Shown here: positions 1 through 56,778 of the stretch, piece after piece
Numbering within the stretch: the first letter of the stretch is position 1
Layout of the letters: each line of letters begins with the position of its first letter
Origin: Clostridiaceae bacterium
GTDB lineage: Bacteria; Bacillota; Clostridia; DSM-8532
Reading direction: 5' to 3'
DNA length: 56,778 nucleotides
Assembly (NCBI GenBank): GCA_012521615.1
Contig: JAAYMA010000100.1
Location: 1-56,778 of the forward strand
Program-made: the position numbers and the translations under genes
The notes under the pieces: model-generated
Seen by the model: only the letters and a program-made list of their open reading frames with translations
What the model was told of the DNA's origin: nothing
Database searches by the model: none

Positions 1-21
1 TACATGTTTGTTACTAATTAG

Positions 22-125
22 TGTAAAGTAAACTATCTGAAATCACTCGAAACGCAGATGTTTTCTGATCTGACTGACTCTATGGAATTTACTTTTACAA
101 ACCGGAGTTTACTTTTTCAATTGAC
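22..125. repeat. IS-end-like repeats downstream of pssA (possible IS21-type remnant)
   Basis: This noncoding stretch holds related AT-rich words in both orientations: GTAAAGTAAACT near 22-33, then GAATTTACTTTTACAA and GAGTTTACTTTTTCAA near 86-120, which are direct repeats of each other and inverted relative to the first. Ends built from several copies of a short GTAAA/TTTAC word are typical of IS21-family elements. No transposase gene is present within the window, so this could be the end of an element lying mostly to the left, or a decayed remnant. The family assignment rests on resemblance only. No terminator for pssA is evident here. Confidence 0.35.
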
Positions 126-134
126 CAGTTTTTT

Positions 135-725
135 TTATTTTATAATGGTTATATTTATATTATCCTTTTCAGAATTGACTTTTAATATTCTGTTAACCCG
201 GAAATTGCTCACCATCATCACTGACAAAACTATAGCAAGCAGCATATAAAAAATAACAAAATCCCAGGTATATTCGCTGTGTATATAACTGTTTATAAGC
301 AGAACACTTACCATTATGAATCCTGATGCAGTAATTGGAAGCCCAATATAATACTCACTGCTCTCCTGCAAATTATACCGTGCAAGCCGGAACACGCCTG
401 CCAGAGGATAAATCAGCACGATGATCATAATATACCATGGAACATATTTCATATTGGATATAAATACTACAACAGGTGCTATCCCAAAGGTTACAAAATC
501 AGCAAATGAATCCAATTGTTTGCCCAATTGAGAAGAGGTATTGAAATATCTTGCCAAATGGCCATCCAACATATCAAAAATAACAGCTACATATATCAAA
601 TAACATGCCAGCTTTATTCCGGACAAAGTTCTGTTGTGAATCATCAGACAAACAGCAAGTATCCCTATTACCATATTACAAACTGTGAGTGTATTAGGTA
701 AATATTTCAACATCACTGATTTCAC
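135..725 (-). CDS. pssA: CDP-alcohol phosphatidyltransferase, probable CDP-diacylglycerol-serine O-phosphatidyltransferase
   Basis: Integral membrane enzyme that would transfer phosphatidate from CDP-diacylglycerol to serine, giving phosphatidylserine. The 196-residue product has the full catalytic signature DG-x2-AR-x8-G-x3-D-x3-D at residues 54-76 (D54, G55, A58, R59, G68, D72, D76) and about five to six hydrophobic segments. The GTG at 725 is preferred because GAGGAGGG lies about 8 bases upstream; the in-frame ATG at 713 is too far from it. It overlaps the end of the preceding UPF0104 gene by about 30 bases and is the last gene of the feoA-feoB cluster. Serine specificity is inferred from overall resemblance to short Firmicute PssA; another alcohol substrate is possible. 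Confidence 0.85.
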   Translation of the reverse strand: MKSVMLKYLPNTLTVCNMVIGILAVCLMIHNRTLSGIKLACYLIYVAVIFDMLDGHLARYFNTSSQLGKQLDSFADFVTFGIAPVVVFISNMKYVPWYIMIIVLIYPLAGVFRLARYNLQESSEYYIGLPITASGFIMVSVLLINSYIHSEYTWDFVIFYMLLAIVLSVMMVSNFRVNRILKVNSEKDNINITIIK

Positions 726-1686
726 TGCTTTTCCCTCCTCTCAATTTCCATATACCTGCATATAAAAGACTGATAATAATAACAAACCAGAATGTTATAA
801 ACCTAAACAGCAATGTTATTGCCAAAGCATCATTGGAGTTAATCTGCATTACTATCAGCAGGCTTGTCATAGTGGCCTCAAAACTGCCTAACCCCCCGGG
901 CAGCAGAGGAAGCATTCCCATCATATAAGAAACAAAGGTGGCTCCTGTAAGGAAAATCCAGTCAAATCCGGTTGAAAACAGGCGTACCAACAAAATCATT
1001 TTCACAGGATAGAGTATCCATATACCAAAGGACAAAAGAAGCTGCCTGTACATCTCCCCCCTGATACTTTTCAGTACCTTAATATTTGACAGCAAGGTAA
1101 TCATAAACCTCTTAAAAGCAGCAGTCCTTCTATGTTTGGGAAATGTATTCCCAATTTTATTTTCCAGAAGCGAAGTGAATTTAAATATAAAAATCAGGGA
1201 ACCAATTAGGGCTAAGAGTAGGAAATAGACCACAGCCTTTATTATGCCGCTCTGAAAACCCTCAATCCTGCCTGATATATGGGCAAAGGCAAATAAATTA
1301 ATAACAAAAAAGCTGAAAAAACTGACCATTTTCTGAATGGTCACCAATATAGCTGCCTCTTGCGTTGAATATTTCATTTCATTTTTAAGAAGAATTGCCC
1401 TTGTTACTTCGCCGCCCACCTTGACTCCGGGGGTAACACTTTCAACAATCGAACCTCTTGCATTTACATAAAGCATCTTAAAAAAATTATGGTCCCTCCC
1501 CATGACTTTTCCGATTCTGCACCACTGGTAATTGACAAGGAGCTGGCTTATGACCTGTACCATCAATAATGCTGTAAATGCCAATGGAGAAACTTGTCTG
1601 ATACTGATAATAAAACCTGAAAAATCAAATTTCCAAAATGTCACTGACAAAAGTATGAAAAGCAGTATCCATATAAACTTTTTCAT
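694..1686 (-). CDS. UPF0104 / lysylphosphatidylglycerol-synthase-type transmembrane (flippase-like) protein
   Basis: About 330 residues with seven or eight hydrophobic helices and no soluble catalytic domain, matching the transmembrane half of the MprF/UPF0104 family. Visible family-like features are the RGSIVESVTPG segment near residue 80 followed by GGEVTRAILL, and the PLLPGGLGSFEA segment near residue 265. In MprF this half moves modified lipid across the membrane; stand-alone members are mostly uncharacterised. The ATG at 1686 is chosen because AGGGAG sits 8 bases upstream; the GTG two codons earlier is too close. It lies 12 bases after the nicotianamine-synthase-like gene and overlaps pssA, so it is probably co-transcribed and translationally coupled with both. 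A lipid-translocating role is inferred. Confidence 0.75.
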   Translation of the reverse strand: MKKFIWILLFILLSVTFWKFDFSGFIISIRQVSPLAFTALLMVQVISQLLVNYQWCRIGKVMGRDHNFFKMLYVNARGSIVESVTPGVKVGGEVTRAILLKNEMKYSTQEAAILVTIQKMVSFFSFFVINLFAFAHISGRIEGFQSGIIKAVVYFLLLALIGSLIFIFKFTSLLENKIGNTFPKHRRTAAFKRFMITLLSNIKVLKSIRGEMYRQLLLSFGIWILYPVKMILLVRLFSTGFDWIFLTGATFVSYMMGMLPLLPGGLGSFEATMTSLLIVMQINSNDALAITLLFRFITFWFVIIISLLYAGIWKLRGGKSSEISDVEIFT

Positions 1687-1698
1687 TTCCACGACTCC

Positions 1699-2259
1699 CT
1701 AAGCTACAATAAACAATGCGGTACTGTCAATGTTTCTCCAGTTATGAACAGCTTTTTTACAGCAATTCCGGAACAGTGAAAAGTCATCGGCCGAATAAAA
1801 TTTTTTTAGTCCCTTTTTGGGAACACGTACCAGAATTCTTGCACCATAAGGGCATTTTCGTTTCAGACTACAAAATACCTGCTGTATTGGATTTACCTGA
1901 ACGGCCATATGAATAACAGTATAATCTTTCGGAGATATGTCATTCCCATCACCATACAGAACCTCGATAGACTCTGTATATCCTAATTTAGAAATCAGCT
2001 GCCTTGCGATACACACGCAACAATAATCATTATCCACAATTGTCACATGAGCTCCGGTATACTCATGCAGCAGTATACCACTGAAGGGGCATGGCCCTCC
2101 GCCTATACATAAAATCCTGTCAGTGGATTTGATATCCGCTAAAGCAATCTCTTCCCTGATAAGTTTTTTATAATACAGTGACATGGCCTGATAGACCAAG
2201 ATATTTTTAGCAGCCAGCTGCTCCAAAAATTTTGTGGTTTTATGTATAAAGCATGCCAT
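1699..2259 (-). CDS. Small nicotianamine-synthase-like SAM-dependent enzyme
   Basis: A 186-residue Rossmann-type SAM-binding protein. The glycine-rich motif CIGGGPCPFSG is at residues 51-61 and an acidic VDND at 75-78. The stretch VIHMAVQVNP...GARILVRVPKKGLKKFYS (about 115-156) follows the layout of the nicotianamine synthase family (PF03059), which moves the 3-amino-3-carboxypropyl group of SAM. It is shorter than plant, archaeal or CntL-type enzymes (about 270-320 residues), mainly at the N-terminus, and has ten or more cysteines. The ATG at 2259 has AAGGGG about 10 bases upstream, only 19 bases after the feoB stop. Context suggests iron chemistry or lipid head-group modification; neither is shown. 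It could also be a generic methyltransferase. Confidence 0.65.
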   Translation of the reverse strand: MACFIHKTTKFLEQLAAKNILVYQAMSLYYKKLIREEIALADIKSTDRILCIGGGPCPFSGILLHEYTGAHVTIVDNDYCCVCIARQLISKLGYTESIEVLYGDGNDISPKDYTVIHMAVQVNPIQQVFCSLKRKCPYGARILVRVPKKGLKKFYSADDFSLFRNCCKKAVHNWRNIDSTALFIVA

Positions 2260-2280
2260 CTCAAAAACGCCCCTTATCAA

Positions 2281-4065
2281 TTACATAAACAGATGGGCAA
2301 TTTGATTTATAAGCCCTGCAACTGTGAAAGCAGTTACAACTGTTGAGGTTCCAATGGCCAATGCAACCTTTGTATTGAATTCCTTCGATAAAATTCCGAA
2401 GACAGAGAGACATGGCAGGTACAATAAGGCTACAGTTCCGCCTACAAAAGCCTGCAGTGCTGTCAATCCTTCAATAGCCAACAACGGTGCAACTGCCATC
2501 TCACGGCGCACAATTCCCAAAATCAGTGCAATTACTGCATCCTTCGGAAGTCCGAGCCAACCACTTACAATGGGTTCGAGGTATACAGCAATATAATTCA
2601 AAAGGCCTGATTCCTTCAACAATGCTGCAATTACAACAGACAACAGCATTGGTGCCTCTGCTTCCACAAGAAAATGTTTCATACGGAGCATTAATTTTTT
2701 GCCGTATGCTTTGGCATTGGGCATTAATAGATTGGGTATCTCAATAACCATAGGATCTACTTTTCCTTTTAAAATGCGGCTCAAAACAGTAGATACGGTT
2801 ATCATTATCACCAATGACAGGAGCAACATCAGCACTAACAGTACAGGAGAGAAGTTGGCAAACAGGCTTATTAAAGCTCCTGTCTGAGAAATACAGGGCA
2901 CGGCAAAACAAACAACGGCAGATATAATTAAACGTTCTTTTCTTGTTGTTGCAGTTCTTGAGCCGATAATGGCCGGCACTGCACATCCATATCCCATCAG
3001 GATAGTTATCATGCTGCCACCCTGAATTCCCATCTTACGCATTATATTGTCAAACAAAACACTCAGACGGGGCAGAACACCCGAATCCTCCAGAAATGAA
3101 AATACAACGTAAAATAGGAATACATACGGGAAAATAAGCGCTATAATCCATTCAAACCCGATAACAAAAATGCCATACTCACCAATGAGAATATTGAGCA
3201 AAACTCCTTCGGGAACAATGGCCGAAAACAGGGACTTGAAAAGCGGAACCAGTACATTATTGACCAGGGGTAGCAATAGCACAGCACGCAGAGCTTTACC
3301 GCCACCTACTATAACCCCCAGAGATAAAATAATTATTAATAAAGCGATGGGAATTCCAGGCCACGGTTTCAGCATACTTTTTCCCAGTCTGTCCAGAAAG
3401 CTTAAATTACCATCGACATTCTTTCTTACGCGGGAAGCGATATATTTGGCTCTGCTCCATATATCCAGTTCATTTCTGCTGCAACTTTGGCAGGACGGGC
3501 AGGCTGAGCAATTGCTGCAAGTGAACTGAGTACGGTTTAAAACATTTTGTAATTCTTGTTTTAACTCTTCTATACCCTCACCTTTTACAGCCACCGTCGG
3601 AACAACAGGTGCCCCTAATTCCCGGGAGAGCAGGCCCACATTTATTTCTGTACCATGTCTTTTGGCAACATCCAATAAGTTTAACGCATAAACTACAGGC
3701 ACATTATATTTTTGGATCTCAAGGCCAAGCTTAATATTTCTCTCCAGGTTGGTAGCATCCAACACACATATGACTGCAACGGGATTACTGTTCAAAAATC
3801 GAATAGCAACTTCCTCTGCTTCAGATGTGGCTTCCAGAGAATATGTACCAGGAACATCAATTAAAGTATATGTTTTATCACCTATGTTGACTGTTCCTTC
3901 TGTATAAGTGACAGTAGTTCCAGCAAAATTTGAACTTACCACATGAATACCCGTCATATTAGAAAAGAACACACTTTTTCCAACATTGGGATTACCCATT
4001 AATAAGATTTTATTGGGCTTTTCATAAATTCTTGGATCTTCATTTATGTCATGACATTTGGCCAA
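2281..4065 (-). CDS. feoB: Ferrous iron transport protein B
   Basis: GTP-gated Fe(II) importer of 594 residues in the cytoplasmic membrane. The N-terminal G domain shows G1 GNPNVGKS (24-31), G3 DVPG (70-73) and G4 NLLD (129-132). The membrane part has about eight helices with the GYGCAVPAIIGSRT Gate motif and the later GIVRREMA motif. Between G domain and membrane core lies a cysteine ladder, C183, C186, C189, C192 and C195, each two residues apart, which may bind metal or an iron-sulfur cluster. It starts 5 bases after feoA and ends just before the nicotianamine-synthase-like gene. Length is short for FeoB but both Gate/Nucleos halves appear present. Confidence 0.96.
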   Translation of the reverse strand: MAKCHDINEDPRIYEKPNKILLMGNPNVGKSVFFSNMTGIHVVSSNFAGTTVTYTEGTVNIGDKTYTLIDVPGTYSLEATSEAEEVAIRFLNSNPVAVICVLDATNLERNIKLGLEIQKYNVPVVYALNLLDVAKRHGTEINVGLLSRELGAPVVPTVAVKGEGIEELKQELQNVLNRTQFTCSNCSACPSCQSCSRNELDIWSRAKYIASRVRKNVDGNLSFLDRLGKSMLKPWPGIPIALLIIILSLGVIVGGGKALRAVLLLPLVNNVLVPLFKSLFSAIVPEGVLLNILIGEYGIFVIGFEWIIALIFPYVFLFYVVFSFLEDSGVLPRLSVLFDNIMRKMGIQGGSMITILMGYGCAVPAIIGSRTATTRKERLIISAVVCFAVPCISQTGALISLFANFSPVLLVLMLLLSLVIMITVSTVLSRILKGKVDPMVIEIPNLLMPNAKAYGKKLMLRMKHFLVEAEAPMLLSVVIAALLKESGLLNYIAVYLEPIVSGWLGLPKDAVIALILGIVRREMAVAPLLAIEGLTALQAFVGGTVALLYLPCLSVFGILSKEFNTKVALAIGTSTVVTAFTVAGLINQIAHLFM

Positions 4066-4070
4066 ACCAT

Positions 4071-4313
4071 TTACCCCCTAACTATTATCTTTTCAGCAAT
4101 ATCCTTACCAATGGCAATTTCGCTGGAATCTACCTTAATCAAAACCGGCCCGCCAAATCTATGAGTCATCAGTTTCTGAATCATTGCATTCTCAATAATA
4201 CCCAAGCTCTTTAAAATACCAAGCTCAGGTGCATTTACGACTATATACTGGAGGTTATCTTTGGCATTATAAATGCTCTGATGGCTTCCATTGAAGTTAT
4301 TTTCTCCTTTCAC
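4071..4313 (-). CDS. feoA: FeoA domain protein, ferrous iron transport protein A
   Basis: An 80-residue single SH3-like FeoA domain; in characterised systems FeoA binds the FeoB machinery and is needed for iron uptake. Recognisable family features are the region APELGILKSLGI near residues 28-39, the basic LMTHRFGGPVLIKVDSSEIAIGKDIAEKI segment and the small size. The start is a GTG at 4313 with GGAGAGGGG just upstream; no ATG precedes the conserved domain. The first 20 residues are polar and poorly conserved in appearance. It is the first gene of the feo cluster and lies 3' of a promoter region with a dyad that could be iron-regulated. Confidence 0.85.
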   Translation of the reverse strand: MKGENNFNGSHQSIYNAKDNLQYIVVNAPELGILKSLGIIENAMIQKLMTHRFGGPVLIKVDSSEIAIGKDIAEKIIVRG

Positions 4314-4367
4314 TTAACCCCTCTCCTTATCTGCAGTTATTCTTTATATGTATATGTTTCAAAAAAA

Positions 4368-4422
4368 GTTAGTTATGTCTAACATTAATATATGTGATAT
4401 CACATCGGCTATTATTTGTCAA
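4368..4422 (-). promoter_or_regulatory. Putative feo promoter with two dyads
   Basis: Reading leftward, TTGACA (4417-4422) is a good -35 box. A 14-base perfect palindrome, ATGTGATATCACAT (4392-4405), covers the likely -10 region, which is otherwise weak. Downstream is a second dyad, GTTAG-N6-CTAAC (4368-4383), whose half-sites resemble those in DtxR/IdeR-type iron operators. Fur-type and DtxR-type control of feo are both known in Firmicutes. The regulator here is unknown. Confidence 0.4.
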
Positions 4423-4476
4423 TAAGTTAAGATCACAATTTCAATATATTTTCAGGATAATAAAAAATAAAAAAAT

Positions 4477-4513
4477 AAGGGTTCAAAGACTTTGGTTTCC
4501 TCTTTAGACCCTT
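4477..4513 (-). terminator. Rho-independent terminator after the ABC permease gene
   Basis: Hairpin arms AAGGGTTCAAAG and CTTTAGACCCTT (two mismatches) are followed, reading leftward, by a T-rich run. It ends the arsR-ABC operon. Confidence 0.7.
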
Positions 4514-4574
4514 AAAAAATATTTTCTCGACTTTTTAAATCGGGTTGGTATGTAAATTTCTAATTTCTATATAT

Positions 4575-5309
4575 TTAAAGAATCCACTTTTTCTTTATAT
4601 TGCGATGACATAAGTGAAATAATAGAAGTGAAAAAATCAGCATGACAAAAGTGTTGAACGTCGCATTAAAGAGAGAGTTGCCTGTAATTGTACTGTTAAG
4701 TATATCCGCTCCATAAGTCAGGGGCAATAAAAATGATATGGGCTTTATTAAGGCCGGCAATTTGTCAACCGGTATAAATAACCCGCATAAAAACAGCATT
4801 GGAAATCTGAAAAAGTTTGAAAATGTCTGAGCTTCAAAGACTTCCTTTGCAGATATTGCAATCAGTAGACCTAACAGTGCTGAAGTAACAGCCATTAGAA
4901 AAACTGCAACAAACAACAAGCCCCAGTTAATTCCGCTCAGATTTATGAAGAAAGCAGCAAACACAACAGGTATAAATCCGTTTATTATACCGAACAAAAC
5001 CGCTCCCAGAATTTTGGCAAAGACCAGTGTACTTATATTTATGGGTGCAAGCAGCAATCTGTCGAAAGATCTGCCCTTTCTCTCAAAAGTTATTGTGACA
5101 GCCAGCATGGAAGTAGTCCCAAACAATACACTCATGGACATTAAGCCCGGAAGCAGTGCTGAAATTTCTATGTTGCCCTGTGAACGGATAAGCTGCATTA
5201 ATGTCCAGGAAAGAGGAAATATAATCCCCCAGCTGATGTTTGGTGGTTTTAAATAGTAATTCCTGATGTCTTTTTTTAAGATATTCCAAAAAGCAATCAA
5301 TGATTTCAT
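4575..5309 (-). CDS. ABC-2 type transporter permease
   Basis: A 244-residue membrane protein with six hydrophobic segments and the ABC-2 permease layout. After the first two helices comes the TFERKGRSFDRLLLAPI loop (about residues 74-90), typical of the coupling region of ABC-2 exporters. Later come LCGLFIPVDKLP and a final helix pair. It overlaps the ATPase gene by 4 bases (ATGA), so the two are translated together and very likely form one exporter. The substrate is unknown. Many ArsR-linked ABC-2 pairs are drug or toxic-compound exporters, but nothing here identifies the cargo. Confidence 0.85.
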   Translation of the reverse strand: MKSLIAFWNILKKDIRNYYLKPPNISWGIIFPLSWTLMQLIRSQGNIEISALLPGLMSMSVLFGTTSMLAVTITFERKGRSFDRLLLAPINISTLVFAKILGAVLFGIINGFIPVVFAAFFINLSGINWGLLFVAVFLMAVTSALLGLLIAISAKEVFEAQTFSNFFRFPMLFLCGLFIPVDKLPALIKPISFLLPLTYGADILNSTITGNSLFNATFNTFVMLIFSLLLFHLCHRNIKKKWIL

Positions 5310-6268
5310 CCCGCAACCCCGCCTTTGTCATTTAATTTTGAGGCTTTAATATCCGTTATTTTAACGAACACTTCTTCCAGTGTAGATTTTATCTCTTTTG
5401 CCTCATAAACCGAAATCCCTTTATTTTTCAATAACTCAATAACAGGATATAACTCCAGCCGTTCTTTCGAGGTAATCAGACACAAATTATCATCAATGAT
5501 TTCTGCACTGCAGTTCTTAATAGTGTTTTCCAGTTCTTCCCCGATTTCTTTTGTGATTCTGTCAAGCTTAAGCTGGATTTTATATTCTTTGCCCGAATCA
5601 CTCATCAATTCAGTAATTAAACCGGTCCTTACAATCCTGCCGTTTACAATAAAAGCTATCCTGTCACAAATACGTTCAGCCTCTTCTATATAGTGAGTAG
5701 TGACAAAAATAGTTTTTCCTTGTTTTTTAAGATCCAATATCAGCTCTCTTATCTGTATTGCACTTTCGACATCTATTCCTGTAGTTGGTTCATCCAGGAA
5801 CAAGATTTTGGGGTTGTGTATTATCCCTGCAGCTATGGTGAGTTTTCGTTTCATTCCTTTTGAGTAGGTTTTAAATGGACGGTTTGCCGCCTTTGTCAGA
5901 TTGAACTGTTCCAATAGTTCAGCCGCTCTTTTTTCACGTTCTTCTTTGCGCATACCATATAAAGAAGCACAAAAGCATAAGTTCTCAAAACCATTCATTT
6001 CATCATAAAGGTTATTTTCATCAGGAATAACACCTATAATCCTTTGAACTTTTTTGACGTCCTTTACAGCATCAATACCATCAATATATATTTGACCACC
6101 GGTAGGTCTGGACAGCCCTGTCATCATATTTATTGTTGAAGTTTTACCTGCACCGTTTGGACCCAGAAATCCAAATACTTCACCTGATCTGACATCAAAG
6201 GAAATATCGTCAACTGCTTTAACATCCCCGTATACTTTTTTAAGATTAGTTACACTGATGATTCCCAT
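5306..6268 (-). CDS. ABC transporter ATP-binding protein
   Basis: ATPase of the DrrA/CcmA-like exporter class, about 320 residues. Visible motifs are Walker A GPNGAGKT, Q-loop region PDENNLYDEMNGFENL, a variant signature YSKGMKRKL in place of LSGGQ, Walker B ILFLDEPTTGID and the switch histidine in FVTTHYIEEA. A C-terminal extension of about 90 residues follows, as in DrrA-type proteins. An upstream in-frame extension exists, but the ATG at 6268 (MGIISVTNLKK) is chosen because AAGGAGAAGGAG lies directly before it and the longer form would run through arsR. It starts 4 bases after arsR and overlaps the permease gene. Confidence 0.9.
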   Translation of the reverse strand: MGIISVTNLKKVYGDVKAVDDISFDVRSGEVFGFLGPNGAGKTSTINMMTGLSRPTGGQIYIDGIDAVKDVKKVQRIIGVIPDENNLYDEMNGFENLCFCASLYGMRKEEREKRAAELLEQFNLTKAANRPFKTYSKGMKRKLTIAAGIIHNPKILFLDEPTTGIDVESAIQIRELILDLKKQGKTIFVTTHYIEEAERICDRIAFIVNGRIVRTGLITELMSDSGKEYKIQLKLDRITKEIGEELENTIKNCSAEIIDDNLCLITSKERLELYPVIELLKNKGISVYEAKEIKSTLEEVFVKITDIKASKLNDKGGVAG

Positions 6269-6272
6269 GACT

Positions 6273-6626
6273 TTATACTCCTTCTCCTTTTTGACAACAG
6301 GATCCGGAGGCGCCCGAGCAATTCTGACTGTGATTTGATGGATTGGCGTTGCAGGTTTTTCTTTCGATTTTGGAAAGTTCATGGATTTGTGTAGCAAGTT
6401 TGCGCAGCATATCCCGCTCCACATTATAGTGCATGAAATATCCTTTTTTCACTCCTGTAACCAGACCTGTTTCCTTTAAGACTCTTATATGCTGCGATAT
6501 AGCTGATTCAGACATTTCAAGCTTTTCAGACAATGCTCTTACACAATAATTGTGCTGCAAAAGCAAAATTATGATATTGTATCTCGTTTCATCCGCTATG
6601 GCTTTTAGTACCCTGGTTATCTCCAT
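6273..6626 (-). CDS. ArsR/SmtB-family transcriptional regulator with cysteine-rich tail
   Basis: A 117-residue winged-helix repressor. The helix-turn-helix lies around residues 30-60 (CVRALSEKLEMSESAISQHIRVLKETGLV), followed by the wing KKGYFMHYNV. The last 30 residues are Ser/Asn-rich with four cysteines (one Cys, then Cys, then a CC pair), which could be a metal or thiol sensor site; this is inference. It is the first gene of an operon with an ABC ATPase and permease. Its ribosome-binding site AGGAGGT lies in the 3' arm of a perfect hairpin in its own leader, and two matching operators sit upstream. Autoregulation is very likely. Confidence 0.88.
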   Translation of the reverse strand: MEITRVLKAIADETRYNIIILLLQHNYCVRALSEKLEMSESAISQHIRVLKETGLVTGVKKGYFMHYNVERDMLRKLATQIHELSKIERKTCNANPSNHSQNCSGASGSCCQKGEGV

Positions 6627-6629
6627 TAT

Positions 6630-6704
6630 TACCTCCTGTATATTTTAATTAAGTTATTACTTAATTAAAATATACAGGAGGTATTTGATTAAGTCAATAC
6701 TTAA
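6630..6704 (-). promoter_or_regulatory. arsR leader: 25-bp perfect inverted repeat plus two operator copies
   Basis: Arms at 6630-6654 and 6659-6683 are perfectly complementary with a 4-base loop. In the arsR transcript the 3' arm contains the ribosome-binding site AGGAGGT just before the start at 6626, so folding would hide it. The dyad centre is TTAAGT-TATT-ACTTAA (6649-6664), and a second copy TTAAGT-CAAT-ACTTAA is at 6689-6704, 40 bases away (about four helical turns). Both have the 6-4-6 form expected for an ArsR-type operator. DNA-level and RNA-level control may both operate. Confidence 0.7.
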
Positions 6705-6722
6705 TTAGAAATGAATTGCAGA

Positions 6723-7130
6723 TTAATTTTTAAGTAGATCTTCGGTCAGCTTCTCGATATCCTGCAGATCTTTAACTGCCTGATCCAGTTGTTTTTGCAG
6801 GAAATTATTATCGGTTTTAACCTGACCATTTTCTGTCATTAACCTTTCAATCTCTTTCTGCTTATCATCAACTTCTTTGCGCAGCTGTTCCAGCTCCTTG
6901 TCTTTTTCCCTGACAGCTGCTTTCTGCTCATCCAACAGCTTTTCTATATCTTTAATGATTTTGTCCTTATCTTTGTTGGAATTCTTCAATTCATCCATTT
7001 TGGAATCTATAGCCTGAAGATTGCTCTTGATATTCGTAACCTGTTCCGAACCTTTCCAATTAACAGCTGCCGCTACAAATGTAAAAGAAGATAGCATTAT
7101 GATAATCAATGTAAATAATTTCTTTTTCAT
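6723..7130 (-). CDS. Exported coiled-coil protein of unknown function
   Basis: About 135 residues. An N-terminal KKK and a hydrophobic segment (KKKLFTLIIIMLSSFTFVAAA) look like a signal peptide or membrane anchor, with possible cleavage after VAAA. The rest is a highly charged heptad-like coiled coil rich in K, E, D, L and Q (about residues 35-130). I do not recognise a family. The ATG at 7130 has GGAGG about 9 bases upstream; a longer start 12 codons earlier lacks a good site. It lies upstream of arsR on the same strand, separated by the arsR operator region, so it is probably a separate unit. Confidence 0.6.
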   Translation of the reverse strand: MKKKLFTLIIIMLSSFTFVAAAVNWKGSEQVTNIKSNLQAIDSKMDELKNSNKDKDKIIKDIEKLLDEQKAAVREKDKELEQLRKEVDDKQKEIERLMTENGQVKTDNNFLQKQLDQAVKDLQDIEKLTEDLLKN

Positions 7131-7433
7131 TTTCTTACTCCTCCGGTATATATTTTGCTTCATCATATTTTTCGTTTAAGTACTGCATCTTAAAGGAGCC
7201 ATGAACACTTGTCCCATGCTGCTGAAGCACGGAGATGTTAACATTTTAATGTCCTGACACCTTATCTTATTTTTCAGACTATGTTAGATAATCGCAAAGT
7301 ACTAAAAGCGTTCTATAGCAGAAAACTATCTGAGATTGATAAAATAATAAGGAGGTTTGAAACCACCGATTTAATAGTATAAAGTAATTTTATGATTTTG
7401 TGTAAAGTAAATTATGGAAAATACAATTCAGAA
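7131..7433. other. Gene-poor intergenic region
   Basis: No convincing gene. A 33-codon plus-strand reading frame at 7281-7382 (beginning MLDNRKVLKAFYS) has protein-like composition but no ribosome-binding site, so it may be a gene relic. A 12-base word GTGTAAAGTAAA near 7399 repeats the word at position 21, possibly another trace of the same mobile-element end. Confidence 0.4.
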
Positions 7434-7485
7434 AAAAACCTTCATAACCAGTAAGGCAACCGATTATGAAGGTTTTTCGTTTTTA
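7434..7485 (-). terminator. Terminator of the transketolase pair
   Basis: Perfect 14-bp arms AAAAACCTTCATAA (7434-7447) and its complement (7464-7477), with A/T runs on both sides so it could act in both directions. It lies just after the transketolase C-terminal subunit gene. Confidence 0.8.
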
Positions 7486-7514
7486 CCATACAAACGTTTT
7501 GCTCTACAGTCAAA

Positions 7515-8450
7515 TTACTTTCTGTTCAATACCTTCCGGGCTTTTTCCACTATATTATCAGGTGTTAACCCGTATTTTTCAATCAAATCTGCAGGCTTCC
7601 CTGATTTTCCGAAGACATCCTCAATGCCCACCATTTCTACAGGAACAGGGAAGTTTTTCACTAAAACTTCTGCTACGGCACTTCCCAGCCCGCCAATTAC
7701 ATTGTGTTCCTCACAAGTTACAATTGCTCCCGTTTCTTTCGCAGCTTTTATAATAATTTCAGCATCTATCGGTTTAATTGTATGAATATCAATAACCCTT
7801 GCGGATATACCTTCTTTTGCGAGCATCTCAGCAGCCTGGATAGCCTGAGATACCATGAAGCCGTTTGCAACAATGGCTACATCCTTACCATCCTTTATGG
7901 TTATACCTTTTCCTAATTCAAATTTTGTATCGGCCGAATAGATAACGGGTACATCCATTCTGCCGAATCTTAAATAAACCGGACCTACCATTTTTGCCGC
8001 CTGTTTCACAAGAGCGTTGGTAGAAACAGCATCTGCAGGTGAAACAACTGTCATTCCGGGAATGGAACGCATGAGGGCAATATCCTCTATAGCCTGATGT
8101 GAAGCACCATCCTCACCAACAGTTATCCCTGCATGAGTTGCGCCAATTTTTACATTGAGATGAGGATAGCCTATTGAATTTCTCACCTGATCGAAAGCCC
8201 TTCCTGCTGCAAACATAGCGAAGGTGCTTGCGAAAACAGTTTTTCCGCAGCTGGCCAATCCTGCTGCTATAGCCATCATGTTGGCTTCAGCAATTCCTAT
8301 ATTGAAATGTCTTTCAGGATATTTTTTCTTAAATTCACTTGTCTTTGTTGAGCCTGAAAGGTCTGCATCCAGAACCACTATATTTTCATCATGGCCTATT
8401 TCAGCAAGGGCCTGCCCATAAGCCACGCGGGTTGCTATTTTCTCGGACAT
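7515..8450 (-). CDS. Transketolase, C-terminal (pyrimidine/C domain) subunit
   Basis: A 311-residue protein covering the pyrimidine-binding and C-terminal domains of a split transketolase, a two-gene form common in Clostridia and Archaea. Visible are the DADLSGSTKT start, the FNIGIAEANMMAIAAGLA segment containing the catalytic Glu that activates thiamine diphosphate, the GEDGASHQAIEDIALMRSIPG segment, and the C-terminal EEHNVIGGLGSAVAEVL. With its partner it would interconvert C5 and C3/C6/C4 sugar phosphates in the non-oxidative pentose phosphate pathway. The start has GGAGG about 10 bases upstream, 44 bases after the N-terminal subunit gene. Specificity (transketolase rather than DXP-synthase-like) follows from the overall match. 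Confidence 0.93.
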   Translation of the reverse strand: MSEKIATRVAYGQALAEIGHDENIVVLDADLSGSTKTSEFKKKYPERHFNIGIAEANMMAIAAGLASCGKTVFASTFAMFAAGRAFDQVRNSIGYPHLNVKIGATHAGITVGEDGASHQAIEDIALMRSIPGMTVVSPADAVSTNALVKQAAKMVGPVYLRFGRMDVPVIYSADTKFELGKGITIKDGKDVAIVANGFMVSQAIQAAEMLAKEGISARVIDIHTIKPIDAEIIIKAAKETGAIVTCEEHNVIGGLGSAVAEVLVKNFPVPVEMVGIEDVFGKSGKPADLIEKYGLTPDNIVEKARKVLNRK

Positions 8451-8494
8451 TTTAAATATACCTCCGTTGCTTTTAATTATATAATTAGACTGAT

Positions 8495-9340
8495 TTAATT
8501 ATTTTCCAATCCGGAAAGATATTCATCCAATTCCTTTAAAGCTTGCTCGGCCTGTTCCTTTTTAGGCGCGCTTCCGTGCCATTGGGCCTGATTTTCCATA
8601 TAAGACACGCCCTTACCTTTTACAGAATGTGCGACAATCACTGTCGGCTTGTCTTTACAAGCTTTTGCGGCCTCGACTGCTTTTTCAATTTCATCAAAAT
8701 CATGAGCATTGATAGATATAACATTCCAGCCAAAAGCGGCAAACTTATCAGCAATGGGCTCGGGATTCATAACATCGGATATGTTTCCGTCAATCTGAAG
8801 GCCATTATAATCTACAAATGCAGTCAAATTATCAAGCTTATAATGAACCGCTGCCATTGCGGCTTCCCATACCTGGCCTTCTTCCAGCTCTCCATCACCA
8901 AGAGCTGCATAAACCCTGTAATTTTTCTTGTCAAGTTTTCCAGCCAAAGCCATGCCCACAGCAGCTGAAATTCCCTGTCCCAATGACCCTGTGGACATAT
9001 CCACTCCGGGCACCATTTCCATATTGGGGTGGCCTTCAAGATAGCTGTCAGCCTGTCTGAATCCTTTCAGATCTTCTACCGGGAAAAAACCCCTGTGAGC
9101 AAGAGTTGAATAAAGACCCGGAGAACAATGTCCTTTTGATAGCACAAACCTGTCCCGGTCAGGATCTTTGGGATTTTGAGGATCTACATTCATTTCTTTA
9201 AAGTACAGATAGGTTAAAATATCTGCCAGAGAAAGGGATCCTCCGGGATGACCGCTTCCCGCTGAAGCAACTGCCGTGATAATACCTTTCCTTATCATCG
9301 TAGCAGTTTTCTTAAGTTGTTTTTTCGTCATTTCGTCCAT
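8495..9340 (-). CDS. Transketolase, N-terminal (thiamine diphosphate-binding) subunit
   Basis: About 281 residues, the PP-domain half of a split transketolase. The thiamine-diphosphate/Mg motif GDGELEEGQVWEAA...FVDYNGLQ is present, as are the early GHPGGSLSLADIL and LSKGHCSPGLY segments that line the cofactor site. The ATG at 9340 (MDEMTKKQLKK) is preferred over an upstream start because GGGGGAG lies 8 bases before it and the extra 20 residues look non-coding. It is the first gene of the two-gene unit. A promoter lies in the short gap to yitT or further upstream; none was identified with confidence. Confidence 0.93.
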   Translation of the reverse strand: MDEMTKKQLKKTATMIRKGIITAVASAGSGHPGGSLSLADILTYLYFKEMNVDPQNPKDPDRDRFVLSKGHCSPGLYSTLAHRGFFPVEDLKGFRQADSYLEGHPNMEMVPGVDMSTGSLGQGISAAVGMALAGKLDKKNYRVYAALGDGELEEGQVWEAAMAAVHYKLDNLTAFVDYNGLQIDGNISDVMNPEPIADKFAAFGWNVISINAHDFDEIEKAVEAAKACKDKPTVIVAHSVKGKGVSYMENQAQWHGSAPKKEQAEQALKELDEYLSGLENN

Positions 9341-9426
9341 TATGGAACTCCCCCCTGCGATGGTTTTTATTAGTTTAAGTATACACCAAGAATAAAACAA
9401 GGTAAATGTAGGCTTACCCTATTTCC

Positions 9427-10332
9427 TTATTCGTCAATGGAAATGGGATTGAAACCTTCACCCATTACCTCTCTGACGTCGATTAGAAGGATAAAAGCTG
9501 TATCATCAACTTTTTTGACAATAGCCCTTACTGTAGGAATTTCCTCCCTTTTTACCACACACAAAAGAACAGTTTTGTCTTTTTTGCTGTACATTCCCAT
9601 CCCTTTAAGACCTGTTACCCCACGATCTACTTCTGTAAGAAGTCTTTGGGCGATCTCTTCATAATTATCGGAGATTATAAGAAGACCTTTTGCAAATTTC
9701 AGACCTTCCATATAGGCATCTATGGTTATTGTCGATATATATAAACAAATAGCAGTGTACAGACCAAGTTTAAAACTTCTGAAAGCAACAGTCGCAAAAA
9801 GTATAACAAATCCGTCAATAATCATCAAATATTGACCCAATGAATACCTTGGCCATAATTTTTTGAGAACTGCGGCAGCCAGATCTGTGCCGCCTGTAGT
9901 AGCGTTTTCTTTAAGAACTATTCCCAGACCCAAACCCATTATCGCTCCACCTATAATAGAGTTCAGAAGAAGATCCGGAACTGCCATGGTTTCATCAAAC
10001 TCTATGAAATATTGAATAAGTACATCAAATGACGGAGCAGATATGTCAATTAACAAAGACAGCAGTACAGCACCGAATGAAGACCTTATAAGAAACATCC
10101 TGCCGCGGCTTTTATATCCTGTAAGAAAAAGCGGAATGTTAAATGCAAGCATCAAAATACCGACAGGAATTTTTTCATCGACTAAATGATAGATTACTGT
10201 TGAAAGTCCCGATACACCTCCCGGGGCGAGTTTATAGGGAATCAGGAACAAATTCATTGAAATTGTGACGATCAAGCAGCCAAGTGCAATTTTAAAATAT
10301 GACTGCCATGGTATTTTTGAAAATTTGCCCAT
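9427..10332 (-). CDS. YitT-family membrane protein (DUF161 plus DUF2179)
   Basis: A 301-residue protein with five or six transmembrane helices in the first 200 residues, including LIPYKLAPGGVSGLSTVIYHL and KENATTGGTDLAAAVL, two glycine-rich loops typical of the family. A cytoplasmic DUF2179 domain follows (about 215-295, GVTGLKGMGMYSKKDKTVLLCVV). Function is unknown for almost all members; some have been linked to amino acid or vitamin handling. The start has GAGGGG about 10 bases upstream. It lies between rpmE, from which it is separated by a terminator, and the transketolase genes, with an 86-base gap to the latter. Confidence 0.85.
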   Translation of the reverse strand: MGKFSKIPWQSYFKIALGCLIVTISMNLFLIPYKLAPGGVSGLSTVIYHLVDEKIPVGILMLAFNIPLFLTGYKSRGRMFLIRSSFGAVLLSLLIDISAPSFDVLIQYFIEFDETMAVPDLLLNSIIGGAIMGLGLGIVLKENATTGGTDLAAAVLKKLWPRYSLGQYLMIIDGFVILFATVAFRSFKLGLYTAICLYISTITIDAYMEGLKFAKGLLIISDNYEEIAQRLLTEVDRGVTGLKGMGMYSKKDKTVLLCVVKREEIPTVRAIVKKVDDTAFILLIDVREVMGEGFNPISIDE

Positions 10333-10377
10333 ATTATTTTTACCCCTCTGGTGTAGTATATGAAAAAAACGAAAAAT

Positions 10378-10397
10378 AAACCGGGAAAACCCGGTTT
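10378..10397 (-). terminator. Rho-independent terminator of rpmE
   Basis: Arms AAACCGGG and CCCGGTTT around an AAAA loop, followed leftward by a T-rich run. It lies just after the L31 gene. Confidence 0.85.
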
Positions 10398-10425
10398 AAA
10401 GCTATTTTTATCAAGTACTTCAGAC

Positions 10426-10626
10426 TTATTCAAGACCATATTTCCTCTTAAATTTATCAACACGGCCTGTTGAGTCAACAAGCTTCTGCTTGCCGGTAAA
10501 AAACGGATGACACTGTGAACAAATTTCTACACGTAATTCTTTTTTGGTAGAACCTGTTTCAAAAGTGTTACCACATGCACAACGAACAACAGCCTCACCG
10601 TATTCTGGATGGATACCTTTCTGCAT
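10426..10626 (-). CDS. rpmE: 50S ribosomal protein L31, zinc-binding form
   Basis: A 66-residue large-subunit ribosomal protein. It starts [22 protein letters not shown] and carries the CxC...CSQCHPFF cysteine set that binds zinc in C+ type L31, then the conserved [22 protein letters not shown] tail. The ATG at 10626 is preferred (AGGTGA about 6 bases upstream) over a GTG three codons earlier that overlaps the ribosome-binding site. It is flanked by its own promoter and terminator, so it is monocistronic. In other Firmicutes the Cys-containing L31 is swapped for a Cys-free paralog under zinc limitation; no paralog is seen here. Confidence 0.96.
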
Positions 10627-10655
10627 GGTTTTCACCTCGCTTAAATGACGTTAAC

Positions 10656-10684
10656 TTTATAATACTTAACTTTAATAATTGCAA
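10656..10684 (-). promoter_or_regulatory. rpmE promoter (sigma-A type)
   Basis: Reading leftward, TTGCAA (10679-10684), a 17-base spacer and TATAAA (10656-10661) lie about 30-60 bases before the L31 start. Confidence 0.6.
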
Positions 10685-10741
10685 CTCTAAAAAAGCGCCG
10701 GTCAGTATTTTATCATAATACCAAATATAATGCAAGCAAAA

Positions 10742-12697
10742 CTACTTGTATAACATATCAAAACCGTTCTTGTCCCTCAGGGCAAAGGCTGTATTGATGC
10801 CACTGATGAATTCCTCATTGGTTTTGGTGTTCATAAGCCTGCTTATAATCATTTCGGTAACATCTGCAGTTCCCACATTACTCATAGCCTTACGGATAGC
10901 CCATATTCCTTCAAGCTCCTTCTGAGAAAGCAGCAGCTCCTCACGCCGTGTACCGGAACGGTTTATGTCTATTGCAGGGAAAATTCGTTTTTCAGAAAGC
11001 CTTCTGTCCAAATGCAGCTCCATATTACCCGTTCCTTTAAACTCCTCATAGATTACATCGTCCATACGGCTGCCCGTATCTATAAGAGCAGTAGCTATAA
11101 TAGTAAGGCTTCCTCCATTTTCGATATTTCGTGCCGAACCGAAAAATCTTTTAGGTTTATGGAGTGCTCCCGGGTCAAGACCACCTGACAAAGTCCTTCC
11201 TGTAGGAGGAATAGTAAGGTTATATGCCCTTGCCAGACGAGTGATACTGTCCAGGAGTATAACAACATCTTTTTTATGTTCTACAAGGCGCTGAGCCCTT
11301 TCAAGAACCATCTCCGCAACTTTGATATGATGTTCCGGAAGCTCATCAAAGGTTGAATATATAACTTCACCCTTTATGGACCGCTGCATATCTGTAACTT
11401 CTTCCGGTCTTTCATCTATAAGAAGAACAATGACTTCTATATCAGGATATTTTGTCGTAATAGCATTGGCGATTTTCTTAAGAAGGATTGTCTTACCGGC
11501 TTTAGGCGGCGATACTATAAGACCACGCTGTCCTTTCCCGATAGGTGCTATCAAATCTATCAGACGGGTTGACAGCTCCTTCGGATCCATTTCAAGAGTT
11601 ATCCGATTGTCAGGATAAATTGGGGTAAGCTGATCAAATGGACGGCGTCTCAAAGCTACTTCCGGGTCATCACCATTTACCGAAGTTACATATAGCAAAG
11701 CCTGAAACTTTTCGCCTTCTTTCTGAATTCTTCCTTTGCCGACTATTTTATCACCGGTTTTTAAATTAAATCTGCGAATCTGGGACGGAGAAACATAGAT
11801 ATCTTTAGGTCCGGAAAGATAATTTTCGCCTCTTAAAAAACCATATCCATCGGGAAGCACTTCGAGAATTCCAGAGACAGGATTGTCGCTTTCCAACTTG
11901 GAAAGATCCCTGATTTTAGGATGTTTAAAAGTCTTGCTCTCTCCCTCAGCCGGACTTTCTGATGTCTCTTCTTCTTTTGCTTCAGTTTTCTCGCTGTCTT
12001 TTTTTTCAGCCTGGGTTAATTCTTCTTTATCTGAAGCTGCATCTTCTTTTACTTCCTTCTGTTCTTTCCCTTTATCCTGTTCAGTTTCACCTTCTTCCTG
12101 AACAGTTATTTCATCTTTATCCTTTTTTTCAGCACTGTCAGTTTCAGAAGCTCCGGCCTCTTCTTTTTTATCATCCAATTCTATATCATCTTTTTTCTTT
12201 CTGCGGGTACGCGTTGATTTTCGCACAGTGACTGCTTCTGCACTATCGGTTTTAAGCTCTCCTTCAGATGCTTCTTCCGAAGGCCCGGCCTGATCTGTTT
12301 CCTCTTTTGGCGCTACTGCCTCTGCATTTTCTGAAGATTTCTTTTTAGGACGCCCTCTCTTTTTGGCAGGCTCCTTTGCCTCTTTATCTTTTTCTTTTTT
12401 GTCTGATTCTTCTGCAGACTTTTCCTCGGGTTCGGCTGCATCTTCTTTGATTAAATCTTCTTTGATTTCATCTTTTTTAATTTCATCTTTTTCAGATTTT
12501 ATATCTGAAACTTTTTTTAATTCTTCCTTTATATCTGTATCAGCTTCAGACAAATCAACAGTTCCCTCGCCTGAACTTAATATAAAATCAATCAGTTCCT
12601 GTTTTTTAAGTCTTGAAAAGCCTTTAAGCCCCAGCATCTTGGCTATATACCTGAGATCTGCTATTGTTTTTTTCTCAAGAATAGACCTGTCCTTCAT
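10742..12697 (-). CDS. rho: Transcription termination factor Rho with long charged insert
   Basis: Hexameric RNA helicase that ends transcription, 651 residues against about 420 in E. coli. Rho_N is at 4-44. Residues 45-265 are an insert almost entirely of E, K, D, S and A, predicted disordered. It contains an AT-hook-like KKRGRPKKK (112-120) and a basic patch [11 protein letters not shown] (159-169). The cold-shock RNA-binding domain is at about 275-345 ([10 protein letters not shown]). The ATPase domain has Walker A SPPKAGKT (396-403), followed by [16 protein letters not shown] and the R-loop/arginine-finger region to the end. The start has AAGGCGGTG close upstream. Acidic/basic N-terminal inserts are known in Rho of some bacteria and affect RNA binding. 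Confidence 0.96.
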
Positions 12698-13214
12698 AAT
12701 ACACCGCCTTGTATAACAAATAGTTACTGTTTTAAATTATTCTTTCAGAAAATTTAATGCTCTCAGTAAAGCAGAAAAATGGTTTTTATATTTACTATCT
12801 ATAATCAACTGCAAATAGCATTTTCTATAATTAGAAAACACCGCACCGAGTCTTACTGATTAACCTCCTGGGCTAAAACAATTTTTTATCATCAGAATTA
12901 ATTTAACTCAATCAAACAAATATTTGGGAATTAATTTAAGTCGTATGACAAAATGTCATTTACATCTATAAAATGGATATTCAATATCATAATATTCTAA
13001 TTCCATAATTTAAATTCTTCTCAGTGGGAAATAATGCAGATATGAGCGCCATTAACTGCTATAATATATCAATTTATTCAATACTTTGTCAAGCACTAGT
13101 AAGTAATTTTTATGAGTTTGTTATACTAAAAAATGTTTTTACTGGCACTTTGTCGAGGCAGGGTAAATATTCTATTAAATTTTACCATAAAAAATGTGTT
13201 TTGCCAATTAAAAA
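12698..13214 (-). other. Long intergenic region, probable rho leader
   Basis: 517 bases without a gene. A promoter-like TTGACA (13087-13092) and TATATT (13063-13068), spaced 18, point toward rho. This would give a leader of about 360 bases. Inside are a small hairpin ATGACA-TTT-TGTCAT and a direct repeat of TTAAATTAATTC about 35 bases apart. A ribosome-binding-site-like AGGAGG near 12868 has no start codon behind it. Rho leaders are autoregulated by premature termination in some bacteria. No terminator for dnaX is obvious. Confidence 0.45.
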
Positions 13215-14933
13215 TTAATCTTTTATTGTCAAATCTATGTTGTTTTTTGACGCAAAATTTTTCAGATCTTCTAAAAATTTTTCTTCCTGGGTATTTTCAT
13301 CGGATCCAGTGCCGACCTGGCTGCTGATTGATTGTTCGTCGGTGATTTTTACAGCTACATCGATGCCCATAACTCTTAAAAAGGACTCTTTTATTACTTC
13401 GACACTTTCATTTCGACTCAGCACTGTCTTTTTAAGACCATCATCACTTGATACGATTATCAAAGCTGTGTTCCTATCGGTTAGAATACACTCTGTGTCA
13501 AGTAAATATGCATATACCTTCATTTTTTTCCGTGCCCGTATATCATTGATTATCTGCGGCCATTCTTTAAGGGTATTCACTTTCCCGATATTTATGCTGC
13601 CCTTTGTGTCCGGGGATAATTCCTTATCTTTTTCTTCAGTAAGTAATCTGTCAATCTTGTTTTCTTTTTTTATGGAATCTGCATCAGAAATATTTTTTGC
13701 AGATTGTTTAAGTTCGGTTTTTTGAGAATTTACATTTACTGAACTTATCTTTTTTTCAAGCTGAACAATTCTTGCTTCCAACCTGCTGATAGTTTCATTT
13801 ATTAAAAACTCAGGTGTATTTGAAACCTGTTCTTTCGACTTGACCGGAACACCTGAACACAGTTTTACCAGTGCCACTTCGAAAAGAATGCGCTGGTTTT
13901 CTGACCATTTTAATTTTCCCTCAGTTTCTGAAAGTTCTTTGATAATATTTATAATTTGATCCAACTCGATATTTGCTGCATTTTCTCTTAAAACAGTCAA
14001 TTCCTCTTCATCGAGCTCTATTAGCTTTTCTGCCTCCCCGCCTGTTTTGCATAACATTAGATTTCTGAACCACTCGATAAGTTGATTGCAAATATTCAAT
14101 AAATCTTTGCCTTCATCCATTGAAGTCTTTATACAATTTAAAGCACTTTCAATATCTCTGCTGATAATAGATCCTGCCAATAAATTCACCGCTTCTGATG
14201 CGGCAAGCCCTGAAATTTCAGCTACATCCTCACGGGTAATCCTCTCTTTTCCAAGAGAGATACATTGGTCAAGAAGACTGATAGCATCACGCATGCCCCC
14301 CTGGGAAAGACGGGCAATCAAATTAAGAGCACTGTCATCGGCAGAAAAGCCAGCATCTATAACTATTGTTTTCAGCCTGGACGCTATTCCGGCTATTGAT
14401 ATTCTTTTAAAATCAAATCTCTGACAGCGTGACAGGATTGTAGCAGGTATCTTCTGCGGTTCTGTTGTTGCAAGTATGAAGATAACATACTGAGGAGGCT
14501 CCTCCAGCGTCTTGAGCAGTGCATTGAAAGCTCCTGTAGAAAGCATATGAACCTCATCAATTATATATACTTTATATCGGGCTACGGCCGGAACATACAT
14601 AACAGCCTCTCTGATTTCCCGAACATCATCCACACCATTATTTGAAGCCGCGTCTATCTCAACTACATCCATAATGGAATTATCCAGGATTCCTTTACAT
14701 ACACTGCATTCATTGCAGGGATTTCCCCGGGATGGATTAAGACAGTTTACTGCCCGTGAAAATATTTTCGCCATCGTAGTCTTTCCAGTACCTCGGGTAC
14801 CGCAAAAAAGATAGGCATGACTGATTGTATTTTTTATTACACTGTTTTTAAGTGTGGTTACAATATGCTGCTGTTCTACAACATCATCAAAAGTAACCGG
14901 TCTCCATTTGCGGTATAGCGCCACATGCGCCAT
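13215..14933 (-). CDS. dnaX: DNA polymerase III subunit gamma/tau
   Basis: Clamp-loader ATPase of the replisome, 572 residues. Walker A GTRGTGKT (45-52), zinc cysteines C64, C73, C76 and C79, Walker B IIDEVHML and the arginine-finger SRC motif (168-170) are all present. The C-terminal 200 residues are the less conserved tau part. At codons 421-423 (ATA AAA AAA G) there are seven consecutive A; a -1 shift there reads four codons (R K Q D) and stops, giving a 427-residue gamma-sized product. The SRP RNA gene lies upstream, as in Bacillus, but the usual downstream partners (ybaB/yaaK, recR) are absent. Confidence 0.95.
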   Translation of the reverse strand: MAHVALYRKWRPVTFDDVVEQQHIVTTLKNSVIKNTISHAYLFCGTRGTGKTTMAKIFSRAVNCLNPSRGNPCNECSVCKGILDNSIMDVVEIDAASNNGVDDVREIREAVMYVPAVARYKVYIIDEVHMLSTGAFNALLKTLEEPPQYVIFILATTEPQKIPATILSRCQRFDFKRISIAGIASRLKTIVIDAGFSADDSALNLIARLSQGGMRDAISLLDQCISLGKERITREDVAEISGLAASEAVNLLAGSIISRDIESALNCIKTSMDEGKDLLNICNQLIEWFRNLMLCKTGGEAEKLIELDEEELTVLRENAANIELDQIINIIKELSETEGKLKWSENQRILFEVALVKLCSGVPVKSKEQVSNTPEFLINETISRLEARIVQLEKKISSVNVNSQKTELKQSAKNISDADSIKKENKIDRLLTEEKDKELSPDTKGSINIGKVNTLKEWPQIINDIRARKKMKVYAYLLDTECILTDRNTALIIVSSDDGLKKTVLSRNESVEVIKESFLRVMGIDVAVKITDEQSISSQVGTGSDENTQEEKFLEDLKNFASKNNIDLTIKD

Positions 14934-15044
14934 TTACCATCACTTCCCTCAATATTCAATAAATTAAGAATAATATTAAAGAACAAATACCTTATGTAGA
15001 AAAAGTTTAACAGTTAAAACTCAAATGTGCAAGGACAGATACAA

Positions 15045-15070
15045 ATAAAAAAACGAGGCTTTCCACCTCG
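15045..15070 (-). terminator. Terminator of the SRP RNA gene
   Basis: Hairpin CGAGG...CCTCG with TGGAAAG between the arms (15054-15070), followed leftward by a run of T. It is placed directly after the SRP RNA 3' end. Confidence 0.85.
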
Positions 15071-15084
15071 CTGTTATTGGATTT

Positions 15085-15353
15085 AAGCCGTGCACCTGTC
15101 TTCGACAGACAAGTATAAACGTCCCATGTGCAAGTATACTCAAACCAGGCTGGCTTGCGGCACACCCAGAGTCACGCTTACCGCTGCTTCCTTCCGGACC
15201 TGACGGGGTTCACGCTTCTAAGTTGCGCAAGACCCGATTCTCATTGCACCTTGCAGCATAACTGCTTTACACTTGTAAGCCTCTGACAGGAATTCAACTC
15301 CGCTATAGCGGATTGCGGATGCAGGGCACCGCTACCTCCCCGTCTAGCACGGC
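15085..15353 (-). ncRNA. ffs: Signal recognition particle RNA, large bacterial type (scRNA)
   Basis: About 269 nt, the size of the Bacillus scRNA with Alu domain. The 5' part reads GGGGAGGTAGCGGTGCCCTG, matching the Alu-domain start. The S-domain hairpin contains GTCAGGTCCGGAAGGAAGCA, the near-invariant Ffh-binding loop. The 3' part has the GTGCCGCA and CAGGTGCACGG segments that pair back with the 5' end. It has its own promoter and terminator and lies upstream of dnaX on the same strand, as in Bacillus. Ends are estimated from pairing to within a few bases. Confidence 0.95.
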
Positions 15354-15360
15354 AACGTTT

Positions 15361-15389
15361 ATTATATAGCATTTTGTGACGCAACGCAA
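15361..15389 (-). promoter_or_regulatory. SRP RNA promoter
   Basis: Reading leftward: TTGCGT (15384-15389), a 17-base spacer and a perfect TATAAT (15361-15366), with the RNA starting about 8 bases later. Confidence 0.7.
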
Positions 15390-15417
15390 CAAAAATAACT
15401 CAGTAAGATTTGGGAGT

Positions 15418-17076
15418 TTATATTTTGCTGTCCCGTGCACGTATTTCAGTACGGCGTATTTTGCCGCTTATTGTTTTCGGAAGTTCATCAACAAACTCGA
15501 CCACCCGGGGGTATTTGTACGGAGCAGTGTGAGTTTTGACATAGTTCTGAATTTCAACCTTCAATTCCTCCGAAGGCTCATATCCTTTTGCAAGAACAAT
15601 AGTAGCCTTAACTACATTGCCCCGAATTGGGTCGGGAACACCCGTAACTGCACATTCCAATACCGACGGATGTTCCATAATGACACTTTCAACTTCAAAA
15701 GGTCCTATGCGGTATCCTGAGGACTTTATAATATCGTCGGTTCTACCCACGTACCAAAAATAGCCGTCCTCATCCCTCCAGGCCGTATCGCCGGTGTGGT
15801 ACAAGCCATTATGCATGACCTGGCCGGTTCTTTCTTCATCCCGGTAGTATCCAATCATAAGCCCGACAGGTTTTTCGCCATCCAGGCGAAGAACTATTTC
15901 ACCTGTCTGACCGGGTTCCACACTGTTCCCTTCTTCATCCACCAAATCAACATTATATGCAGGGGAAGGCCTGCCCATGGAACCAGGTTTGGGTCTCATC
16001 CATTTGGCAGTAAACAGTGTCAAAGTAGTCTCTGTCTGTCCGAACCCCTCCATCAGCTCAATTCCGGTCATTTCCTTAAACTTGTTGAATACTTCAGGAT
16101 TAAGTGCCTCACCTGCCGTGGTACAATATTTTAAAGAAGACAGATTGTATTTCGACAGGTCTTCTTTTATAAGGAAACGGTAAATTGTAGGTGGTGCACA
16201 TAAAGTGGTCACCTTATATTTTTCGATACGCTTTAATAATTTATCAGAATCGAATCTGTCAAAATCATAGGTGAATACCGCAGCTCCCGCAAACCATTGG
16301 CCATAGAGTTTTCCCCATACAGCTTTGGCCCATCCCGTCTCGGCAACAGTTAAATGAAGCCCGTCAGGATCTGCATTATGCCAGTATACAGCAGTTACAA
16401 TATGGGCTAAAGTATAGTAATGATTATGAGCCACCATTTTGGGCATTCCGGTAGTTCCGGATGAAAAATACAACACCATCATATCTTCAGCTTTAGGTCC
16501 GGCTTCCCCTTTTGGCCTCTCAAATTCAGGAGCATTTTTTAAACCCTCTTCAAAGCTGAGCCATCCATCCCTGGTCTTTCTTATCATAATCTTTATTGAC
16601 AGGGTTTCAGTTTCTTTCTGGGCTTCATCCACAAAATCGGCAATTTCTCCATCGGGAGTACATATAACTGCCTTAATGCTCGCGGCCTTGATTCTGTATA
16701 CCAAATCATTTGTCAAAAGCTGATTGGTTACAGGTATAGCCACTGCACCTATTTTATGAAGTGCCATCATGCAGTACCACCATTCATAGTGGCGTTTTAG
16801 AATAAGCATTACCGCATCACCTTTTTTGATGCCAAGGCTCATAAAATAGGCGGCAGCTTTGTCACTGTATATTTTCATATCGGAGAAAGTAATGAATTTT
16901 TCATCACCCTGGTCATTGCACCATACCATTGCCAGCTTATCGGGATTATCCCTTGCAATTCTGTCCACCACATCATAAGCGAAATTGAAGTATTCATCTT
17001 TCTTGTAATCTATTTTTACAACTTCTCCCCTGTCGTTTAAGGTTTCAACGATAAATTCTTTATAAAGTGCTGACAT
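15418..17076 (-). CDS. AMP-forming acyl-CoA synthetase (AcsM / medium or branched-chain type)
   Basis: A 552-residue ANL-superfamily ligase that would activate a carboxylic acid with ATP and CoA. Visible are the P-loop LYFSSGTTGMPKMVAH, the motif EGFGQTETT, YHTGDTAW, the hinge GRTDDIIKSSGYRIGPFEVES and the C-terminal catalytic lysine motif PKTISGKIRR. It resembles AcsM-like synthetases acting on medium-chain, branched or aromatic acids rather than acetate-specific Acs (shorter, about 550 against 650). The ATG at 17076 overlaps the regulator stop codon in TGATG and has GGGAGG 8-9 bases upstream. It is thus translationally coupled and under the T-box. Its substrate is unknown; a branched-chain acid is inferred from the isoleucine specifier. 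Confidence 0.88.
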   Translation of the reverse strand: MSALYKEFIVETLNDRGEVVKIDYKKDEYFNFAYDVVDRIARDNPDKLAMVWCNDQGDEKFITFSDMKIYSDKAAAYFMSLGIKKGDAVMLILKRHYEWWYCMMALHKIGAVAIPVTNQLLTNDLVYRIKAASIKAVICTPDGEIADFVDEAQKETETLSIKIMIRKTRDGWLSFEEGLKNAPEFERPKGEAGPKAEDMMVLYFSSGTTGMPKMVAHNHYYTLAHIVTAVYWHNADPDGLHLTVAETGWAKAVWGKLYGQWFAGAAVFTYDFDRFDSDKLLKRIEKYKVTTLCAPPTIYRFLIKEDLSKYNLSSLKYCTTAGEALNPEVFNKFKEMTGIELMEGFGQTETTLTLFTAKWMRPKPGSMGRPSPAYNVDLVDEEGNSVEPGQTGEIVLRLDGEKPVGLMIGYYRDEERTGQVMHNGLYHTGDTAWRDEDGYFWYVGRTDDIIKSSGYRIGPFEVESVIMEHPSVLECAVTGVPDPIRGNVVKATIVLAKGYEPSEELKVEIQNYVKTHTAPYKYPRVVEFVDELPKTISGKIRRTEIRARDSKI

Positions 17077-17660
17077 CAGCCCATCCTCCCGTTTTGATCC
17101 TTTATTACCACAGCCAGAAACAGACAAGGCTTACCGTTTGCAGCAGTCATGCCATGCCTGTGTGTTGCATCGTAATATACAGAATCGCCTTCGTTCAATA
17201 TAAATTCATGATCATCAATTTTCATTCTGAGTGAGCCCTGGAGAACATAGTCAAATTCCTGACCGGAATGGCTTCTTTGTAATATCCCCTCTTGTTCGGC
17301 AGCTTCATCGTAGGGTGCCTCCACAAGAAAAGGTTCTGCATTTCTGTTTTTGAAAAGATAAGCCAGGCTTTGATAATTAAAGCCTTTTCTTCTCTCGATT
17401 TTCAATCCTTTACCTTTCTTTACGCGTGTAAATACCGATAATTTAGGGCTTGTGCCTGTAATAAGTTCACTGATATCCACGCCCAATTTCGCTGCAACTT
17501 TATACAGGAAAGTAAAAGAAAAATCCTGTGTTCCTGTCTCATACAGCTCATACTCTTTTTCACTGATTTCCAGAAGCTCGGCCATTTCGGTGACTGAAAT
17601 GTCAAGATCAATTCTCAAACCCCGTATCCGTTCAGCAATTTCCTTAATCTTATCTCCCAT
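17076..17660 (-). CDS. XRE-family regulator with C-terminal cupin domain
   Basis: A 194-residue protein. Residues about 8-62 form an XRE helix-turn-helix (IRGLRIDLDISVTEMAELLEISEKEYELYETG). A linker is followed by a cupin_2 domain (about 115-190) with the patterns HSGQEFDYVLQGSLRM and GDSVYYDATHRHGMTA, which usually bind a metal and a small ligand. Such proteins sense a metabolite of the linked pathway. The ATG at 17660 is chosen because GGAGGG is 6 bases upstream; a longer frame would run into the T-box terminator. It is the first gene after the T-box and overlaps the acyl-CoA synthetase start. It may bind the inverted repeat around the shared promoter region. Confidence 0.88.
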   Translation of the reverse strand: MGDKIKEIAERIRGLRIDLDISVTEMAELLEISEKEYELYETGTQDFSFTFLYKVAAKLGVDISELITGTSPKLSVFTRVKKGKGLKIERRKGFNYQSLAYLFKNRNAEPFLVEAPYDEAAEQEGILQRSHSGQEFDYVLQGSLRMKIDDHEFILNEGDSVYYDATHRHGMTAANGKPCLFLAVVIKDQNGRMG

Positions 17661-17690
17661 TAAAAACCCTCCAGTCCCTTTCGGTATATT

Positions 17691-17990
17691 AAAAAAAGCC
17701 CGTCTCAACAACAAATGTTGTTGGGACGAGCTTATCACCCGTGGTACCACCCATCTTCGGCTAAAGTTTGCAGCCCTCTTTTCAGGTTCAGCTAAACCCC
17801 AGCCTGTAACGCGGCATACGCATTATCCTACTGAAAGTTTCAGATAATGAACTCCGGAATGATACCTGTGAAAACTTATTCTGTCTGCTTGCACCAGCCG
17901 CAGACTCTCTGCATGAATAAACTGCCTTCACAGACGTTCCTTCATTGTCTGTATAAATATGTATAGACATGAATAAATTTTAAATCCGAT
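17691..17990 (-). ncRNA. T-box riboswitch, predicted isoleucine (ATC specifier)
   Basis: A tRNA-sensing leader read leftward. Stem I shows the typical distal part AGAGAGT...GGCTGGTGCAAGC. The base pairs AATGAA/TTCATT and CTGTGAA/TTCACAG enclose a specifier loop reading GTATCAT, with ATC (Ile) at 17863-17861. The conserved T-box GATGGGTGGTACCACGGG is at 17755-17738; its TGGT bulge would pair with a tRNA ending ACCA, consistent with an A discriminator as in tRNA-Ile. A strong terminator follows (17732-17697) with a T-run at 17696-17691. The frame-shifted reading TAT (Tyr) is possible but fits loop position less well. Confidence 0.9.
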
Positions 17991-18044
17991 GTCTTAATAA
18001 TAACTATAAAATTCATTCATGTCAATAAAAAATTATGGTATAAT
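17966..18044. promoter_or_regulatory. Divergent promoters with shared inverted repeat
   Basis: Leftward, the T-box promoter has TTGACA (18020-18025), a 17-base spacer and TATTAT (17997-18002). Rightward, the transporter promoter has an extended -10 TGGTATAAT (TATAAT at 18039-18044) with a weak -35 near 18016-18021, overlapping the other -35. A 16-base inverted repeat, GACATGAATAAATTTT (17966-17981) and AAAATTCATTCATGTC (18008-18023, one mismatch), brackets the T-box start site. It is a good candidate operator for the XRE-cupin protein. Confidence 0.6.
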
Positions 18045-18070
18045 ATGTGAAATAAATTCAGAGGGAGAAT

Positions 18071-19303
18071 ATGAATATGGATGTTAGTATGAAAAAGCCA
18101 GTCAGATGGCATTTCCTGCTCATTGGGTCACTCAGTATGCTATTTTCCGGAATCATTTATGCCTGGTCAATTTTGAAAACTCCTTTCTCAACTGAATTCG
18201 GATGGACAGCATCTCAGCTTGCTCTTAATTTTACCCTTATAATGTGCTTTTTCTGCATTGGCGGAATGGCGGCAGGAATGCTTATAAAAAAAACTTCGCC
18301 TAAAACTATAGTTATATTCTCTGCACTTTTTACCTGTTTTGGATTTATACTGGTCTCTGTAATGTCGGGCCGGAGTATTTTTACACTCTACTTATCCTAT
18401 GGGCTTTTATGCGGTTTTGGTATTGGAATGGCATATAATGTGATAATTGCTACCGTGAATTCATGGTTCCCCGACAAAAAAGGTACTTGTTCAGGTATTC
18501 TTATGATGAGCTTTGGAGCAAGTACATTAATTCTTGGAAATATTGCATCACATATGTTCAAGGCTGATAATATCGGCTGGAGAAATACATATATGGTTTT
18601 GGGGATTGCAACTGGTATAATACTTTTATTTGCTGCCTTATTTCTCAAATTTCCCCCTGATACCGTTCAGCTGCCCAGAGCTTCGTTGAATAAAAAGTCA
18701 AATACCCGTGAGGATTTTGAAAGCAGGGACTACACCACTTCCGAGATGATCAGGCGATTTACTTTCTGGAGATTTTTTCTTTTCCTTGTAACTTTGGCTG
18801 CCACCGGCAGTACCGTTATAAGTTTTGCCAGGGATCTTGCCATAAATATAGGAGCGACAGAAACTCTGGCCATAACACTTGTAGGCGTGTTGTCGGTATT
18901 TAACGGGCTTGGAAGAATAATCTGCGGGGTATTGTTTGATTTAGCCGGAAGAAAAAAAGCCATGCTTTTTGCAAATATAGTGACTATATCCGCCCCAACG
19001 ATTCTGTTGATTTCCTTATTGACCAGTTCGGTAGTTACAGGAATACTGGGTTTTTGTCTGGTTGGCATCTCATACGGTTGCGCGCCAACCATAAGTTCAG
19101 CTTTCATAGGTTCTTTTTATGGAACCAAATATTTTTCATTGAATTTCAGCATAGCAAATACCATGTTAATTCCGGCTTCTTTTACAGCCACCCTTGCAGG
19201 AGCCTTAATAACGGGTACAGGTTCATACATCGCTCCCATAATATTACTCATAGCTCTGGCAATAATGTCACTGTTACTGAATTTGAGTATCAAACGCCCG
19301 TAA
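18071..19303 (+). CDS. MFS transporter, oxalate/formate antiporter (OFA) family
   Basis: A 410-residue membrane protein with twelve hydrophobic segments. The N-terminus FSGIIYAWSILKTPFSTEFGWTASQ is typical of the OFA family of carboxylate carriers. The inter-helix motif GRIICGVLFDLAGRKKAM (about 280-297) is the MFS loop signature. It is transcribed divergently from the T-box operon, with overlapping promoters, so it may bring in the acid that the acyl-CoA synthetase activates; this is inference. GAGGGAG lies 3 bases before the ATG at 18071 and 9 bases before the ATG at 18077, so the latter may be the true start. Confidence 0.85.
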   Translation: MNMDVSMKKPVRWHFLLIGSLSMLFSGIIYAWSILKTPFSTEFGWTASQLALNFTLIMCFFCIGGMAAGMLIKKTSPKTIVIFSALFTCFGFILVSVMSGRSIFTLYLSYGLLCGFGIGMAYNVIIATVNSWFPDKKGTCSGILMMSFGASTLILGNIASHMFKADNIGWRNTYMVLGIATGIILLFAALFLKFPPDTVQLPRASLNKKSNTREDFESRDYTTSEMIRRFTFWRFFLFLVTLAATGSTVISFARDLAINIGATETLAITLVGVLSVFNGLGRIICGVLFDLAGRKKAMLFANIVTISAPTILLISLLTSSVVTGILGFCLVGISYGCAPTISSAFIGSFYGTKYFSLNFSIANTMLIPASFTATLAGALITGTGSYIAPIILLIALAIMSLLLNLSIKRP

Positions 19304-19347
19304 AAGCAGGTGTTGTTATATACCAAAAGATATTATTTCTCGCCTGT

Positions 19348-19392
19348 TGAATAATTATACATTTGTATGTATAATTATAAGTAATTTATAAT
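19348..19392 (+). promoter_or_regulatory. argD promoter with candidate ArgR boxes
   Basis: TGAATAATTATACA (19348-19361) matches the ARG-box consensus TGAATWWWWATTCA at 13 of 14 positions. A weaker copy, TGTATAATTATAAG (19368-19381), lies 20 bases on centre to centre. Together they also form a 12-bp perfect inverted repeat. They overlap a promoter TTGTAT (19363-19368), an 18-base spacer and TATAAT (19387-19392). Arginine repression of argD would follow. Confidence 0.5.
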
Positions 19393-19472
19393 TGCTAACA
19401 ATCTGATTTTAAGCTCTTTACTGAAGATATTTAATCCTAACCTGAATTTTGTATTAACAGGAGGTTATTGCT

Positions 19473-20669
19473 GTGACTTTACAGGAAATTATAGCTCTTG
19501 ATAAAAAGTATTTTATGAATACTTTCGGTGACAGGCTGCCCGTCTGCTTTGTAAAAGGAGAAGGTATTAAACTCTGGGATACAGAAGGTAAAATGTACTA
19601 CGATTTTTTAGCCGGAATAGCTGTCAATGCTCTTGGTCATTCCCATCCGGCAATTGTCAGGGCAATTACTGAACAAGCTCAAAAATTTATCCACTGCTCA
19701 AATTATTACTATATAGAATCTCAGGCAAAACTTGCTCAGCTCATTGTTGAAAACTCATGCTGCGATAAAGTTTTCTTTGCCAACAGCGGAGCCGAAGCCA
19801 ATGAAGGAGCAATAAAGCTTGCCCGCCTGTATTTCAGGAAAAAAGGTTTTCCTAAAAAATTCGAAATAATAACACTTGAAAAATCATTCCACGGCCGTAC
19901 CCTTGCTACTTTAGCTGCAACTGGTCAGGAAAAATATCAAAAGAATTATTGTCCTTTAACTCCTAAATTTTTAAGCGTTCCCATGAATGATATAGAGGCT
20001 CTTGAAAAAGCCATCACCAAATATACCTGCGCAGTGATGCTTGAGCCCATCCAGGGCGAAAGTGGAGTTAATCCTGCTGATAAGGATTATATCCGTCAGG
20101 TCAGGGAGCTTTGTGACCGGAAAGATATTATTTTAATATTTGATGAAGTCCAGTGCGGTATCGGCAGAACTGGTAAGTTATTTGGTTATGAGCATTTTGG
20201 TGTGGAGCCGGATATATTCACTTTGGCCAAGGCCCTGGGCGGCGGCTTTCCAATAGGAGCCCTCTGCGCAAAGGAACCTTTTGCAAGTGCCTTTGAACCC
20301 GGAGATCACGGTTCAACCTTTGGTGGCAATCCTCTGGCCTGCAATACCGCATATGCTGCTCTCTCAACAATTCTAAACGAGAACCTCAGCGAAAACTCAG
20401 CTGTTATGGGTGAATACCTGATTGAAAAGCTGGGCTTATTAAAAGAAAAATATAGTTTCATTAAGGAAGTAAGAGGGAAAGGACTGATGGTGGCTTGCGA
20501 ATTTTCCACCCCTATAGCCAATGAAGTTAAAATCAAATGTCTGGAAAATGGTTTTCTCATTGGCAGCGTAGGAAACAACATTATTCGTATGCTTCCACCT
20601 TTGATTATTACAAAAGCAGATATAGATTTATATATATCGGCACTTGATAATGTACTTAAAGAAATTTAA
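19473..20669 (+). CDS. argD: Acetylornithine aminotransferase
   Basis: A PLP-dependent class III aminotransferase of 398 residues. In arginine synthesis it converts N-acetylglutamate semialdehyde to acetylornithine, and it can also serve in lysine synthesis. Visible are FFANSGAEANEGAIKLAR, the FHGRTLATL region, the PLP-aspartate motif IFDEVQCGIGRTG and the Schiff-base lysine in TLAKALGGGFPIGA. It starts with GTG, with AGGAGG 8 bases upstream. It stands alone here, with no other arg genes adjacent, and has candidate ArgR boxes at its promoter and a clean terminator. Confidence 0.93.
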   Translation: MTLQEIIALDKKYFMNTFGDRLPVCFVKGEGIKLWDTEGKMYYDFLAGIAVNALGHSHPAIVRAITEQAQKFIHCSNYYYIESQAKLAQLIVENSCCDKVFFANSGAEANEGAIKLARLYFRKKGFPKKFEIITLEKSFHGRTLATLAATGQEKYQKNYCPLTPKFLSVPMNDIEALEKAITKYTCAVMLEPIQGESGVNPADKDYIRQVRELCDRKDIILIFDEVQCGIGRTGKLFGYEHFGVEPDIFTLAKALGGGFPIGALCAKEPFASAFEPGDHGSTFGGNPLACNTAYAALSTILNENLSENSAVMGEYLIEKLGLLKEKYSFIKEVRGKGLMVACEFSTPIANEVKIKCLENGFLIGSVGNNIIRMLPPLIITKADIDLYISALDNVLKEI

Positions 20670-20700
20670 AGTTCATACCCATAAATAACAATTTATTTTA

Positions 20701-20723
20701 ACGCCTGAACCAGGCGTTTTTTT
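20701..20723 (+). terminator. Terminator of argD
   Basis: ACGCCTG-AAC-CAGGCGT followed by a run of T, 30 bases after the argD stop. Confidence 0.92.
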
Positions 20724-20787
20724 ATGCAACATGACAAGCATACTTGCATACAATTGGAATGCAGAAGTTTTTATGAATGGTGATTCT

Positions 20788-21093
20788 ATGTCTTATAATT
20801 ACAATATGTTTGAAAGACTTGGAGGATCTATCCAAAAGAAAAAGCTCGAAAAAGCCCTTGAAATGTTTCATAATGAAAGCCCTCAGGAGCTCAGGCGCAG
20901 AATAGGAAATATTGATACCAGAGAAATTCTCGAAAAACTGGAGGAATATAATCCTCAGAAACTAAGACAAATGGGCATTAATATTGAAGAGTTGCGCGGT
21001 AAAATCACTGAAAGAGATTTTGAGAAGTTAATGCAGGTGCTGGGACGGGACGGAGCTTTGGTAGTCCAAAAACTTAAATCCTTATTAAACTAA
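20788..21093 (+). CDS. Small helical protein of unknown function
   Basis: About 100 residues from the ATG at 20788; earlier ATGs at 20773 and 20731 are possible. GGTGAT lies just before the chosen start. The protein is charged and almost all helical (FERLGGSIQKKKLEKALEMF, ELRRRIGNIDTREILEKLEEYNPQKLRQMG, DFEKLMQVLGRDGALVVQKLKSLL), with no membrane segment or signal. I do not recognise a family. It is followed closely by two more small genes and sleB, which suggests a spore-related set, but that rests on position alone. Confidence 0.6.
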   Translation: MSYNYNMFERLGGSIQKKKLEKALEMFHNESPQELRRRIGNIDTREILEKLEEYNPQKLRQMGINIEELRGKITERDFEKLMQVLGRDGALVVQKLKSLLN

Positions 21094-21109
21094 GACTGGA
21101 GGCGTTCTT

Positions 21110-21523
21110 ATGGCTGATGACCTCGATAGAAAAATAAAACAAATCGCTGATATGTTCGGGGTTTCAGATACAAAAAACCTTAAGAACATTGTCGAAAACT
21201 TTGCCGCCACAAAAGAGCCCGTTCAGGACAATCCGGGAAGCTCCAAGGAATATAATGAGTTTCAGAGAAGCAACACCAATTATTATTCTCCGCCCAGCTT
21301 TAATCCCTCAACGGGGAACAATGTAGCAGAATTTCTGACCAAAGCAAATGAAATGGTAAGCATGTTCAATAATTTTCATGATTCCAGGGTTGCTCTTCTG
21401 AATTCAGTACAGCCTTTTTTAAAACCTCAAAGACAGCAGCGCCTCAACAGTGCCGTGCAGCTTCTTAAAATCATATCAATAGTAAGCGGCCTGGCGCAAA
21501 ACAACCACAATGCCAAGGGGTGA
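21110..21523 (+). CDS. Small soluble protein of unknown function
   Basis: A 137-residue protein with GGAGG about 7 bases before its ATG. The N-terminal 35 residues are helical (DDLDRKIKQIADMFGVSDTKNLKNIVENF). The middle is low-complexity, rich in N, S, P and Y. The C-terminal half is helical (FLTKANEMVSMFNNFHDSRVALLNSVQPFLKPQRQQRLNSAVQLLKIISI). No membrane segment or signal peptide is seen. It sits 16 bases after the previous small gene and 6 before the next, so the three are almost certainly one operon. No known function; a spore or envelope role is only suggested by sleB downstream. Confidence 0.7.
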   Translation: MADDLDRKIKQIADMFGVSDTKNLKNIVENFAATKEPVQDNPGSSKEYNEFQRSNTNYYSPPSFNPSTGNNVAEFLTKANEMVSMFNNFHDSRVALLNSVQPFLKPQRQQRLNSAVQLLKIISIVSGLAQNNHNAKG

Positions 21524-21529
21524 ATTTTA

Positions 21530-21787
21530 ATGGAACCAAAAGAGTTAAAATCAATTCCGTTTCCTTATGAAATCGATGAATGCCCAGAACAAAAGGCCGC
21601 ACATCACAGAAGACCTCCGGGACCTTCTGTGCCAACGTTTTTCAGAAATATTAAGCAGGATGATATTATTCTTATCCTCCTCATTATTCTTTTATTGTCA
21701 GAAGGAAGCGAATGTGATTATCTTTTGGTTGGCATATTGATATTCATCTTCTTGGCTGGGTTTGATGGAAATTTCCTTGGTATTTAA
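21530..21787 (+). CDS. Small membrane protein of unknown function
   Basis: An 85-residue protein preceded by GGGGTGA. The first 45 residues are polar with a His/Arg/Pro-rich stretch (AAHHRRPPGPSVPTF). Two short hydrophobic segments follow (DDIILILLIILLLSEGSE and YLLVGILIFIFLAGF) separated by SEGSECD, so it could form a membrane hairpin. I recognise no named family. It lies 6 bases after the preceding small gene and 66 bases before sleB. Confidence 0.7.
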   Translation: MEPKELKSIPFPYEIDECPEQKAAHHRRPPGPSVPTFFRNIKQDDIILILLIILLLSEGSECDYLLVGILIFIFLAGFDGNFLGI

Positions 21788-21853
21788 TTCTATTGAATAA
21801 TTTTTGGCCTATTGCAAATGCTTTTTATGAAAACTCTCTATTTGGAGGCAATC

Positions 21854-22537
21854 ATGAAAAAGCATGTAAAACTTGCATGGGCCTATTTTATTACCTTTGC
21901 ATTAATATTGATTGCAGTAACTGTAACTAATAGCTTAAACGACTTTGACCAATACAGTCAAGCTGCAATCTCTTACTACGGATCAAGCGGACCGGAAGTC
22001 AGGGAAATTCAGAAAAGGCTTAAAGCCTGGGGCTATTATCATGGCGCTGTGGACGGAAAATACGGGTATCTGACCTATCAGGCTGTCCGGTATTTTCAAA
22101 GCAAAAACGGTCTTAAAGTCGACGGTATCGCAGGAAAGCAAACGCTATATGCCTTAGGGCTTCCCACAGGTGAGTATAATCCTGCAGAAAGGCATATTGA
22201 TTTATTGGCACGCTGTATTTACGGGGAAGCCAGGGGTGAGCCCTATGAGGGCCAGGTCGCTGTTGGGGCCGTTGTATTAAACAGAGTCAATGACTCCAGA
22301 TTTCCAAATACCATACCTGGTGTAATTTATCAGCCGGGGGCTTTCGATTGTGTAACTGACGGGCAGATTAACCTCACTCCAAATGATACAGCTTATAGAG
22401 CAGCAAGGGATGCATTAAACGGCTGGGATCCCACCTACGGCTGTATATATTACTACAACCCGGCAACAGCCACAAGCAAATGGATCTGGAGCCGTCCCAT
22501 AGTCGTTAAAATAGGGCGCCATAATTTTGCCAAGTAA
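21854..22537 (+). CDS. sleB: Spore cortex-lytic enzyme SleB / cell wall hydrolase
   Basis: A 227-residue secreted hydrolase. Residues about 6-26 are a signal or anchor helix. A PG_binding_1 domain follows (about 35-95, SSGPEVREIQKRLKAWGYYHGAVDGKYG), then the Hydrolase_2 lytic transglycosylase domain with catalytic-Glu motif CIYGEARGEPYEGQVAVGAVVLNR and the end PATATSKWIWSRPIV. This is the layout of SleB, which cuts spore cortex peptidoglycan during germination. The ATG at 21854 has GGAGG 5-6 bases upstream, so an earlier in-frame ATG at 21812 is rejected. The usual partner ypeB is not next to it. Confidence 0.9.
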   Translation: MKKHVKLAWAYFITFALILIAVTVTNSLNDFDQYSQAAISYYGSSGPEVREIQKRLKAWGYYHGAVDGKYGYLTYQAVRYFQSKNGLKVDGIAGKQTLYALGLPTGEYNPAERHIDLLARCIYGEARGEPYEGQVAVGAVVLNRVNDSRFPNTIPGVIYQPGAFDCVTDGQINLTPNDTAYRAARDALNGWDPTYGCIYYYNPATATSKWIWSRPIVVKIGRHNFAK

Positions 22538-22554
22538 TTTTAAGACTTAAGCGA

Positions 22555-22682
22555 CAGCATCGCAACATGAAAGCAGTCATGGGAGGCTGTTATGGAGTGG
22601 AGAACCTTGCGGCCGCCGGACTACAGTGAGCGGAACTCATACATTGGGGACATGGCCTAATTTACCGGGCCATGTCCTCTTT
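22555..22682 (+). ncRNA. Candidate structured RNA with terminator (class unknown)
   Basis: A GC-richer stretch after sleB, not coding. CGCAA (22561-22565) can pair with TTGCG about 45 bases on, enclosing the hairpin CATGA-AAGCAG-TCATG. CCGC and GCGG close another loop (about 22614-22633). It ends with a perfect 10-bp terminator stem, GGACATGGCC (22648-22657) and GGCCATGTCC (22668-22677), then TCTTT. It may be a small RNA or a structured 3' end of the sleB transcript. I could not match it to a known riboswitch class. Confidence 0.4.
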
Positions 22683-22732
22683 ATGTAAAGATTGATTAAT
22701 CGGATGAAAATTATTGCAGGATATATACAAAC

Positions 22733-22753
22733 AAGACAGCAGTCCCCTGTCTT
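22733..22753 (-). terminator. Terminator overlapping the stop of the next minus-strand gene
   Basis: AAGACAG and CTGTCTT around a 7-base loop, then a T-rich stretch reading leftward. Confidence 0.6.
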
Positions 22754-24035
22754 ACTTATAGACTGACACACCTGGACTTTTTCCTGTTTCAATAACTTTG
22801 TTCACAGGCGCATATTGATCCCTGTAAAGCTCAATTCTGTCATTTTCAATTATAAGACTGACACTTACAGTAAAACCGGGGTTGCCTTCTGAAACCACAA
22901 TATTTTTATTGGGAGAAAGCTTTTCGTTGACACTTGTAATAATCGGAGGTGGAATTTCTTCCTCTTTTTGAACTATTAAAATACCGCTTCGTAATGTCTT
23001 GTCTGATACCATATAGAAAGTCGCAGTATTTTCATTATGTTCAATAAGAAGCATAAGTGGAGAAGAAGTTTTGTTGACCATTATAAGATTATGGTCATCA
23101 TTCTCTATTACGGCTTCAAGTCCTATTTCAGTAAATGAAACCGGATGACGCGAAGGATTGCGTTCAAGTACCTCTATTCCTTCAATCTTCAGAGCCGATT
23201 GATACAGCCCGGATGCAATCCGGTTTAATATATCCTTTCCGTTTGAAAACTGTGAGAAATCAAGTAAGTTCCTCAGATTAATCTCTTCATTGTTCTTAAA
23301 AACTACGCCATGCAAAGAATTAAGAAATTCCTGCACTTCTGTTATGTCCGGAAAAGGAATTTCGGCTTTGGAAACTATGACACTGAACTTATCTTCATAC
23401 TTTTTATCAATATAATTTTCAACAAATATGGATGAAGAATTTATATCTATTTTTAGGGATTCATGACGTAAAGAAGAGTTAAGATGCTTTTCTATTTCCT
23501 TTATCAGCATTTCATAATCAGTTTTAATACCGAGTTTTTGTGGAGTATATATAATTACCCCGTCTTCTACATCATATCGTTCTGCTGCCGGTTCTATTTC
23601 AAAAGGAGAGAAAACAGGCCGGCATACTTTTTTTAGTTTTTCTGCATTGAATGTAATAACAGGATTAAATATATATTCTTTGTCCGGGCTAACAAACAGC
23701 TGATTAAAACCATTTTCCGGAATAATGCTCTTAATTGCTTCAATGGTTTTTTCAGCATCAACACGCGCTTCAATATCTGAATATGGTATTGTAAAACTGT
23801 TTTCACCGATATGGAAAGTCAGATTACTGTCAGGAAAAGAAGAATAATAATCATTTATTGCTTCTTCAGCCTCTGCCAAAGTAAGCCCCTTAAGATTAAG
23901 ATTATCAATTGATATATTGTTAATAATGGTTTCAGTTTCCACTGCGGAAAGGACCAGAAAACCCGTTCCAACTCCTATGATGATCTGAAAAATGATGATG
24001 CAGAACCAAAAATATCTTATGTTTAACTTTTTCAT
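22752..24035 (-). CDS. Membrane-anchored envelope protein with PG-binding_4-like repeats (YoaR-type N-terminus)
   Basis: A 427-residue protein. Residues about 8-30 form a single transmembrane anchor. Two regions follow the pattern of peptidoglycan-binding_4 domains seen before VanW or L,D-transpeptidase domains: LKGLTLAEAEEAINDYYSSF...YSDIEARVDAEKTIEAI and VEDGVIIYTPQKLGIKTDYEMLIKEI. No VanW motif or catalytic YkuD cysteine is visible, so it is probably structural or binding. The ATG at 24035 has GGAG about 9 bases upstream. It is the last gene of a minus-strand envelope gene run and follows a strong terminator, so it is likely transcribed alone. Confidence 0.6.
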   Translation of the reverse strand: MKKLNIRYFWFCIIIFQIIIGVGTGFLVLSAVETETIINNISIDNLNLKGLTLAEAEEAINDYYSSFPDSNLTFHIGENSFTIPYSDIEARVDAEKTIEAIKSIIPENGFNQLFVSPDKEYIFNPVITFNAEKLKKVCRPVFSPFEIEPAAERYDVEDGVIIYTPQKLGIKTDYEMLIKEIEKHLNSSLRHESLKIDINSSSIFVENYIDKKYEDKFSVIVSKAEIPFPDITEVQEFLNSLHGVVFKNNEEINLRNLLDFSQFSNGKDILNRIASGLYQSALKIEGIEVLERNPSRHPVSFTEIGLEAVIENDDHNLIMVNKTSSPLMLLIEHNENTATFYMVSDKTLRSGILIVQKEEEIPPPIITSVNEKLSPNKNIVVSEGNPGFTVSVSLIIENDRIELYRDQYAPVNKVIETGKSPGVSVYK

Positions 24036-24060
24036 TTGTATCATCTCCATTTATCAGAAA

Positions 24061-24083
24061 ACGGGCCAGATATGCTGGCCCGG
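24061..24083 (-). terminator. Terminator after the PRC-barrel gene
   Basis: CGGGCCAG (24062-24069) and CTGGCCCG (24075-24082) with a 5-base loop, then TTTT reading leftward. Confidence 0.88.
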
Positions 24084-24097
24084 TGAAAACGTAAATA

Positions 24098-25054
24098 TTA
24101 TCCTTCATAATTCATAACTAATTCAATCAGTTTTCCATGTTCCTTTACTGCCTGGATTATTTGGTTGGTAATAATTTCTCCCTCTTGCACAATTACCTGA
24201 CCAGCACTGTCATATATGGTCTTGGTTACTTTCTTCCCGACCAGGTATTCCTGCTGCCTTTGTTCGAACAACTCTGCTGCTCTTGAGCCGGATTGGTTTT
24301 CGTTGTCTTCGGCTGTTTCAGGTTCTTCCCCGGTCACTTCGGTTATATCGGCTGTATCAAGTGTATCAAACAGAGAATTTTCATTGTCAGGTTCATCAGG
24401 GGTAAAACCGTCTAAAGCATAGAGATCAGCTACGTCTCCATATTTTTCATCTATATCGGCAGAGATTTCCTGAACCTCAGACATCTCTGGCTCCAGATTG
24501 TAATCTATTGGCTCGTTATTTTTTTTTTCGTCTTCTGTGTAGGTTTCTATTGCACTTGGTGTCTGTATTAATTTTTCTATAAAATCGTTGTTAACCACTA
24601 AAAGGTCTTTTCCGAAACTGATTATACTGCTTCTGGGAATTATGCCTGTACTTGTTTCACTATCTGAAGGTATAAACTCGACACCAATAATATTGTAGTT
24701 ATCTTCATCATCGATATAAATATCTCCAGCCTGACCCAAAAGGCTGCCTTTTTTAGTCAACACTCTTGTGCCTCTGACAGTAATATTTTTTTGCATAAGT
24801 TCTATAGCTGCGGGGATTTTAACAATGTCGCTGATATCGTCAGGTTGCTGGATGGTAAGGGCATATTCACCTATTCCCAAAACCCTGTCTGCAGGAATAA
24901 CGCCTCCTGAAAGCGACCTGACACCACTGTCAATAACAAAAAAATCAATTGTACCTTTAGAAGCATTGATTATGACATTCTTTACTTTGCCGATTTCATT
25001 CCCGTCAAATATGCTTACTACCGGTAAACCGATAATCTGCTGAGCAGTTTTCAT
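24098..25054 (-). CDS. PRC-barrel domain protein
   Basis: A 318-residue cytoplasmic protein. A first PRC-barrel covers about residues 3-80 (IIGLPVVSIFDGNEIGKVKNVIINASKG...IPADRVLGIGEYALTI) and a second about 90-165 (VRGTRVLTKKGSLLGQAGDIYIDDEDNYNIIGVEF). An acidic linker of about 90 residues precedes a short C-terminal module (VGKKVTKTIYDSAGQVIVQEGEIITNQIIQ). PRC-barrels occur in RimM and in photosynthetic and envelope proteins; here the role is unknown. It belongs to a run of envelope genes. The start has a weak ribosome-binding site upstream (AAGGGGG region near 25064). Confidence 0.75.
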   Translation of the reverse strand: MKTAQQIIGLPVVSIFDGNEIGKVKNVIINASKGTIDFFVIDSGVRSLSGGVIPADRVLGIGEYALTIQQPDDISDIVKIPAAIELMQKNITVRGTRVLTKKGSLLGQAGDIYIDDEDNYNIIGVEFIPSDSETSTGIIPRSSIISFGKDLLVVNNDFIEKLIQTPSAIETYTEDEKKNNEPIDYNLEPEMSEVQEISADIDEKYGDVADLYALDGFTPDEPDNENSLFDTLDTADITEVTGEEPETAEDNENQSGSRAAELFEQRQQEYLVGKKVTKTIYDSAGQVIVQEGEIITNQIIQAVKEHGKLIELVMNYEG

Positions 25055-25168
25055 TCTCAGCTACCCCCTTGGATATATAAAATAATAGTGCATAGTAGAA
25101 ATATGCCATTAAACAATATAATAATATCAGTTAAATTGAAAGTTATCAATGAATATTGGCGATTTATT

Positions 25169-26086
25169 TTAAAGATTTTGCAAAATAATCTCTTTTATTT
25201 CACTATTCAACAATTTTTCATCTGTTTTGTTCAATAAATCATAAACCTGATCCTTACTATCAACCTTTTTATATAGAGAACAAAGATCCACCACAATAAG
25301 TTTCAGCAATTCATTGTCCGGTTCAGTCTCAAGTGCCTTTTCATAATAAGAGATTGCTGCATGGTAATTTTGATTTATTTTATTATCCATAGCCTTGTCG
25401 ATGGCTTCTTCAAGGGTTAGAGCCTCTTTGTCCTCTTCTATAATACTGGTTTCCTTCATTTCACTTTCAGGGACCATTTCAGTTTCTGGCTCAGCAACCG
25501 CAAGCGGAGGATATACATCAGCAGTAACGTTTTCCAAAACTTCATTTTCCATGCTATCAAAGGCATGGTCACTGGCTTCATTCTGCTCAAAAGTTACCTG
25601 AGAGATTTCATCCCCGTGCTCAATTCCCGGAGCCTCAGTATGAATTTGATCTGCGTCAGATTCTTCACTGCTTACAGCTACATCCTGAATGTCCCCGGCT
25701 TCAGAATTTTTGTTATCGTTGGTATAAATTACGAAGGCTGCTTCTTCAGCAGCATTGCCGTCTTCTGCCCGGGAACTGTCTGCTGTTTCGCTGTTTTGTA
25801 CTTTTTTATCTATGAATTTAAGTTTAAGATAGAAAACAATTAATCCTAAAATTATAAGAAGAGAAAGAGATAATACTGCAGCATTAAAATCAGAAAAATG
25901 CAGTTTCAAAACCATTGTCCGTGCAAGAGGAGGGGTAAGAATTGCACAAGCAATGGCCAATATTGTACAGGTGATAAGATTATTCTTATAATCCTCTGCC
26001 TTAAGCTTTTTCCTAAAATAATAATCAAGAGAAAAAGCAATCAATAAGATTATGACTGAAACTATTACGCAATAATATCCGTACAT
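25169..26086 (-). CDS. Membrane protein with acidic linker and TPR-like C-terminus
   Basis: About 305 residues. Three or four transmembrane helices lie in the first 100 residues. A long acidic Glu/Asp/Ser-rich linker follows (about 105-215). The C-terminus has a TPR-like helix pair (MDNKINQNYHAAISYYEKALETEPDNELLKLIVVDLCSLYKKV). The ATG at 26086 is preferred: GGAGTG lies 10 bases upstream, whereas the GTG four codons earlier overlaps that site. I recognise no named family. Its position between a PRC-barrel gene and a CwlD-type amidase suggests an envelope or sporulation role, unproven. Confidence 0.65.
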   Translation of the reverse strand: MYGYYCVIVSVIILLIAFSLDYYFRKKLKAEDYKNNLITCTILAIACAILTPPLARTMVLKLHFSDFNAAVLSLSLLIILGLIVFYLKLKFIDKKVQNSETADSSRAEDGNAAEEAAFVIYTNDNKNSEAGDIQDVAVSSEESDADQIHTEAPGIEHGDEISQVTFEQNEASDHAFDSMENEVLENVTADVYPPLAVAEPETEMVPESEMKETSIIEEDKEALTLEEAIDKAMDNKINQNYHAAISYYEKALETEPDNELLKLIVVDLCSLYKKVDSKDQVYDLLNKTDEKLLNSEIKEIILQNL

Positions 26087-26185
26087 TAGTGTTTTCACTC
26101 CATCTTTTGTAAGAAACTGCAGCTGTTAACTATATCGGTATTTCTTTATATTTAACTTAATCAGCAGCCCCGGCAAATAGAAAAT

Positions 26186-26899
26186 TCATTTTCCAAAGTA
26201 ATCATCTATACCCATTTTAATTGCTTTTGCCAGTTTCTCCTGATAGTCAAGGCTTTTGAGCAATTCTTCCTCTTCCTTATTGGAGAGAAAACCGCATTCA
26301 ACAAGTGTAGTCGGCACTTTGAGATCTCTGAATATCATAATTCTTTCTTTTTTCAATAAGGCTACGCGCTTGTTGTCCGGGTCAGCATTTGTCACAATAG
26401 AGTTCTGAATACATTTTGCCAGTCTTTCGCTGTCCACTGAAGACGGCGGATAAAAAGTCTGGGCACCTCTGTATTTTGGATCCTGAAAAGCGTTCATATG
26501 TATACTGACCGCTATGTCAGCATTGCTCCCGTCTATAATCTGTCTTCTCCTTGTCAGATCCTGCTTTCTTTTCTCATAGATCTGAGTGGTACCTTCTTTA
26601 TACTGTAATACATCTTCAGTCCTTGTCATAATAACTGTATAACCATCTTGTTCAAGAAAGTTCTTAACGATCTGGGCAATTCGAAGATTTAGATCTTTTT
26701 CTGTAATCCCCGAATAATTACTGACCACACCAGGATCCTCTCCGCCATGTCCCGGATCCAGAACAACTACAGCGCTGTCTTTATTCTTTGATGTTTCAGC
26801 TATTGGATTTGCACCACTGTCAATACTGAAAATAGCAATGGATAAAAACAGCATCAACAGAATAAGAACAGCATTTTTTCTCTTCACTAAGATTATCAT
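26186..26899 (-). CDS. cwlD: N-acetylmuramoyl-L-alanine amidase, CwlD type
   Basis: A 237-residue exported amidase_3 enzyme. An N-terminal hydrophobic segment (about 8-25) is a signal or anchor. The zinc-site pattern is complete: LDPGHGGEDPG (first His), the Glu in GITEKDLNL, SIHMNAF (second His) and the catalytic Glu in TTLVECGFLSN. Size and sequence match CwlD, which removes stem peptides during cortex synthesis to make muramic-delta-lactam in spores. A vegetative amidase is the alternative. The start is preceded by GATGGGG. No gerD or pdaA is adjacent. Confidence 0.85.
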   Translation of the reverse strand: MIILVKRKNAVLILLMLFLSIAIFSIDSGANPIAETSKNKDSAVVVLDPGHGGEDPGVVSNYSGITEKDLNLRIAQIVKNFLEQDGYTVIMTRTEDVLQYKEGTTQIYEKRKQDLTRRRQIIDGSNADIAVSIHMNAFQDPKYRGAQTFYPPSSVDSERLAKCIQNSIVTNADPDNKRVALLKKERIMIFRDLKVPTTLVECGFLSNKEEEELLKSLDYQEKLAKAIKMGIDDYFGK

Positions 26900-26987
26900 G
26901 ACTTACCCCATCCTATAGTAATATTTATTCTAACTATATTCAGATGGGGGTTGGCCATATAACTAAACCTGTTATCAGTTCTGTTTT

Positions 26988-27527
26988 TTATTTTTTTTTG
27001 GACTTACCCGCTTTATTTCTTATAAATGAAATAAGGTAAAAGTCCTTATGTCCGGCATAATACCCCAGGGCAGCTATTAAAATTACAAGAACAAAAGATA
27101 CTGCATAATGTACCGGCTCATTTCCAATACTTTTTGCAAACCAGTACAAAGGACCGCAAAAACCTTGATAAATCCGCTTGTGTAAAGTCGAAAGCTCTTC
27201 AGGAAGATTCAGCATAAATATTACGACTAAAACCAAAATCAGCGGAATAACTCCTATAAATCCATAATATAAACCTTTAAACGGAGATGGATTAATATTA
27301 TATTGGGGTCTTTTTTCTTTAAAGGCAAGTCTGCTCATTTCAATGTAGATTGTGGGAGTCATCAGCAGAAATATAATAATGGAATAAACAAAAACAGCAG
27401 TTTCATTACTGTTTTCAAAGAGAGTCAATATCGGCATCAGGAACACGCCGAACACAATGACTGCCAACAGGTAATTTGTCGTAATCTTAAGCCCTCTTTT
27501 AATCTGTGAACTAAGCTTGTTGTCCAT
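26988..27527 (-). CDS. Four-helix membrane protein of unknown function
   Basis: About 179 residues with four hydrophobic segments (roughly 18-40, 45-65, 85-105, 140-160) and a basic C-terminal tail (RNKAGKSKKK). The ATG at 27527 has AGGATG 6 bases upstream; the ATG three codons earlier touches its own ribosome-binding site. I recognise no family. It lies between the bactofilin-like gene and the amidase gene on the same strand, about 90-100 bases from each, with no terminator evident. Confidence 0.65.
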   Translation of the reverse strand: MDNKLSSQIKRGLKITTNYLLAVIVFGVFLMPILTLFENSNETAVFVYSIIIFLLMTPTIYIEMSRLAFKEKRPQYNINPSPFKGLYYGFIGVIPLILVLVVIFMLNLPEELSTLHKRIYQGFCGPLYWFAKSIGNEPVHYAVSFVLVILIAALGYYAGHKDFYLISFIRNKAGKSKKK

Positions 27528-27625
27528 ATTTATCATCCTGTCACATTATTATTTTAGATTTTTTAATGCATACCTTATCAAAACCATATCAAAAATCCTT
27601 ATTCTTGTATACCGGTTTAATTAAT

Positions 27626-28870
27626 TTATTCTAATTCCTCTATGGCTTCCAGTTCGGTTTCAGCATGCATATTTGCACCCTTAACTATTTCAGAAACAGA
27701 TTTCAGTATGGCGCCTGTTCCAAGAATCCATACAGCAGCATTAAAAATAAATGATACAATACCAACAAGACCGGAAACACCTGAAACGCCCTTCAGAATT
27801 TGAAGGATTATTTTCAAAGCCCAGATAATCACCAGTCCCAATGCAAGCTTTGCCGGGATACTCTTTTTATCTTTTATTAACCTGCTTCCAAGCCATAGTG
27901 AAACAGGAATTTCTGCAAACAGAAAAGTTACTATTGCTGCAAATAAGAACAGTAGTCCCGCAAACATGAAAACCGAACCTTTAAAAATGAATAGAGTGAC
28001 TAATAATAGTATCAGAAGAAATATAATTCCCCCGATCATGCTTCCAAAGGCTGCAATACCTATACCTGCTGCCGATGCAGGTTTTTGAGCAATAAAGTTT
28101 CCGGCTTTTTCAAAATATCGTGGAAACAGTTTATAAAGAAGCAGGGCGAATAAATAATAAAGTGCGAGGGTAAATATTTTTCTTATGTATGAATAGACAG
28201 TTTTTCCCACACTGGATTCCGAAGATACCTGAGGCTGAATTTCTATAAATTCATATTCTGCAACATTGACATTGGAAGGAACCTGGTATTTTTCTTCCCC
28301 TCTATATACGAGCTTTCCTGAAATATTTGTGCCTTCCAGAATATTCAGGCTGGAATTTTCGTGCATGTCATTGATATATACATCACCTTTGAAATTACCG
28401 GCTAAGGTTATATTTTGACCATATATATGTGTGTTGCCATCAACAGTGCCCTGTACTGTTATTAAATCGCCGGCCAGATAGACATTTTTTTTGACATGAG
28501 CCTTTTCTTCAAGTTTTACATTTGTTCCAAAAATCATTACATTTCGTTCAACGGTGGAAGCAAGTGAAACATTCACCCCACCTGCACGAATACTTCCGCC
28601 AACCTGTCCAGCAATCTCAGCGGTATTTGCAGCAGCAATAATATCTCCTTCAACTGCTCCCTGAGAAATAAGCACCCGGGAGAAAGTAATCAAATCACCC
28701 CTGATACTCCCTTTGTTCTCAAGGAAAGTGCTGATTTTAATAAAATCTGTATCTATCTTCTCTCCTTCACCAATTCTATATTCTGGTTCAGCTGCATGGA
28801 TAATTATTGCGCCCGACAAAAGTAAAAGAACCAAAAAAAGTCCTGATGCCACCCTGATCCTCTTTTTCAT
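27626..28870 (-). CDS. Bactofilin-like (polymer-forming) protein with membrane domain
   Basis: A 414-residue protein. Residues about 5-27 are a signal peptide ending in HAA. Residues about 30-190 hold the repeating short beta-strand pattern of a right-handed beta-helix (for example GSIRGDLITFSRVLISQGAVEGDIIAAAN), as in bactofilins (DUF583). Five or so transmembrane helices follow (about 235-395), then an acidic tail. Ordinary bactofilins are small and cytoplasmic; this secreted form fused to a membrane domain is a known but poorly studied Firmicute variant. It heads the minus-strand envelope gene run and may organise envelope proteins. Confidence 0.8.
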   Translation of the reverse strand: MKKRIRVASGLFLVLLLLSGAIIIHAAEPEYRIGEGEKIDTDFIKISTFLENKGSIRGDLITFSRVLISQGAVEGDIIAAANTAEIAGQVGGSIRAGGVNVSLASTVERNVMIFGTNVKLEEKAHVKKNVYLAGDLITVQGTVDGNTHIYGQNITLAGNFKGDVYINDMHENSSLNILEGTNISGKLVYRGEEKYQVPSNVNVAEYEFIEIQPQVSSESSVGKTVYSYIRKIFTLALYYLFALLLYKLFPRYFEKAGNFIAQKPASAAGIGIAAFGSMIGGIIFLLILLLVTLFIFKGSVFMFAGLLFLFAAIVTFLFAEIPVSLWLGSRLIKDKKSIPAKLALGLVIIWALKIILQILKGVSGVSGLVGIVSFIFNAAVWILGTGAILKSVSEIVKGANMHAETELEAIEELE

Positions 28871-28951
28871 TATATACCTCCAACTGGCTAATTTTCCCTT
28901 ATAATACTATAATAAGGTTTGAATAGCCTGTAAGCAAGTATTTTCACAAAC

Positions 28952-31126
28952 TCAGAACATTTTTATCTGAGTATCCTCTTTATCCTCATCCTTCAGGTAA
29001 AAACCTATTGCGGGAACATTAGCCCTGTAGTATTCAGGATCGCTAAGATTGGCTTCTTCCAGAGGCAAAATTTTTCTTAACTTGCTACCTTTTTTGGATT
29101 TAAGCACCCACACCCCCTGTGAATCCCTGGTGACCTTGGGATTAATCTGGGATGTATTGAAGACAAGCACCTTGTCTATAGTACTGAACGCCACAAAGTC
29201 TTTATCCTCCGGCAAGAAGAAGATATCAACCAGTGGAGAAGCGTTACTGTAAGCATTGCTGAGTTTTTTTCTGTTGGTTTTGGTGGCATAACTCGAAACC
29301 GGAATTTTGGACATCTTTCCATTTTCATAAGCAAACAGGAAATGCCCCTGATAGTCATCAGTAGCATGGATGCTCAATATTTTTTCATCCTCATCAAGCC
29401 CCAGGATATTTGGCAGATAATCACCCAGTACACTTGTCTTACTTTCCGAAAGTTCGTGGGTTTTTAACTTGTACACCACATATTTATCTGAAAATAACAG
29501 CAAGTCAGTCTTATTACGGGTCTCAATTTCCTGTATTATGAAGTCATCGTCCTTGAGCTTATGTTCACCTGAAGACCTTAAAGACACCAATGAAATCTTT
29601 TTAATATAGCCCTGGTCTGTCAGGAATATACGGACATTATAATCTTCAATGAAGCTTTCCTCTGTGATTTCTTCAATGTCGTCCTCACTTATGATTTCGG
29701 TACGCCTCGGCTGGGCGTATTTTTTCGAGACTTCCTCCAACTGAGTGCAAATAATATCAAGCACTCTGCCGTCCCGCCTTATAATATCCTTTAAATCTTC
29801 AATCTCAGCTTTCAGCCTTTCAATATCAGCAGTCTGCTTTAAAATATATTCCTTGTTCAAATTTCTGAGCTTTATTTCAGCAATAAATTCAGCCTGAGCC
29901 TCATCTATGGAGAAACCCTTCATAAGGTTGGGCACAACCTGTGAGTCCTGCTCAGTATTGCGGATAATGCTTATGGCCTTGTCAATATCAAGCAGTATCT
30001 TTGCCAGACCTTGAAGAAGATGCAGTCTTTCGCTCTTTTTCTTTATTTCAAATTCTGATTTTCTTCTGATGCAATCCATGCGGAACATGATCCAATGGTC
30101 CAGAATGCCTTTGATTCCAAGAACCATAGGTTTTTGATTGATCAGTATATTAAAATTGCAGGAAAAACTGTCCTCAAGTGGGGTCAGTTTGTAAAGCTTA
30201 TTCATGATATCTTCCGGGTCACTGTTTCTTTTTATATCAATGGTGATTTTAAGACCATTGAGATCTGTTTCATCCCGGACATCAGTAATATCCTTGATTT
30301 TTCCACTTTTTATTATGGATGCAATTGCCTCTATAATTGCTTCGCTTGATGTGGTATATGGAATTTCATATACTTCTATGCAATTATTTTCCTTGTCAAA
30401 TTTATATTTTCCCCGGACCTTAAATGATCCCCGGCCTGTTTCATAAATCTTTCGCATTTCACGTTTATTTAAAATCAATTGACCACCGGTGGAAAAGTCG
30501 GGAGCCTTCAAGTACTTTAAAAGGTCAATTTCATCATGTTTTATGTATGCAATTGTGGCATCACATACTTCCTTTAAGTTAAAACTGCAGATATTGCTCG
30601 CCATACCCACAGCTATACCCTGATTGGGATTTACAAGAATGTTGGGAAAAGTTGACGGCAACAGAACAGGTTCTTTCATTGTGCCGTCATAGTTATCAAC
30701 AAAATCAACCGTATTTTTGTCAATATCCCTGAACATCTCTTCACAAATAGGGCTGAGCTTAACTTCAGTATACCTGGGTGCAGCAAAACGCATATCCCGG
30801 GAATAGACTTTTCCGAAGTTTCCTTTTGAATCTACCAGAGGATGCAGAAGGGATTCATTGCCTGTTGTCAATCTTACCATAGTCTCATAAATTGCCATAT
30901 CACCGTGCGGGTTTAATTTCATTGTCTGTCCCACTACATTGGCAGATTTGGTTCTCTGGCCCTTAAGCAGTCCCATCTTATACATTGTATATAAAAGCTT
31001 CCTGTGTGAAGGTTTAAGCCCGTCAATCTCGGGAATTGCCCTGGATACTATTACACTCATGGCATAGGGCATATAATTGATCTTCAATGTCTCAACAATG
31101 GGCTGTTCCGTATATTTACCCTGCAT
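28952..31126 (-). CDS. Type IIA topoisomerase subunit A (ParC-like, divergent)
   Basis: A 724-residue subunit of a DNA gyrase/topoisomerase IV-type enzyme. The N-terminus YMPYAMSVIVSRAIPEIDGLKPSHRKLLYTMY, HGDMAIYETMVRLT, the catalytic-tyrosine motif RYTEV and QGIAVGMASNI are recognisable. The C-terminal part has beta-propeller-type repeats. The GyrA box QRRGGKG is absent, so it is more likely a topoisomerase IV or a gyrase-like paralog. The ATG at 31126 has AAAGGAG 6 bases upstream. It starts about 50 bases after its partner. Chromosomal gyrA/gyrB are expected near dnaA, which is not in this window. Confidence 0.88.
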   Translation of the reverse strand: MQGKYTEQPIVETLKINYMPYAMSVIVSRAIPEIDGLKPSHRKLLYTMYKMGLLKGQRTKSANVVGQTMKLNPHGDMAIYETMVRLTTGNESLLHPLVDSKGNFGKVYSRDMRFAAPRYTEVKLSPICEEMFRDIDKNTVDFVDNYDGTMKEPVLLPSTFPNILVNPNQGIAVGMASNICSFNLKEVCDATIAYIKHDEIDLLKYLKAPDFSTGGQLILNKREMRKIYETGRGSFKVRGKYKFDKENNCIEVYEIPYTTSSEAIIEAIASIIKSGKIKDITDVRDETDLNGLKITIDIKRNSDPEDIMNKLYKLTPLEDSFSCNFNILINQKPMVLGIKGILDHWIMFRMDCIRRKSEFEIKKKSERLHLLQGLAKILLDIDKAISIIRNTEQDSQVVPNLMKGFSIDEAQAEFIAEIKLRNLNKEYILKQTADIERLKAEIEDLKDIIRRDGRVLDIICTQLEEVSKKYAQPRRTEIISEDDIEEITEESFIEDYNVRIFLTDQGYIKKISLVSLRSSGEHKLKDDDFIIQEIETRNKTDLLLFSDKYVVYKLKTHELSESKTSVLGDYLPNILGLDEDEKILSIHATDDYQGHFLFAYENGKMSKIPVSSYATKTNRKKLSNAYSNASPLVDIFFLPEDKDFVAFSTIDKVLVFNTSQINPKVTRDSQGVWVLKSKKGSKLRKILPLEEANLSDPEYYRANVPAIGFYLKDEDKEDTQIKMF

Positions 31127-31179
31127 ACTGTACTCCTTTCCTGATTTAAGGCATGTAATTTTCAAAACCTGCTATATTC

Positions 31180-33159
31180 TCATGATACATCTATTAAATC
31201 CATATACTCATGACCGTGGTTTTGTATATATTCCTTTCTGCCCTGAAGATTGTCCCCCAGCAAAATATCAAAGTACTTTTGTGTCAATTCTGCATCATCA
31301 GGGGTCACTTTTATAAGGCGGCGTGTTTCGGGATTCATTGTGGTTTCCCACATCATTTCAGGATCATTTTCTCCAAGTCCCTTTGACCTTTGAACCACTA
31401 CTTTCTTACCTTTAAACCTGTTTAATAATTCTGATTTTTCCTGCTCATTATAGGCAAAGTAGCTTTTTCCGTTCACTATAATTTCAAACAGGGGTGATTC
31501 TGCTATAAAAACTTTTCCATGCTCGATTAATGACGGAACAAGCCTGTATAACATGGCAAGTATCAGAGTCCTGATTTGGTAACCATCCACGTCTGCGTCT
31601 GTACAAATTATTATCTTGCTCCATTTAAGGTTGTCCATATCAAAGGAGTTAAGCCCTTTTGCATGTTTGCTGCGGATTTCAACACCGCATCCCAGCACTT
31701 TGATTAAATCAGTTATAATCTCACTTTTGAATATATGGTGATACTCAGCTTTAAGGCAGTTGAGTATCTTTCCGCGAACAGGCATTATGGCCTGGAAATT
31801 ACTGTCCCGTCCCATTTTAACAGAGCCCAGGGCTGAATCACCTTCAACAATATACAGTTCACGGATAGAAACATCCTTGGACCGGCAATCCACAAATTTT
31901 TTGACACGGGTGGAAATATCCATGGATCCGCTCAGCTTTTTGCGGACGTTAATCCTGGCCTTTTCTGCAGACTCACGGCTTCTTTTGTTGACCAAAACCT
32001 GCTGGGCAATTTTATCTGCCTCTTCTTTGTTTTCAATAAAATAAACTTCCAGTTGCTCTTTTAAAAACTCAGTAATGGCTTCCTGAATAAATTTATTGTT
32101 AATTGCTTTTTTTGTCTGATTCTCATAGCTGGTCATGGATGAGAAAGTATTGGTTATCAAAATCAGACTATCCTCTATATCAGTAAAAGTTATCTTGCTT
32201 TCATTCTTATTGTACTTGTTGTTATTCCTCAGATATTTGTCAAGCTCGGCTACAAAAGCCGCTTTTACTGCCTTGTCGGGAGAGCCACCGTATTCAAGCC
32301 AGCTCGAATTATGATAATACTGGATTGTATTGACTTCATTGTTAAAACAAAAAGCAATCTGCATTTTTACCTTGTATTCTGGCTTATCCTTGCGGTCGCG
32401 GCCGCGGGCAGAACCTTCAAAAAAGCGCGGTTGAGTAAAACCCTTACCACCGTCCAGTTCATGTACATAGTCCAGAATTCCGTTTTCATACACATATGTC
32501 TCTTTAGTTCCGCTTTCCTCATCAAAAAACTCAAATACTACACCGGCATTGACAACAGCCTGTTTTTTCAGCACGTCCCTGAAATATTCCACAGGAATAT
32601 TAATATCAGTAAAAACTTCTTTATCGGGTTTCCATCTCTGTATGGTTCCAGTATGCTCATAATCACATCTGGTCTTTTTTAAACCGCCTACATTATTACC
32701 CTTTTCAAACCGAAGTTCATATTTGTAGCCATCACGAAAAACTGTCACATCCATCCACTCGGAGCTGTACTGGGTAGCACATGCGCCAAGACCGTTCAAA
32801 CCCAGGGCAAATTCATAATTCTCTCCGGTATGGTTGGCATACTTGCCGCCTGCATACAGCTCACAAAAAACGAGCTCCCAATTGTAGCGCCCTTCTTTTG
32901 GGTTGTATTCCATCGGAATACCCCTTCCCTGGTCTTCTATAGTTATCGAAAGATCAGAATGACGTGTGACTTTGATAATATTTCCATGGCCTTCTCTTGC
33001 TTCGTCAATAGAGTTGGAAAGAATCTCAAAAAAGGAATGCTGACAGCCTTCCAGCCCGTCCGAACCGAAAATGACTGCTGGTCTTAAACGTACCCTGTCT
33101 GCACCTTTCAATGAAGTGATACTTTCATTATCATAATTTTTCTTTTGTTTAGCCGACAT
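31180..33159 (-). CDS. Type IIA topoisomerase subunit B (ParE-like, divergent)
   Basis: A 659-residue ATPase/Toprim subunit. The GHKL ATP site has ILSNSIDEAREGHG, IEDQGRGIPME and ALGLNGLGA. The Toprim domain has YIVEGDSALG and CTDADVDGYQIRTL with the metal-binding DxDxD. The typical PLRGKILN is present as PVRGKILN, and QRSKGLGENDPEMMWETTMNPETR matches the C-terminal signature. The N-terminus differs from usual GyrB/ParE (FGSDGLEGCQHSFFE in place of IGS...GLHHL), marking a separate lineage. It forms a two-gene operon with the ParC-like subunit. Confidence 0.9.
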   Translation of the reverse strand: MSAKQKKNYDNESITSLKGADRVRLRPAVIFGSDGLEGCQHSFFEILSNSIDEAREGHGNIIKVTRHSDLSITIEDQGRGIPMEYNPKEGRYNWELVFCELYAGGKYANHTGENYEFALGLNGLGACATQYSSEWMDVTVFRDGYKYELRFEKGNNVGGLKKTRCDYEHTGTIQRWKPDKEVFTDINIPVEYFRDVLKKQAVVNAGVVFEFFDEESGTKETYVYENGILDYVHELDGGKGFTQPRFFEGSARGRDRKDKPEYKVKMQIAFCFNNEVNTIQYYHNSSWLEYGGSPDKAVKAAFVAELDKYLRNNNKYNKNESKITFTDIEDSLILITNTFSSMTSYENQTKKAINNKFIQEAITEFLKEQLEVYFIENKEEADKIAQQVLVNKRSRESAEKARINVRKKLSGSMDISTRVKKFVDCRSKDVSIRELYIVEGDSALGSVKMGRDSNFQAIMPVRGKILNCLKAEYHHIFKSEIITDLIKVLGCGVEIRSKHAKGLNSFDMDNLKWSKIIICTDADVDGYQIRTLILAMLYRLVPSLIEHGKVFIAESPLFEIIVNGKSYFAYNEQEKSELLNRFKGKKVVVQRSKGLGENDPEMMWETTMNPETRRLIKVTPDDAELTQKYFDILLGDNLQGRKEYIQNHGHEYMDLIDVS

Positions 33160-33366
33160 TTTTTCACTCCTGTATTTTTAAATCAATCTTATTAATTATT
33201 ATCAGTAATAAAAGCACGGGTTATTAGAATTCACATTCTTTTATATTAAATATCGAGTATTTACTGAAATTCATAAAATTCACTCTGATAATACTGAATC
33301 AAGCGTTTCAGAATATCCTTAGATATTTTAACAAACATTAGTTCTCAACGCAAAATAAAAAAACTA

Positions 33367-33422
33367 TTGACAAATTGTTACTATGACTGTATTATTGTAT
33401 TAAGCTCTTAATACAATAATAC
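33367..33422 (+). promoter_or_regulatory. Promoter and perfect operator of the GntR-ABC operon
   Basis: TTGACA (33367-33372), a 17-base spacer and TATTAT (33390-33395). Overlapping the -10 is a perfect inverted repeat with 16-base arms, GTATTATTGTATTAAG (33389-33404), CT and the complement (33407-33422). It is the likely autoregulatory site of the YtrA-type repressor, which would block polymerase directly. Confidence 0.8.
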
Positions 33423-33437
33423 AAGGAAGTGGATAAC

Positions 33438-33809
33438 ATGGCCTGGGATCTAAAGCCTGACAGACCAATATACACCCAGCTCATTGAAAAAATTCAACTT
33501 AAGATTTTTTCGGGTGAATATCCATTAGGTTCAAATCTTCCATCTGTCCGGGATCTGGCAAGTGAGGCGTCGGTAAATCCCAATACCATGCAAAGAGCAC
33601 TTGCAAAACTGGAAGAGGATGGACTGGTAGTAACACACCGGACCAAGGGAAGAACCATAACGGAGGATGCTGATATGGTAAAACAAGCAAAAAACAAACT
33701 GGCTCAAATTCATATTTTTGAATTTCTGGAAAAGATGCAGCTCATGGGTTTCAGCAAAGACGAAGTCCTTGTTTTAATAAGTGAAATGTTAAAGGAGATG
33801 AAAAAATGA
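33438..33809 (+). CDS. GntR-family regulator, YtrA subfamily
   Basis: A 123-residue repressor. The winged helix-turn-helix is at about residues 8-75 (RPIYTQLIEKIQLKIFSGEYPLGSNLPSVRDLASEASVNPNTMQRALAKLEEDGLVVTHRTKGR). A short helical tail of about 45 residues replaces the large effector domain of other GntR types; this is the YtrA form, always linked to ABC transporters. The ATG at 33438 has AAGGA upstream; a GTG three codons earlier is too close to it. It overlaps the next gene by 4 bases (ATGA) and has a perfect palindrome at its promoter. Confidence 0.93.
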   Translation: MAWDLKPDRPIYTQLIEKIQLKIFSGEYPLGSNLPSVRDLASEASVNPNTMQRALAKLEEDGLVVTHRTKGRTITEDADMVKQAKNKLAQIHIFEFLEKMQLMGFSKDEVLVLISEMLKEMKK

Positions 33810-34504
33810 ATACCATCCTTGAATGCAACAATCTTTACAAAAGCTTTGGCAATACCAATGCCTTAAACGGCTTAAACCTGAAATTAAACAGAGGACGCAT
33901 TGTTGGTCTTCTTGGACCTAACGGCAGTGGCAAAACCACTCTTATAAAACTTGCCAATGGTCTTCTTACACCAACAAAGGGCGAAATACTGATAGATGGC
34001 AAAAAACCCGGAATTGAGACAAAGAAAATAATATCCTATCTACCCGAAAAGACATATTTGAATGAGTGGATGAAAGTACATCAAATTATTGAATTCTTTT
34101 CTGATTTTTATGAAAATTTCAAACCTGAAAAAGCTTATGACATGCTGAAAAAACTTAATATTAACGCCAAAGACCGGCTTAAATCCATGTCAAAAGGAAC
34201 CAAAGAAAAAGTTCAGTTAATCCTTGTCATGAGCCGTGAGGCTGACCTCTATCTTTTAGATGAACCCATCGGCGGTGTTGACCCGGCAGCAAGAGATTAT
34301 ATTCTCACCACTATCCTGAATAACTACAGTGAAAATGCAACAGTGGTTATTTCAACACACCTGATTTCCGATATTGAGAAAATATTGGATGATGTGGTTT
34401 TTATCAAAGAAGGGGATGTAGTTTTGACTTCCACAGTTGATGATATCCGGGATAAACACGGAAAATCGGTGGACGGATTGTTCAGGGAGGTATTCAAATG
34501 TTAG
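33806..34504 (+). CDS. ABC transporter ATP-binding protein (YtrB-like)
   Basis: A 232-residue ATPase. Walker A GPNGSGKT, signature variant MSKGTKEKVQ, Walker B LYLLDEPIGGVDPAARD and switch His in STHLISDIE are visible. It is one of three overlapping genes with a YtrA-type regulator and a permease. In Bacillus, such units respond to cell-wall-active compounds, and some act on cationic peptides; the inducer here is unknown. It overlaps the permease gene by 7 bases, so translation is coupled. Confidence 0.9.
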   Translation: MNTILECNNLYKSFGNTNALNGLNLKLNRGRIVGLLGPNGSGKTTLIKLANGLLTPTKGEILIDGKKPGIETKKIISYLPEKTYLNEWMKVHQIIEFFSDFYENFKPEKAYDMLKKLNINAKDRLKSMSKGTKEKVQLILVMSREADLYLLDEPIGGVDPAARDYILTTILNNYSENATVVISTHLISDIEKILDDVVFIKEGDVVLTSTVDDIRDKHGKSVDGLFREVFKC

Positions 34505-35292
34505 GAAAATTAATGAAATATGAAATTAAAGCAACATCAAGAACCTTTTTGCCGCTATATTTTGTTTTACTGGTATCTGCGCTGATAAACCGTCTTTTAG
34601 GCCCCTTAACACAAGATAGTATAAGGATTCCAAATATCATAAGCATGAGTCTTTATGTCATTATCTTAATCGGTATGTTTGTAATGACTTTTATAGTGAT
34701 GATTTCCCGTTTTTATAAAAACCTGCTCTCGGATGAGGGGTATCTCATGTTCACCCTGCCTGTGAAAACATGGCAACATATTTCCGGTAAACTCATAATT
34801 TCAGTTATATGGATTACAATAAGCTTTATAATGGCTATAGCATCAATTTTCATAATTGCAACAAGGGAAGTTACCCTGTCCGATATATCAATGTCCATTA
34901 AAATTCTCTGGGAGCTTATAACTGAGAAATTGGGACCATCAACCTGGACTGTTATAACTCAGATTATCCTTGCAGCCGTATTTACCATGATTTCAAGTGT
35001 GCTTATGATATATGCTTCAATAGTTCTGGGACATCTGGTCACCAGACATAAAATACTTGCCTCCTTTGGTGCCTTCATAATTTTGAACACCATATCACAG
35101 ATTTTATCTGCCGTAGCAGCATCCATAATGTTCAGAACAGACATTGTTTCATTGAACAATGTGGAAATAACACCTGCAGATTTTCTTTTCCAGAAAATCA
35201 TGTGGTTTGCAATTATATTCTCAGCAATAGGATCGGTTGTATACTTTGTCATCACAAATATAATACTTACAAAGCGGTTGAACCTTGAATAG
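34498..35292 (+). CDS. ABC transporter permease
   Basis: A 264-residue membrane protein with six hydrophobic helices. It starts LMKYEIKATSRTFLPLYFVLL, the cytoplasmic-elbow pattern of ABC-2/YtrC-like permeases, with the FYKNLLSDEGYLMFTLPVKTWQHI loop near residue 75. It overlaps the ATPase gene and is the last gene of the operon, followed by a bidirectional terminator. Substrate unknown. Confidence 0.85.
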   Translation: MLGKLMKYEIKATSRTFLPLYFVLLVSALINRLLGPLTQDSIRIPNIISMSLYVIILIGMFVMTFIVMISRFYKNLLSDEGYLMFTLPVKTWQHISGKLIISVIWITISFIMAIASIFIIATREVTLSDISMSIKILWELITEKLGPSTWTVITQIILAAVFTMISSVLMIYASIVLGHLVTRHKILASFGAFIILNTISQILSAVAASIMFRTDIVSLNNVEITPADFLFQKIMWFAIIFSAIGSVVYFVITNIILTKRLNLE

Positions 35293-35365
35293 GGTGTTGT
35301 AGGGAACGCAAGGCTTCTTATGAAGAACAGCCAAATGCTTTGAAAGGAATGACTGCAATGCAAAA

Positions 35366-35391
35366 AAGACAGGAGATGTATCTCCTGTCTT
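35366..35391. terminator. Bidirectional terminator between the ABC operon and clpX
   Basis: Perfect 11-bp arms AAGACAGGAGA (35366-35376) and TCTCCTGTCTT (35381-35391), loop TGTA, with A-run on the left and T-rich right side. It serves the convergent ABC operon and clpX. Confidence 0.9.
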
Positions 35392-35414
35392 CTTTATTGT
35401 AAAATTAACCCTGT

Positions 35415-36704
35415 TTACGATGCAGGATCGACTTCCCGCTTTTTCCTCTTGACAGGCGGCAGAGCCTTCCTGCCTTCACCAAAAATCAACTTTGGACTTT
35501 CATTATTCAAAACTGTCTCTTTTGTGATAATACATTTTTCTACATCATCTCTGGAAGGTATATCATACATAACATCCAGCATTATTTCTTCCATAATAGC
35601 TCTTAAACCGCGAGCGCCGATTTTTCTTTCAATTGCTCTGTCAGCTATTGCTTCCAAAGCTCCATTCTCTATTTCCAGCTGTACACCGTCCATCTCAAAA
35701 AGTTTTTTGAATTGCTTGACCAGTGCATGCTTGGGTTTTGTCAATATATCCACCAAAGCATCTTTATCCAGCTGATGCAATGAAACTGTAATCGGCAATC
35801 TTCCAACAAATTCAGGTATCAGACCAAACTTCAACAAATCCTGAGGCGTAACCTGCTCAAAAATTTCACCCAAATCGCGCTCTTTATGGCTTTCCACATT
35901 CGCACCAAATCCTATGGATTTTTTACCTATACGGCTCTCTATGATTTTTTCCAATCCATCAAAGGCTCCTCCACAAATGAAAAGAATATTTGTGGTATCC
36001 AGCTGAATAAATTCCTGGTGCGGATGCTTTCTTCCACCCTGGGGCGGAACGGAAGCCAGTGTTCCCTCCAATATTTTCAGCAGAGCCTGCTGAACACCTT
36101 CACCGGAAACATCCCTTGTAATTGAAGGATTGTCAGACTTTCTTGAAATCTTGTCGACTTCGTCAATATATATAATGCCTCTTTCGGCTCTTTCGATGTC
36201 GTAATCAGCTGCCTGGATGAGTTTTAGAAGAATGTTCTCAACATCTTCTCCCACGTACCCGGCTTCTGTCAGTGAAGTTGCATCTGCTATGGCGAACGGA
36301 ACATTTAGGATCTTGGCAAGTGTCTGGGCAAGATATGTTTTTCCGCAGCCTGTAGGACCTATCATAAGAATATTACTTTTCTGTATCTCCACGTCCTGAC
36401 GTACTCCACCATGTCTGATACGCTTATAATGATTGTAAACGGCAACTGAAAGTGTACGTTTGGCCTTCTCCTGACCAACTACATATTCATCCAGAGCTCT
36501 TTTTATTTCATGTGGCTTGGGAAGTTCATCCCATGAGGGTTCAATAGGTCTTTCGTCAAATTCTTCTTCTATTATCTCAGAACATAATTCAATACACTCG
36601 TTACATATATATACACCGGGACCAGCGACTATTCTGTTTACCTGTTCCTGGTTTTTACCACAAAAAGAGCATTTAACCTGTCTTTTATCATCATAACGCG
36701 CCAT
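35415..36704 (-). CDS. clpX: ATP-dependent protease ATP-binding subunit ClpX
   Basis: A 429-residue AAA+ unfoldase that feeds substrates to ClpP. The N-terminal zinc domain has C12, C15, C34 and C37. The AAA+ core has Walker A GPTGCGKT, pore loop GYVGED, Walker [11 protein letters not shown] and the ClpP-binding loop IGFG. The ending [11 protein letters not shown] is basic. It lies 12 bases after clpP and forms with tig and clpP the classic tig-clpP-clpX unit; lon, often next, is not here. Confidence 0.97.
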
Positions 36705-36716
36705 TACATCACCCCA

Positions 36717-37301
36717 TCACACTCTGCTTTCCATCACCTGATCGATAATTCCATATTCTTTTGCTTCGTCAGCGCTCATAAAATAATCTCTTTCAACATC
36801 TATTTCTATCTTGGAGAGGGGCTGGCCTGTTCTTTCTGCTAAGATTCTGTTGAGTTTATCTTTTATCTTTAAAATCCATTCAGCGTGGATTTTGATATCT
36901 GTTGCCTGACCTCTTGCTCCTCCAATTGGCTGATGAATCATTATTGTACTGTTAGGCAGCGCAAATCTCTTGCCCTTAGTCCCTGCAGCAAGCAGAAATG
37001 CTCCCATACTTGCGGCCATACCGACACAAATAGTTGAAACATCGCACTTAATATATTGCATTGTGTCATAAATAGCAAACCCGGCTGTAACAGAACCACC
37101 AGGGCTATTTATGTAGAACTGAATGTCCTTATCAGGGTCTTCAGCCTCAAGAAACAGCATCTGTGCTACCACTAAGCTTGCTGTTACATCATTTACCTCG
37201 TCACTCAGTACTATAATTCTATCCTTTAAAAGCCTCGAATAAATATCATAGGAGCGTTCGCCTCTGCTGCTTTGTTCTACAACAATTGGTACCAGTGCCA
37301 T
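36717..37301 (-). CDS. clpP: ATP-dependent Clp protease proteolytic subunit
   Basis: A 194-residue serine peptidase that forms the two-ring ClpP chamber. Catalytic residues are Ser98 (GMAASMG), His123 (IMIHQP) and Asp172. The N-terminal loop and [13 protein letters not shown] oligomer segment fit the family. It starts after AGGAGG about 8 bases upstream and lies between tig and clpX. CtsR and heat-shock elements are not evident in the 83-base gap to tig. Confidence 0.97.
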
Positions 37302-37384
37302 AAGAAAACCTCCTTTTTTTGTTGATTGAACTTATTCTATTATCTTCCACGAAACTGTTCTTTTAATCCTTTTCCCAGAAAATT

Positions 37385-38668
37385 TTAAGCCTTGGCATTG
37401 TCTACCAGGAACTTAATAGTTTTTCTTCTCTTTATGGTATCCTTAATATATTCTATATCGTCATCCCGTAAATGTTTCTTCATTTCCTCAACGGGCTGGT
37501 TGTAGCTATCGGCCATATTCTTTATTTCCGCATCAATTTCTTCATCAGTTGCCTCTATTTTCTCCACTTCGGCAATTTTCTCAAGAACAAGCTGAGTTTT
37601 CACATCTTCATGAGCACTATCCCTGTAATCTTCTCTTAACTTACTTTCTTCCATGCCCATCATCTGGAGATAATGCGCGAGATTCAATCCCTGGTAGCGA
37701 AGCTGCAGATCAAACTGGTTTAACATATTGTCAAGACGGCGGCTTACCATTACTTCAGGAATGTCGCACTCAGCATTTTCCACAGCTTTCTTTATAATCT
37801 CGTTTTCGAACTTTCTGTCTGCTTCAGCCTGAGCCCTTTCAGTAAGTTTATTTCTGATATCAGCCTTATATTCTTCAAGAGTTTCAAACTCACTTACATC
37901 TGAAGCAAAATCATCATTGATTTCAGGAAGCTCCTTATACTTTATTTCATTTATTTTTACCTTGAATAAAGCATCTTTTCCTTTAAGATCTTCGCTGTGA
38001 TAATCCTCCGGGAAAGTAACATTTACATCAACTTCACTGTTGAGTTCAGCACCAATCAGCTGCTCTTCAAATCCGGGAATAAATGTACCGGAGCCTATTA
38101 CCAAAGTATATCCTTTAGCTGTTCCGCCTTCAAAAGGAACTCCATCAATGCTGCCTTCAAAATCGATATTGACTGTATCTCCATCCTTTACAGGACGATC
38201 TTCCACTGTTATCAATTTTGCATTTCTTTCTGCAACTCTCTTAAGCTCTTCTTCCACATCATCATCGGTAATAACCACTTGTTCTTTTTCGGCAGAAAGA
38301 CCTTTATATTCACCTAATACAACTTCAGGCATTACAGTGACTGTGGCTGTAAAGATAAAATCCTGGCCGCTTCCGATTTGTACGATATCTATTTCAGGAC
38401 GATCCACAGGCTGGATATTATTCTCATCTATTGCCTTGTCATAGGCTTCTGCACATGCAAAATTAATAGCGTCCTCGTACAGAATCTCTTCACCATAATA
38501 TGTTTCCACTATTTTACGTGGTGCTTTACCTTTTCTGAAGCCGGGGATATTGAACTTGCTCTTGTTCTTTAAGTAAGCCCTGTTCATATATTCATCAAAA
38601 GCTTTTGCATCTACCCCGATTTCAAGTTTTACAATATTCTTTTCAGGTTTTTCGATTTTTACATTCAT
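37385..38668 (-). CDS. tig: Trigger factor (ribosome-bound chaperone, peptidyl-prolyl isomerase)
   Basis: A 427-residue chaperone. The N-terminal ribosome-binding domain has the signature FNIPGFRKGKAPRKI (about 38-52). The FKBP-type PPIase domain is at about 155-240 (DGDTVNIDFEGSIDGVPFEGGTAKGYTLVIGSGTFIPGFEEQLIG). The helical C-terminal domain follows. An AGGAGGAT site lies just upstream of the ATG. It heads the tig-clpP-clpX unit. The 180-base gap upstream is very AT-rich with no clear promoter. Confidence 0.96.
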   Translation of the reverse strand: MNVKIEKPEKNIVKLEIGVDAKAFDEYMNRAYLKNKSKFNIPGFRKGKAPRKIVETYYGEEILYEDAINFACAEAYDKAIDENNIQPVDRPEIDIVQIGSGQDFIFTATVTVMPEVVLGEYKGLSAEKEQVVITDDDVEEELKRVAERNAKLITVEDRPVKDGDTVNIDFEGSIDGVPFEGGTAKGYTLVIGSGTFIPGFEEQLIGAELNSEVDVNVTFPEDYHSEDLKGKDALFKVKINEIKYKELPEINDDFASDVSEFETLEEYKADIRNKLTERAQAEADRKFENEIIKKAVENAECDIPEVMVSRRLDNMLNQFDLQLRYQGLNLAHYLQMMGMEESKLREDYRDSAHEDVKTQLVLEKIAEVEKIEATDEEIDAEIKNMADSYNQPVEEMKKHLRDDDIEYIKDTIKRRKTIKFLVDNAKA

Positions 38669-38847
38669 TATTTTATATCCTCCTAAATATGTACATATTT
38701 ATATAAAATTATTATGTTCAAATAGTCACATATAATTATATAATGTAATTTAATAGCTTTTATATATAAAAAGTATAAAAAATTCTGGTATATCTCTTTA
38801 AACTAGTTGATTATATCACAGTCACTCTTTAACTACAATGCCCCGGC

Positions 38848-39561
38848 TCACATTAAACTTGGGGACCAAATCTCTACTGGCATAAAATCAATTATGTTGC
38901 AGGATATAAGATGAAACCTGATACCATCAATGTACTCTGCTTTCCACGATTCATTAGCCTTCCCATGAATATGCCCATAAATACATATTTCAACACCAAA
39001 ATCTTTAAGGACAAGGCCAAATTCATTCAAATTATGTTTTGAATCGAATGGAGGGTAATGCAGCATTGCAATAAGCTTCTGACTTTTTTCCCTTCCATCT
39101 TTCAATGACAGCTTAAGCCTTTCGAGCTCCCTGTTAAATATCTTTTCATCACTATCATCAAAATCTTCATCGTCTTTGGGTTTCCAGCCCCTGGTGCCGC
39201 ATACTGCATAATCTTCAATCAAAAAAGAGTTATTATGCAGAAATTTTATACTTTTATAGCCATTTTTATCAAGGAAATTATTCAGTTTATTCAACGTGCT
39301 CCACCAGTAGTCATGATTTCCTTTGGAAATTATTTTTGTTCCCGGCAGAGAATCAATGAAAGAAAAATCTGGCGTGGCTTCTTCAAGATTGATAGCCCAG
39401 GAGATATCTCCCGGAATTAAGACATAATCGCTATCTTTTATGACCTTAAGCCAGTTTTCTTTCAAAAAATATGGATGATTGGACCACTCTTCTCCGAATA
39501 CATCCATAGGTTTATTGGTACCAAAGGACAAATGGAGATCTGATATTGCATATATTGCCAT
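38848..39561 (-). CDS. Calcineurin-like metallophosphoesterase
   Basis: A 237-residue phosphoesterase with the metal-binding motifs in order: DLHLS (8-12 region), GDISWA (about 51-56), GNHDYWW (about 81-87), and the later LHYPP and YGHIHG. The NHDYWW variant is typical of a clostridial group annotated only as metallophosphoesterase; its substrate is unknown. Nothing suggests a membrane or secretion signal. It begins just after fabZ, 25 bases downstream, and ends near the tig promoter region. Confidence 0.85.
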   Translation of the reverse strand: MAIYAISDLHLSFGTNKPMDVFGEEWSNHPYFLKENWLKVIKDSDYVLIPGDISWAINLEEATPDFSFIDSLPGTKIISKGNHDYWWSTLNKLNNFLDKNGYKSIKFLHNNSFLIEDYAVCGTRGWKPKDDEDFDDSDEKIFNRELERLKLSLKDGREKSQKLIAMLHYPPFDSKHNLNEFGLVLKDFGVEICIYGHIHGKANESWKAEYIDGIRFHLISCNIIDFMPVEIWSPSLM

Positions 39562-39586
39562 TTCTATAATACTCCAGGTAAACTAT

Positions 39587-40063
39587 TTATGGTGTTTCTT
39601 TTACATCGACCATTGCAAACCGGATTATTCCTTCGCAAGCTATTTCGTCTTCAACAGTTGCTTTTACAGCAACCTTTCCCATGCCTCTGCGGAAAGCCAA
39701 AAACTCTGTCTCAAGTTTAAGCACATCACCCGGAATAACCTGCCGCCTGAATTTAAGCTTTTCAATTCCGGTAAAGAGCCCTAACTTACCTTTATTTTCT
39801 TCCATGGAGCTTCCCGCAGCACATGCACACTGGGCGAGAGCTTCCAAAATCATTACACCGGGCATGATAGGATTCCCCGGAAAATGACCCTGAAAATAGG
39901 GTTCATTGAAAGTTACATTTTTTATGCCAACAGCTTTAAATCCAGGCACAATCTGGGTTGCGCCCTCTTCATGGAAGATTGTGACTTTGTCCAGCAAAAG
40001 AAATGGGAAACGATGAGGTAATATATCCAATATCTCTTTTCCGACAAGTGTTTTTTCTTTCAC
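39587..40063 (-). CDS. fabZ: 3-hydroxyacyl-ACP dehydratase FabZ
   Basis: A 158-residue hotdog-fold dehydratase of fatty acid synthesis. The catalytic set is intact: ILPHRFPFLLLDKV, then the active-site helix with His in QGHFPGNPIMPGVMILEALAQ (Glu in VMILEALAQ). The likely start is GTG at 40063 (VKEKTLVGKEILDILPHR), with AAGGAGG upstream at the yebC stop; spacing is a little long. Other fab genes are not next to it, so this may be a second or isolated copy. It sits between yebC and the phosphoesterase gene. Confidence 0.93.
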   Translation of the reverse strand: MKEKTLVGKEILDILPHRFPFLLLDKVTIFHEEGATQIVPGFKAVGIKNVTFNEPYFQGHFPGNPIMPGVMILEALAQCACAAGSSMEENKGKLGLFTGIEKLKFRRQVIPGDVLKLETEFLAFRRGMGKVAVKATVEDEIACEGIIRFAMVDVKETP

Positions 40064-40080
40064 TTCCCTAAAATTCCTCC

Positions 40081-40812
40081 TTAGTCGTCCTGTTCCCAAT
40101 TGTGGTATATATTTTGCACATCATCATGGTCTTCCAGTCGTTCAATAAGCTTTTCCATATTGGAAATCGCATCCGGATCAGTAAGTTTTACATAATTTTG
40201 AGGAAGCATGGTCAATTCTGCTGAAGCAAACTCGTATCCCTGCTTTTCCAAAGCCTCACGAACACTTGTAAAGTCATTGACTTCAGTCAGAATTTCAAAG
40301 TATTCGTCTTCTGCTGAAAAGTCTGATGCCCCTGCATCAAGAGCAGCACTCATCACTTCATCCTCGTCCATGCCTTCTTTTTTCTCTATAATAATCTGCC
40401 CAACTCTGTCAAACATAAACGAGACACAACCGGTTGTACCCATATTTCCCCCGAACTTGTCGAAAAAGTGGCGTATATCTCCTGCAGTTCGGTTTCTGTT
40501 ATCAGTTAAGGTTTCCACAATTACAGCCACCCCTGAAGGACCATAGCCTTCGTAAGTGATATATTCATAATTTGTGGCATCCATTTCACCTGATGCTTTT
40601 TTAATACTTCTCATTATGGAATCATTGGGCATATTGTTTGATTTTGCTTTGGCAATTGCGTCCCTGAGCTTTGCATTGGTTTCAGGGTCAGGTCCGCCCA
40701 TTTTAACTGCTACAGCTAATTCACGACCCAGCTTGGTAAAAATTTTACCTTTCTGAGCATCAGTTTTCTCTTTTTTTCGTTTGATATTTGACCATTTGGA
40801 ATGACCTGCCAT
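40081..40812 (-). CDS. yebC: YebC/PmpR-family protein
   Basis: A 243-residue protein starting [32 protein letters not shown], the invariant family signature. It ends with [29 protein letters not shown]. Members have long been called transcriptional regulators; recent work shows that YebC-type proteins help ribosomes through polyproline and other stalls. The ATG at 40812 has AAGGAG 8 bases upstream; a start three codons earlier has none. It is followed directly by fabZ and lies 26 bases after yigZ. Confidence 0.96.
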
Positions 40813-40838
40813 AATAAACACTCCTTAATATCTTAAAA

Positions 40839-41486
40839 CTACTTAATTAATTTTCTATCTTCATCAATCTTAATTTTTTTACTTCCAATGACTTCAGTTC
40901 GCAATACCCCGCCTGTAATTTCGGAAATTTGCTGGTTGAGAAAATCCAGTCTTTCGGGCGGTGAATAAACCGTATATGTTACTTCATCGCTATACTCGGT
41001 ATTGCCTATAATAAAATCTTCATTTATAAGCATATTTTGAAGTTTTCCTGACAGATGATATTCTATAGGTAATTTTATTTCAAGGCAAGTCTTTACCCAC
41101 ACTTCACCTGCATCAATCAGAGCTCCGCTGCAGGCTTTACTGTAGGCTCTGACCAAACCTCCCGCTCCTAAAAGAATACCTCCGAAGTAGCGGGTCACAA
41201 CCACTGCTACATTTTGAAGTCCTCTTTTTCGTATCACATCCAACATAGGCAGCCCGGCTGTTCCCTGAGGCTCCCCGTCATCACTGTACCGCTGATAAAG
41301 CGCATCCTGTTCTACAGAATATGCATAGCAATTATGAGTGGCATCCCAGCACGATGTTTTGATAGCCTGAATAAATTCAAGCGCCTCTTCTTCGCTTGAT
41401 ACAGGTTTTGCCCTTCCAATAAAGCGCGAACGTTTTTCCTCCAAAAGAAAATAACCTTCTTTTTCAATGGTCTTGTAATCTTTCAA
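40839..41486 (-). CDS. yigZ: YigZ / IMPACT-family protein
   Basis: A 215-residue protein. The UPF0029 (IMPACT) N-terminal domain holds FLLEEKRSRFIGRAKPVSSEEEA, the YSDDGEPQGTAGLPMLDVI motif and VAVVVTRYFGGILLGAGGLVRAYS, the diagnostic family segment. A DUF1949 domain follows. Function is unknown, with a possible role in translation or stress. It lies before yebC and 51 bases after a terminator of the Nudix gene. Confidence 0.92.
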   Translation of the reverse strand: MKDYKTIEKEGYFLLEEKRSRFIGRAKPVSSEEEALEFIQAIKTSCWDATHNCYAYSVEQDALYQRYSDDGEPQGTAGLPMLDVIRKRGLQNVAVVVTRYFGGILLGAGGLVRAYSKACSGALIDAGEVWVKTCLEIKLPIEYHLSGKLQNMLINEDFIIGNTEYSDEVTYTVYSPPERLDFLNQQISEITGGVLRTEVIGSKKIKIDEDRKLIK

Positions 41487-41536
41487 TATAACTCCCTCAT
41501 CTATAGTCTATATCAGTTACCCGGACAACTTAAAAA

Positions 41537-41558
41537 GGATGACATAAAAAAGTCATCC
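41537..41558 (-). terminator. Terminator of the Nudix gene
   Basis: GGATGAC (41537-41543) and GTCATCC (41552-41558), followed leftward by TTTTT. Confidence 0.82.
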
Positions 41559-41614
41559 TCATTTTATCAGAAATACCATAATACATTCAACACTTGGAAA
41601 ATCAGTCCTGCTTC

Positions 41615-42037
41615 TTAGTCCTGTTTCTTGATATTCTGGTATCTTTTATATGACTGAAGCAAAAGTGATTTGTCCTGACTGTAGGTAACCATATCCACCG
41701 CTTCTTCTATACTGAAAAAACCGCCCTTTGAAAATTTTTCAGGCTCAGCAATCTTGAATTCACTGCTTTTGGCCTGCATAATATACCACGCTATCCGATT
41801 GCATACCGGCGCCTGACGGGTTATGGAATAGAACTCATAATAAGTTCTTCCTGCCTGTTCTATAACTTCACACTCAATCCCTGTCTCCTCAAAAACCCGC
41901 CTTACCGCTGCATCTTGAGGGTTTTCGTTTTCCTGGATCAATCCTTTTGGCATTACCCATTCATTTTTTTCATTCAGAAAAAGAAATACCTTGTCTTCAA
42001 AAAATATCACGCCTCCGGCACAATCCCTTAATAACAT
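41615..42037 (-). CDS. Nudix hydrolase
   Basis: A 140-residue protein with the Nudix box G-x5-E-x7-R-x-x-x-E-E-x-G as GLIQENENPQDAAVRRVFEETG (about 32-53); the R-V-F-E-E variant still has the metal-binding Glu pair. It resembles the diadenosine-polyphosphate/NUDT2-like hydrolases that start MLLRDCAGGVIFF and contain VMPKG. The substrate cannot be read from the sequence. The gene is monocistronic, with a terminator after it and a 282-base gap before it. Confidence 0.88.
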   Translation of the reverse strand: MLLRDCAGGVIFFEDKVFLFLNEKNEWVMPKGLIQENENPQDAAVRRVFEETGIECEVIEQAGRTYYEFYSITRQAPVCNRIAWYIMQAKSSEFKIAEPEKFSKGGFFSIEEAVDMVTYSQDKSLLLQSYKRYQNIKKQD

Positions 42038-42284
42038 TACGAACTCCTTTCAATATTTTATATACTCCATCCAGTCAAGAATAAATCTCATCAGCAAAAC
42101 TACAGAGTATATCTTTAAATCTGTGGCCGGCTTTTGTAAATCAGTCTGACAAATTTAAAATATAAACCCGATAATCTTTTGTTGAACAATAAAGTTATAC
42201 CATACATTACTATTTTATAAACAGTTTTTTATTCCTCAAATTGAAATAGTCCAACTATATTTTCGCAACAAATCAGAAAGAAGC
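42038..42284. other. AT-rich intergenic region
   Basis: I see nothing but AT-rich sequence between the Nudix start and the hpf terminator. No palindrome or promoter stands out. Confidence 0.4.
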
Positions 42285-42306
42285 GTCCCGGATGTTAATC
42301 CGGGAC
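42285..42306 (-). terminator. Terminator of hpf
   Basis: GTCCCGGAT (42285-42293) and ATCCGGGAC (42298-42306) around GTTA, then a T-rich stretch leftward. Confidence 0.82.
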
Positions 42307-42319
42307 ATCTTCTGCCATT

Positions 42320-42850
42320 TTAATATTCAGGCTCTATAAGCCCGTATTTCCCGTCTTTACGCCTGTAGACAACATTGACATCTTCTGTCTCGGCATTAAT
42401 AAATACAAAAAAATTGTGTGAAAGAAGATTCATCTGAAGAATTGCTTCCTCCAGATCCATAGGCTTTATCGGAAAACGTTTAGTTTTGATCACTGAGTAA
42501 TCAGTAGCCTCGTCTATATCCTCCTGAATATCAAAATTCTGTGGTATTAATTCCTCCTGACGTATTTTTTTACCCAGCCGGGTTTTATGCTTTCTGATCT
42601 GTCTTTCAAGTTTCTCTACTACAAGATCAATGGAAGTATACATGTCACTGCTGGATTCCTCAGCCCTTATAATGGTTCCTCCTGAATAAATAGACACCTC
42701 GAATATGAAACGATCTTTCTCTACTTTAAAAGTAACAACAGTTTCTGCATCAGGCTTAAAGAATTTTTCAAATTTTTTAAGCTTTTTTTTGGCCTTTTCC
42801 TGCATAGCTGCTGTTACACTGACATGCTTTCCCTGTATAATATACTTCAT
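42320..42850 (-). CDS. hpf: Ribosome hibernation-promoting factor, long form
   Basis: A 176-residue HPF/RaiA protein. The N-terminal ribosome-binding domain (1-100: GKHVSVTAAMQEKAKKKLKKFEKFF) is joined to the C-terminal dimerisation domain (about 115-176: KTKRFPIKPMDLEEAILQMNLLSHNFFVFINAETEDVNVVYRRKDGKYGLIEP). The long form makes 100S ribosomes on its own in Firmicutes. The start has a weak GGAG upstream. Its promoter region is overlaid by a cluster of DnaA boxes, so its expression may follow replication state; this is inference. In many Firmicutes secA/prfB are next to it, but not here. Confidence 0.95.
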   Translation of the reverse strand: MKYIIQGKHVSVTAAMQEKAKKKLKKFEKFFKPDAETVVTFKVEKDRFIFEVSIYSGGTIIRAEESSSDMYTSIDLVVEKLERQIRKHKTRLGKKIRQEELIPQNFDIQEDIDEATDYSVIKTKRFPIKPMDLEEAILQMNLLSHNFFVFINAETEDVNVVYRRKDGKYGLIEPEY

Positions 42851-42923
42851 CTGAACAACTCCTTTCGTGTAAGTTTCTGTACTTAAATATTACCCAGTTA
42901 GAACCTTCTTAAATCACATAATG

Positions 42924-43076
42924 TTATCCACAAAAATATCAATATGGTTTCCACAATGTCTATTTTATGTGGATAAGTATGTGGATATTGTGGAAAACCT
43001 GCACTGTAATTGGATTTCCGATGCACATATTTCCCGGAGTTATCCACAAACAGTTATAAAATGATAGTTTTCCACT
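42924..43076. promoter_or_regulatory. DnaA-box cluster upstream of hpf
   Basis: Perfect boxes TTATCCACA at 42924-42932 and 43040-43048, and TGTGGATAA at 42968-42976. One-mismatch boxes are TGTGGATAT (42980-42988) and TGTGGAAAA (42989-42997). Weaker boxes are near 42947-42955 and 43068-43076. Three same-orientation boxes are packed within 30 bases. The region is noncoding and AT-rich. The main origin should be near dnaA, which is absent here. Confidence 0.75.
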
Positions 43077-43104
43077 AAAATTTTTCGACTCTGGGAAAAA
43101 GAAA

Positions 43105-43128
43105 AAAGCAGGATTGGTTTCCTGCTTT
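43105..43128 (-). terminator. Terminator of the CAP-domain gene
   Basis: AAAGCAGGA (43105-43113) and TCCTGCTTT (43120-43128), followed leftward by TTTTTTTCTTTTT. Confidence 0.9.
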
Positions 43129-43172
43129 TATTTTTATTCTTTTATTCGGTTGTATATAACATTTCCGGAATG

Positions 43173-43967
43173 TTATTTGCGGATAAACATCTGTACAAAA
43201 ACATATCCGTATTTATTACTTTCAGCTATTCCAATACCTGTATAATTATAAGAACTGTTCAATATATTCGCCCTGTGACCTTGAGATTTCATCCAGGCAT
43301 TGACTGCCCCCTGAACCGTAGAGTTTCCTGCAATATTCTCTGCAGCTGCCTTAAAGGTGATTCCAAACTGCCTCATCATGTCAAAAGGTGAGCCATAAGT
43401 AGGCGAGTAATGCGAGAAATAATTATTTTCTGACATATCCTTTGCCTTAATTCTTGCCACTTTCATCAGTTCCGGATCGGCCTGAAGTGGCGGGAGATTA
43501 TTCTTGGCCCTTTCCTGATTTATAAGTTCGAGAAGAAGTTTTTCGTTCTGTGACAAGTCTGCAGGCTCGCCCGGAGTTGGTGTTGCTGTTTTATCAGGCG
43601 CAGGCGCAGTTGGTTTGGGTGTGGTGACAGGAGCTTTTGTATCCTGTTTGTTCTGCGCTATATTCTCTGCACTGGTAAGGTATTTTTTGTACACACATCC
43701 CACCATTCCGGTATCGGGATCAAATACAGCATACCAATCCCCTATTTCAGCCAGTACGTTAACCCATTTGTGCTTTTTAAATGTTCCAATGATATCATTT
43801 TGCATAGACGGTCCGTTGCGTAAATTAAGCTCATTTGCGGTGACCACACCGCTGATGAAATCTACTCTCTGGAATGTCTTTGTATCCTCTGTTCCGCTTG
43901 TTATAAACGTGAACATGGAAAGTACCAGGAAAACCAGCAAAAACAATGCCAAAAAACGTTTTTTCAT
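43173..43967 (-). CDS. Secreted CAP/SCP-domain protein with SH3 domain (YkwD-like)
   Basis: A 264-residue exported protein. A signal peptide is at about 1-26 (LALFLLVFLVLSMFTFITSG). A bacterial SH3 domain follows (about 38-95, ANELNLRNGPSMQNDIIGTFKKHKWVNVLAE), then a Pro/Thr/Ala-rich linker (about 110-135). The CAP domain (about 140-264) has LLELINQERAKNNLPPLQADPELMKVARIKAKDM, the HYSPTYGSPFDMM region and GHRANILNSSYNYTGIGIA. Similar proteins occur in spores and cell walls of Clostridia; their activity is unknown. The gene is monocistronic with its own terminator. Confidence 0.9.
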   Translation of the reverse strand: MKKRFLALFLLVFLVLSMFTFITSGTEDTKTFQRVDFISGVVTANELNLRNGPSMQNDIIGTFKKHKWVNVLAEIGDWYAVFDPDTGMVGCVYKKYLTSAENIAQNKQDTKAPVTTPKPTAPAPDKTATPTPGEPADLSQNEKLLLELINQERAKNNLPPLQADPELMKVARIKAKDMSENNYFSHYSPTYGSPFDMMRQFGITFKAAAENIAGNSTVQGAVNAWMKSQGHRANILNSSYNYTGIGIAESNKYGYVFVQMFIRK

Positions 43968-44081
43968 ATTACCCCTCCATTGTCAGATTTACTTTGCTTT
44001 CCATAGTATTCTCTTTTTTTTGACTATTTATTTTTGCTGGAATTAAAAATATTTGGATGTATTTTGAATTAAGCGGGTAAC

Positions 44082-44130
44082 TGCAATGATTTAGAGCCAT
44101 GTATGGATTGCGCGGCGCTAAATCATTGCA
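44082..44130 (+). repeat. Inverted repeat upstream of a small gene
   Basis: Perfect 13-bp arms TGCAATGATTTAG (44082-44094) and CTAAATCATTGCA (44118-44130), extendable by three pairs across one mismatch. The 23-base centre has no further obvious structure. It may be a leader hairpin or an operator for the small gene that begins at 44172. There is no T-run, so it is not a typical terminator. Confidence 0.5.
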
Positions 44131-44171
44131 TCTACAGCCGCTACAAGAAATTATGCAAGGGGGCATGTTGT

Positions 44172-44324
44172 ATGACAGATTATGAAAAAGGCATGGCGGA
44201 TGTCTTTACTGAATATTATCAAACAATGATAAATTTACTTATCAATGCACTTAACAGCAAAGATGAAAATCCTACAGAAAGAGCTGAACAACATGGATGC
44301 AGAAAAGACAGAAAAACCATGTAG
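44172..44324 (+). CDS. Small protein of unknown function (50 residues)
   Basis: A 50-codon reading frame starting MTDYEKGMADVFTEYYQ with AAGGGGG about 8 bases upstream. The product has an amphipathic helix (FTEYYQTMINLLINALNS) and a charged tail ending in HGCRKDRKTM. It is convergent with hslO, 18 bases from it, and preceded by a strong inverted repeat. The good ribosome-binding site and protein-like composition support expression; no family is recognised. Chance cannot be ruled out at this length. Confidence 0.5.
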   Translation: MTDYEKGMADVFTEYYQTMINLLINALNSKDENPTERAEQHGCRKDRKTM

Positions 44325-44342
44325 ACGCATATATTCAGCTTC

Positions 44343-45221
44343 TTACTGTGATTTCAGGAGACTGAGCAGTTCATCCTTAGAAAAGTGATATTTGCTGTTA
44401 CAAAAATGGCATTGAAGTTCTGCTCCCTTTTCGTCTTCAGCTATTTCCTGAAGATCTTTCCTGCCCAGACTTAAAAGATTTCTTTCCATTCTTTCTTTTG
44501 AGCAGTAACATTTATATTTAACAGAACAATTGTCAAAAAACTCTATGGTATCATCGTCAGGAAACAGCATATTGATTATGTCCTCCGGAGTTTTTCCCTT
44601 ATGAATCAATGTGGTTACAGGCTCATGGGAGAAAATGCTTTTTTCTATTTTTGATATGATATCGTCAGAAGCCCCCGGCAAGAGCTGTATAAAATAACCT
44701 CCTGCGGCTTCAACCGTTCCGTCCCTCCCTATCAGAACACCCAGATTAAAAGCGGTGGGTATCTGTTCAGAATATGCATAATAGTATGTCAGATCTTCGG
44801 CTATTTCTCCTGAAACAAGATCCACACAGCCAATATAGGGTTCTTTCAGCCCTATATCCTTAATGACATTCAAATATCCCTTTCCGACTGCAGCCTTAAC
44901 ATCAAACTTTCCCTTTTCATTCAAAGGTAAATCAATAGCAGGATTATACACATATCCCCTGACTCCTGCCTTGGCATTGGTTACTGCCACGATACCTTTT
45001 AAAGGACCATCGCCTTTAATCTGCACGGTTATGGAGTGTCTTTCATCCTTCAATGTCTGACTCATAAGCGCAATGCCTGTTAATACCCTGCCCAGCGCCA
45101 CAGTGGGGGTATGATTCATATTATGCAAATTCCTGGCTTTCTCGACCGTATTGGTCGTGACTGCAGCATAAATTCTGACCTGACCTGAAAGTGTCATGGC
45201 TTTTGCTATATAATCCTTCAT
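44343..45221 (-). CDS. hslO: Redox-regulated chaperone Hsp33
   Basis: A 292-residue chaperone activated by oxidation. The C-terminal zinc centre is present as CYC...CHFC, the Hsp33 CxC-x(27-32)-CxxC set that releases zinc when oxidised. The N-terminal domain has GRVLTGIALMSQTLK and VTIQIKGDGPLKGIVAV-like segments and GTVEAAGGYFIQLLPGA. The ATG at 45221 has GAGGAG 7 bases upstream, only 4 bases after the phospholipase-like gene stop. It is last in the long sua5-hslO gene run. Confidence 0.95.
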   Translation of the reverse strand: MKDYIAKAMTLSGQVRIYAAVTTNTVEKARNLHNMNHTPTVALGRVLTGIALMSQTLKDERHSITVQIKGDGPLKGIVAVTNAKAGVRGYVYNPAIDLPLNEKGKFDVKAAVGKGYLNVIKDIGLKEPYIGCVDLVSGEIAEDLTYYYAYSEQIPTAFNLGVLIGRDGTVEAAGGYFIQLLPGASDDIISKIEKSIFSHEPVTTLIHKGKTPEDIINMLFPDDDTIEFFDNCSVKYKCYCSKERMERNLLSLGRKDLQEIAEDEKGAELQCHFCNSKYHFSKDELLSLLKSQ

Positions 45222-45225
45222 TTCT

Positions 45226-46176
45226 TCACTCCTCACTGTTATAAGTGCATAACTGGCCTGTTATATAGCTTAAATCTGGAAAAAGATTTTCAATACTTTC
45301 ACTGTTGTATATTTTAGAAAATATCATATTTATATGCAGAGAAGCAATGTCTTCTGCTTCTTTAATAATCTCATCGACTGAACTGTTTAAAACAGAATTC
45401 TCAACAAAGGGATCTTTCCATGTACGTTTCTTCCTGTTCGCCCAGTCGATGCTTCTGTTGTAATCTGAAGAATATGGTCTTTTGGGCGGTTTTATTCCTC
45501 CCCCTGTAAGTGTATCCAAAAAGTCAATTACCTTTGTCTTCCACCTTGCAGGATCATACAATAAATCACAGCCCCGATAGAAGCTGGTCAATACTTTATT
45601 AAGCTCTTTAATGTCAACTTCTATACAATAAATATTTTTAACTGCATCCAACAGAAAACCCGCAACCGACCGGGGCCATTTCTTGCCTATATCGATCAGT
45701 CTGCGCATGTTCTGTTTATAAGCAGCAACACCTCTGTATTCCCTCCAGTACATGACATCAAGGGCCATTTCAATCTCGCCGTGCTCTGCCTTTGAGAAAG
45801 TGCCATCCACATTCCAGATCCATTCATTTACGGCCCAATAAATATAGGGATGAATAAGCCTGTCCAAAGTAAAATGACATAAAAAACCGCAAAGGTAAAC
45901 CGTAAGTTCCAGCCAGCTTTCATCGTAAGAAACATTTTGCAGATTGGAAAAACCCTGCTGCAGGAATTTACCTGTATATTGCCTGTGCATAATTCGACCC
46001 AGACCCTTCAAAGGGCCTTTCTTGCGGAAGACATCATAGAAAAAAAAGGGGTCAGGTCCCTGGGCCCCAAGATAATAAAGAGAGCGCTTTTTTTTCACGC
46101 CCTCCATAATTCTCCTGCTTTCAATTCTTTGAAGCACTGCATCTGCAAAAAGAATATGTGTAAGAAAATCTGCCAT
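45226..46176 (-). CDS. Zinc-dependent phospholipase C-like protein
   Basis: A 316-residue protein of the family related to bacterial zinc phospholipase C/S1-P1 folds. It starts MADFLTHILFADAV with an N-terminal His and has further candidate zinc ligands in GAQGPDPFFF, the HRQYTGKFLQ segment and the CGFLCHFTLDRLIHPYIYW motif typical of this uncharacterised group. No signal peptide is visible, unlike secreted toxins, so it is probably an intracellular enzyme of unknown substrate. It lies 12 bases after wecB and 4 before hslO. Confidence 0.8.
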   Translation of the reverse strand: MADFLTHILFADAVLQRIESRRIMEGVKKKRSLYYLGAQGPDPFFFYDVFRKKGPLKGLGRIMHRQYTGKFLQQGFSNLQNVSYDESWLELTVYLCGFLCHFTLDRLIHPYIYWAVNEWIWNVDGTFSKAEHGEIEMALDVMYWREYRGVAAYKQNMRRLIDIGKKWPRSVAGFLLDAVKNIYCIEVDIKELNKVLTSFYRGCDLLYDPARWKTKVIDFLDTLTGGGIKPPKRPYSSDYNRSIDWANRKKRTWKDPFVENSVLNSSVDEIIKEAEDIASLHINMIFSKIYNSESIENLFPDLSYITGQLCTYNSEE

Positions 46177-46188
46177 CTGCTCTCCCCT

Positions 46189-47349
46189 CTATAAATTGAA
46201 GGCGTTGAATTCTTCAGGCTTAGTTTCAGTCAACCCAAAACTGTAAAGCAGAGCTTCTGCTATACGCACCGAAGCCTTGCCGTCTCCATAAGGATTTATG
46301 GCTTTTGACATCTTTTCATATTCTTTGGTGTCAGTCAGAAGTAAATATGCTTCATCATATATTTTTTCGGTTTTCGTACCTGCAATTTTTACAGTACCCG
46401 CTTTTACAGCCTCCGGCCTTTCAGTTTCATTTCTCAGTACAAGAACAGGCTTGCCAAGCGACGGAGCTTCTTCCTGCAATCCGCCGGAATCGGTCATAAT
46501 AAGATAGGAACGAGCCATTAGATTATGCATATCCTGAACATTTAAAGGCTCAATTAAATGAATCCGGTCATGATTACCCAGTATTCTTCCTGCTGGTTCC
46601 CTTACAACAGGATTCAAGTGTACAGGATATATTATTTCGATATCATCAAAATCTTCAGCAAGCCTTCTCAAAGCTGTGAATATGTTTTCAAAAGGCTCAC
46701 CAAAATTCTCACGTCTGTGAGCTGTAACCAAAATCACCCGTTTATCTGAGAACGAATAACCCCTGAGAAATTCATCCGAAAATACATAGTCATCTGATAC
46801 TGTAGATGAAATAGCATCTATAACAGTATTGCCTGTAATAAATATATTTTCTTCCTTTATATTTTCCTTCAGAAGATTTTCTTTATTTGAAACAGTAGGT
46901 GCAAAATGCAAATCTGCAATTGCTCCGGTAAGTTTTCTGTTCATTTCTTCAGGGTATGGAAAATATTTATCATAGGTTCTAAGGCCAGCCTCCACATGCC
47001 CTACCCTGAGCTTCGAATAGAAAGCCGCCAAAGCTGCAGCAAAGGTAGTGGTGGTATCCCCGTGAACCAGAACTATATCAGGTCTGGCCTCATTGAATAC
47101 CCCGTACAATCTCTCCATAGCCCTTGTAGTGATATCAGTCAGTGTCTGTCTTTTCTGCATAATATCAAGATCATAATCCGGCTTGATTTCAAATATTTCA
47201 AGTACCTGATCCAGCATCTCACGATGCTGTGCAGTGACACATACAACCGACTCAATCTGATCGTATTTTTCCAGAGTTTTTATTAATGGTGCCATTTTTA
47301 TTGCTTCAGGTCTTGTTCCAAAGACTGTCATGACCTTTATTTTCTTCAT
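46189..47349 (-). CDS. wecB: UDP-N-acetylglucosamine 2-epimerase (non-hydrolysing)
   Basis: A 386-residue epimerase making UDP-ManNAc for wall teichoic acid or other envelope polymers. Visible are the start VMTVFGTRPEAIKMAPLI, VHGDTTTTFAAALAAFY, VGHVEAGLRTYDKYFPYPEEMNR, TAHRRENFG and the SGGLQEEAPSLGKPVLVLRNETERPEA block. It follows the TagO-like gene by 6 bases, the expected pair for lipid-linked GlcNAc-ManNAc synthesis. The B. subtilis name would be mnaA. Confidence 0.96.
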   Translation of the reverse strand: MKKIKVMTVFGTRPEAIKMAPLIKTLEKYDQIESVVCVTAQHREMLDQVLEIFEIKPDYDLDIMQKRQTLTDITTRAMERLYGVFNEARPDIVLVHGDTTTTFAAALAAFYSKLRVGHVEAGLRTYDKYFPYPEEMNRKLTGAIADLHFAPTVSNKENLLKENIKEENIFITGNTVIDAISSTVSDDYVFSDEFLRGYSFSDKRVILVTAHRRENFGEPFENIFTALRRLAEDFDDIEIIYPVHLNPVVREPAGRILGNHDRIHLIEPLNVQDMHNLMARSYLIMTDSGGLQEEAPSLGKPVLVLRNETERPEAVKAGTVKIAGTKTEKIYDEAYLLLTDTKEYEKMSKAINPYGDGKASVRIAEALLYSFGLTETKPEEFNAFNL

Positions 47350-47355
47350 TTACAT

Positions 47356-48630
47356 TTACTCCTGATTTAATTTATTATATTTTTCCGAAACTTCGCTGTT
47401 ATCTGAAGCTTCGTTATTTGAACCATCTGCATATTGGCTGCCATCCCCGGATTTTTCAGGTTTTTCCCCCGAAGCAGCTTCCAATTGAGCTTTTTCCACC
47501 TCCGGCGCCGTGTTTTCATCAGTGCCTGTGTTTTTTAAGTTGACAGGAATATCATCGAGTTCGCGGAGGTTTCTGGCGCCTCCAATACCAAATACCGCCA
47601 GAACTATGAGCAGAATGATAGAAGGCAAAAGTCCCTTGTCAACCAGCGCAATGGATATAATCCCCAATGCGCCACTTATAATATACAATATTACAACAGA
47701 CATCCTGTGGCTAAGGCCCATGTCCAGAAGTCTGTGATGTATATGTCCCCTGTCGGCCTGGCCAATTGGCCTCCCATTCATAACCCTTCTTACTATGGCA
47801 AAGATTGTATCGAAAATCGGGAGACCCAAAACAAGTATAGGTATGGCCAGAGCAAGGGCAGTGACAGATTTCATGGTTCCCTCAACAGAGAGAATTGCAA
47901 GTATGAACCCCAAAGATGTTGATCCGGTATCACCCATAAATATTTTTGCCGGATTGAAGTTGTAGGGGAGGAAACCTAAAATAGCACCTGCCAGACAGGC
48001 AGCAATAACGGCAATACTGTCCTGTCCCCTGATAACTGCCACAATATAGAGCGAAAGGGTTGCTATTCCGGAAACACCTGCCGCCAAACCATCAAGACCA
48101 TCTATAAGGTTAATGGCATTGGTAACGCCCACAATCCACAGCACAGAAATTAGAAATGCTATGATGTCCTCAAGTACGTACATCATGCCGGGATGAACGG
48201 CAACACCTTCCTGGAATGGCTTGGAAATGGCAATTATTCTTGTACCTGTTGCAACAACTATAATTGCCGCCAAAAGCTGAACAGGAAACTTGATTCTTGC
48301 ACGTAAAGGTCTGATGTCATCAACGACACCGAGAATAATAATTATAAGAGTGCCTATAATAAGACCGATAGTCTTGGGCTTTATCAGGTATTCAATAAAA
48401 AGCCCAAAATCTTTTGTGCCGAAACTGTATATTAACGCAATGACAAAACCCGCTATAATTGCCAGTCCGCCCATTAAAGGCATGGGTTTTTTATGAACAC
48501 GCCTGTTGTCTTTTGGAATACTTACAGCCCCGGAATTAATAGCGATTCTTCGTGCTATGGGCGTAGCAAAAAATGATACTATAAGGGCTACTCCGAAAGC
48601 AACCAGATGATGAAATCTAATTATAATCAT
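47356..48630 (-). CDS. tagO: Undecaprenyl-phosphate GlcNAc-1-phosphate transferase, TagO/WecA type
   Basis: A 424-residue MraY/WecA-family membrane enzyme with about ten helices. Catalytic segments are GVVDDIRPLRARIKF, TNAINLIDGLDGLAAGVSGIA and GDTGSTSLGFIL, plus the RGHIHHRLLDMGLSHRMSV motif characteristic of TagO/WecA. A C-terminal acidic, low-complexity tail of about 75 residues is unusual for the family. The ATG at 48630 has AGAGGT 6-7 bases upstream. It would start wall polymer synthesis on undecaprenyl phosphate, with wecB supplying the second sugar. Confidence 0.93.
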   Translation of the reverse strand: MIIIRFHHLVAFGVALIVSFFATPIARRIAINSGAVSIPKDNRRVHKKPMPLMGGLAIIAGFVIALIYSFGTKDFGLFIEYLIKPKTIGLIIGTLIIIILGVVDDIRPLRARIKFPVQLLAAIIVVATGTRIIAISKPFQEGVAVHPGMMYVLEDIIAFLISVLWIVGVTNAINLIDGLDGLAAGVSGIATLSLYIVAVIRGQDSIAVIAACLAGAILGFLPYNFNPAKIFMGDTGSTSLGFILAILSVEGTMKSVTALALAIPILVLGLPIFDTIFAIVRRVMNGRPIGQADRGHIHHRLLDMGLSHRMSVVILYIISGALGIISIALVDKGLLPSIILLIVLAVFGIGGARNLRELDDIPVNLKNTGTDENTAPEVEKAQLEAASGEKPEKSGDGSQYADGSNNEASDNSEVSEKYNKLNQE

Positions 48631-48660
48631 GGTCACACCTCTTTAGCTCAGACAATGATA

Positions 48661-49125
48661 TTAAAAAAATTGTCTTTCTTCAGGCCCTTCATATTTTAAT
48701 ACACGTACCCCGGCTTCTTGAAATAATTCCATAGCTAATTCATCAGGGTATTCCCCTTTAAAAACAATCTTTGAAACACCTGCATTTATTGCTAATTTTG
48801 CACATAGCACACAAGGCTGGGTAGTAACATACATGGTGCTGTCCTTAATGCAGACTCCTGAATAGGCGGCCTGCGCGATAGCGTTCTGTTCTGCATGTGT
48901 GGCCCGGCAGATTTCGTGGCGCTGTCCTGAGGGAATACCTAATTTATCCCTGAGACACCCCACTTCATCGCAGTGCTTGCATCCAACCGGTGCTCCATTA
49001 TATCCTGAGGCCAAAATTCTTTTATCTTTGACTATTAATGCACCTACCTGTCGTCTTAAACAAGTCGAGCGGGTTTTAACCAGCTCCACAATACTCATAA
49101 AATAATCATCCCATGAAGGACGCAT
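48661..49125 (-). CDS. Deoxycytidylate deaminase (ComEB-like)
   Basis: A 154-residue zinc enzyme converting dCMP to dUMP for thymidylate synthesis. The zinc site is THAEQ (H77, E79) and PCVLC (C105, C108). Extra C49, H51, C52 and C57 match the second zinc site of many dCMP deaminases. The name comEB comes from the B. subtilis competence operon, but here it sits between upp and the tagO-like gene as in many Clostridia. It lies 18 bases after upp. Confidence 0.93.
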   Translation of the reverse strand: MRPSWDDYFMSIVELVKTRSTCLRRQVGALIVKDKRILASGYNGAPVGCKHCDEVGCLRDKLGIPSGQRHEICRATHAEQNAIAQAAYSGVCIKDSTMYVTTQPCVLCAKLAINAGVSKIVFKGEYPDELAMELFQEAGVRVLKYEGPEERQFF

Positions 49126-49143
49126 AATATTGACCCCCAGTTA

Positions 49144-49773
49144 TTATTTTGTTCCAAATAATCTATCGCCTGCATCCCCGAGACCTGGCACTATATATCC
49201 CAAATCATTAAGATGTTCATCAACAGCTGCACAATAAATACCTACATCAGGATGTTCTGTGCTGAGGCGTCTGACGCCCTCTTTTGAAGCAATAAGGCAG
49301 ACGAACTTAATATTTTTTGCTCCATGCTTTTTCAAAAATCTCACTGCATCGCATGCAGATCCTCCTGTGGCGAGCATGGGATCCAGAACTACCACATCCC
49401 GGTTTGCAATATCATCAGGTAATTTACAATAATATTCCACTGGCTCAAGGGTCTCAGGATCACGATATAGTCCTATATGACCTACTCTTGCCATTGGAAC
49501 CAGACTTAACATTCCATCTACCATGCCCAGTCCTGCTCTTAAAATAGGTACGAAAGCCAGTTTTTTACCTGAAATTATCTTGGTTTTGGCTGTACCTACA
49601 GGCGTTTCTATCTCCACTTCTTTTAAAGGAATATCTCTGGTCACTTCATATCCCATCAGCATGGATATTTCAGAGGCTAATTCACGAAACTCCTTGCTGC
49701 TTGTGTTCTTATCCCTCAGAAGTGATATCTTATGCTGTATAAGTGGATGATCAAAAACAAAAACCTCGCTCAT
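49144..49773 (-). CDS. upp: Uracil phosphoribosyltransferase
   Basis: A 209-residue salvage enzyme making UMP from uracil and PRPP. The PRPP loop [13 protein letters not shown] and the uracil-binding end [16 protein letters not shown] are intact. The N-terminus [33 protein letters not shown] is typical. It lies 37 bases after rpiB. Confidence 0.98.
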
Positions 49774-49810
49774 AATCAGAGCCCTCCCAAATTTAAACTA
49801 TTTTTGTCTG

Positions 49811-50260
49811 TTACAGATATTCATTTTCTATTTGAGCTATCCCTTCAATGCGGCGTTTATGTCTTTCTTCATCGGAGAAGGGAGTATTAAGCCAGGTATC
49901 CACAATAGCAAGCGCCAATTTTTCGCCCACAATAAAAGCCCCGAGGGCCAAAACATTGGTATCATTATGTTCTCTTGTGAGTCTTGCTGATAAGAGGTCG
50001 CTACAAAGAGCAGCCCTTACACCTTTTACCTTATTGGCTGCTATTGAAATACCAATACCTGTTGAACAAATGATTATCCCTTTATCGCACTGACCTTTGC
50101 TGACTGCCAGAGCAGCCTTCAAGCCATAGATCGGGTAATCAACTGAATCTGCGCTGTGTGTTCCGAAATCCTCAACTTCGTACCCTTGACTTATCAAATG
50201 CGCTTTGACAGTCTCTTTCAGTTTGTAACCTCCATGATCGCTTCCTAACGCTACTTTCAA
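49811..50260 (-). CDS. rpiB: Ribose-5-phosphate isomerase B
   Basis: A 149-residue LacAB/RpiB isomerase. It starts MKVALGSDHGGYKLKE, has the catalytic cysteine motif IICSTGIGISIAANK (usually CGTGIG) and the RLTREHNDTNVLALG segment. It interconverts ribulose-5-P and ribose-5-P, complementing the transketolase pair in the same window. An allose-6-P isomerase is the alternative. RBS AGGAGG-like sequence precedes the ATG. Confidence 0.94.
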   Translation of the reverse strand: MKVALGSDHGGYKLKETVKAHLISQGYEVEDFGTHSADSVDYPIYGLKAALAVSKGQCDKGIIICSTGIGISIAANKVKGVRAALCSDLLSARLTREHNDTNVLALGAFIVGEKLALAIVDTWLNTPFSDEERHKRRIEGIAQIENEYL

Positions 50261-50321
50261 AGGGATACCTCCTTATCTCAAGAAAATTGTATAGTAATAA
50301 TATTATTATGTCAAAACAGAT

Positions 50322-50792
50322 TTACTCCGACTTAATCAATTTGGCAATTATTCTGTTAAGCAAAGTTTCTATTTCAGCTGCACAGTTCTTATATACCTCA
50401 TAATCCATCCCGAAAGGATCACTTATATCGGGATTTTCATCATCAACCTCTGCAAAACTTTTTAGTGTAAATAGTTTATCAGCAGCCTGGGGAAATACAT
50501 CCAGTATCATATTACGATGGCGCTCTGTCATAACCAAAATCAGCCAGGCATCCATTATATCGTCAAAGTCGAGCACAGAAGCCCTGTGGTCCGATATATC
50601 TATTCCGTATTCGTTTTTCATGACCTCAACTGCTTCACTGGTGGCAGGATCATGCTCAAAAGCATAAACACCTGCAGATTTGCAAGAATATTTACCGCTC
50701 AGGCCTTTTTCGTTTATAAGCTTTTGAAACAAAGCACCGGCCATGGGACTGCGGCAAGTGTTGCCTGTGCAAACAAACAGTATTTTTTTCAT
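50322..50792 (-). CDS. Low-molecular-weight protein phosphatase, probable protein-arginine phosphatase (YwlE-like)
   Basis: A 156-residue LMW-PTP fold enzyme. The active-site loop is CTGNTCRS (C8 to S15). The Thr at position 12 in this loop is the residue that makes B. subtilis YwlE specific for phosphoarginine, where tyrosine phosphatases have Ile. The general acid is in SDPFGMDYEVY. Context sua5-ywlE-rpiB is the same as in Bacillus. It would reverse McsB arginine phosphorylation that marks proteins for ClpCP; mcsB is not in this window. Confidence 0.88.
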   Translation of the reverse strand: MKKILFVCTGNTCRSPMAGALFQKLINEKGLSGKYSCKSAGVYAFEHDPATSEAVEVMKNEYGIDISDHRASVLDFDDIMDAWLILVMTERHRNMILDVFPQAADKLFTLKSFAEVDDENPDISDPFGMDYEVYKNCAAEIETLLNRIIAKLIKSE

Positions 50793-50804
50793 AGTTTTTC
50801 CCTT

Positions 50805-51836
50805 TCATGCTTTAATAATTTTTTCGGCAGAAGCTTTCTTTAAACGGTTCATGATAGCGCTGCCAATTCCATTTTCATCAAAGGTCTCAGAATAAATTAT
50901 ATCCACTTTCAAGTCATCAAATTTCCTAAGACAGTCATACAAATTGGAAGCTATTTTTTCAGGCATATTTACTGATCCGGCCGACAAAACAACATCCGCC
51001 TTATAAAGTCTGCAGTTTTCTTCAGATGACAATACTCCCACTTTTAATTTTTTCTCCTGTGCCGAAGATACTAATTTATTTATTTCAGCTACAACTTTGG
51101 ACTTTTCGCCCTCTACAAGTATTATGTCTGCCTCTGGAGAATAATGTCTGTACTTCATTCCCGGCGAACGGGGCTTTTCCATGTTTTTAGACGGTCTATC
51201 CACATCTACTTTTCCTAAAACTTCTTCAATCATCTCATAAGTTATACCACCGGGCCTTAAAATAATCGGGATATGGCCTGTCACATCAAGGACTGTTGAT
51301 TCAACCCCTACACTGCATATTCCCCCGTCAATTATATACTCAATTTTCCCCGCCAGATCCTTTGCCACGTGCATGGCTGAAGTGGGGCTGGGCTTTCCCG
51401 AAAGATTCGCACTGGGGGCGGCAACAGGTACACCCGATGTTTCTATCAGTTTTAGTGCCACTGGATTATCAGGCATACGTACTGCCACAGTGTCAAGGCC
51501 GGCAGTTATAATGTCAGGTACCATACCTGATTTTTTTAAAACAAGAGTCAAAGGCCCCGGCCAGAAATTTTCAATTAACTTTTTTGCATTGCTGGGTATT
51601 TCTATAACCAGATTATTTAAATAATCTATATTTGAGATATGAACAATCAAGGGGTTGTCGTTTGGTCGTCCCTTGGCTTCAAAAATTCTTTCCACTGCCC
51701 GGGAATCAAAAGCATTAGCTCCAAGTCCATATACTGTCTCAGTCGGAAACGCTACGAGTTTTCCATTTTTTATAGCGGCAGCAGCTTTATTAAAACCGTC
51801 TTCGTCATCAGCATTTATAATTCGTGTCTTTATCAA
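50805..51836 (-). CDS. L-threonylcarbamoyladenylate synthase, Sua5 type
   Basis: A 343-residue enzyme of tRNA t6A synthesis. The YrdC domain (about 1-210) has KLVAFPTETVYGLGANAFD, IFEAKGRPNDNPLIVHI and VAAPSANLSGKPSPT. The C-terminal Sua5 domain (about 215-343) begins after SPGMKYRHYSP. It produces threonylcarbamoyl-AMP from threonine, bicarbonate and ATP. Reading leftward it is the first gene of the run ending with hslO. A promoter must lie in the 70-base gap to the flagellar terminator. Confidence 0.95.
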   Translation of the reverse strand: MIKTRIINADDEDGFNKAAAAIKNGKLVAFPTETVYGLGANAFDSRAVERIFEAKGRPNDNPLIVHISNIDYLNNLVIEIPSNAKKLIENFWPGPLTLVLKKSGMVPDIITAGLDTVAVRMPDNPVALKLIETSGVPVAAPSANLSGKPSPTSAMHVAKDLAGKIEYIIDGGICSVGVESTVLDVTGHIPIILRPGGITYEMIEEVLGKVDVDRPSKNMEKPRSPGMKYRHYSPEADIILVEGEKSKVVAEINKLVSSAQEKKLKVGVLSSEENCRLYKADVVLSAGSVNMPEKIASNLYDCLRKFDDLKVDIIYSETFDENGIGSAIMNRLKKASAEKIIKA

Positions 51837-51907
51837 AAATAACCATCCTTTTTACTCTTAAGGTAGAATATCCAAAATATTATATCAGAAAAAAAAGAAA
51901 AAATTAA

Positions 51908-51929
51908 GGGCAGAATCAGTTCTGCCCTT
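51908..51929. terminator. Terminator overlapping the end of the yvyF gene
   Basis: AGGGCAGAA and TTCTGCCCT around TCAG; flanked by A-rich sequence on the left and a T-run on the right. The stop codon of the flagellar protein lies inside the stem. It may work in either direction. Confidence 0.75.
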
Positions 51930-52341
51930 TTTTCCTGTATTGTATTCCTCGCTGATATTTAGTGTTTGTGTCGCCTGAATATAATTCTGTACTCTTCATA
52001 CCAGATCTGACTTCTTTCATCCTCAATGCAGTTCCTTCCCTGAAACAAGCAACACAGAACCGTCCGCTGTTTAAAGGCAGGCCGCATAATTCACAGCGGA
52101 TAAAGCCTTTATTATCCCCTATAATCTCCAGCCTTTCCTCTTTTAAGTATCTCTTTATTGACTTTATAGAAACATCCAACTGACTTACCAGGTCACTTGA
52201 TGTCGCTCCCGGATGCTTTTCAAGATATTCCTTTATCTTCCTGAACTCCTCTTCTTCGAAAGCATAACACGTAGGGCATACATCCTCCAGCGCTACTCTG
52301 TCAAAAAAACGGCGACATCTTACACACTCAAACTTAGCCAT
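51916..52341 (-). CDS. yvyF: Flagellar operon protein YvyF-like
   Basis: A 141-residue protein with two cysteine pairs near the N-terminus (CVRC and CPTC) and a second set in the middle (CELC...CVAC), so it probably binds zinc. Between them a helix-turn-helix-like segment GATSSDLVSQLDVSIKSIKRYLKEERLEI suggests DNA or RNA contact. It matches the flagellar operon protein family found near flgM in Bacillus; flgM itself is not seen. It is last in the flaG-fliD-fliS-flgN-yvyF run. Confidence 0.8.
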   Translation of the reverse strand: MAKFECVRCRRFFDRVALEDVCPTCYAFEEEEFRKIKEYLEKHPGATSSDLVSQLDVSIKSIKRYLKEERLEIIGDNKGFIRCELCGLPLNSGRFCVACFREGTALRMKEVRSGMKSTELYSGDTNTKYQRGIQYRKKGQN

Positions 52342-52360
52342 TTATGCTCTCCATAAAAGT

Positions 52361-52840
52361 TTAATTTTTTTTATCGAAGAAGTATGAAGGATTAACAGGT
52401 TTTGAAGGTCCATATGCCTTACTCACTTTTTTAAAAGTATTGGTATGAGTTATTCTGTCTCCCGTTTGACTGAGCTCTTTTTTTACAAGAGCGGTATTTT
52501 CCTCGTCCATTTTTTTAATTCTACCAAGCACTGCATATATTTTTTCTACAACTTCTTTAAGTTCCTTTGTGCCGGCCATATTAAAATCAGGAAGGCTTTC
52601 GAAAGATGAAATATTCAATATCTTCTTCAGTTCTCCGGCATATACTGCAAACTCAGAATCCAACTTGTCAATTTTATTCATTAATTTCTGCTTTTCTTCA
52701 ATTATTTTTTCTACTTCATCGAGCTTGCCGGATTTGATACATTCGCCCTGCTTGAAAGTACAGGCCTCTATCTCCTGCAACAAATCCAGTTTTCTTTTTG
52801 AGATACTATTCAATTGTCTGATTAACTTAACTGCTTCCAT
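52361..52840 (-). CDS. flgN: FlgN-like flagellar chaperone
   Basis: A 159-residue, almost fully helical protein rich in K and E, with long coiled-coil segments (SKRKLDLLQEIEACTFKQGECIKSGKLDEVEKIIEEKQKLMNKIDKL). Size, helicity and place between fliS and yvyF fit FlgN, the export chaperone for hook-associated proteins FlgK and FlgL. Sequence identity in this family is low, so the call rests partly on position. It lies 15 bases after fliS. Confidence 0.75.
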   Translation of the reverse strand: MEAVKLIRQLNSISKRKLDLLQEIEACTFKQGECIKSGKLDEVEKIIEEKQKLMNKIDKLDSEFAVYAGELKKILNISSFESLPDFNMAGTKELKEVVEKIYAVLGRIKKMDEENTALVKKELSQTGDRITHTNTFKKVSKAYGPSKPVNPSYFFDKKN

Positions 52841-52855
52841 TTAATACACCGACTT

Positions 52856-53248
52856 TTAGGTTGTAGACTTTTTTCCCTTTTTGGCCTGCTTCATAGCCTC
52901 TTCCCATGTATCCCGGAGAATTTTGGCAAACTCCAGGACTTCTTCAAGTATGACTTTATCTTTTGAAACATTGGCATCAATGAGCCTTCTCAGCATGTAA
53001 TCATATATGGAATTCAAATTTCCGGATATTTCATAGCGCATATCCAATGTATTGATAAACTCCTGCACAATATCCTGGGCACGGATGATATTATTATTTG
53101 CATCCTCCATGTTTTTCTTTTCTATACAGTCAATTCCTCTCATAATGAATTTTATAAGCCCGTTATAAAGCATGAGGGTAAGTTCCTCAGGACTTGCTGT
53201 GTTGATGGAGTTTTCCTTGTACTGGTTATAGGCATTAAATGCTATCAT
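52856..53248 (-). CDS. fliS: Flagellin export chaperone FliS
   Basis: A 130-residue helical-bundle chaperone that holds flagellin until secretion. Typical features are NAYNQYKENSINTASPEELTLMLYNGLIKFI at the start and the IRAQDIVQEFINTLD...YEISGNLNSIYDYMLRRLIDAN middle. It follows fliD by 57 bases. FliS also interacts with FlgM or FliW in some bacteria. Confidence 0.95.
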   Translation of the reverse strand: MIAFNAYNQYKENSINTASPEELTLMLYNGLIKFIMRGIDCIEKKNMEDANNNIIRAQDIVQEFINTLDMRYEISGNLNSIYDYMLRRLIDANVSKDKVILEEVLEFAKILRDTWEEAMKQAKKGKKSTT

Positions 53249-53305
53249 TTATTTTTTTCCTTTCCTTATTAATTAATTTAAATGTTGCCTTTTATTTTCA
53301 GATTG

Positions 53306-55249
53306 TCAACCGCCCATGAACTGGCTCATAATCCACATACTTTGCTGATTCATCTGAGTAAGTATGGTTTCCAGGCGGGAAAACTGCATATAATACTGGT
53401 TTTCCTTTTTAATGAGTTTTTCCATCATACTGTTGATTCTTTTATCATAGTCTTCCAACTGATCGTACAAAAGATTTTGGGTAACGGACGAATCAGATTC
53501 AATTCCTGCTTTTTGAAGAAGCAGACCTTTGTTTCCATCCTTATTCCGTTTAGTAGAAATATAATCTTCAATTATATCTGAAACTCTTACAAGTACACCT
53601 GAATTATTGTATCTTATTGTCCTTTGACCTTGAGTAAGATCCCTGTCGTAGGAAGGAACCTGTTCTGATACCCCGTTCAGAAGTTTTGTAACTTCCTCAG
53701 GTCTTTTTGCAAGTTGTTCCCTGAGCTTGGTCTCATCCAGGTACAGTTTACCGTTATCGGTATAGGATCTTGAAGATATTCCGATATCGGCAAGTGTAAT
53801 ACTTACTCCCTCAACATTTTCATACAATGCCCTGCGCATGGCAAGGGTCAGGTTCTGAAGCAGGCTGTCATTTCTCAGCAGCCCTGTTTTAGCCTTTTCC
53901 TCCCATTTCTTTATCTCGTCTTCTTTCATTTCTGCTTTCTGGGCATCGGTTAAGGGTGGATAGTTACGATCATAACTTTCCTTGATTTTGCCATTTATAT
54001 TTTCTATCAGCTTATTGTACTCTTCTATGAAAGTTTTTATATTTTCAACTGCTGTGTCTATATCCTGTGTAACTGTTATTGTATCCTCTTCACCGTTCTC
54101 ATGAACTTTATGCAAGGTATAGGTTACACCATTTATTGAAACAGTATTGCTACCTCTTATAAGCTTTTGATCATTGATGGAAAATACTGCGTCCTGCCCC
54201 TCTGTTATTTCATCAGTATTGATATTAAGGGCAGCAAAGAAATTGGAACCTTTATCATCAAGTTCCAGGGTGCTTCCTGCTCCTGTCTGCTTTGACTTAA
54301 TGGTAATCTCGTCTGTAATTTCATCATAACTGATACTGACGTTAATGGTATCATCATTGTTTATCCGGTCAAAAACCGATTGAAGAGTGTCATTTTTATC
54401 AAACTCAAAGGTTTTCCCATTAATAGTAAAAGCAATTTTCCCTGTTTCATTGAAATCTAAGGGATTCCCAAGAGAAATAAATTCAAGTGTGCTTTTTAAA
54501 CTTATCCTGTTAGTTGCACCATTATCAATACCGAGGGCAGGCAGAGCCGAACTGTCATCCATAGGTCCTCCTATTACCAGCTTTGTTACTCCCTCAGCGG
54601 TGTCAATAGTTAGCCTTTTAATCTCAGTGCCTTCTACATTCACAGTCTCATAGGTTACCTTAAATTTCGAATTCCCTGAAGCTACAAGACCAAAAGCATT
54701 ATCCAGCTCCTGCTGAATCATGTCGGCCAGATTTGCTTCATCGGTATTTTTAAGTGTTATCATTCTGGTAACGCCATCCAATGTGACAACCATCTTCTTG
54801 CCTTCAAGGTTGCCTAATTCGTTTGTATCTACAGTACCCGAAATTTTCCGGCTGATTCCGGACTTGCTTTGTACCGTAGCTGAAGTCGCAAGCTGTTCAA
54901 CTTTTACCTTATATACTCCCGGTTTGGCATCAGCTGAAGCAGTTGCCGTAACATAAGAGGAGTTGCTGGTCTCTGTGCTCATCGGGATAACAGCATTTTT
55001 GGACAGCATATATGAAGAGCGGTTAACAATATCAAAGAACCTGCTCTTAAATCCTATAAGCGAACTGCTTATTTCCCTGTAAGCTTCCTGTTTCCATTCT
55101 ATTAAAGTTCTTTTCTGTTTTAATGAATCCAGCGGAATTCTCTCAGCCATCATAAGCTTGGAAATGATTGATTCTGTATCCAAACCTGACAGCCCTGTAA
55201 ATCTCAACTGGGAAGAAAAGCCCTGATAGCCTTGTATAGAATTATTCAT
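53306..55249 (-). CDS. fliD: Flagellar hook-associated protein 2 (filament cap)
   Basis: A 647-residue cap protein that inserts flagellin at the filament tip. The N-terminal FliD_N domain starts GLSGLDTESIISKLMMAERIPLDSLKQKR and ends near residue 95. The middle is variable and beta-rich. The C-terminal FliD_C covers about 400-640 and contains VSITLADIGISSRSYTDNGKLYLDETKLREQLAKRPEEV, with a coiled-coil end. The ATG at 55249 (MNNSIQGYQG) has AAAGGAGGTGA 4-6 bases upstream inside the flaG end; the longer frame is rejected. Confidence 0.96.
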   Translation of the reverse strand: MNNSIQGYQGFSSQLRFTGLSGLDTESIISKLMMAERIPLDSLKQKRTLIEWKQEAYREISSSLIGFKSRFFDIVNRSSYMLSKNAVIPMSTETSNSSYVTATASADAKPGVYKVKVEQLATSATVQSKSGISRKISGTVDTNELGNLEGKKMVVTLDGVTRMITLKNTDEANLADMIQQELDNAFGLVASGNSKFKVTYETVNVEGTEIKRLTIDTAEGVTKLVIGGPMDDSSALPALGIDNGATNRISLKSTLEFISLGNPLDFNETGKIAFTINGKTFEFDKNDTLQSVFDRINNDDTINVSISYDEITDEITIKSKQTGAGSTLELDDKGSNFFAALNINTDEITEGQDAVFSINDQKLIRGSNTVSINGVTYTLHKVHENGEEDTITVTQDIDTAVENIKTFIEEYNKLIENINGKIKESYDRNYPPLTDAQKAEMKEDEIKKWEEKAKTGLLRNDSLLQNLTLAMRRALYENVEGVSITLADIGISSRSYTDNGKLYLDETKLREQLAKRPEEVTKLLNGVSEQVPSYDRDLTQGQRTIRYNNSGVLVRVSDIIEDYISTKRNKDGNKGLLLQKAGIESDSSVTQNLLYDQLEDYDKRINSMMEKLIKKENQYYMQFSRLETILTQMNQQSMWIMSQFMGG

Positions 55250-55253
55250 AATG

Positions 55254-55607
55254 TCACCTCCTTTCGTCGACCAACAAACCTGCAAATTCAAGCATACTTG
55301 CAAACATATCAAGGAGCTTTTCAGGAGGTATTTCCCGTATTACTTCTTTTGTATCGCTGTCGATAATTTTCACCATTATATCTTTTGTTTTTTCGTGAAT
55401 GCTGAACTGAAGCTGTCTGTTTTGAAAACGCATGGTTCTGTTAGCCTTTTCCACTGCCTTTTCCAAAAAAGGCAGGCTGATTTCTTCCTGTATCTCTGCT
55501 TCTTTTCTGATGTTTAGTTCCGCATCAGTTTTTATATCTAATTTCACATCGGGAGATTTCAAACCAGTTGTCGACCAAGTTTGTGAATCCATATTTTCAA
55601 TTCTCAT
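55254..55607 (-). CDS. flaG: Flagellar protein FlaG
   Basis: A 117-residue protein of the FlaG family, with the conserved C-terminal part LEKAVEKANRTMRFQNRQLQFSIHEKTKDIMVKIIDSDTKEVIREIPPEKLLDMFASMLEFAGLLVDE. The N-terminus is variable and acidic. FlaG affects filament length and lies next to flagellin and fliD in many bacteria. It is first in its operon, behind a sigma-D-like promoter. Its stop codon is a few bases from the fliD start, so the two are coupled. Confidence 0.93.
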   Translation of the reverse strand: MRIENMDSQTWSTTGLKSPDVKLDIKTDAELNIRKEAEIQEEISLPFLEKAVEKANRTMRFQNRQLQFSIHEKTKDIMVKIIDSDTKEVIREIPPEKLLDMFASMLEFAGLLVDERR

Positions 55608-55640
55608 AAGGATTCCCTCCTGAATTATTTCTCTTATATA

Positions 55641-55668
55641 ATATCGGTTACTTTAATTTCTTTGTTTA
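55641..55668 (-). promoter_or_regulatory. Sigma-D (sigma-28) promoter of flaG-fliD
   Basis: Reading leftward: TAAA (55665-55668), 17 bases, then CCGATAT (55641-55647), a perfect core of the flagellar sigma-D -10. Confidence 0.75.
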
Positions 55669-55711
55669 GCTACAGGAAGGAATAAAGAATCGAATTTTTT
55701 TATTTTATGTA

Positions 55712-55738
55712 TTAACTTTTTAAATATATAACCGATAA
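55712..55738 (+). promoter_or_regulatory. Sigma-D promoter of the flagellin gene
   Basis: TTAA (55712-55715), 16 bases, CCGATAA (55732-55738). The -35 is one off TAAA; the -10 is good. Start near 55745. Confidence 0.6.
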
Positions 55739-55749
55739 ATATATTGCAA

Positions 55750-55842
55750 GGTTTCTTTTAAATAGACAGGCGCCTGTTAAATTTTAAAGAAACCGGACAA
55801 TCAAATTTGGGAGAAAGGACTCTCCTATAATAATCAAGGAGG
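55750..55842 (+). promoter_or_regulatory. Flagellin leader: 5' stem-loop and two CsrA-type sites
   Basis: At the 5' end of the transcript GGTTTCTTT pairs with AAAGAAACC across a GC-rich palindrome ACAGGCGCCTGT (55750-55794). Next is GGAGA-AAGGAC-TCTCC (55810-55825), a hairpin with GGA in a six-base loop, the classic CsrA site. The ribosome-binding site AAGGAGG (55836-55842) is a second GGA site. B. subtilis hag has the same two-site layout. csrA and fliW are not in the window. Confidence 0.65.
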
Positions 55843-55849
55843 ATGTATT

Positions 55850-56778
55850 ATGAGAATTAATCACAACATCACAGCTCTTAACACTTATCGTCAACTTTCA
55901 ATGAACAACACAAACAGTGCAAAATCAATTGAGAAACTGTCTTCAGGTCTCCGCATCAACCGTGCAGGCGACGACGCTGCTGGTCTTGCCATCAGTGAAA
56001 AAATGCGCGCACAGATCCGCGGTCTTGACATGGCAGCTAAAAATGCTCAGGACGGTATCTCATTGATCCAGATTGCAGAAGGTGCTTTGAATGAAACCCA
56101 CGCAATTCTCCAGAAAATGAGAGAACTTGCTGTTCAGGCTGCCAACGGCACCAACACTGATGATGACCGTAGAGCACTTCAGAACGAAATTGATCAGCTC
56201 AATGCTGAAATTGACAGAATTGCTGATACCACTGAGTTCAACACCATGAAGCTTCTCAACGGTGAACAGACTCTGAAAGCCACACTTACTGCTGGCACAA
56301 CAAACATTCAGGGTGCAGAAATCGTAAATGCCATGCCAGAAGGTGACTACACATTAACAGTTGCTGATGTCAAAGAAGTAGTTGCAGACTTTAATGGCAC
56401 AACAACAGGAGTAGAAGCCGACGACATAACCCTTGACGGTGAACAAAAATTCGCTATGGGCACAACCATTACCTTTACTATTACTGAAGGTAGTGAAACT
56501 GGCAAAAAAAATATTTCAGTCGCCGTAAATGGAACCATAATTTCTGATGCATCTATAAATAACACAGCTGTCGCTGATGACCTCACATTTGATGTTGGTG
56601 GCAGTACAGGCGAATTAACACTCACCATCGCCGGTGGCTCAATCGAGGATAATGGTACAATAACCTTCACTATCGGCAAATCAGCTGACTATACTCTGAA
56701 TGTTTCAACAGAGACTACGCCCGTTGCAACACTCTCCGATGTAGTTACAACCGACGGAACAGTGGATATTGGAACCGA
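55850..56778 (+). CDS. fliC: Flagellin, 3' end cut by window
   Basis: The first 309 residues of a flagellin. The D0/D1 N-terminus is complete and canonical ([95 protein letters not shown], then FNTMKLLNG). From about residue 145 a long Thr/Asp/Gly-rich variable central domain follows, still open at the window end. The AAGGAGG ribosome-binding site is 7 bases upstream of the ATG. The B. subtilis name is hag. It is divergent from flaG-fliD and has its own sigma-D-like promoter and CsrA-type leader. Confidence 0.96.

Follow-up and report, generated by a model that had tools for sequence, protein, structure and literature searches.

A feo operon with a nicotianamine-synthase-like enzyme and a lipid flippase: a possible phospholipid metallophore for ferrous-iron uptake

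Feo is the main bacterial importer of ferrous iron, and the locus described herein raises the question of why a feo operon should also encode a nicotianamine-synthase (NAS)-like enzyme, a lipid flippase and a phosphatidylserine (PS) synthase. The window, i.e. the whole stretch of 56,778 nucleotides that was analyzed, is from contig JAAYMA010000100.1 of a Clostridiaceae bacterium, and the five genes run in the order feoA-feoB-NAS-flippase-pssA from 4313 to 135 on the minus strand (Table 1). A first-pass annotation had described five minus-strand reading frames separated by 0-20 bases or overlapping, and all of them were found with this spacing; for example, feoA and feoB are 5 bases apart, and pssA overlaps the flippase gene. 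The NAS-like gene might start at TTG 2280, leaving a 0-base gap after feoB; the ATG at 2259, which leaves a 21-base gap and is preceded by a ribosome-binding-like AAGGGG stretch, is the more likely start on sequence grounds. In FeoB, a Cys-rich linker joins the GTPase and the membrane part, and no match to PF17910 was obtained. The same annotation had offered two readings of the small enzyme, the synthesis of an opine-like metallophore or the modification of a lipid in the manner of BtaA. The present results favor a merger of the two, in which the head group of a lipid built on PS would itself be the chelator.

Table 1. Features of the operon and its upstream region in contig JAAYMA010000100.1
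Feature	Coordinates	Strand	Basis
feoA	4071..4313	-	PF04023, 40.4 bits (cut-off 23)
feoB, short form, 594 aa	2281..4065	-	TIGR00437, 318.6 bits (cut-off 315.65); PF02421, Gate, FeoB_C
NAS-like predicted 3-amino-3-carboxypropyl transferase, 186 aa	1699..2259	-	PF03059, phmmer, family profile, structure model
MprF-type lipid flippase, stand-alone LPG_synthase_TM domain	694..1692	-	PF03706, 139.5 bits (cut-off 33.4); TIGR00374, 90.2 bits
pssA, CDP-diacylglycerol-serine O-phosphatidyltransferase	135..725	-	TIGR00473, 109.7 bits (cut-off 107)
Dyad GTTAG-N6-CTAAC, candidate DtxR-family metal-regulator operator	4368..4383		Upstream of feoA; genome-wide occurrence

First, the small enzyme is a genuine relative of nicotianamine synthases, as judged from its sequence and predicted structure. 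The PF03059 profile, taken alone, is borderline for the window protein (27.0-27.1 bits at a cut-off of 27.1); 16 of 18 homologues match it at E <= 0.01, the best at 4e-11. The phmmer comparison with MtNAS of M. thermautotrophicus (PDB 3FPE/3FPJ) gave 6e-12, and the family profile gave 3.5e-22. In a comparison with the PDB, residues 1-186 of the predicted model align with residues 69-264 of MtNAS (Z 21.6 over 183 residues), and NAS structures are the top matches; the staphylopine enzyme CntL (PDB 7C9M) reached Z 19.5, and ordinary methyltransferases did not exceed Z 17.2. The SAM-site motif is shared with both MtNAS and CntL. The catalytic pair of MtNAS, Glu81 and Tyr107 (PMC10491745), corresponds in the sequence alignment to E13 and Y30, which, together with E37, D76 and R145, show zero substitutions across 134 homologues, and the invariant Glu aligns on CntL Glu84, the residue changed to Gln in 7c9k. 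On the strength of these sequence matches, the full-length model match and the two retained catalytic residues, the NAS-type assignment made in the first-pass annotation was upheld. A plain SAM methyltransferase working on a phospholipid would be in keeping with the common Rossmann methyltransferase fold and with weak matches to methyltransferase families; however, NAS structures rank clearly above methyltransferases and the Glu/Tyr pair is unsubstituted in the 134 homologues, which rules it out as the leading reading and leaves it hardly probable at all. Weak matches within the same genus, in reading frames of 311-327 aa that cover the SAM-domain core only, look like ordinary methyltransferases and may, by their length, be of the PrmA type. 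Despite the common predicted fold, the window enzyme differs from MtNAS and CntL in its low identity (20-23%) and in its start, which aligns with residue 69 of MtNAS; the N-terminal domain, i.e. residues 1-68, is missing. The CntL equivalog NF033601 remained below threshold (31.7 bits vs a cut-off of 350), and an amphipathic N-terminal helix that might serve as a membrane anchor was not significant in five of the seven members tested.

Second, the gene set is apparently a widespread module that has so far gone undescribed. A broad alignment of homologues (A1) lacked a sufficiently conserved stretch, and a narrower one (A2) was used; a scan of the genome contigs with the single window protein as query returned no homologues. 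Among 72 unselected homologues, counted at the loci testable on each side, feoB lies directly upstream of the NAS-like gene in 68 of 70 and an MprF-type flippase directly downstream in 64 of 69, and pssA belongs to the module at 42 of 63 loci. The adjacency to feoB is far above chance at these unselected loci, and the co-occurrence on which the earlier annotation depended proved to be very strong. Gene fusions were also observed, one of flippase with NAS (L156) and two of flippase with PssA (L014 and L125). Five Defluviitaleaceae MAG loci have no adjacent flippase on the same strand. A few NAS-like copies lie away from feo genes. The feoB-adjacent genes span the Bacillota and at least one methanogen, no relative of the enzyme was found in viral contigs, and a literature search found no description of a feo-NAS-flippase-pssA module. 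The retention of feo, NAS-like, flippase and often pssA genes together suggests a metal-grabbing surface lipid that feeds the pump.

Third, the flippase itself points to a lipid cargo, because MprF structures are the only convincing PDB matches of its model. The protein (332 aa) consists of the flippase part only, with no synthase domain, and its AlphaFold2 model (pLDDT 92.5) has MprF as all of its top six matches, and two of the MprF entries contain bound lysyl-PG. The domain family and fold are those of the MprF flippase domain, which handles lysyl-PG, of the GlcN-PG flippase, and of HexF, a stand-alone MprF-type flippase of C. difficile (PMC10128005); a lone flippase adjoining a predicted lipid-modifying enzyme, as in the window, is a HexF-like arrangement. 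It differs from these proteins in having a NAS-like partner, in the absence of an aminoacyl-transferase domain, and in scoring too low for the MprF and GlcN-PG equivalogs (26.2 bits vs 600 for the bifunctional MprF model NF033480). Alternatively, the aminocarboxypropyl group might be placed on a free amino acid (serine, glutamate or histidine) and the soluble metallophore exported by the flippase-like protein, PssA being a bystander or a membrane adaptation. The characterized NAS and CntL enzymes do take soluble acceptors (PMC10491745), and pssA is missing in some module genomes. However, the five-gene operon, in contrast to the setting of CntL, includes neither an opine dehydrogenase (CntM) nor a dedicated exporter of the EamA/MFS type, and a lipid flippase sits where a small-molecule exporter would be expected, which lowers the likelihood of a soluble pathway of the staphylopine type. 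In addition, the window enzyme is devoid of the N-terminal domain found in the enzymes that act on soluble substrates, and both the flippase-PssA fusions and the rule governing pssA presence would be left unexplained. Overall, we consider a soluble product unlikely.

This rule was evident from the distribution of pssA and of the PS decarboxylase gene, psd. In the window genome, which is 99.94% complete, the operon pssA alone exceeds the TIGR00473 cut-off and psd is absent. Its product resembles ordinary PS synthases, with the archaeal enzyme MjPSS of M. jannaschii (PDB 7B1K) as the best PDB match (4.8e-17); what is unusual is its placement in an iron operon of genomes without PS decarboxylase. 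By TIGR00473, pssA is present in 79 of 84 module genomes. All 44 genomes with an operon pssA lack psd, whereas 31 of the 40 module genomes without an operon pssA have psd and a pssA elsewhere; of the 17 close relatives that lack the module, 16 have neither gene and one has both. The Fisher p of 3e-15 for this association overstates its independence, because the pattern clusters on the tree (six changes of the pssA label, at least three of them forced). PssA appears, from gene content, to be needed by the module. Since the genomes with an operon pssA are without PS decarboxylase, the PS made by this enzyme would not be destined for PE, which makes PS a likelier acceptor than PE. In the five module genomes in which TIGR00473 detects no pssA (G702, G694, G735, G428 and G506), another acceptor would have to serve, and each of them carries two NAS-like genes. 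The order of the steps might also be reversed, with the NAS-like enzyme making N-(3-amino-3-carboxypropyl)-serine, which the operon PssA would join to CDP-diacylglycerol before flipping. The operon pssA would be explained equally well in this way, but this route would require, in the 31 genomes with a remote pssA and psd, that an ordinary PssA tolerate a larger substrate, and the operon PssA is itself similar to ordinary PS synthases, making this order quite unlikely.

The region upstream of feoA is consistent with control by iron. The dyad GTTAG-N6-CTAAC has three exact sites in the 2.2 Mb genome, another of which precedes a FecCD iron ABC transporter, and of 66 module loci 27 carry TTAG-N6-CTAA ahead of feoA, against 0.67 expected. 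A search for Fur boxes upstream of feoA in the module loci gave a single match. The dyad is a candidate operator, through which a DtxR-like regulator may act; a regulator of the DtxR type is encoded beside a second feo locus. This bears on the view that the modified lipid serves surface charge or envelope defense, as lysyl-PG of MprF does, and is merely co-regulated with feoAB. MprF-type flippases do move charge-modified lipids, and HexF stands alone in C. difficile (PMC10128005). Nevertheless, the almost invariable position next to feoB in Bacillota and a methanogen, the candidate iron operator and a chemistry known for metal chelators all speak against a defense lipid, which we regard as very unlikely.

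Herein, we propose that the operon couples ferrous-iron uptake to a chelating lipid of its own, a reading to which, on the genomic evidence, we assign about an even chance. First, PssA would make PS, in effect an alpha-amino acid tethered to the membrane. The alpha-amino nitrogen of its serine head group would then receive the 3-amino-3-carboxypropyl group from SAM through the short NAS-like enzyme, which would use the NAS-type Glu-Tyr pair and release methylthioadenosine. One or more such transfers would yield a nicotianamine-like aminopolycarboxylate as the head group. The MprF-type flippase would carry the modified lipid across to the outer leaflet, and there the lipid may gather Fe(II) near FeoB and hand it over to the pump, and iron shortage would switch on the whole set via the DtxR-like site. 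In other words, a membrane-adapted NAS may produce a phospholipid metallophore, N-(3-amino-3-carboxypropyl)-phosphatidylserine or a closely related compound, for Fe(II) uptake by FeoB; we hold this to be about as probable as its contrary. To our knowledge, it would be the first phospholipid metallophore of this kind. As a membrane-associated metal chelator, it would be comparable to the amphiphilic siderophores mycobactins and marinobactins; however, these are of an acylated peptide type, serve Fe(III), and are neither phospholipids nor tied to FeoB. The proposed step would likewise place a SAM aminocarboxypropyl group on a lipid as BtaA does in betaine-lipid synthesis, in which the diacylglycerol oxygen is the target. 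There is no homology between the two enzymes: the literature states that NAS and BtaA are not homologous (PMC10491745), and hmmscan of the NAS-like protein and its homologues gave no BtaA-family match.

Anaerobes and alkaliphiles among the bacteria, together with one methanogen or more, would be the hosts of such a lipid. Cultured carriers include some with pssA in the operon, e.g. Tissierella simiarum MSJ-40, Tepidanaerobacter sp. GT38 and Natronobacillus azotifigens, and others in which pssA is remote, namely Salipaludibacillus aurantiacus, Natronincola peptidivorans and Heliorestis acidaminivorans. Since about 10% of the sampled Bacillota genomes carry the NAS-like enzyme and cultured hosts exist, lipid mass spectrometry would be feasible without genetics. 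If the proposal is true, a dedicated chelating lipid would answer, for many anaerobes, how Fe(II) is collected outside the cell before FeoB, and metallophore chemistry would reach membrane lipids, beyond secreted small molecules. Moreover, phosphatidylserine would gain a role besides that of PE precursor, and the nicotianamine-synthase family would grow to include lipid-modifying enzymes.

The small enzyme is a short relative of nicotianamine synthases (NAS) and is part of a conserved module. The five tightly packed minus-strand genes of the first-pass annotation, running from 4313 down to 135, are real.

Genes of the feo-linked module in the window
Feature	Position	Strand	Basis
feoA	4313-4071	minus	FeoA family scan
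feoB	4065-2281	minus	TIGR00437 above cut-off
NAS-like gene	ATG 2259 (open from TTG 2280) to 1699	minus	PF03059 score exactly at cut-off
Flippase-like gene	1692-694	minus	LPG_synthase_TM/TIGR00374
pssA	725-135	minus	TIGR00473 above cut-off

First, the NAS-type motifs claimed for the small enzyme were borne out in both sequence and predicted structure. The NAS of M. thermautotrophicus (MtNAS) was its top match among PDB sequences (phmmer, 6e-12), and the family profile gave E-values of 3.5e-22 for MtNAS and 6e-16 for the staphylopine enzyme CntL. The AlphaFold2 model (pLDDT 87.9) superposes over its whole length on MtNAS residues 69-264 (VIA Z 21.6) and matches CntL 72-263 (Z 19.5), ranking both above ordinary methyltransferases (Z 17.2 and lower). 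From these ranges, residue 13 corresponds to MtNAS 81 and CntL 84. Alignment of an archaeal homologue matched the invariant Glu to CntL Glu84, the residue changed to Gln in the E84Q mutant (entry 7c9k). Y30 aligns with MtNAS Tyr107; the catalytic Glu/Tyr pair is kept. In MtNAS, Glu81 and Tyr107 activate the acceptor amine (PMC10491745). No substitutions were observed at E13, Y30, E37, G53, G55, P58, D76 and R145 among 134 homologues, including two truncated entries with a gap at E13 or Y30. Unlike MtNAS, the enzyme lacks the N-terminal domain (MtNAS residues 1-68), which may leave the active site open to a larger acceptor.

Second, the gene set beside feoB co-occurs strongly. A scan of 84,980 species, one genome each, with only the enzyme as query gave 72 loci. 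In 68/70 testable ones feoB is directly upstream; the flippase comes immediately downstream in 64/69, and pssA next in 42/63. The module is carried by, among others, Clostridium mobile, Tissierella, Tepidanaerobacter, Alkaliphilus, Natronincola, Heliorestis, Salipaludibacillus, a Coriobacteriia MAG and a methanogen, Methanosalsum natronophilum. Of 398 genomes spread over the phylum, 47 gave a hit at 1e-10, including a few longer, CntL-sized proteins. The orders feoA-NAS-flippase-feoB, NAS-flippase-feoA-feoB and NAS-flippase-NAS-feoA-feoB also recur. The flippase is fused to the NAS-like enzyme in one ORF (locus L156) and to PssA in two (L014, L125), which argues that the three proteins serve one pathway. 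By family and predicted fold, the transporter is a lipid flippase: its model (pLDDT 92.5) matched only MprF structures convincingly in the PDB, and these took the top six places. Stand-alone relatives act beside lipid-modifying enzymes, e.g. HexF in C. difficile (PMC10128005).

Some NAS-like genes have other neighbours. At L157 (G660:C1:795000-805000), a second copy follows a ZnuABC-type metal transporter and precedes a VTT/DedA-family membrane protein; this may be a variation on the module with different partners. Extra copies in two genomes (L162 in G459, L164 in G497) lie near a Prismane/CO dehydrogenase-family gene without feo genes; that at L162 retains an adjacent flippase.

Third, phosphatidylserine (PS) is probably the substrate pool of the module. 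In the window genome (99.94% complete), no pssA other than that of the operon scores above cut-off, and a PS decarboxylase gene (psd) is absent. Of 17 near relatives that do not carry the module, 16 lack both genes and one has both. The operon contains pssA in 44 of 84 module genomes, none of which has psd; the other 40 comprise 31 with psd and pssA elsewhere, four with pssA only and five with neither. This test was run in two halves, and the second, whose outcome was predicted after the first was seen, bore out the prediction: psd was present in 0/21 genome entries with operon pssA (including two duplicates of others) and in 13/15 without. The p value (Fisher, 3e-15) is only indicative, because the pssA label clusters on the enzyme tree (six changes, at least three forced). 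Most simply read, the module requires PS: it supplies a synthase to hosts that lack one and dispenses with it in hosts that make PS already. Since genomes with operon pssA lack psd, phosphatidylethanolamine is probably not their acceptor. Two NAS-like genes are present in each of the five module genomes that show no pssA by TIGR00473 (L156, L165/L166, L169, L170, L172), and in four of these genomes the two share one feo operon. Speculatively, one enzyme might provide an amino acid carried on the lipid, which the other would then lengthen.

Fourth, the module has an iron context. A dyad, GTTAG-N6-CTAAC, lies upstream of feoA (window 4368-4383), and TTAG-N6-CTAA precedes feoA in 27/66 module loci against 0.67 expected. 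In the window genome the exact dyad is present three times: before this feoA, some 100 bases ahead of an operon for a FecCD-type iron ABC transporter, and within an S-layer gene. Its half-sites resemble DtxR/IdeR sites, and the second feo locus of this genome (L211, G000:C84:15500-21000) has beside it a DtxR-type regulator divergent from the feoA of that locus. The feoB of L211 forms two overlapping ORFs (1967-2704, 2689-4116) and is thus split or frameshifted; its product has a FeoB_Cyto domain. At 594 aa, the FeoB of the module is a short form, with a CxxC-rich linker and no match to the cytosolic helical domain PF17910; CxxC occurs at the linker position in 37/104 aligned module FeoBs. A perfect CRP/FNR-like palindrome, ATGTGATATCACAT, also lies upstream of feoA (window 4392-4405), with one of similar type only at L109. 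Inspection by eye of the stretch directly upstream of the operon (4575-6626) showed a small ORF (6273-6626) resembling an ArsR-type regulator, and after it a pair of ABC transporter genes.

Herein, we propose that PssA would make PS, that the NAS-like enzyme would add an aminocarboxypropyl group to its serine amine, that the flippase would expose the modified lipid, and that its head group would bind Fe(II) near FeoB. The proposed transfer is the alpha-amino chemistry by which NAS enzymes modify free amino acids. Computation supports the enzyme class, the lipid flippase, the PS requirement and the iron context; we infer the acceptor, the product, the flipping and the passing of iron to FeoB. 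A literature search restricted to open-licence papers found no description of the module. The component families are already known; novelty would lie in the combination of these parts and in a metallophore based on a phospholipid.

Follow-up and report, generated by a model that had tools for sequence, protein, structure and literature searches.

An isoleucine T-box in front of a probable 2-methylbutyrate-CoA ligase in a Clostridiaceae bacterium, with parallel T-boxes on other acid-CoA ligases

Introduction

Why would a riboswitch that reads the charging of tRNA-Ile stand in front of a gene for an acyl-CoA synthetase? The question is raised by a unit on the reverse strand of a 56,778-nucleotide stretch of DNA from a Clostridiaceae bacterium (the whole of this stretch is called the window here). 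Branched acids are long-known growth factors and amino acid precursors of rumen bacteria. In the portion of a 2020 paper drawn on here, the conversion of branched short-chain acids back into amino acids still counted as unproven (PMC7709123). A preliminary description of the locus had proposed that the operon salvages 2-methylbutyrate, or an acid like it, when isoleucine is short, and we followed up this proposal by computational analysis of the window, of the rest of the genome, and of relatives within the class.

Results

The leader and the two genes

The unit consists of the following features.

18025-17997, reverse strand: promoter-like site, TTGACA-17-TATTAT, 11/12 positions matched, the best match of the scan
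17954-17719, reverse strand: T-box leader RNA (RF00230), 110.8 bits, E 1.1e-23, gathering score 93, full model length
17863-17861, reverse strand: specifier codon AUC (isoleucine), from the covariance model and an independent rule-based caller, position counted by hand
17740-17753, reverse strand: T-box core GGGTGGTACCACG of the antiterminator, from the covariance model and the leader sequence
17690-17732, reverse strand: intrinsic terminator, hairpin 17732-17697 plus U run, from folding, -21.7 kcal/mol
17076-17660, reverse strand: XRE-cupin protein (P0002), 194 aa, HTH region and cupin with H131, E135, and H169, from Pfam
15418-17076, reverse strand: acyl-CoA synthetase of the MacsMa type (P0001), 553 residues as translated, 552 from the ATG

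The preliminary description had named an isoleucine T-box with Stem I, an ATC specifier, the T-box motif, and a terminator, and this was borne out, with the covariance model and the rule-based caller agreeing on ATC. On the 3′ side of the specifier stand an A, then TTCC, which pairs with GGAA, and GGAG, and the leader carries the T-box core GGGTGGTACCACGG. The terminator hairpin, followed by seven U, was far more stable than its shuffled versions (z -6.44, with 0 of 200 shuffles as good). The fold of Stem I was only moderate (z -1.95; 7 of 200 shuffles as good), and that of the isolated antiterminator piece did not rise above shuffles (z -0.47), so what identifies the leader as a T-box is its covariance match, together with its conservation. 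The promoter scan was likewise near chance, with 9 such sites against 6.9 expected, and the promoter and the antiterminator therefore both rest on position and conservation. Covariance match, fitting specifier, core, and competing terminator were all present, and the arrangement of leader, XRE-cupin gene, and synthetase gene was found again in relatives. The two genes had also been named correctly: the first product gave Pfam domains over cut-off, and the synthetase start overlaps the XRE-cupin stop by one base (TGATG).

The XRE-cupin protein

Pfam models Cupin_2, HTH_19, and HTH_3 all scored over cut-off in the XRE-cupin protein, which accordingly has both an HTH region and a cupin, and the cupin residues H131, E135, and H169 were invariant across 49 aligned members. 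The protein had been taken for a ligand-sensing repressor that adds a second layer of control. An ordinary DNA-binding repressor, sensing the acid or its acyl-CoA, would fit the HTH matches, an HTH_3 regulator from Vibrio cholerae at rank 7 of a Foldseek search, and a 9-base inverted repeat over the promoter of the window (17966-17974 and 18015-18023). That repeat, however, was absent by eye from 10 other printed promoters, and no shared operator was seen by eye in 11 promoter regions of the genus. HppE structures were the closest Foldseek matches (TM-score about 0.5, identity about 22%), the HppE family also gave the best PDB sequence matches, and we know of no DNA binding by HppE.

The charge of helices 2-3 argues against such a repressor, with a mean of -3.56 in XRE-cupin proteins (n=110, range -7 to -1; the window's protein is entered twice) against -0.07 in the XRE domains found in this genus (n=28, range -1 to 2; L264, which adjoins a Macs paralog, is excluded). 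When only the recognition helix is counted, the means differ little (-1.86 and -0.61) and their ranges overlap. Of 114 synthetase places (110 loci), 110 have an XRE-cupin stretch immediately upstream, fused in frame to the synthetase in 61 and separate in 49; at one of the four places that lack it (L109), the contig breaks off. The model of a fused protein had a mean pLDDT of 80.7 and a weak linker. The fusion, the one-base overlap, and the loss of a basic helix favor a protein that works with the synthetase, as its partner or as its sensor domain, over an ordinary repressor, a reading that we hold less firmly. The acidic helices, the 61 fusions among 114 places, and the promoters compared by eye lend the repressor no support, and we regard it as unlikely, if by no means negligible.

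The acyl-CoA synthetase

The best PDB relative of the synthetase was 3etc (763 bits; second match, 403 bits), which we take to be MacsMa, the medium-chain acyl-CoA synthetase of Methanosarcina acetivorans. The window's enzyme keeps the aligned Trp259, a Gly replacing the Trp of the acetate enzyme (Acs), and the YHTGD motif, and sequence relation and pocket residues both place it in the MacsMa type. Trp and Gly were invariant in the relatives described below, in 56 of 56 rows with an AUC specifier and 13 of 13 with GUA. According to the sections of its description cited here, MacsMa prefers 2-methylbutyrate, with Trp259 critical; it adenylates C3 to C8 acids and completes the CoA step with 2-methylbutyrate (PMC10455477).

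Among NCBIfam models, the best match was MbcS (NF047394), at 482.7 bits under a cut-off of 850, and the synthetase stayed under the cut-off of every equivalog among the best 25 listed. In the cited part of the work on it, MbcS of Staphylococcus aureus salvages 2-methylbutyrate and isobutyrate and feeds fatty acid synthesis (PMC10026030). Because the MbcS score is under cut-off and the support comes from the relation to MacsMa, we grade 2-methylbutyrate as the likely substrate.

T-boxes and pathway genes elsewhere in the genome

The genome yielded 14 T-box matches, 12 of them over cut-off. Eleven precede pheS, valS, ileS, thrS, proS, trpE, a TrpB-like gene, metN, DAHP synthase, an ilv-leu operon, and the gene of an ABC binding protein. 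The other three precede acid-CoA ligases: the isoleucine T-box of the window with its MacsMa-type synthetase (Macs), a leucine T-box (CTC) with a PRK12583-type ligase, and a phenylalanine T-box (TTC) with PaaK. The genome also encodes IorAB, with a transaminase gene next in line, and carries a VorB-type operon (565.8 bits; cut-off, 399). Both sets of genes stand on contigs other than that of the window, and neither has a T-box over threshold. All parts of a route from acid to acyl-CoA, 2-oxo acid, and amino acid are therefore found in this genome, unlinked. A complete ilvB-ilvC-leuA-cimA-leuC-ilvD operon is found as well, under its own isoleucine T-box, and with the ilv pathway complete, citramalate synthase included, salvage would be optional here, an addition.

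Specifier and ligase type across relatives

Of 291 genomes from the class, 152 contained relatives of the synthetase (E <= 1e-120). A first, regular-expression reading of their specifiers was noisy and was replaced by an alignment-style reading and then by a pairing-based caller, which accepts a specifier only if the part of Stem I beneath it forms a paired helix. As a control, this caller was applied to the 14 T-boxes of the window's own genome, where it made 12 calls over threshold, 8 of them with an independently expected amino acid; 7 of these 8 were right, and trpE was wrong. Under threshold, ileS received no call and proS a wrong one; the specifiers of trpE, ileS, and proS could all be read by eye.

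The first run called 51 of 123 Macs places (47 ATC, 3 GTA, and 1 GAG tie). For the Leu-type ligase, 21 of 40 places were called and all 21 read CTC; for PaaK, it was 11 of 31 places, all 11 reading TTC, with one duplicate place included in each of these two sets. A wider Macs run, with 20 extra stretches and a looser T-box pattern, gave 71 calls in 145 places (56 ATC, 13 GTA, 1 GAG, and 1 spurious GGA) and no T-box call in the remaining 74. Two Ruminococcus flavefaciens places (L058 and L087) had no T-box by the caller or by cmscan, and none was found in the sister genus. The places read as AUC include one from an isolate, Angelakisella massiliensis (L067). Three further unique specifiers read by eye are kept out of these counts except where said. 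By these calls, the specifier tracks the ligase type across relatives, and it would thus offer a readable prediction of the ligase substrate.

A tree was built from 144 Macs proteins, one of the 145 having been dropped as identical and species being otherwise unthinned. For this tree, the GAG call (L034), a tie with ATC that reads ATC by eye, was set to ATC by hand, and the GGA call (L214) was set to none. A branch with SH-aLRT 98 set all 13 GTA rows apart, together with three uncalled rows; in one of these three, G186, the specifier was recognized by eye as GTA. The GUA rows lie in one clade, which points to a single change of specifier from isoleucine to valine, as would fit one duplication that took a Macs from 2-methylbutyrate to isobutyrate. 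A few candidate residues, for example 106, 251, and 363, may set Ile-type apart from Val-type Macs.

Gene clusters and the usual pathway in relatives

In two Clostridia, the order of genes brings ligase, 2-oxoacid:ferredoxin oxidoreductase, and transaminase together. In G186, an isoleucine T-box and a fused Macs are followed by a valine T-box, a second fused Macs, a CbiA-type ORF, vorB, the beta and gamma genes, ilvE, a leucine T-box, and a leuA-like gene; in G008, the order is isoleucine T-box, Macs, valine T-box, Macs, an ORF, vorB, two ORFs sized like beta and gamma, and ilvE. As judged from gene content, the whole predicted acid-to-amino-acid route is in one cluster, Macs-Macs-VorBAC-IlvE, in both. 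Partial forms were seen in G041, where Macs is oriented divergently to a group that comprises vorB, ilvE, a leuA-like gene, and a Leu-type ligase; in G198, where the Leu-type ligase is together with ilvE and vorB; and in G102, where Macs and a piece of vorB share a contig end. In the other hand-picked genomes, vorB was far off or on another contig.

These hand-picked genomes numbered 28, 26 with a T-box-called Macs and 2 without. ilvC and ilvD were over cut-off in the same 11 of the 28, namely, the eight of the window's own genus, G107, and both genomes without a T-box. In the remaining 17 of the 26 T-box genomes, neither gene reached its cut-off, the ilvD-like matches of G052 and G053 falling below it; 11 of these 17 are at least 90% complete, and VorB was over cut-off in 14.

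Conserved neighbors were sought in 74 loci, and none was found beyond the XRE-cupin gene, the largest other real family occurring in 10 loci. A group from 63 loci proved to be antisense shadow ORFs and was set aside, and a divergent MFS gene was dropped as a partner transporter when tblastn of 110 loci matched only the window's own place.

Discussion

What the DNA itself shows is a T-box with its specifier, the family to which the ligase belongs, the agreement between specifier and ligase in relatives, and, in some of these, clustering with Vor and IlvE; together they suggest how the unit would work. Uncharged tRNA-Ile would accumulate and, by the general T-box mechanism, turn on the synthetase. 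This AMP-forming enzyme would convert free 2-methylbutyrate to 2-methylbutyryl-CoA, a 2-oxoacid:ferredoxin oxidoreductase (of the VorBAC type, possibly IorAB) would carboxylate the latter to 3-methyl-2-oxopentanoate if flux runs in that direction, and a transaminase would yield isoleucine. Valine, leucine, and phenylalanine T-boxes would in parallel drive ligases for, presumably, isobutyrate, isovalerate, and phenylacetate. The salvage proposed in the preliminary description thus held in part: the isoleucine specifier, a synthetase of the 2-methylbutyrate type, and a role in reductive carboxylation all gained support by comparison, the last from the parallel switches and the VorBAC and IlvE clusters. 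Weighing against are the 74 of 145 Macs places without a T-box call, the part that the related MbcS plays in fatty acid synthesis, the want of shared neighbors other than the XRE-cupin gene, the unlinked vor and ior genes of this genome, and its usual ilv pathway. On balance, we consider it highly probable that the isoleucine T-box drives 2-methylbutyrate activation for reductive carboxylation to isoleucine, as one of a set of Ile, Val, Leu, and Phe ligases.

Could the main use of 2-methylbutyryl-CoA instead be to prime branched fatty acids, with isoleucine starvation signaling a shortage of the usual primer source? PaaK has the same arrangement with a phenylalanine T-box, and its product, phenylacetyl-CoA, is to our knowledge no usual lipid primer. 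Macs genes are moreover clustered with vorBAC and ilvE, and the unit is kept in genomes without ilvC and ilvD. Even with MbcS, the best NCBIfam match, acting in this way on 2-methylbutyrate and isobutyrate in S. aureus, as the cited part of that study has it (PMC10026030), the primer role as the main one appears improbable, and branched acids may have a double role, in isoleucine and in fatty acid priming. That the T-box is real and the substrate another acid (propionate, isobutyrate, or a longer or aromatic one), with an indirect link to isoleucine, would suit the C3 to C8 range of MacsMa adenylation and the sub-threshold scores against the best 25 equivalogs listed, but we think it very improbable, given that MacsMa finishes the CoA step with 2-methylbutyrate in the sections cited (PMC10455477), that the two groups within Macs, AUC and GUA, agree with 2-methylbutyrate and isobutyrate, and that leucine and phenylalanine T-boxes pair with other ligase families.

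More broadly, and tentatively, salvage of 2-methylbutyrate to isoleucine could belong to a tRNA-sensing regulon of Clostridia that puts the ligase for each free acid under the T-box of the matching amino acid (Ile, Val, Leu, or Phe), with acyl-CoA, Vor or Ior, and a transaminase replacing or backing the usual pathway. Gut and rumen bacteria whose genomes lack ilvC and ilvD would then depend on it as their main supply of branched-chain amino acids, and the XRE-cupin domain, acidic and fused, would sense a metabolite and tune the synthetase, with no DNA binding. We see this wider picture as possible, with somewhat more speaking for caution than for it. The distribution in gut and rumen bears on why fiber degraders respond to isoacids.

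Compared with known systems, the leader is a T-box riboswitch (RF00230) by its match over the gathering score, AUC specifier, T-box core, and terminator; it differs in its target, an acid-CoA ligase in place of the more familiar tRNA ligases, transporters, and biosynthetic genes. No mention of an acid-CoA ligase as a T-box target was found in the parts of the T-box literature searched, and we provisionally regard the link as new. The XRE-cupin protein resembles HppE epoxidase (HTH plus cupin), its best match in fold and in PDB sequence, but at the TM-score and identity given above, and the phosphonate context of HppE is absent here. MacsMa is by far the closest solved relative of the synthetase, and its Trp259, Gly, and YHTGD motif are kept; the window's predicted enzyme is bacterial, T-box controlled, and has an XRE-cupin partner. 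MbcS of S. aureus provides the best NCBIfam model and, in the cited part, salvages the same two branched acids, whereas the present enzyme scores well under that model's cut-off and MbcS supports fatty acid synthesis (PMC10026030). Finally, reductive carboxylation in the rumen has the same four pairs, isovalerate with leucine, 2-methylbutyrate with isoleucine, isobutyrate with valine, and phenylacetate with phenylalanine, in the portion of the source cited (PMC7356843), and the 2-methylbutyrate route to isoleucine also appears in the cited portion of another (PMC2812497). That pathway has been familiar for decades from tracer work; the units described here would supply it with candidate genes for each step and with a tRNA-sensing control through which the cell itself links them to the fitting amino acid.

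Surroundings of the synthetase gene

Three features flank or precede the acyl-CoA synthetase gene (MacsMa type, hereafter Macs) in the window:

17966-17974 and 18015-18023: inverted repeat whose two 9-base arms match perfectly, GACATGAAT / ATTCATGTC
15352-15088, minus strand: Large SRP RNA (RF01854, 196.2 bits)
18071-19303, plus strand: MFS gene, divergent from the synthetase unit (NCBIfam)

One arm of the inverted repeat partly overlaps the -35 box of the unit's promoter-like site, and by eye no such repeat was seen in the promoters of 10 relatives. Downstream, the synthetase gene is followed after 65 bases by the Large SRP RNA and then by dnaX; an SRP RNA likewise lies downstream of the synthetase at loci L016, L102, L103, and L104. 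The top NCBIfam model for the MFS gene was the SfMCT monocarboxylate/lactate transporter, at 250.7 bits, below the cut-off of 320. It was tempting to regard this gene as an acid importer, but it was absent next to the synthetase at other loci (tblastn, 110 loci), and we rejected this candidate.

Related ligases and T-boxes in the class

A second Macs clade, found at L226 and L227 without a T-box, coexists with the T-box-type Macs in some genomes, such as G272, and the XRE domain near these second-clade genes had a higher HTH_3 score (45.2 vs 35.0 bits). Two further loci carried the following features:

L093, 17302-17537: additional T-box (118.9 bits)
L126 (the window's genome), 3297-6708: Leu-type (PRK12583-type) acid-CoA ligase, with a TIM-barrel gene (PF01261) plus an amidohydrolase after it

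The additional T-box, 5 kb past a pair of Ile and Val T-boxes, has CTC in its specifier region, as judged by eye. In relatives (L164, L166, L167, L200, and L207), a similar-looking barrel of 258-293 codons is fused to the N-terminus of the Leu-type ligase. In eight class members (L199-L206), the Leu-type ligase and the Ile-type ligase (Macs) share a contig within 7 kb of each other, mostly at a spacing of ~1 kb and mostly on the same strand.
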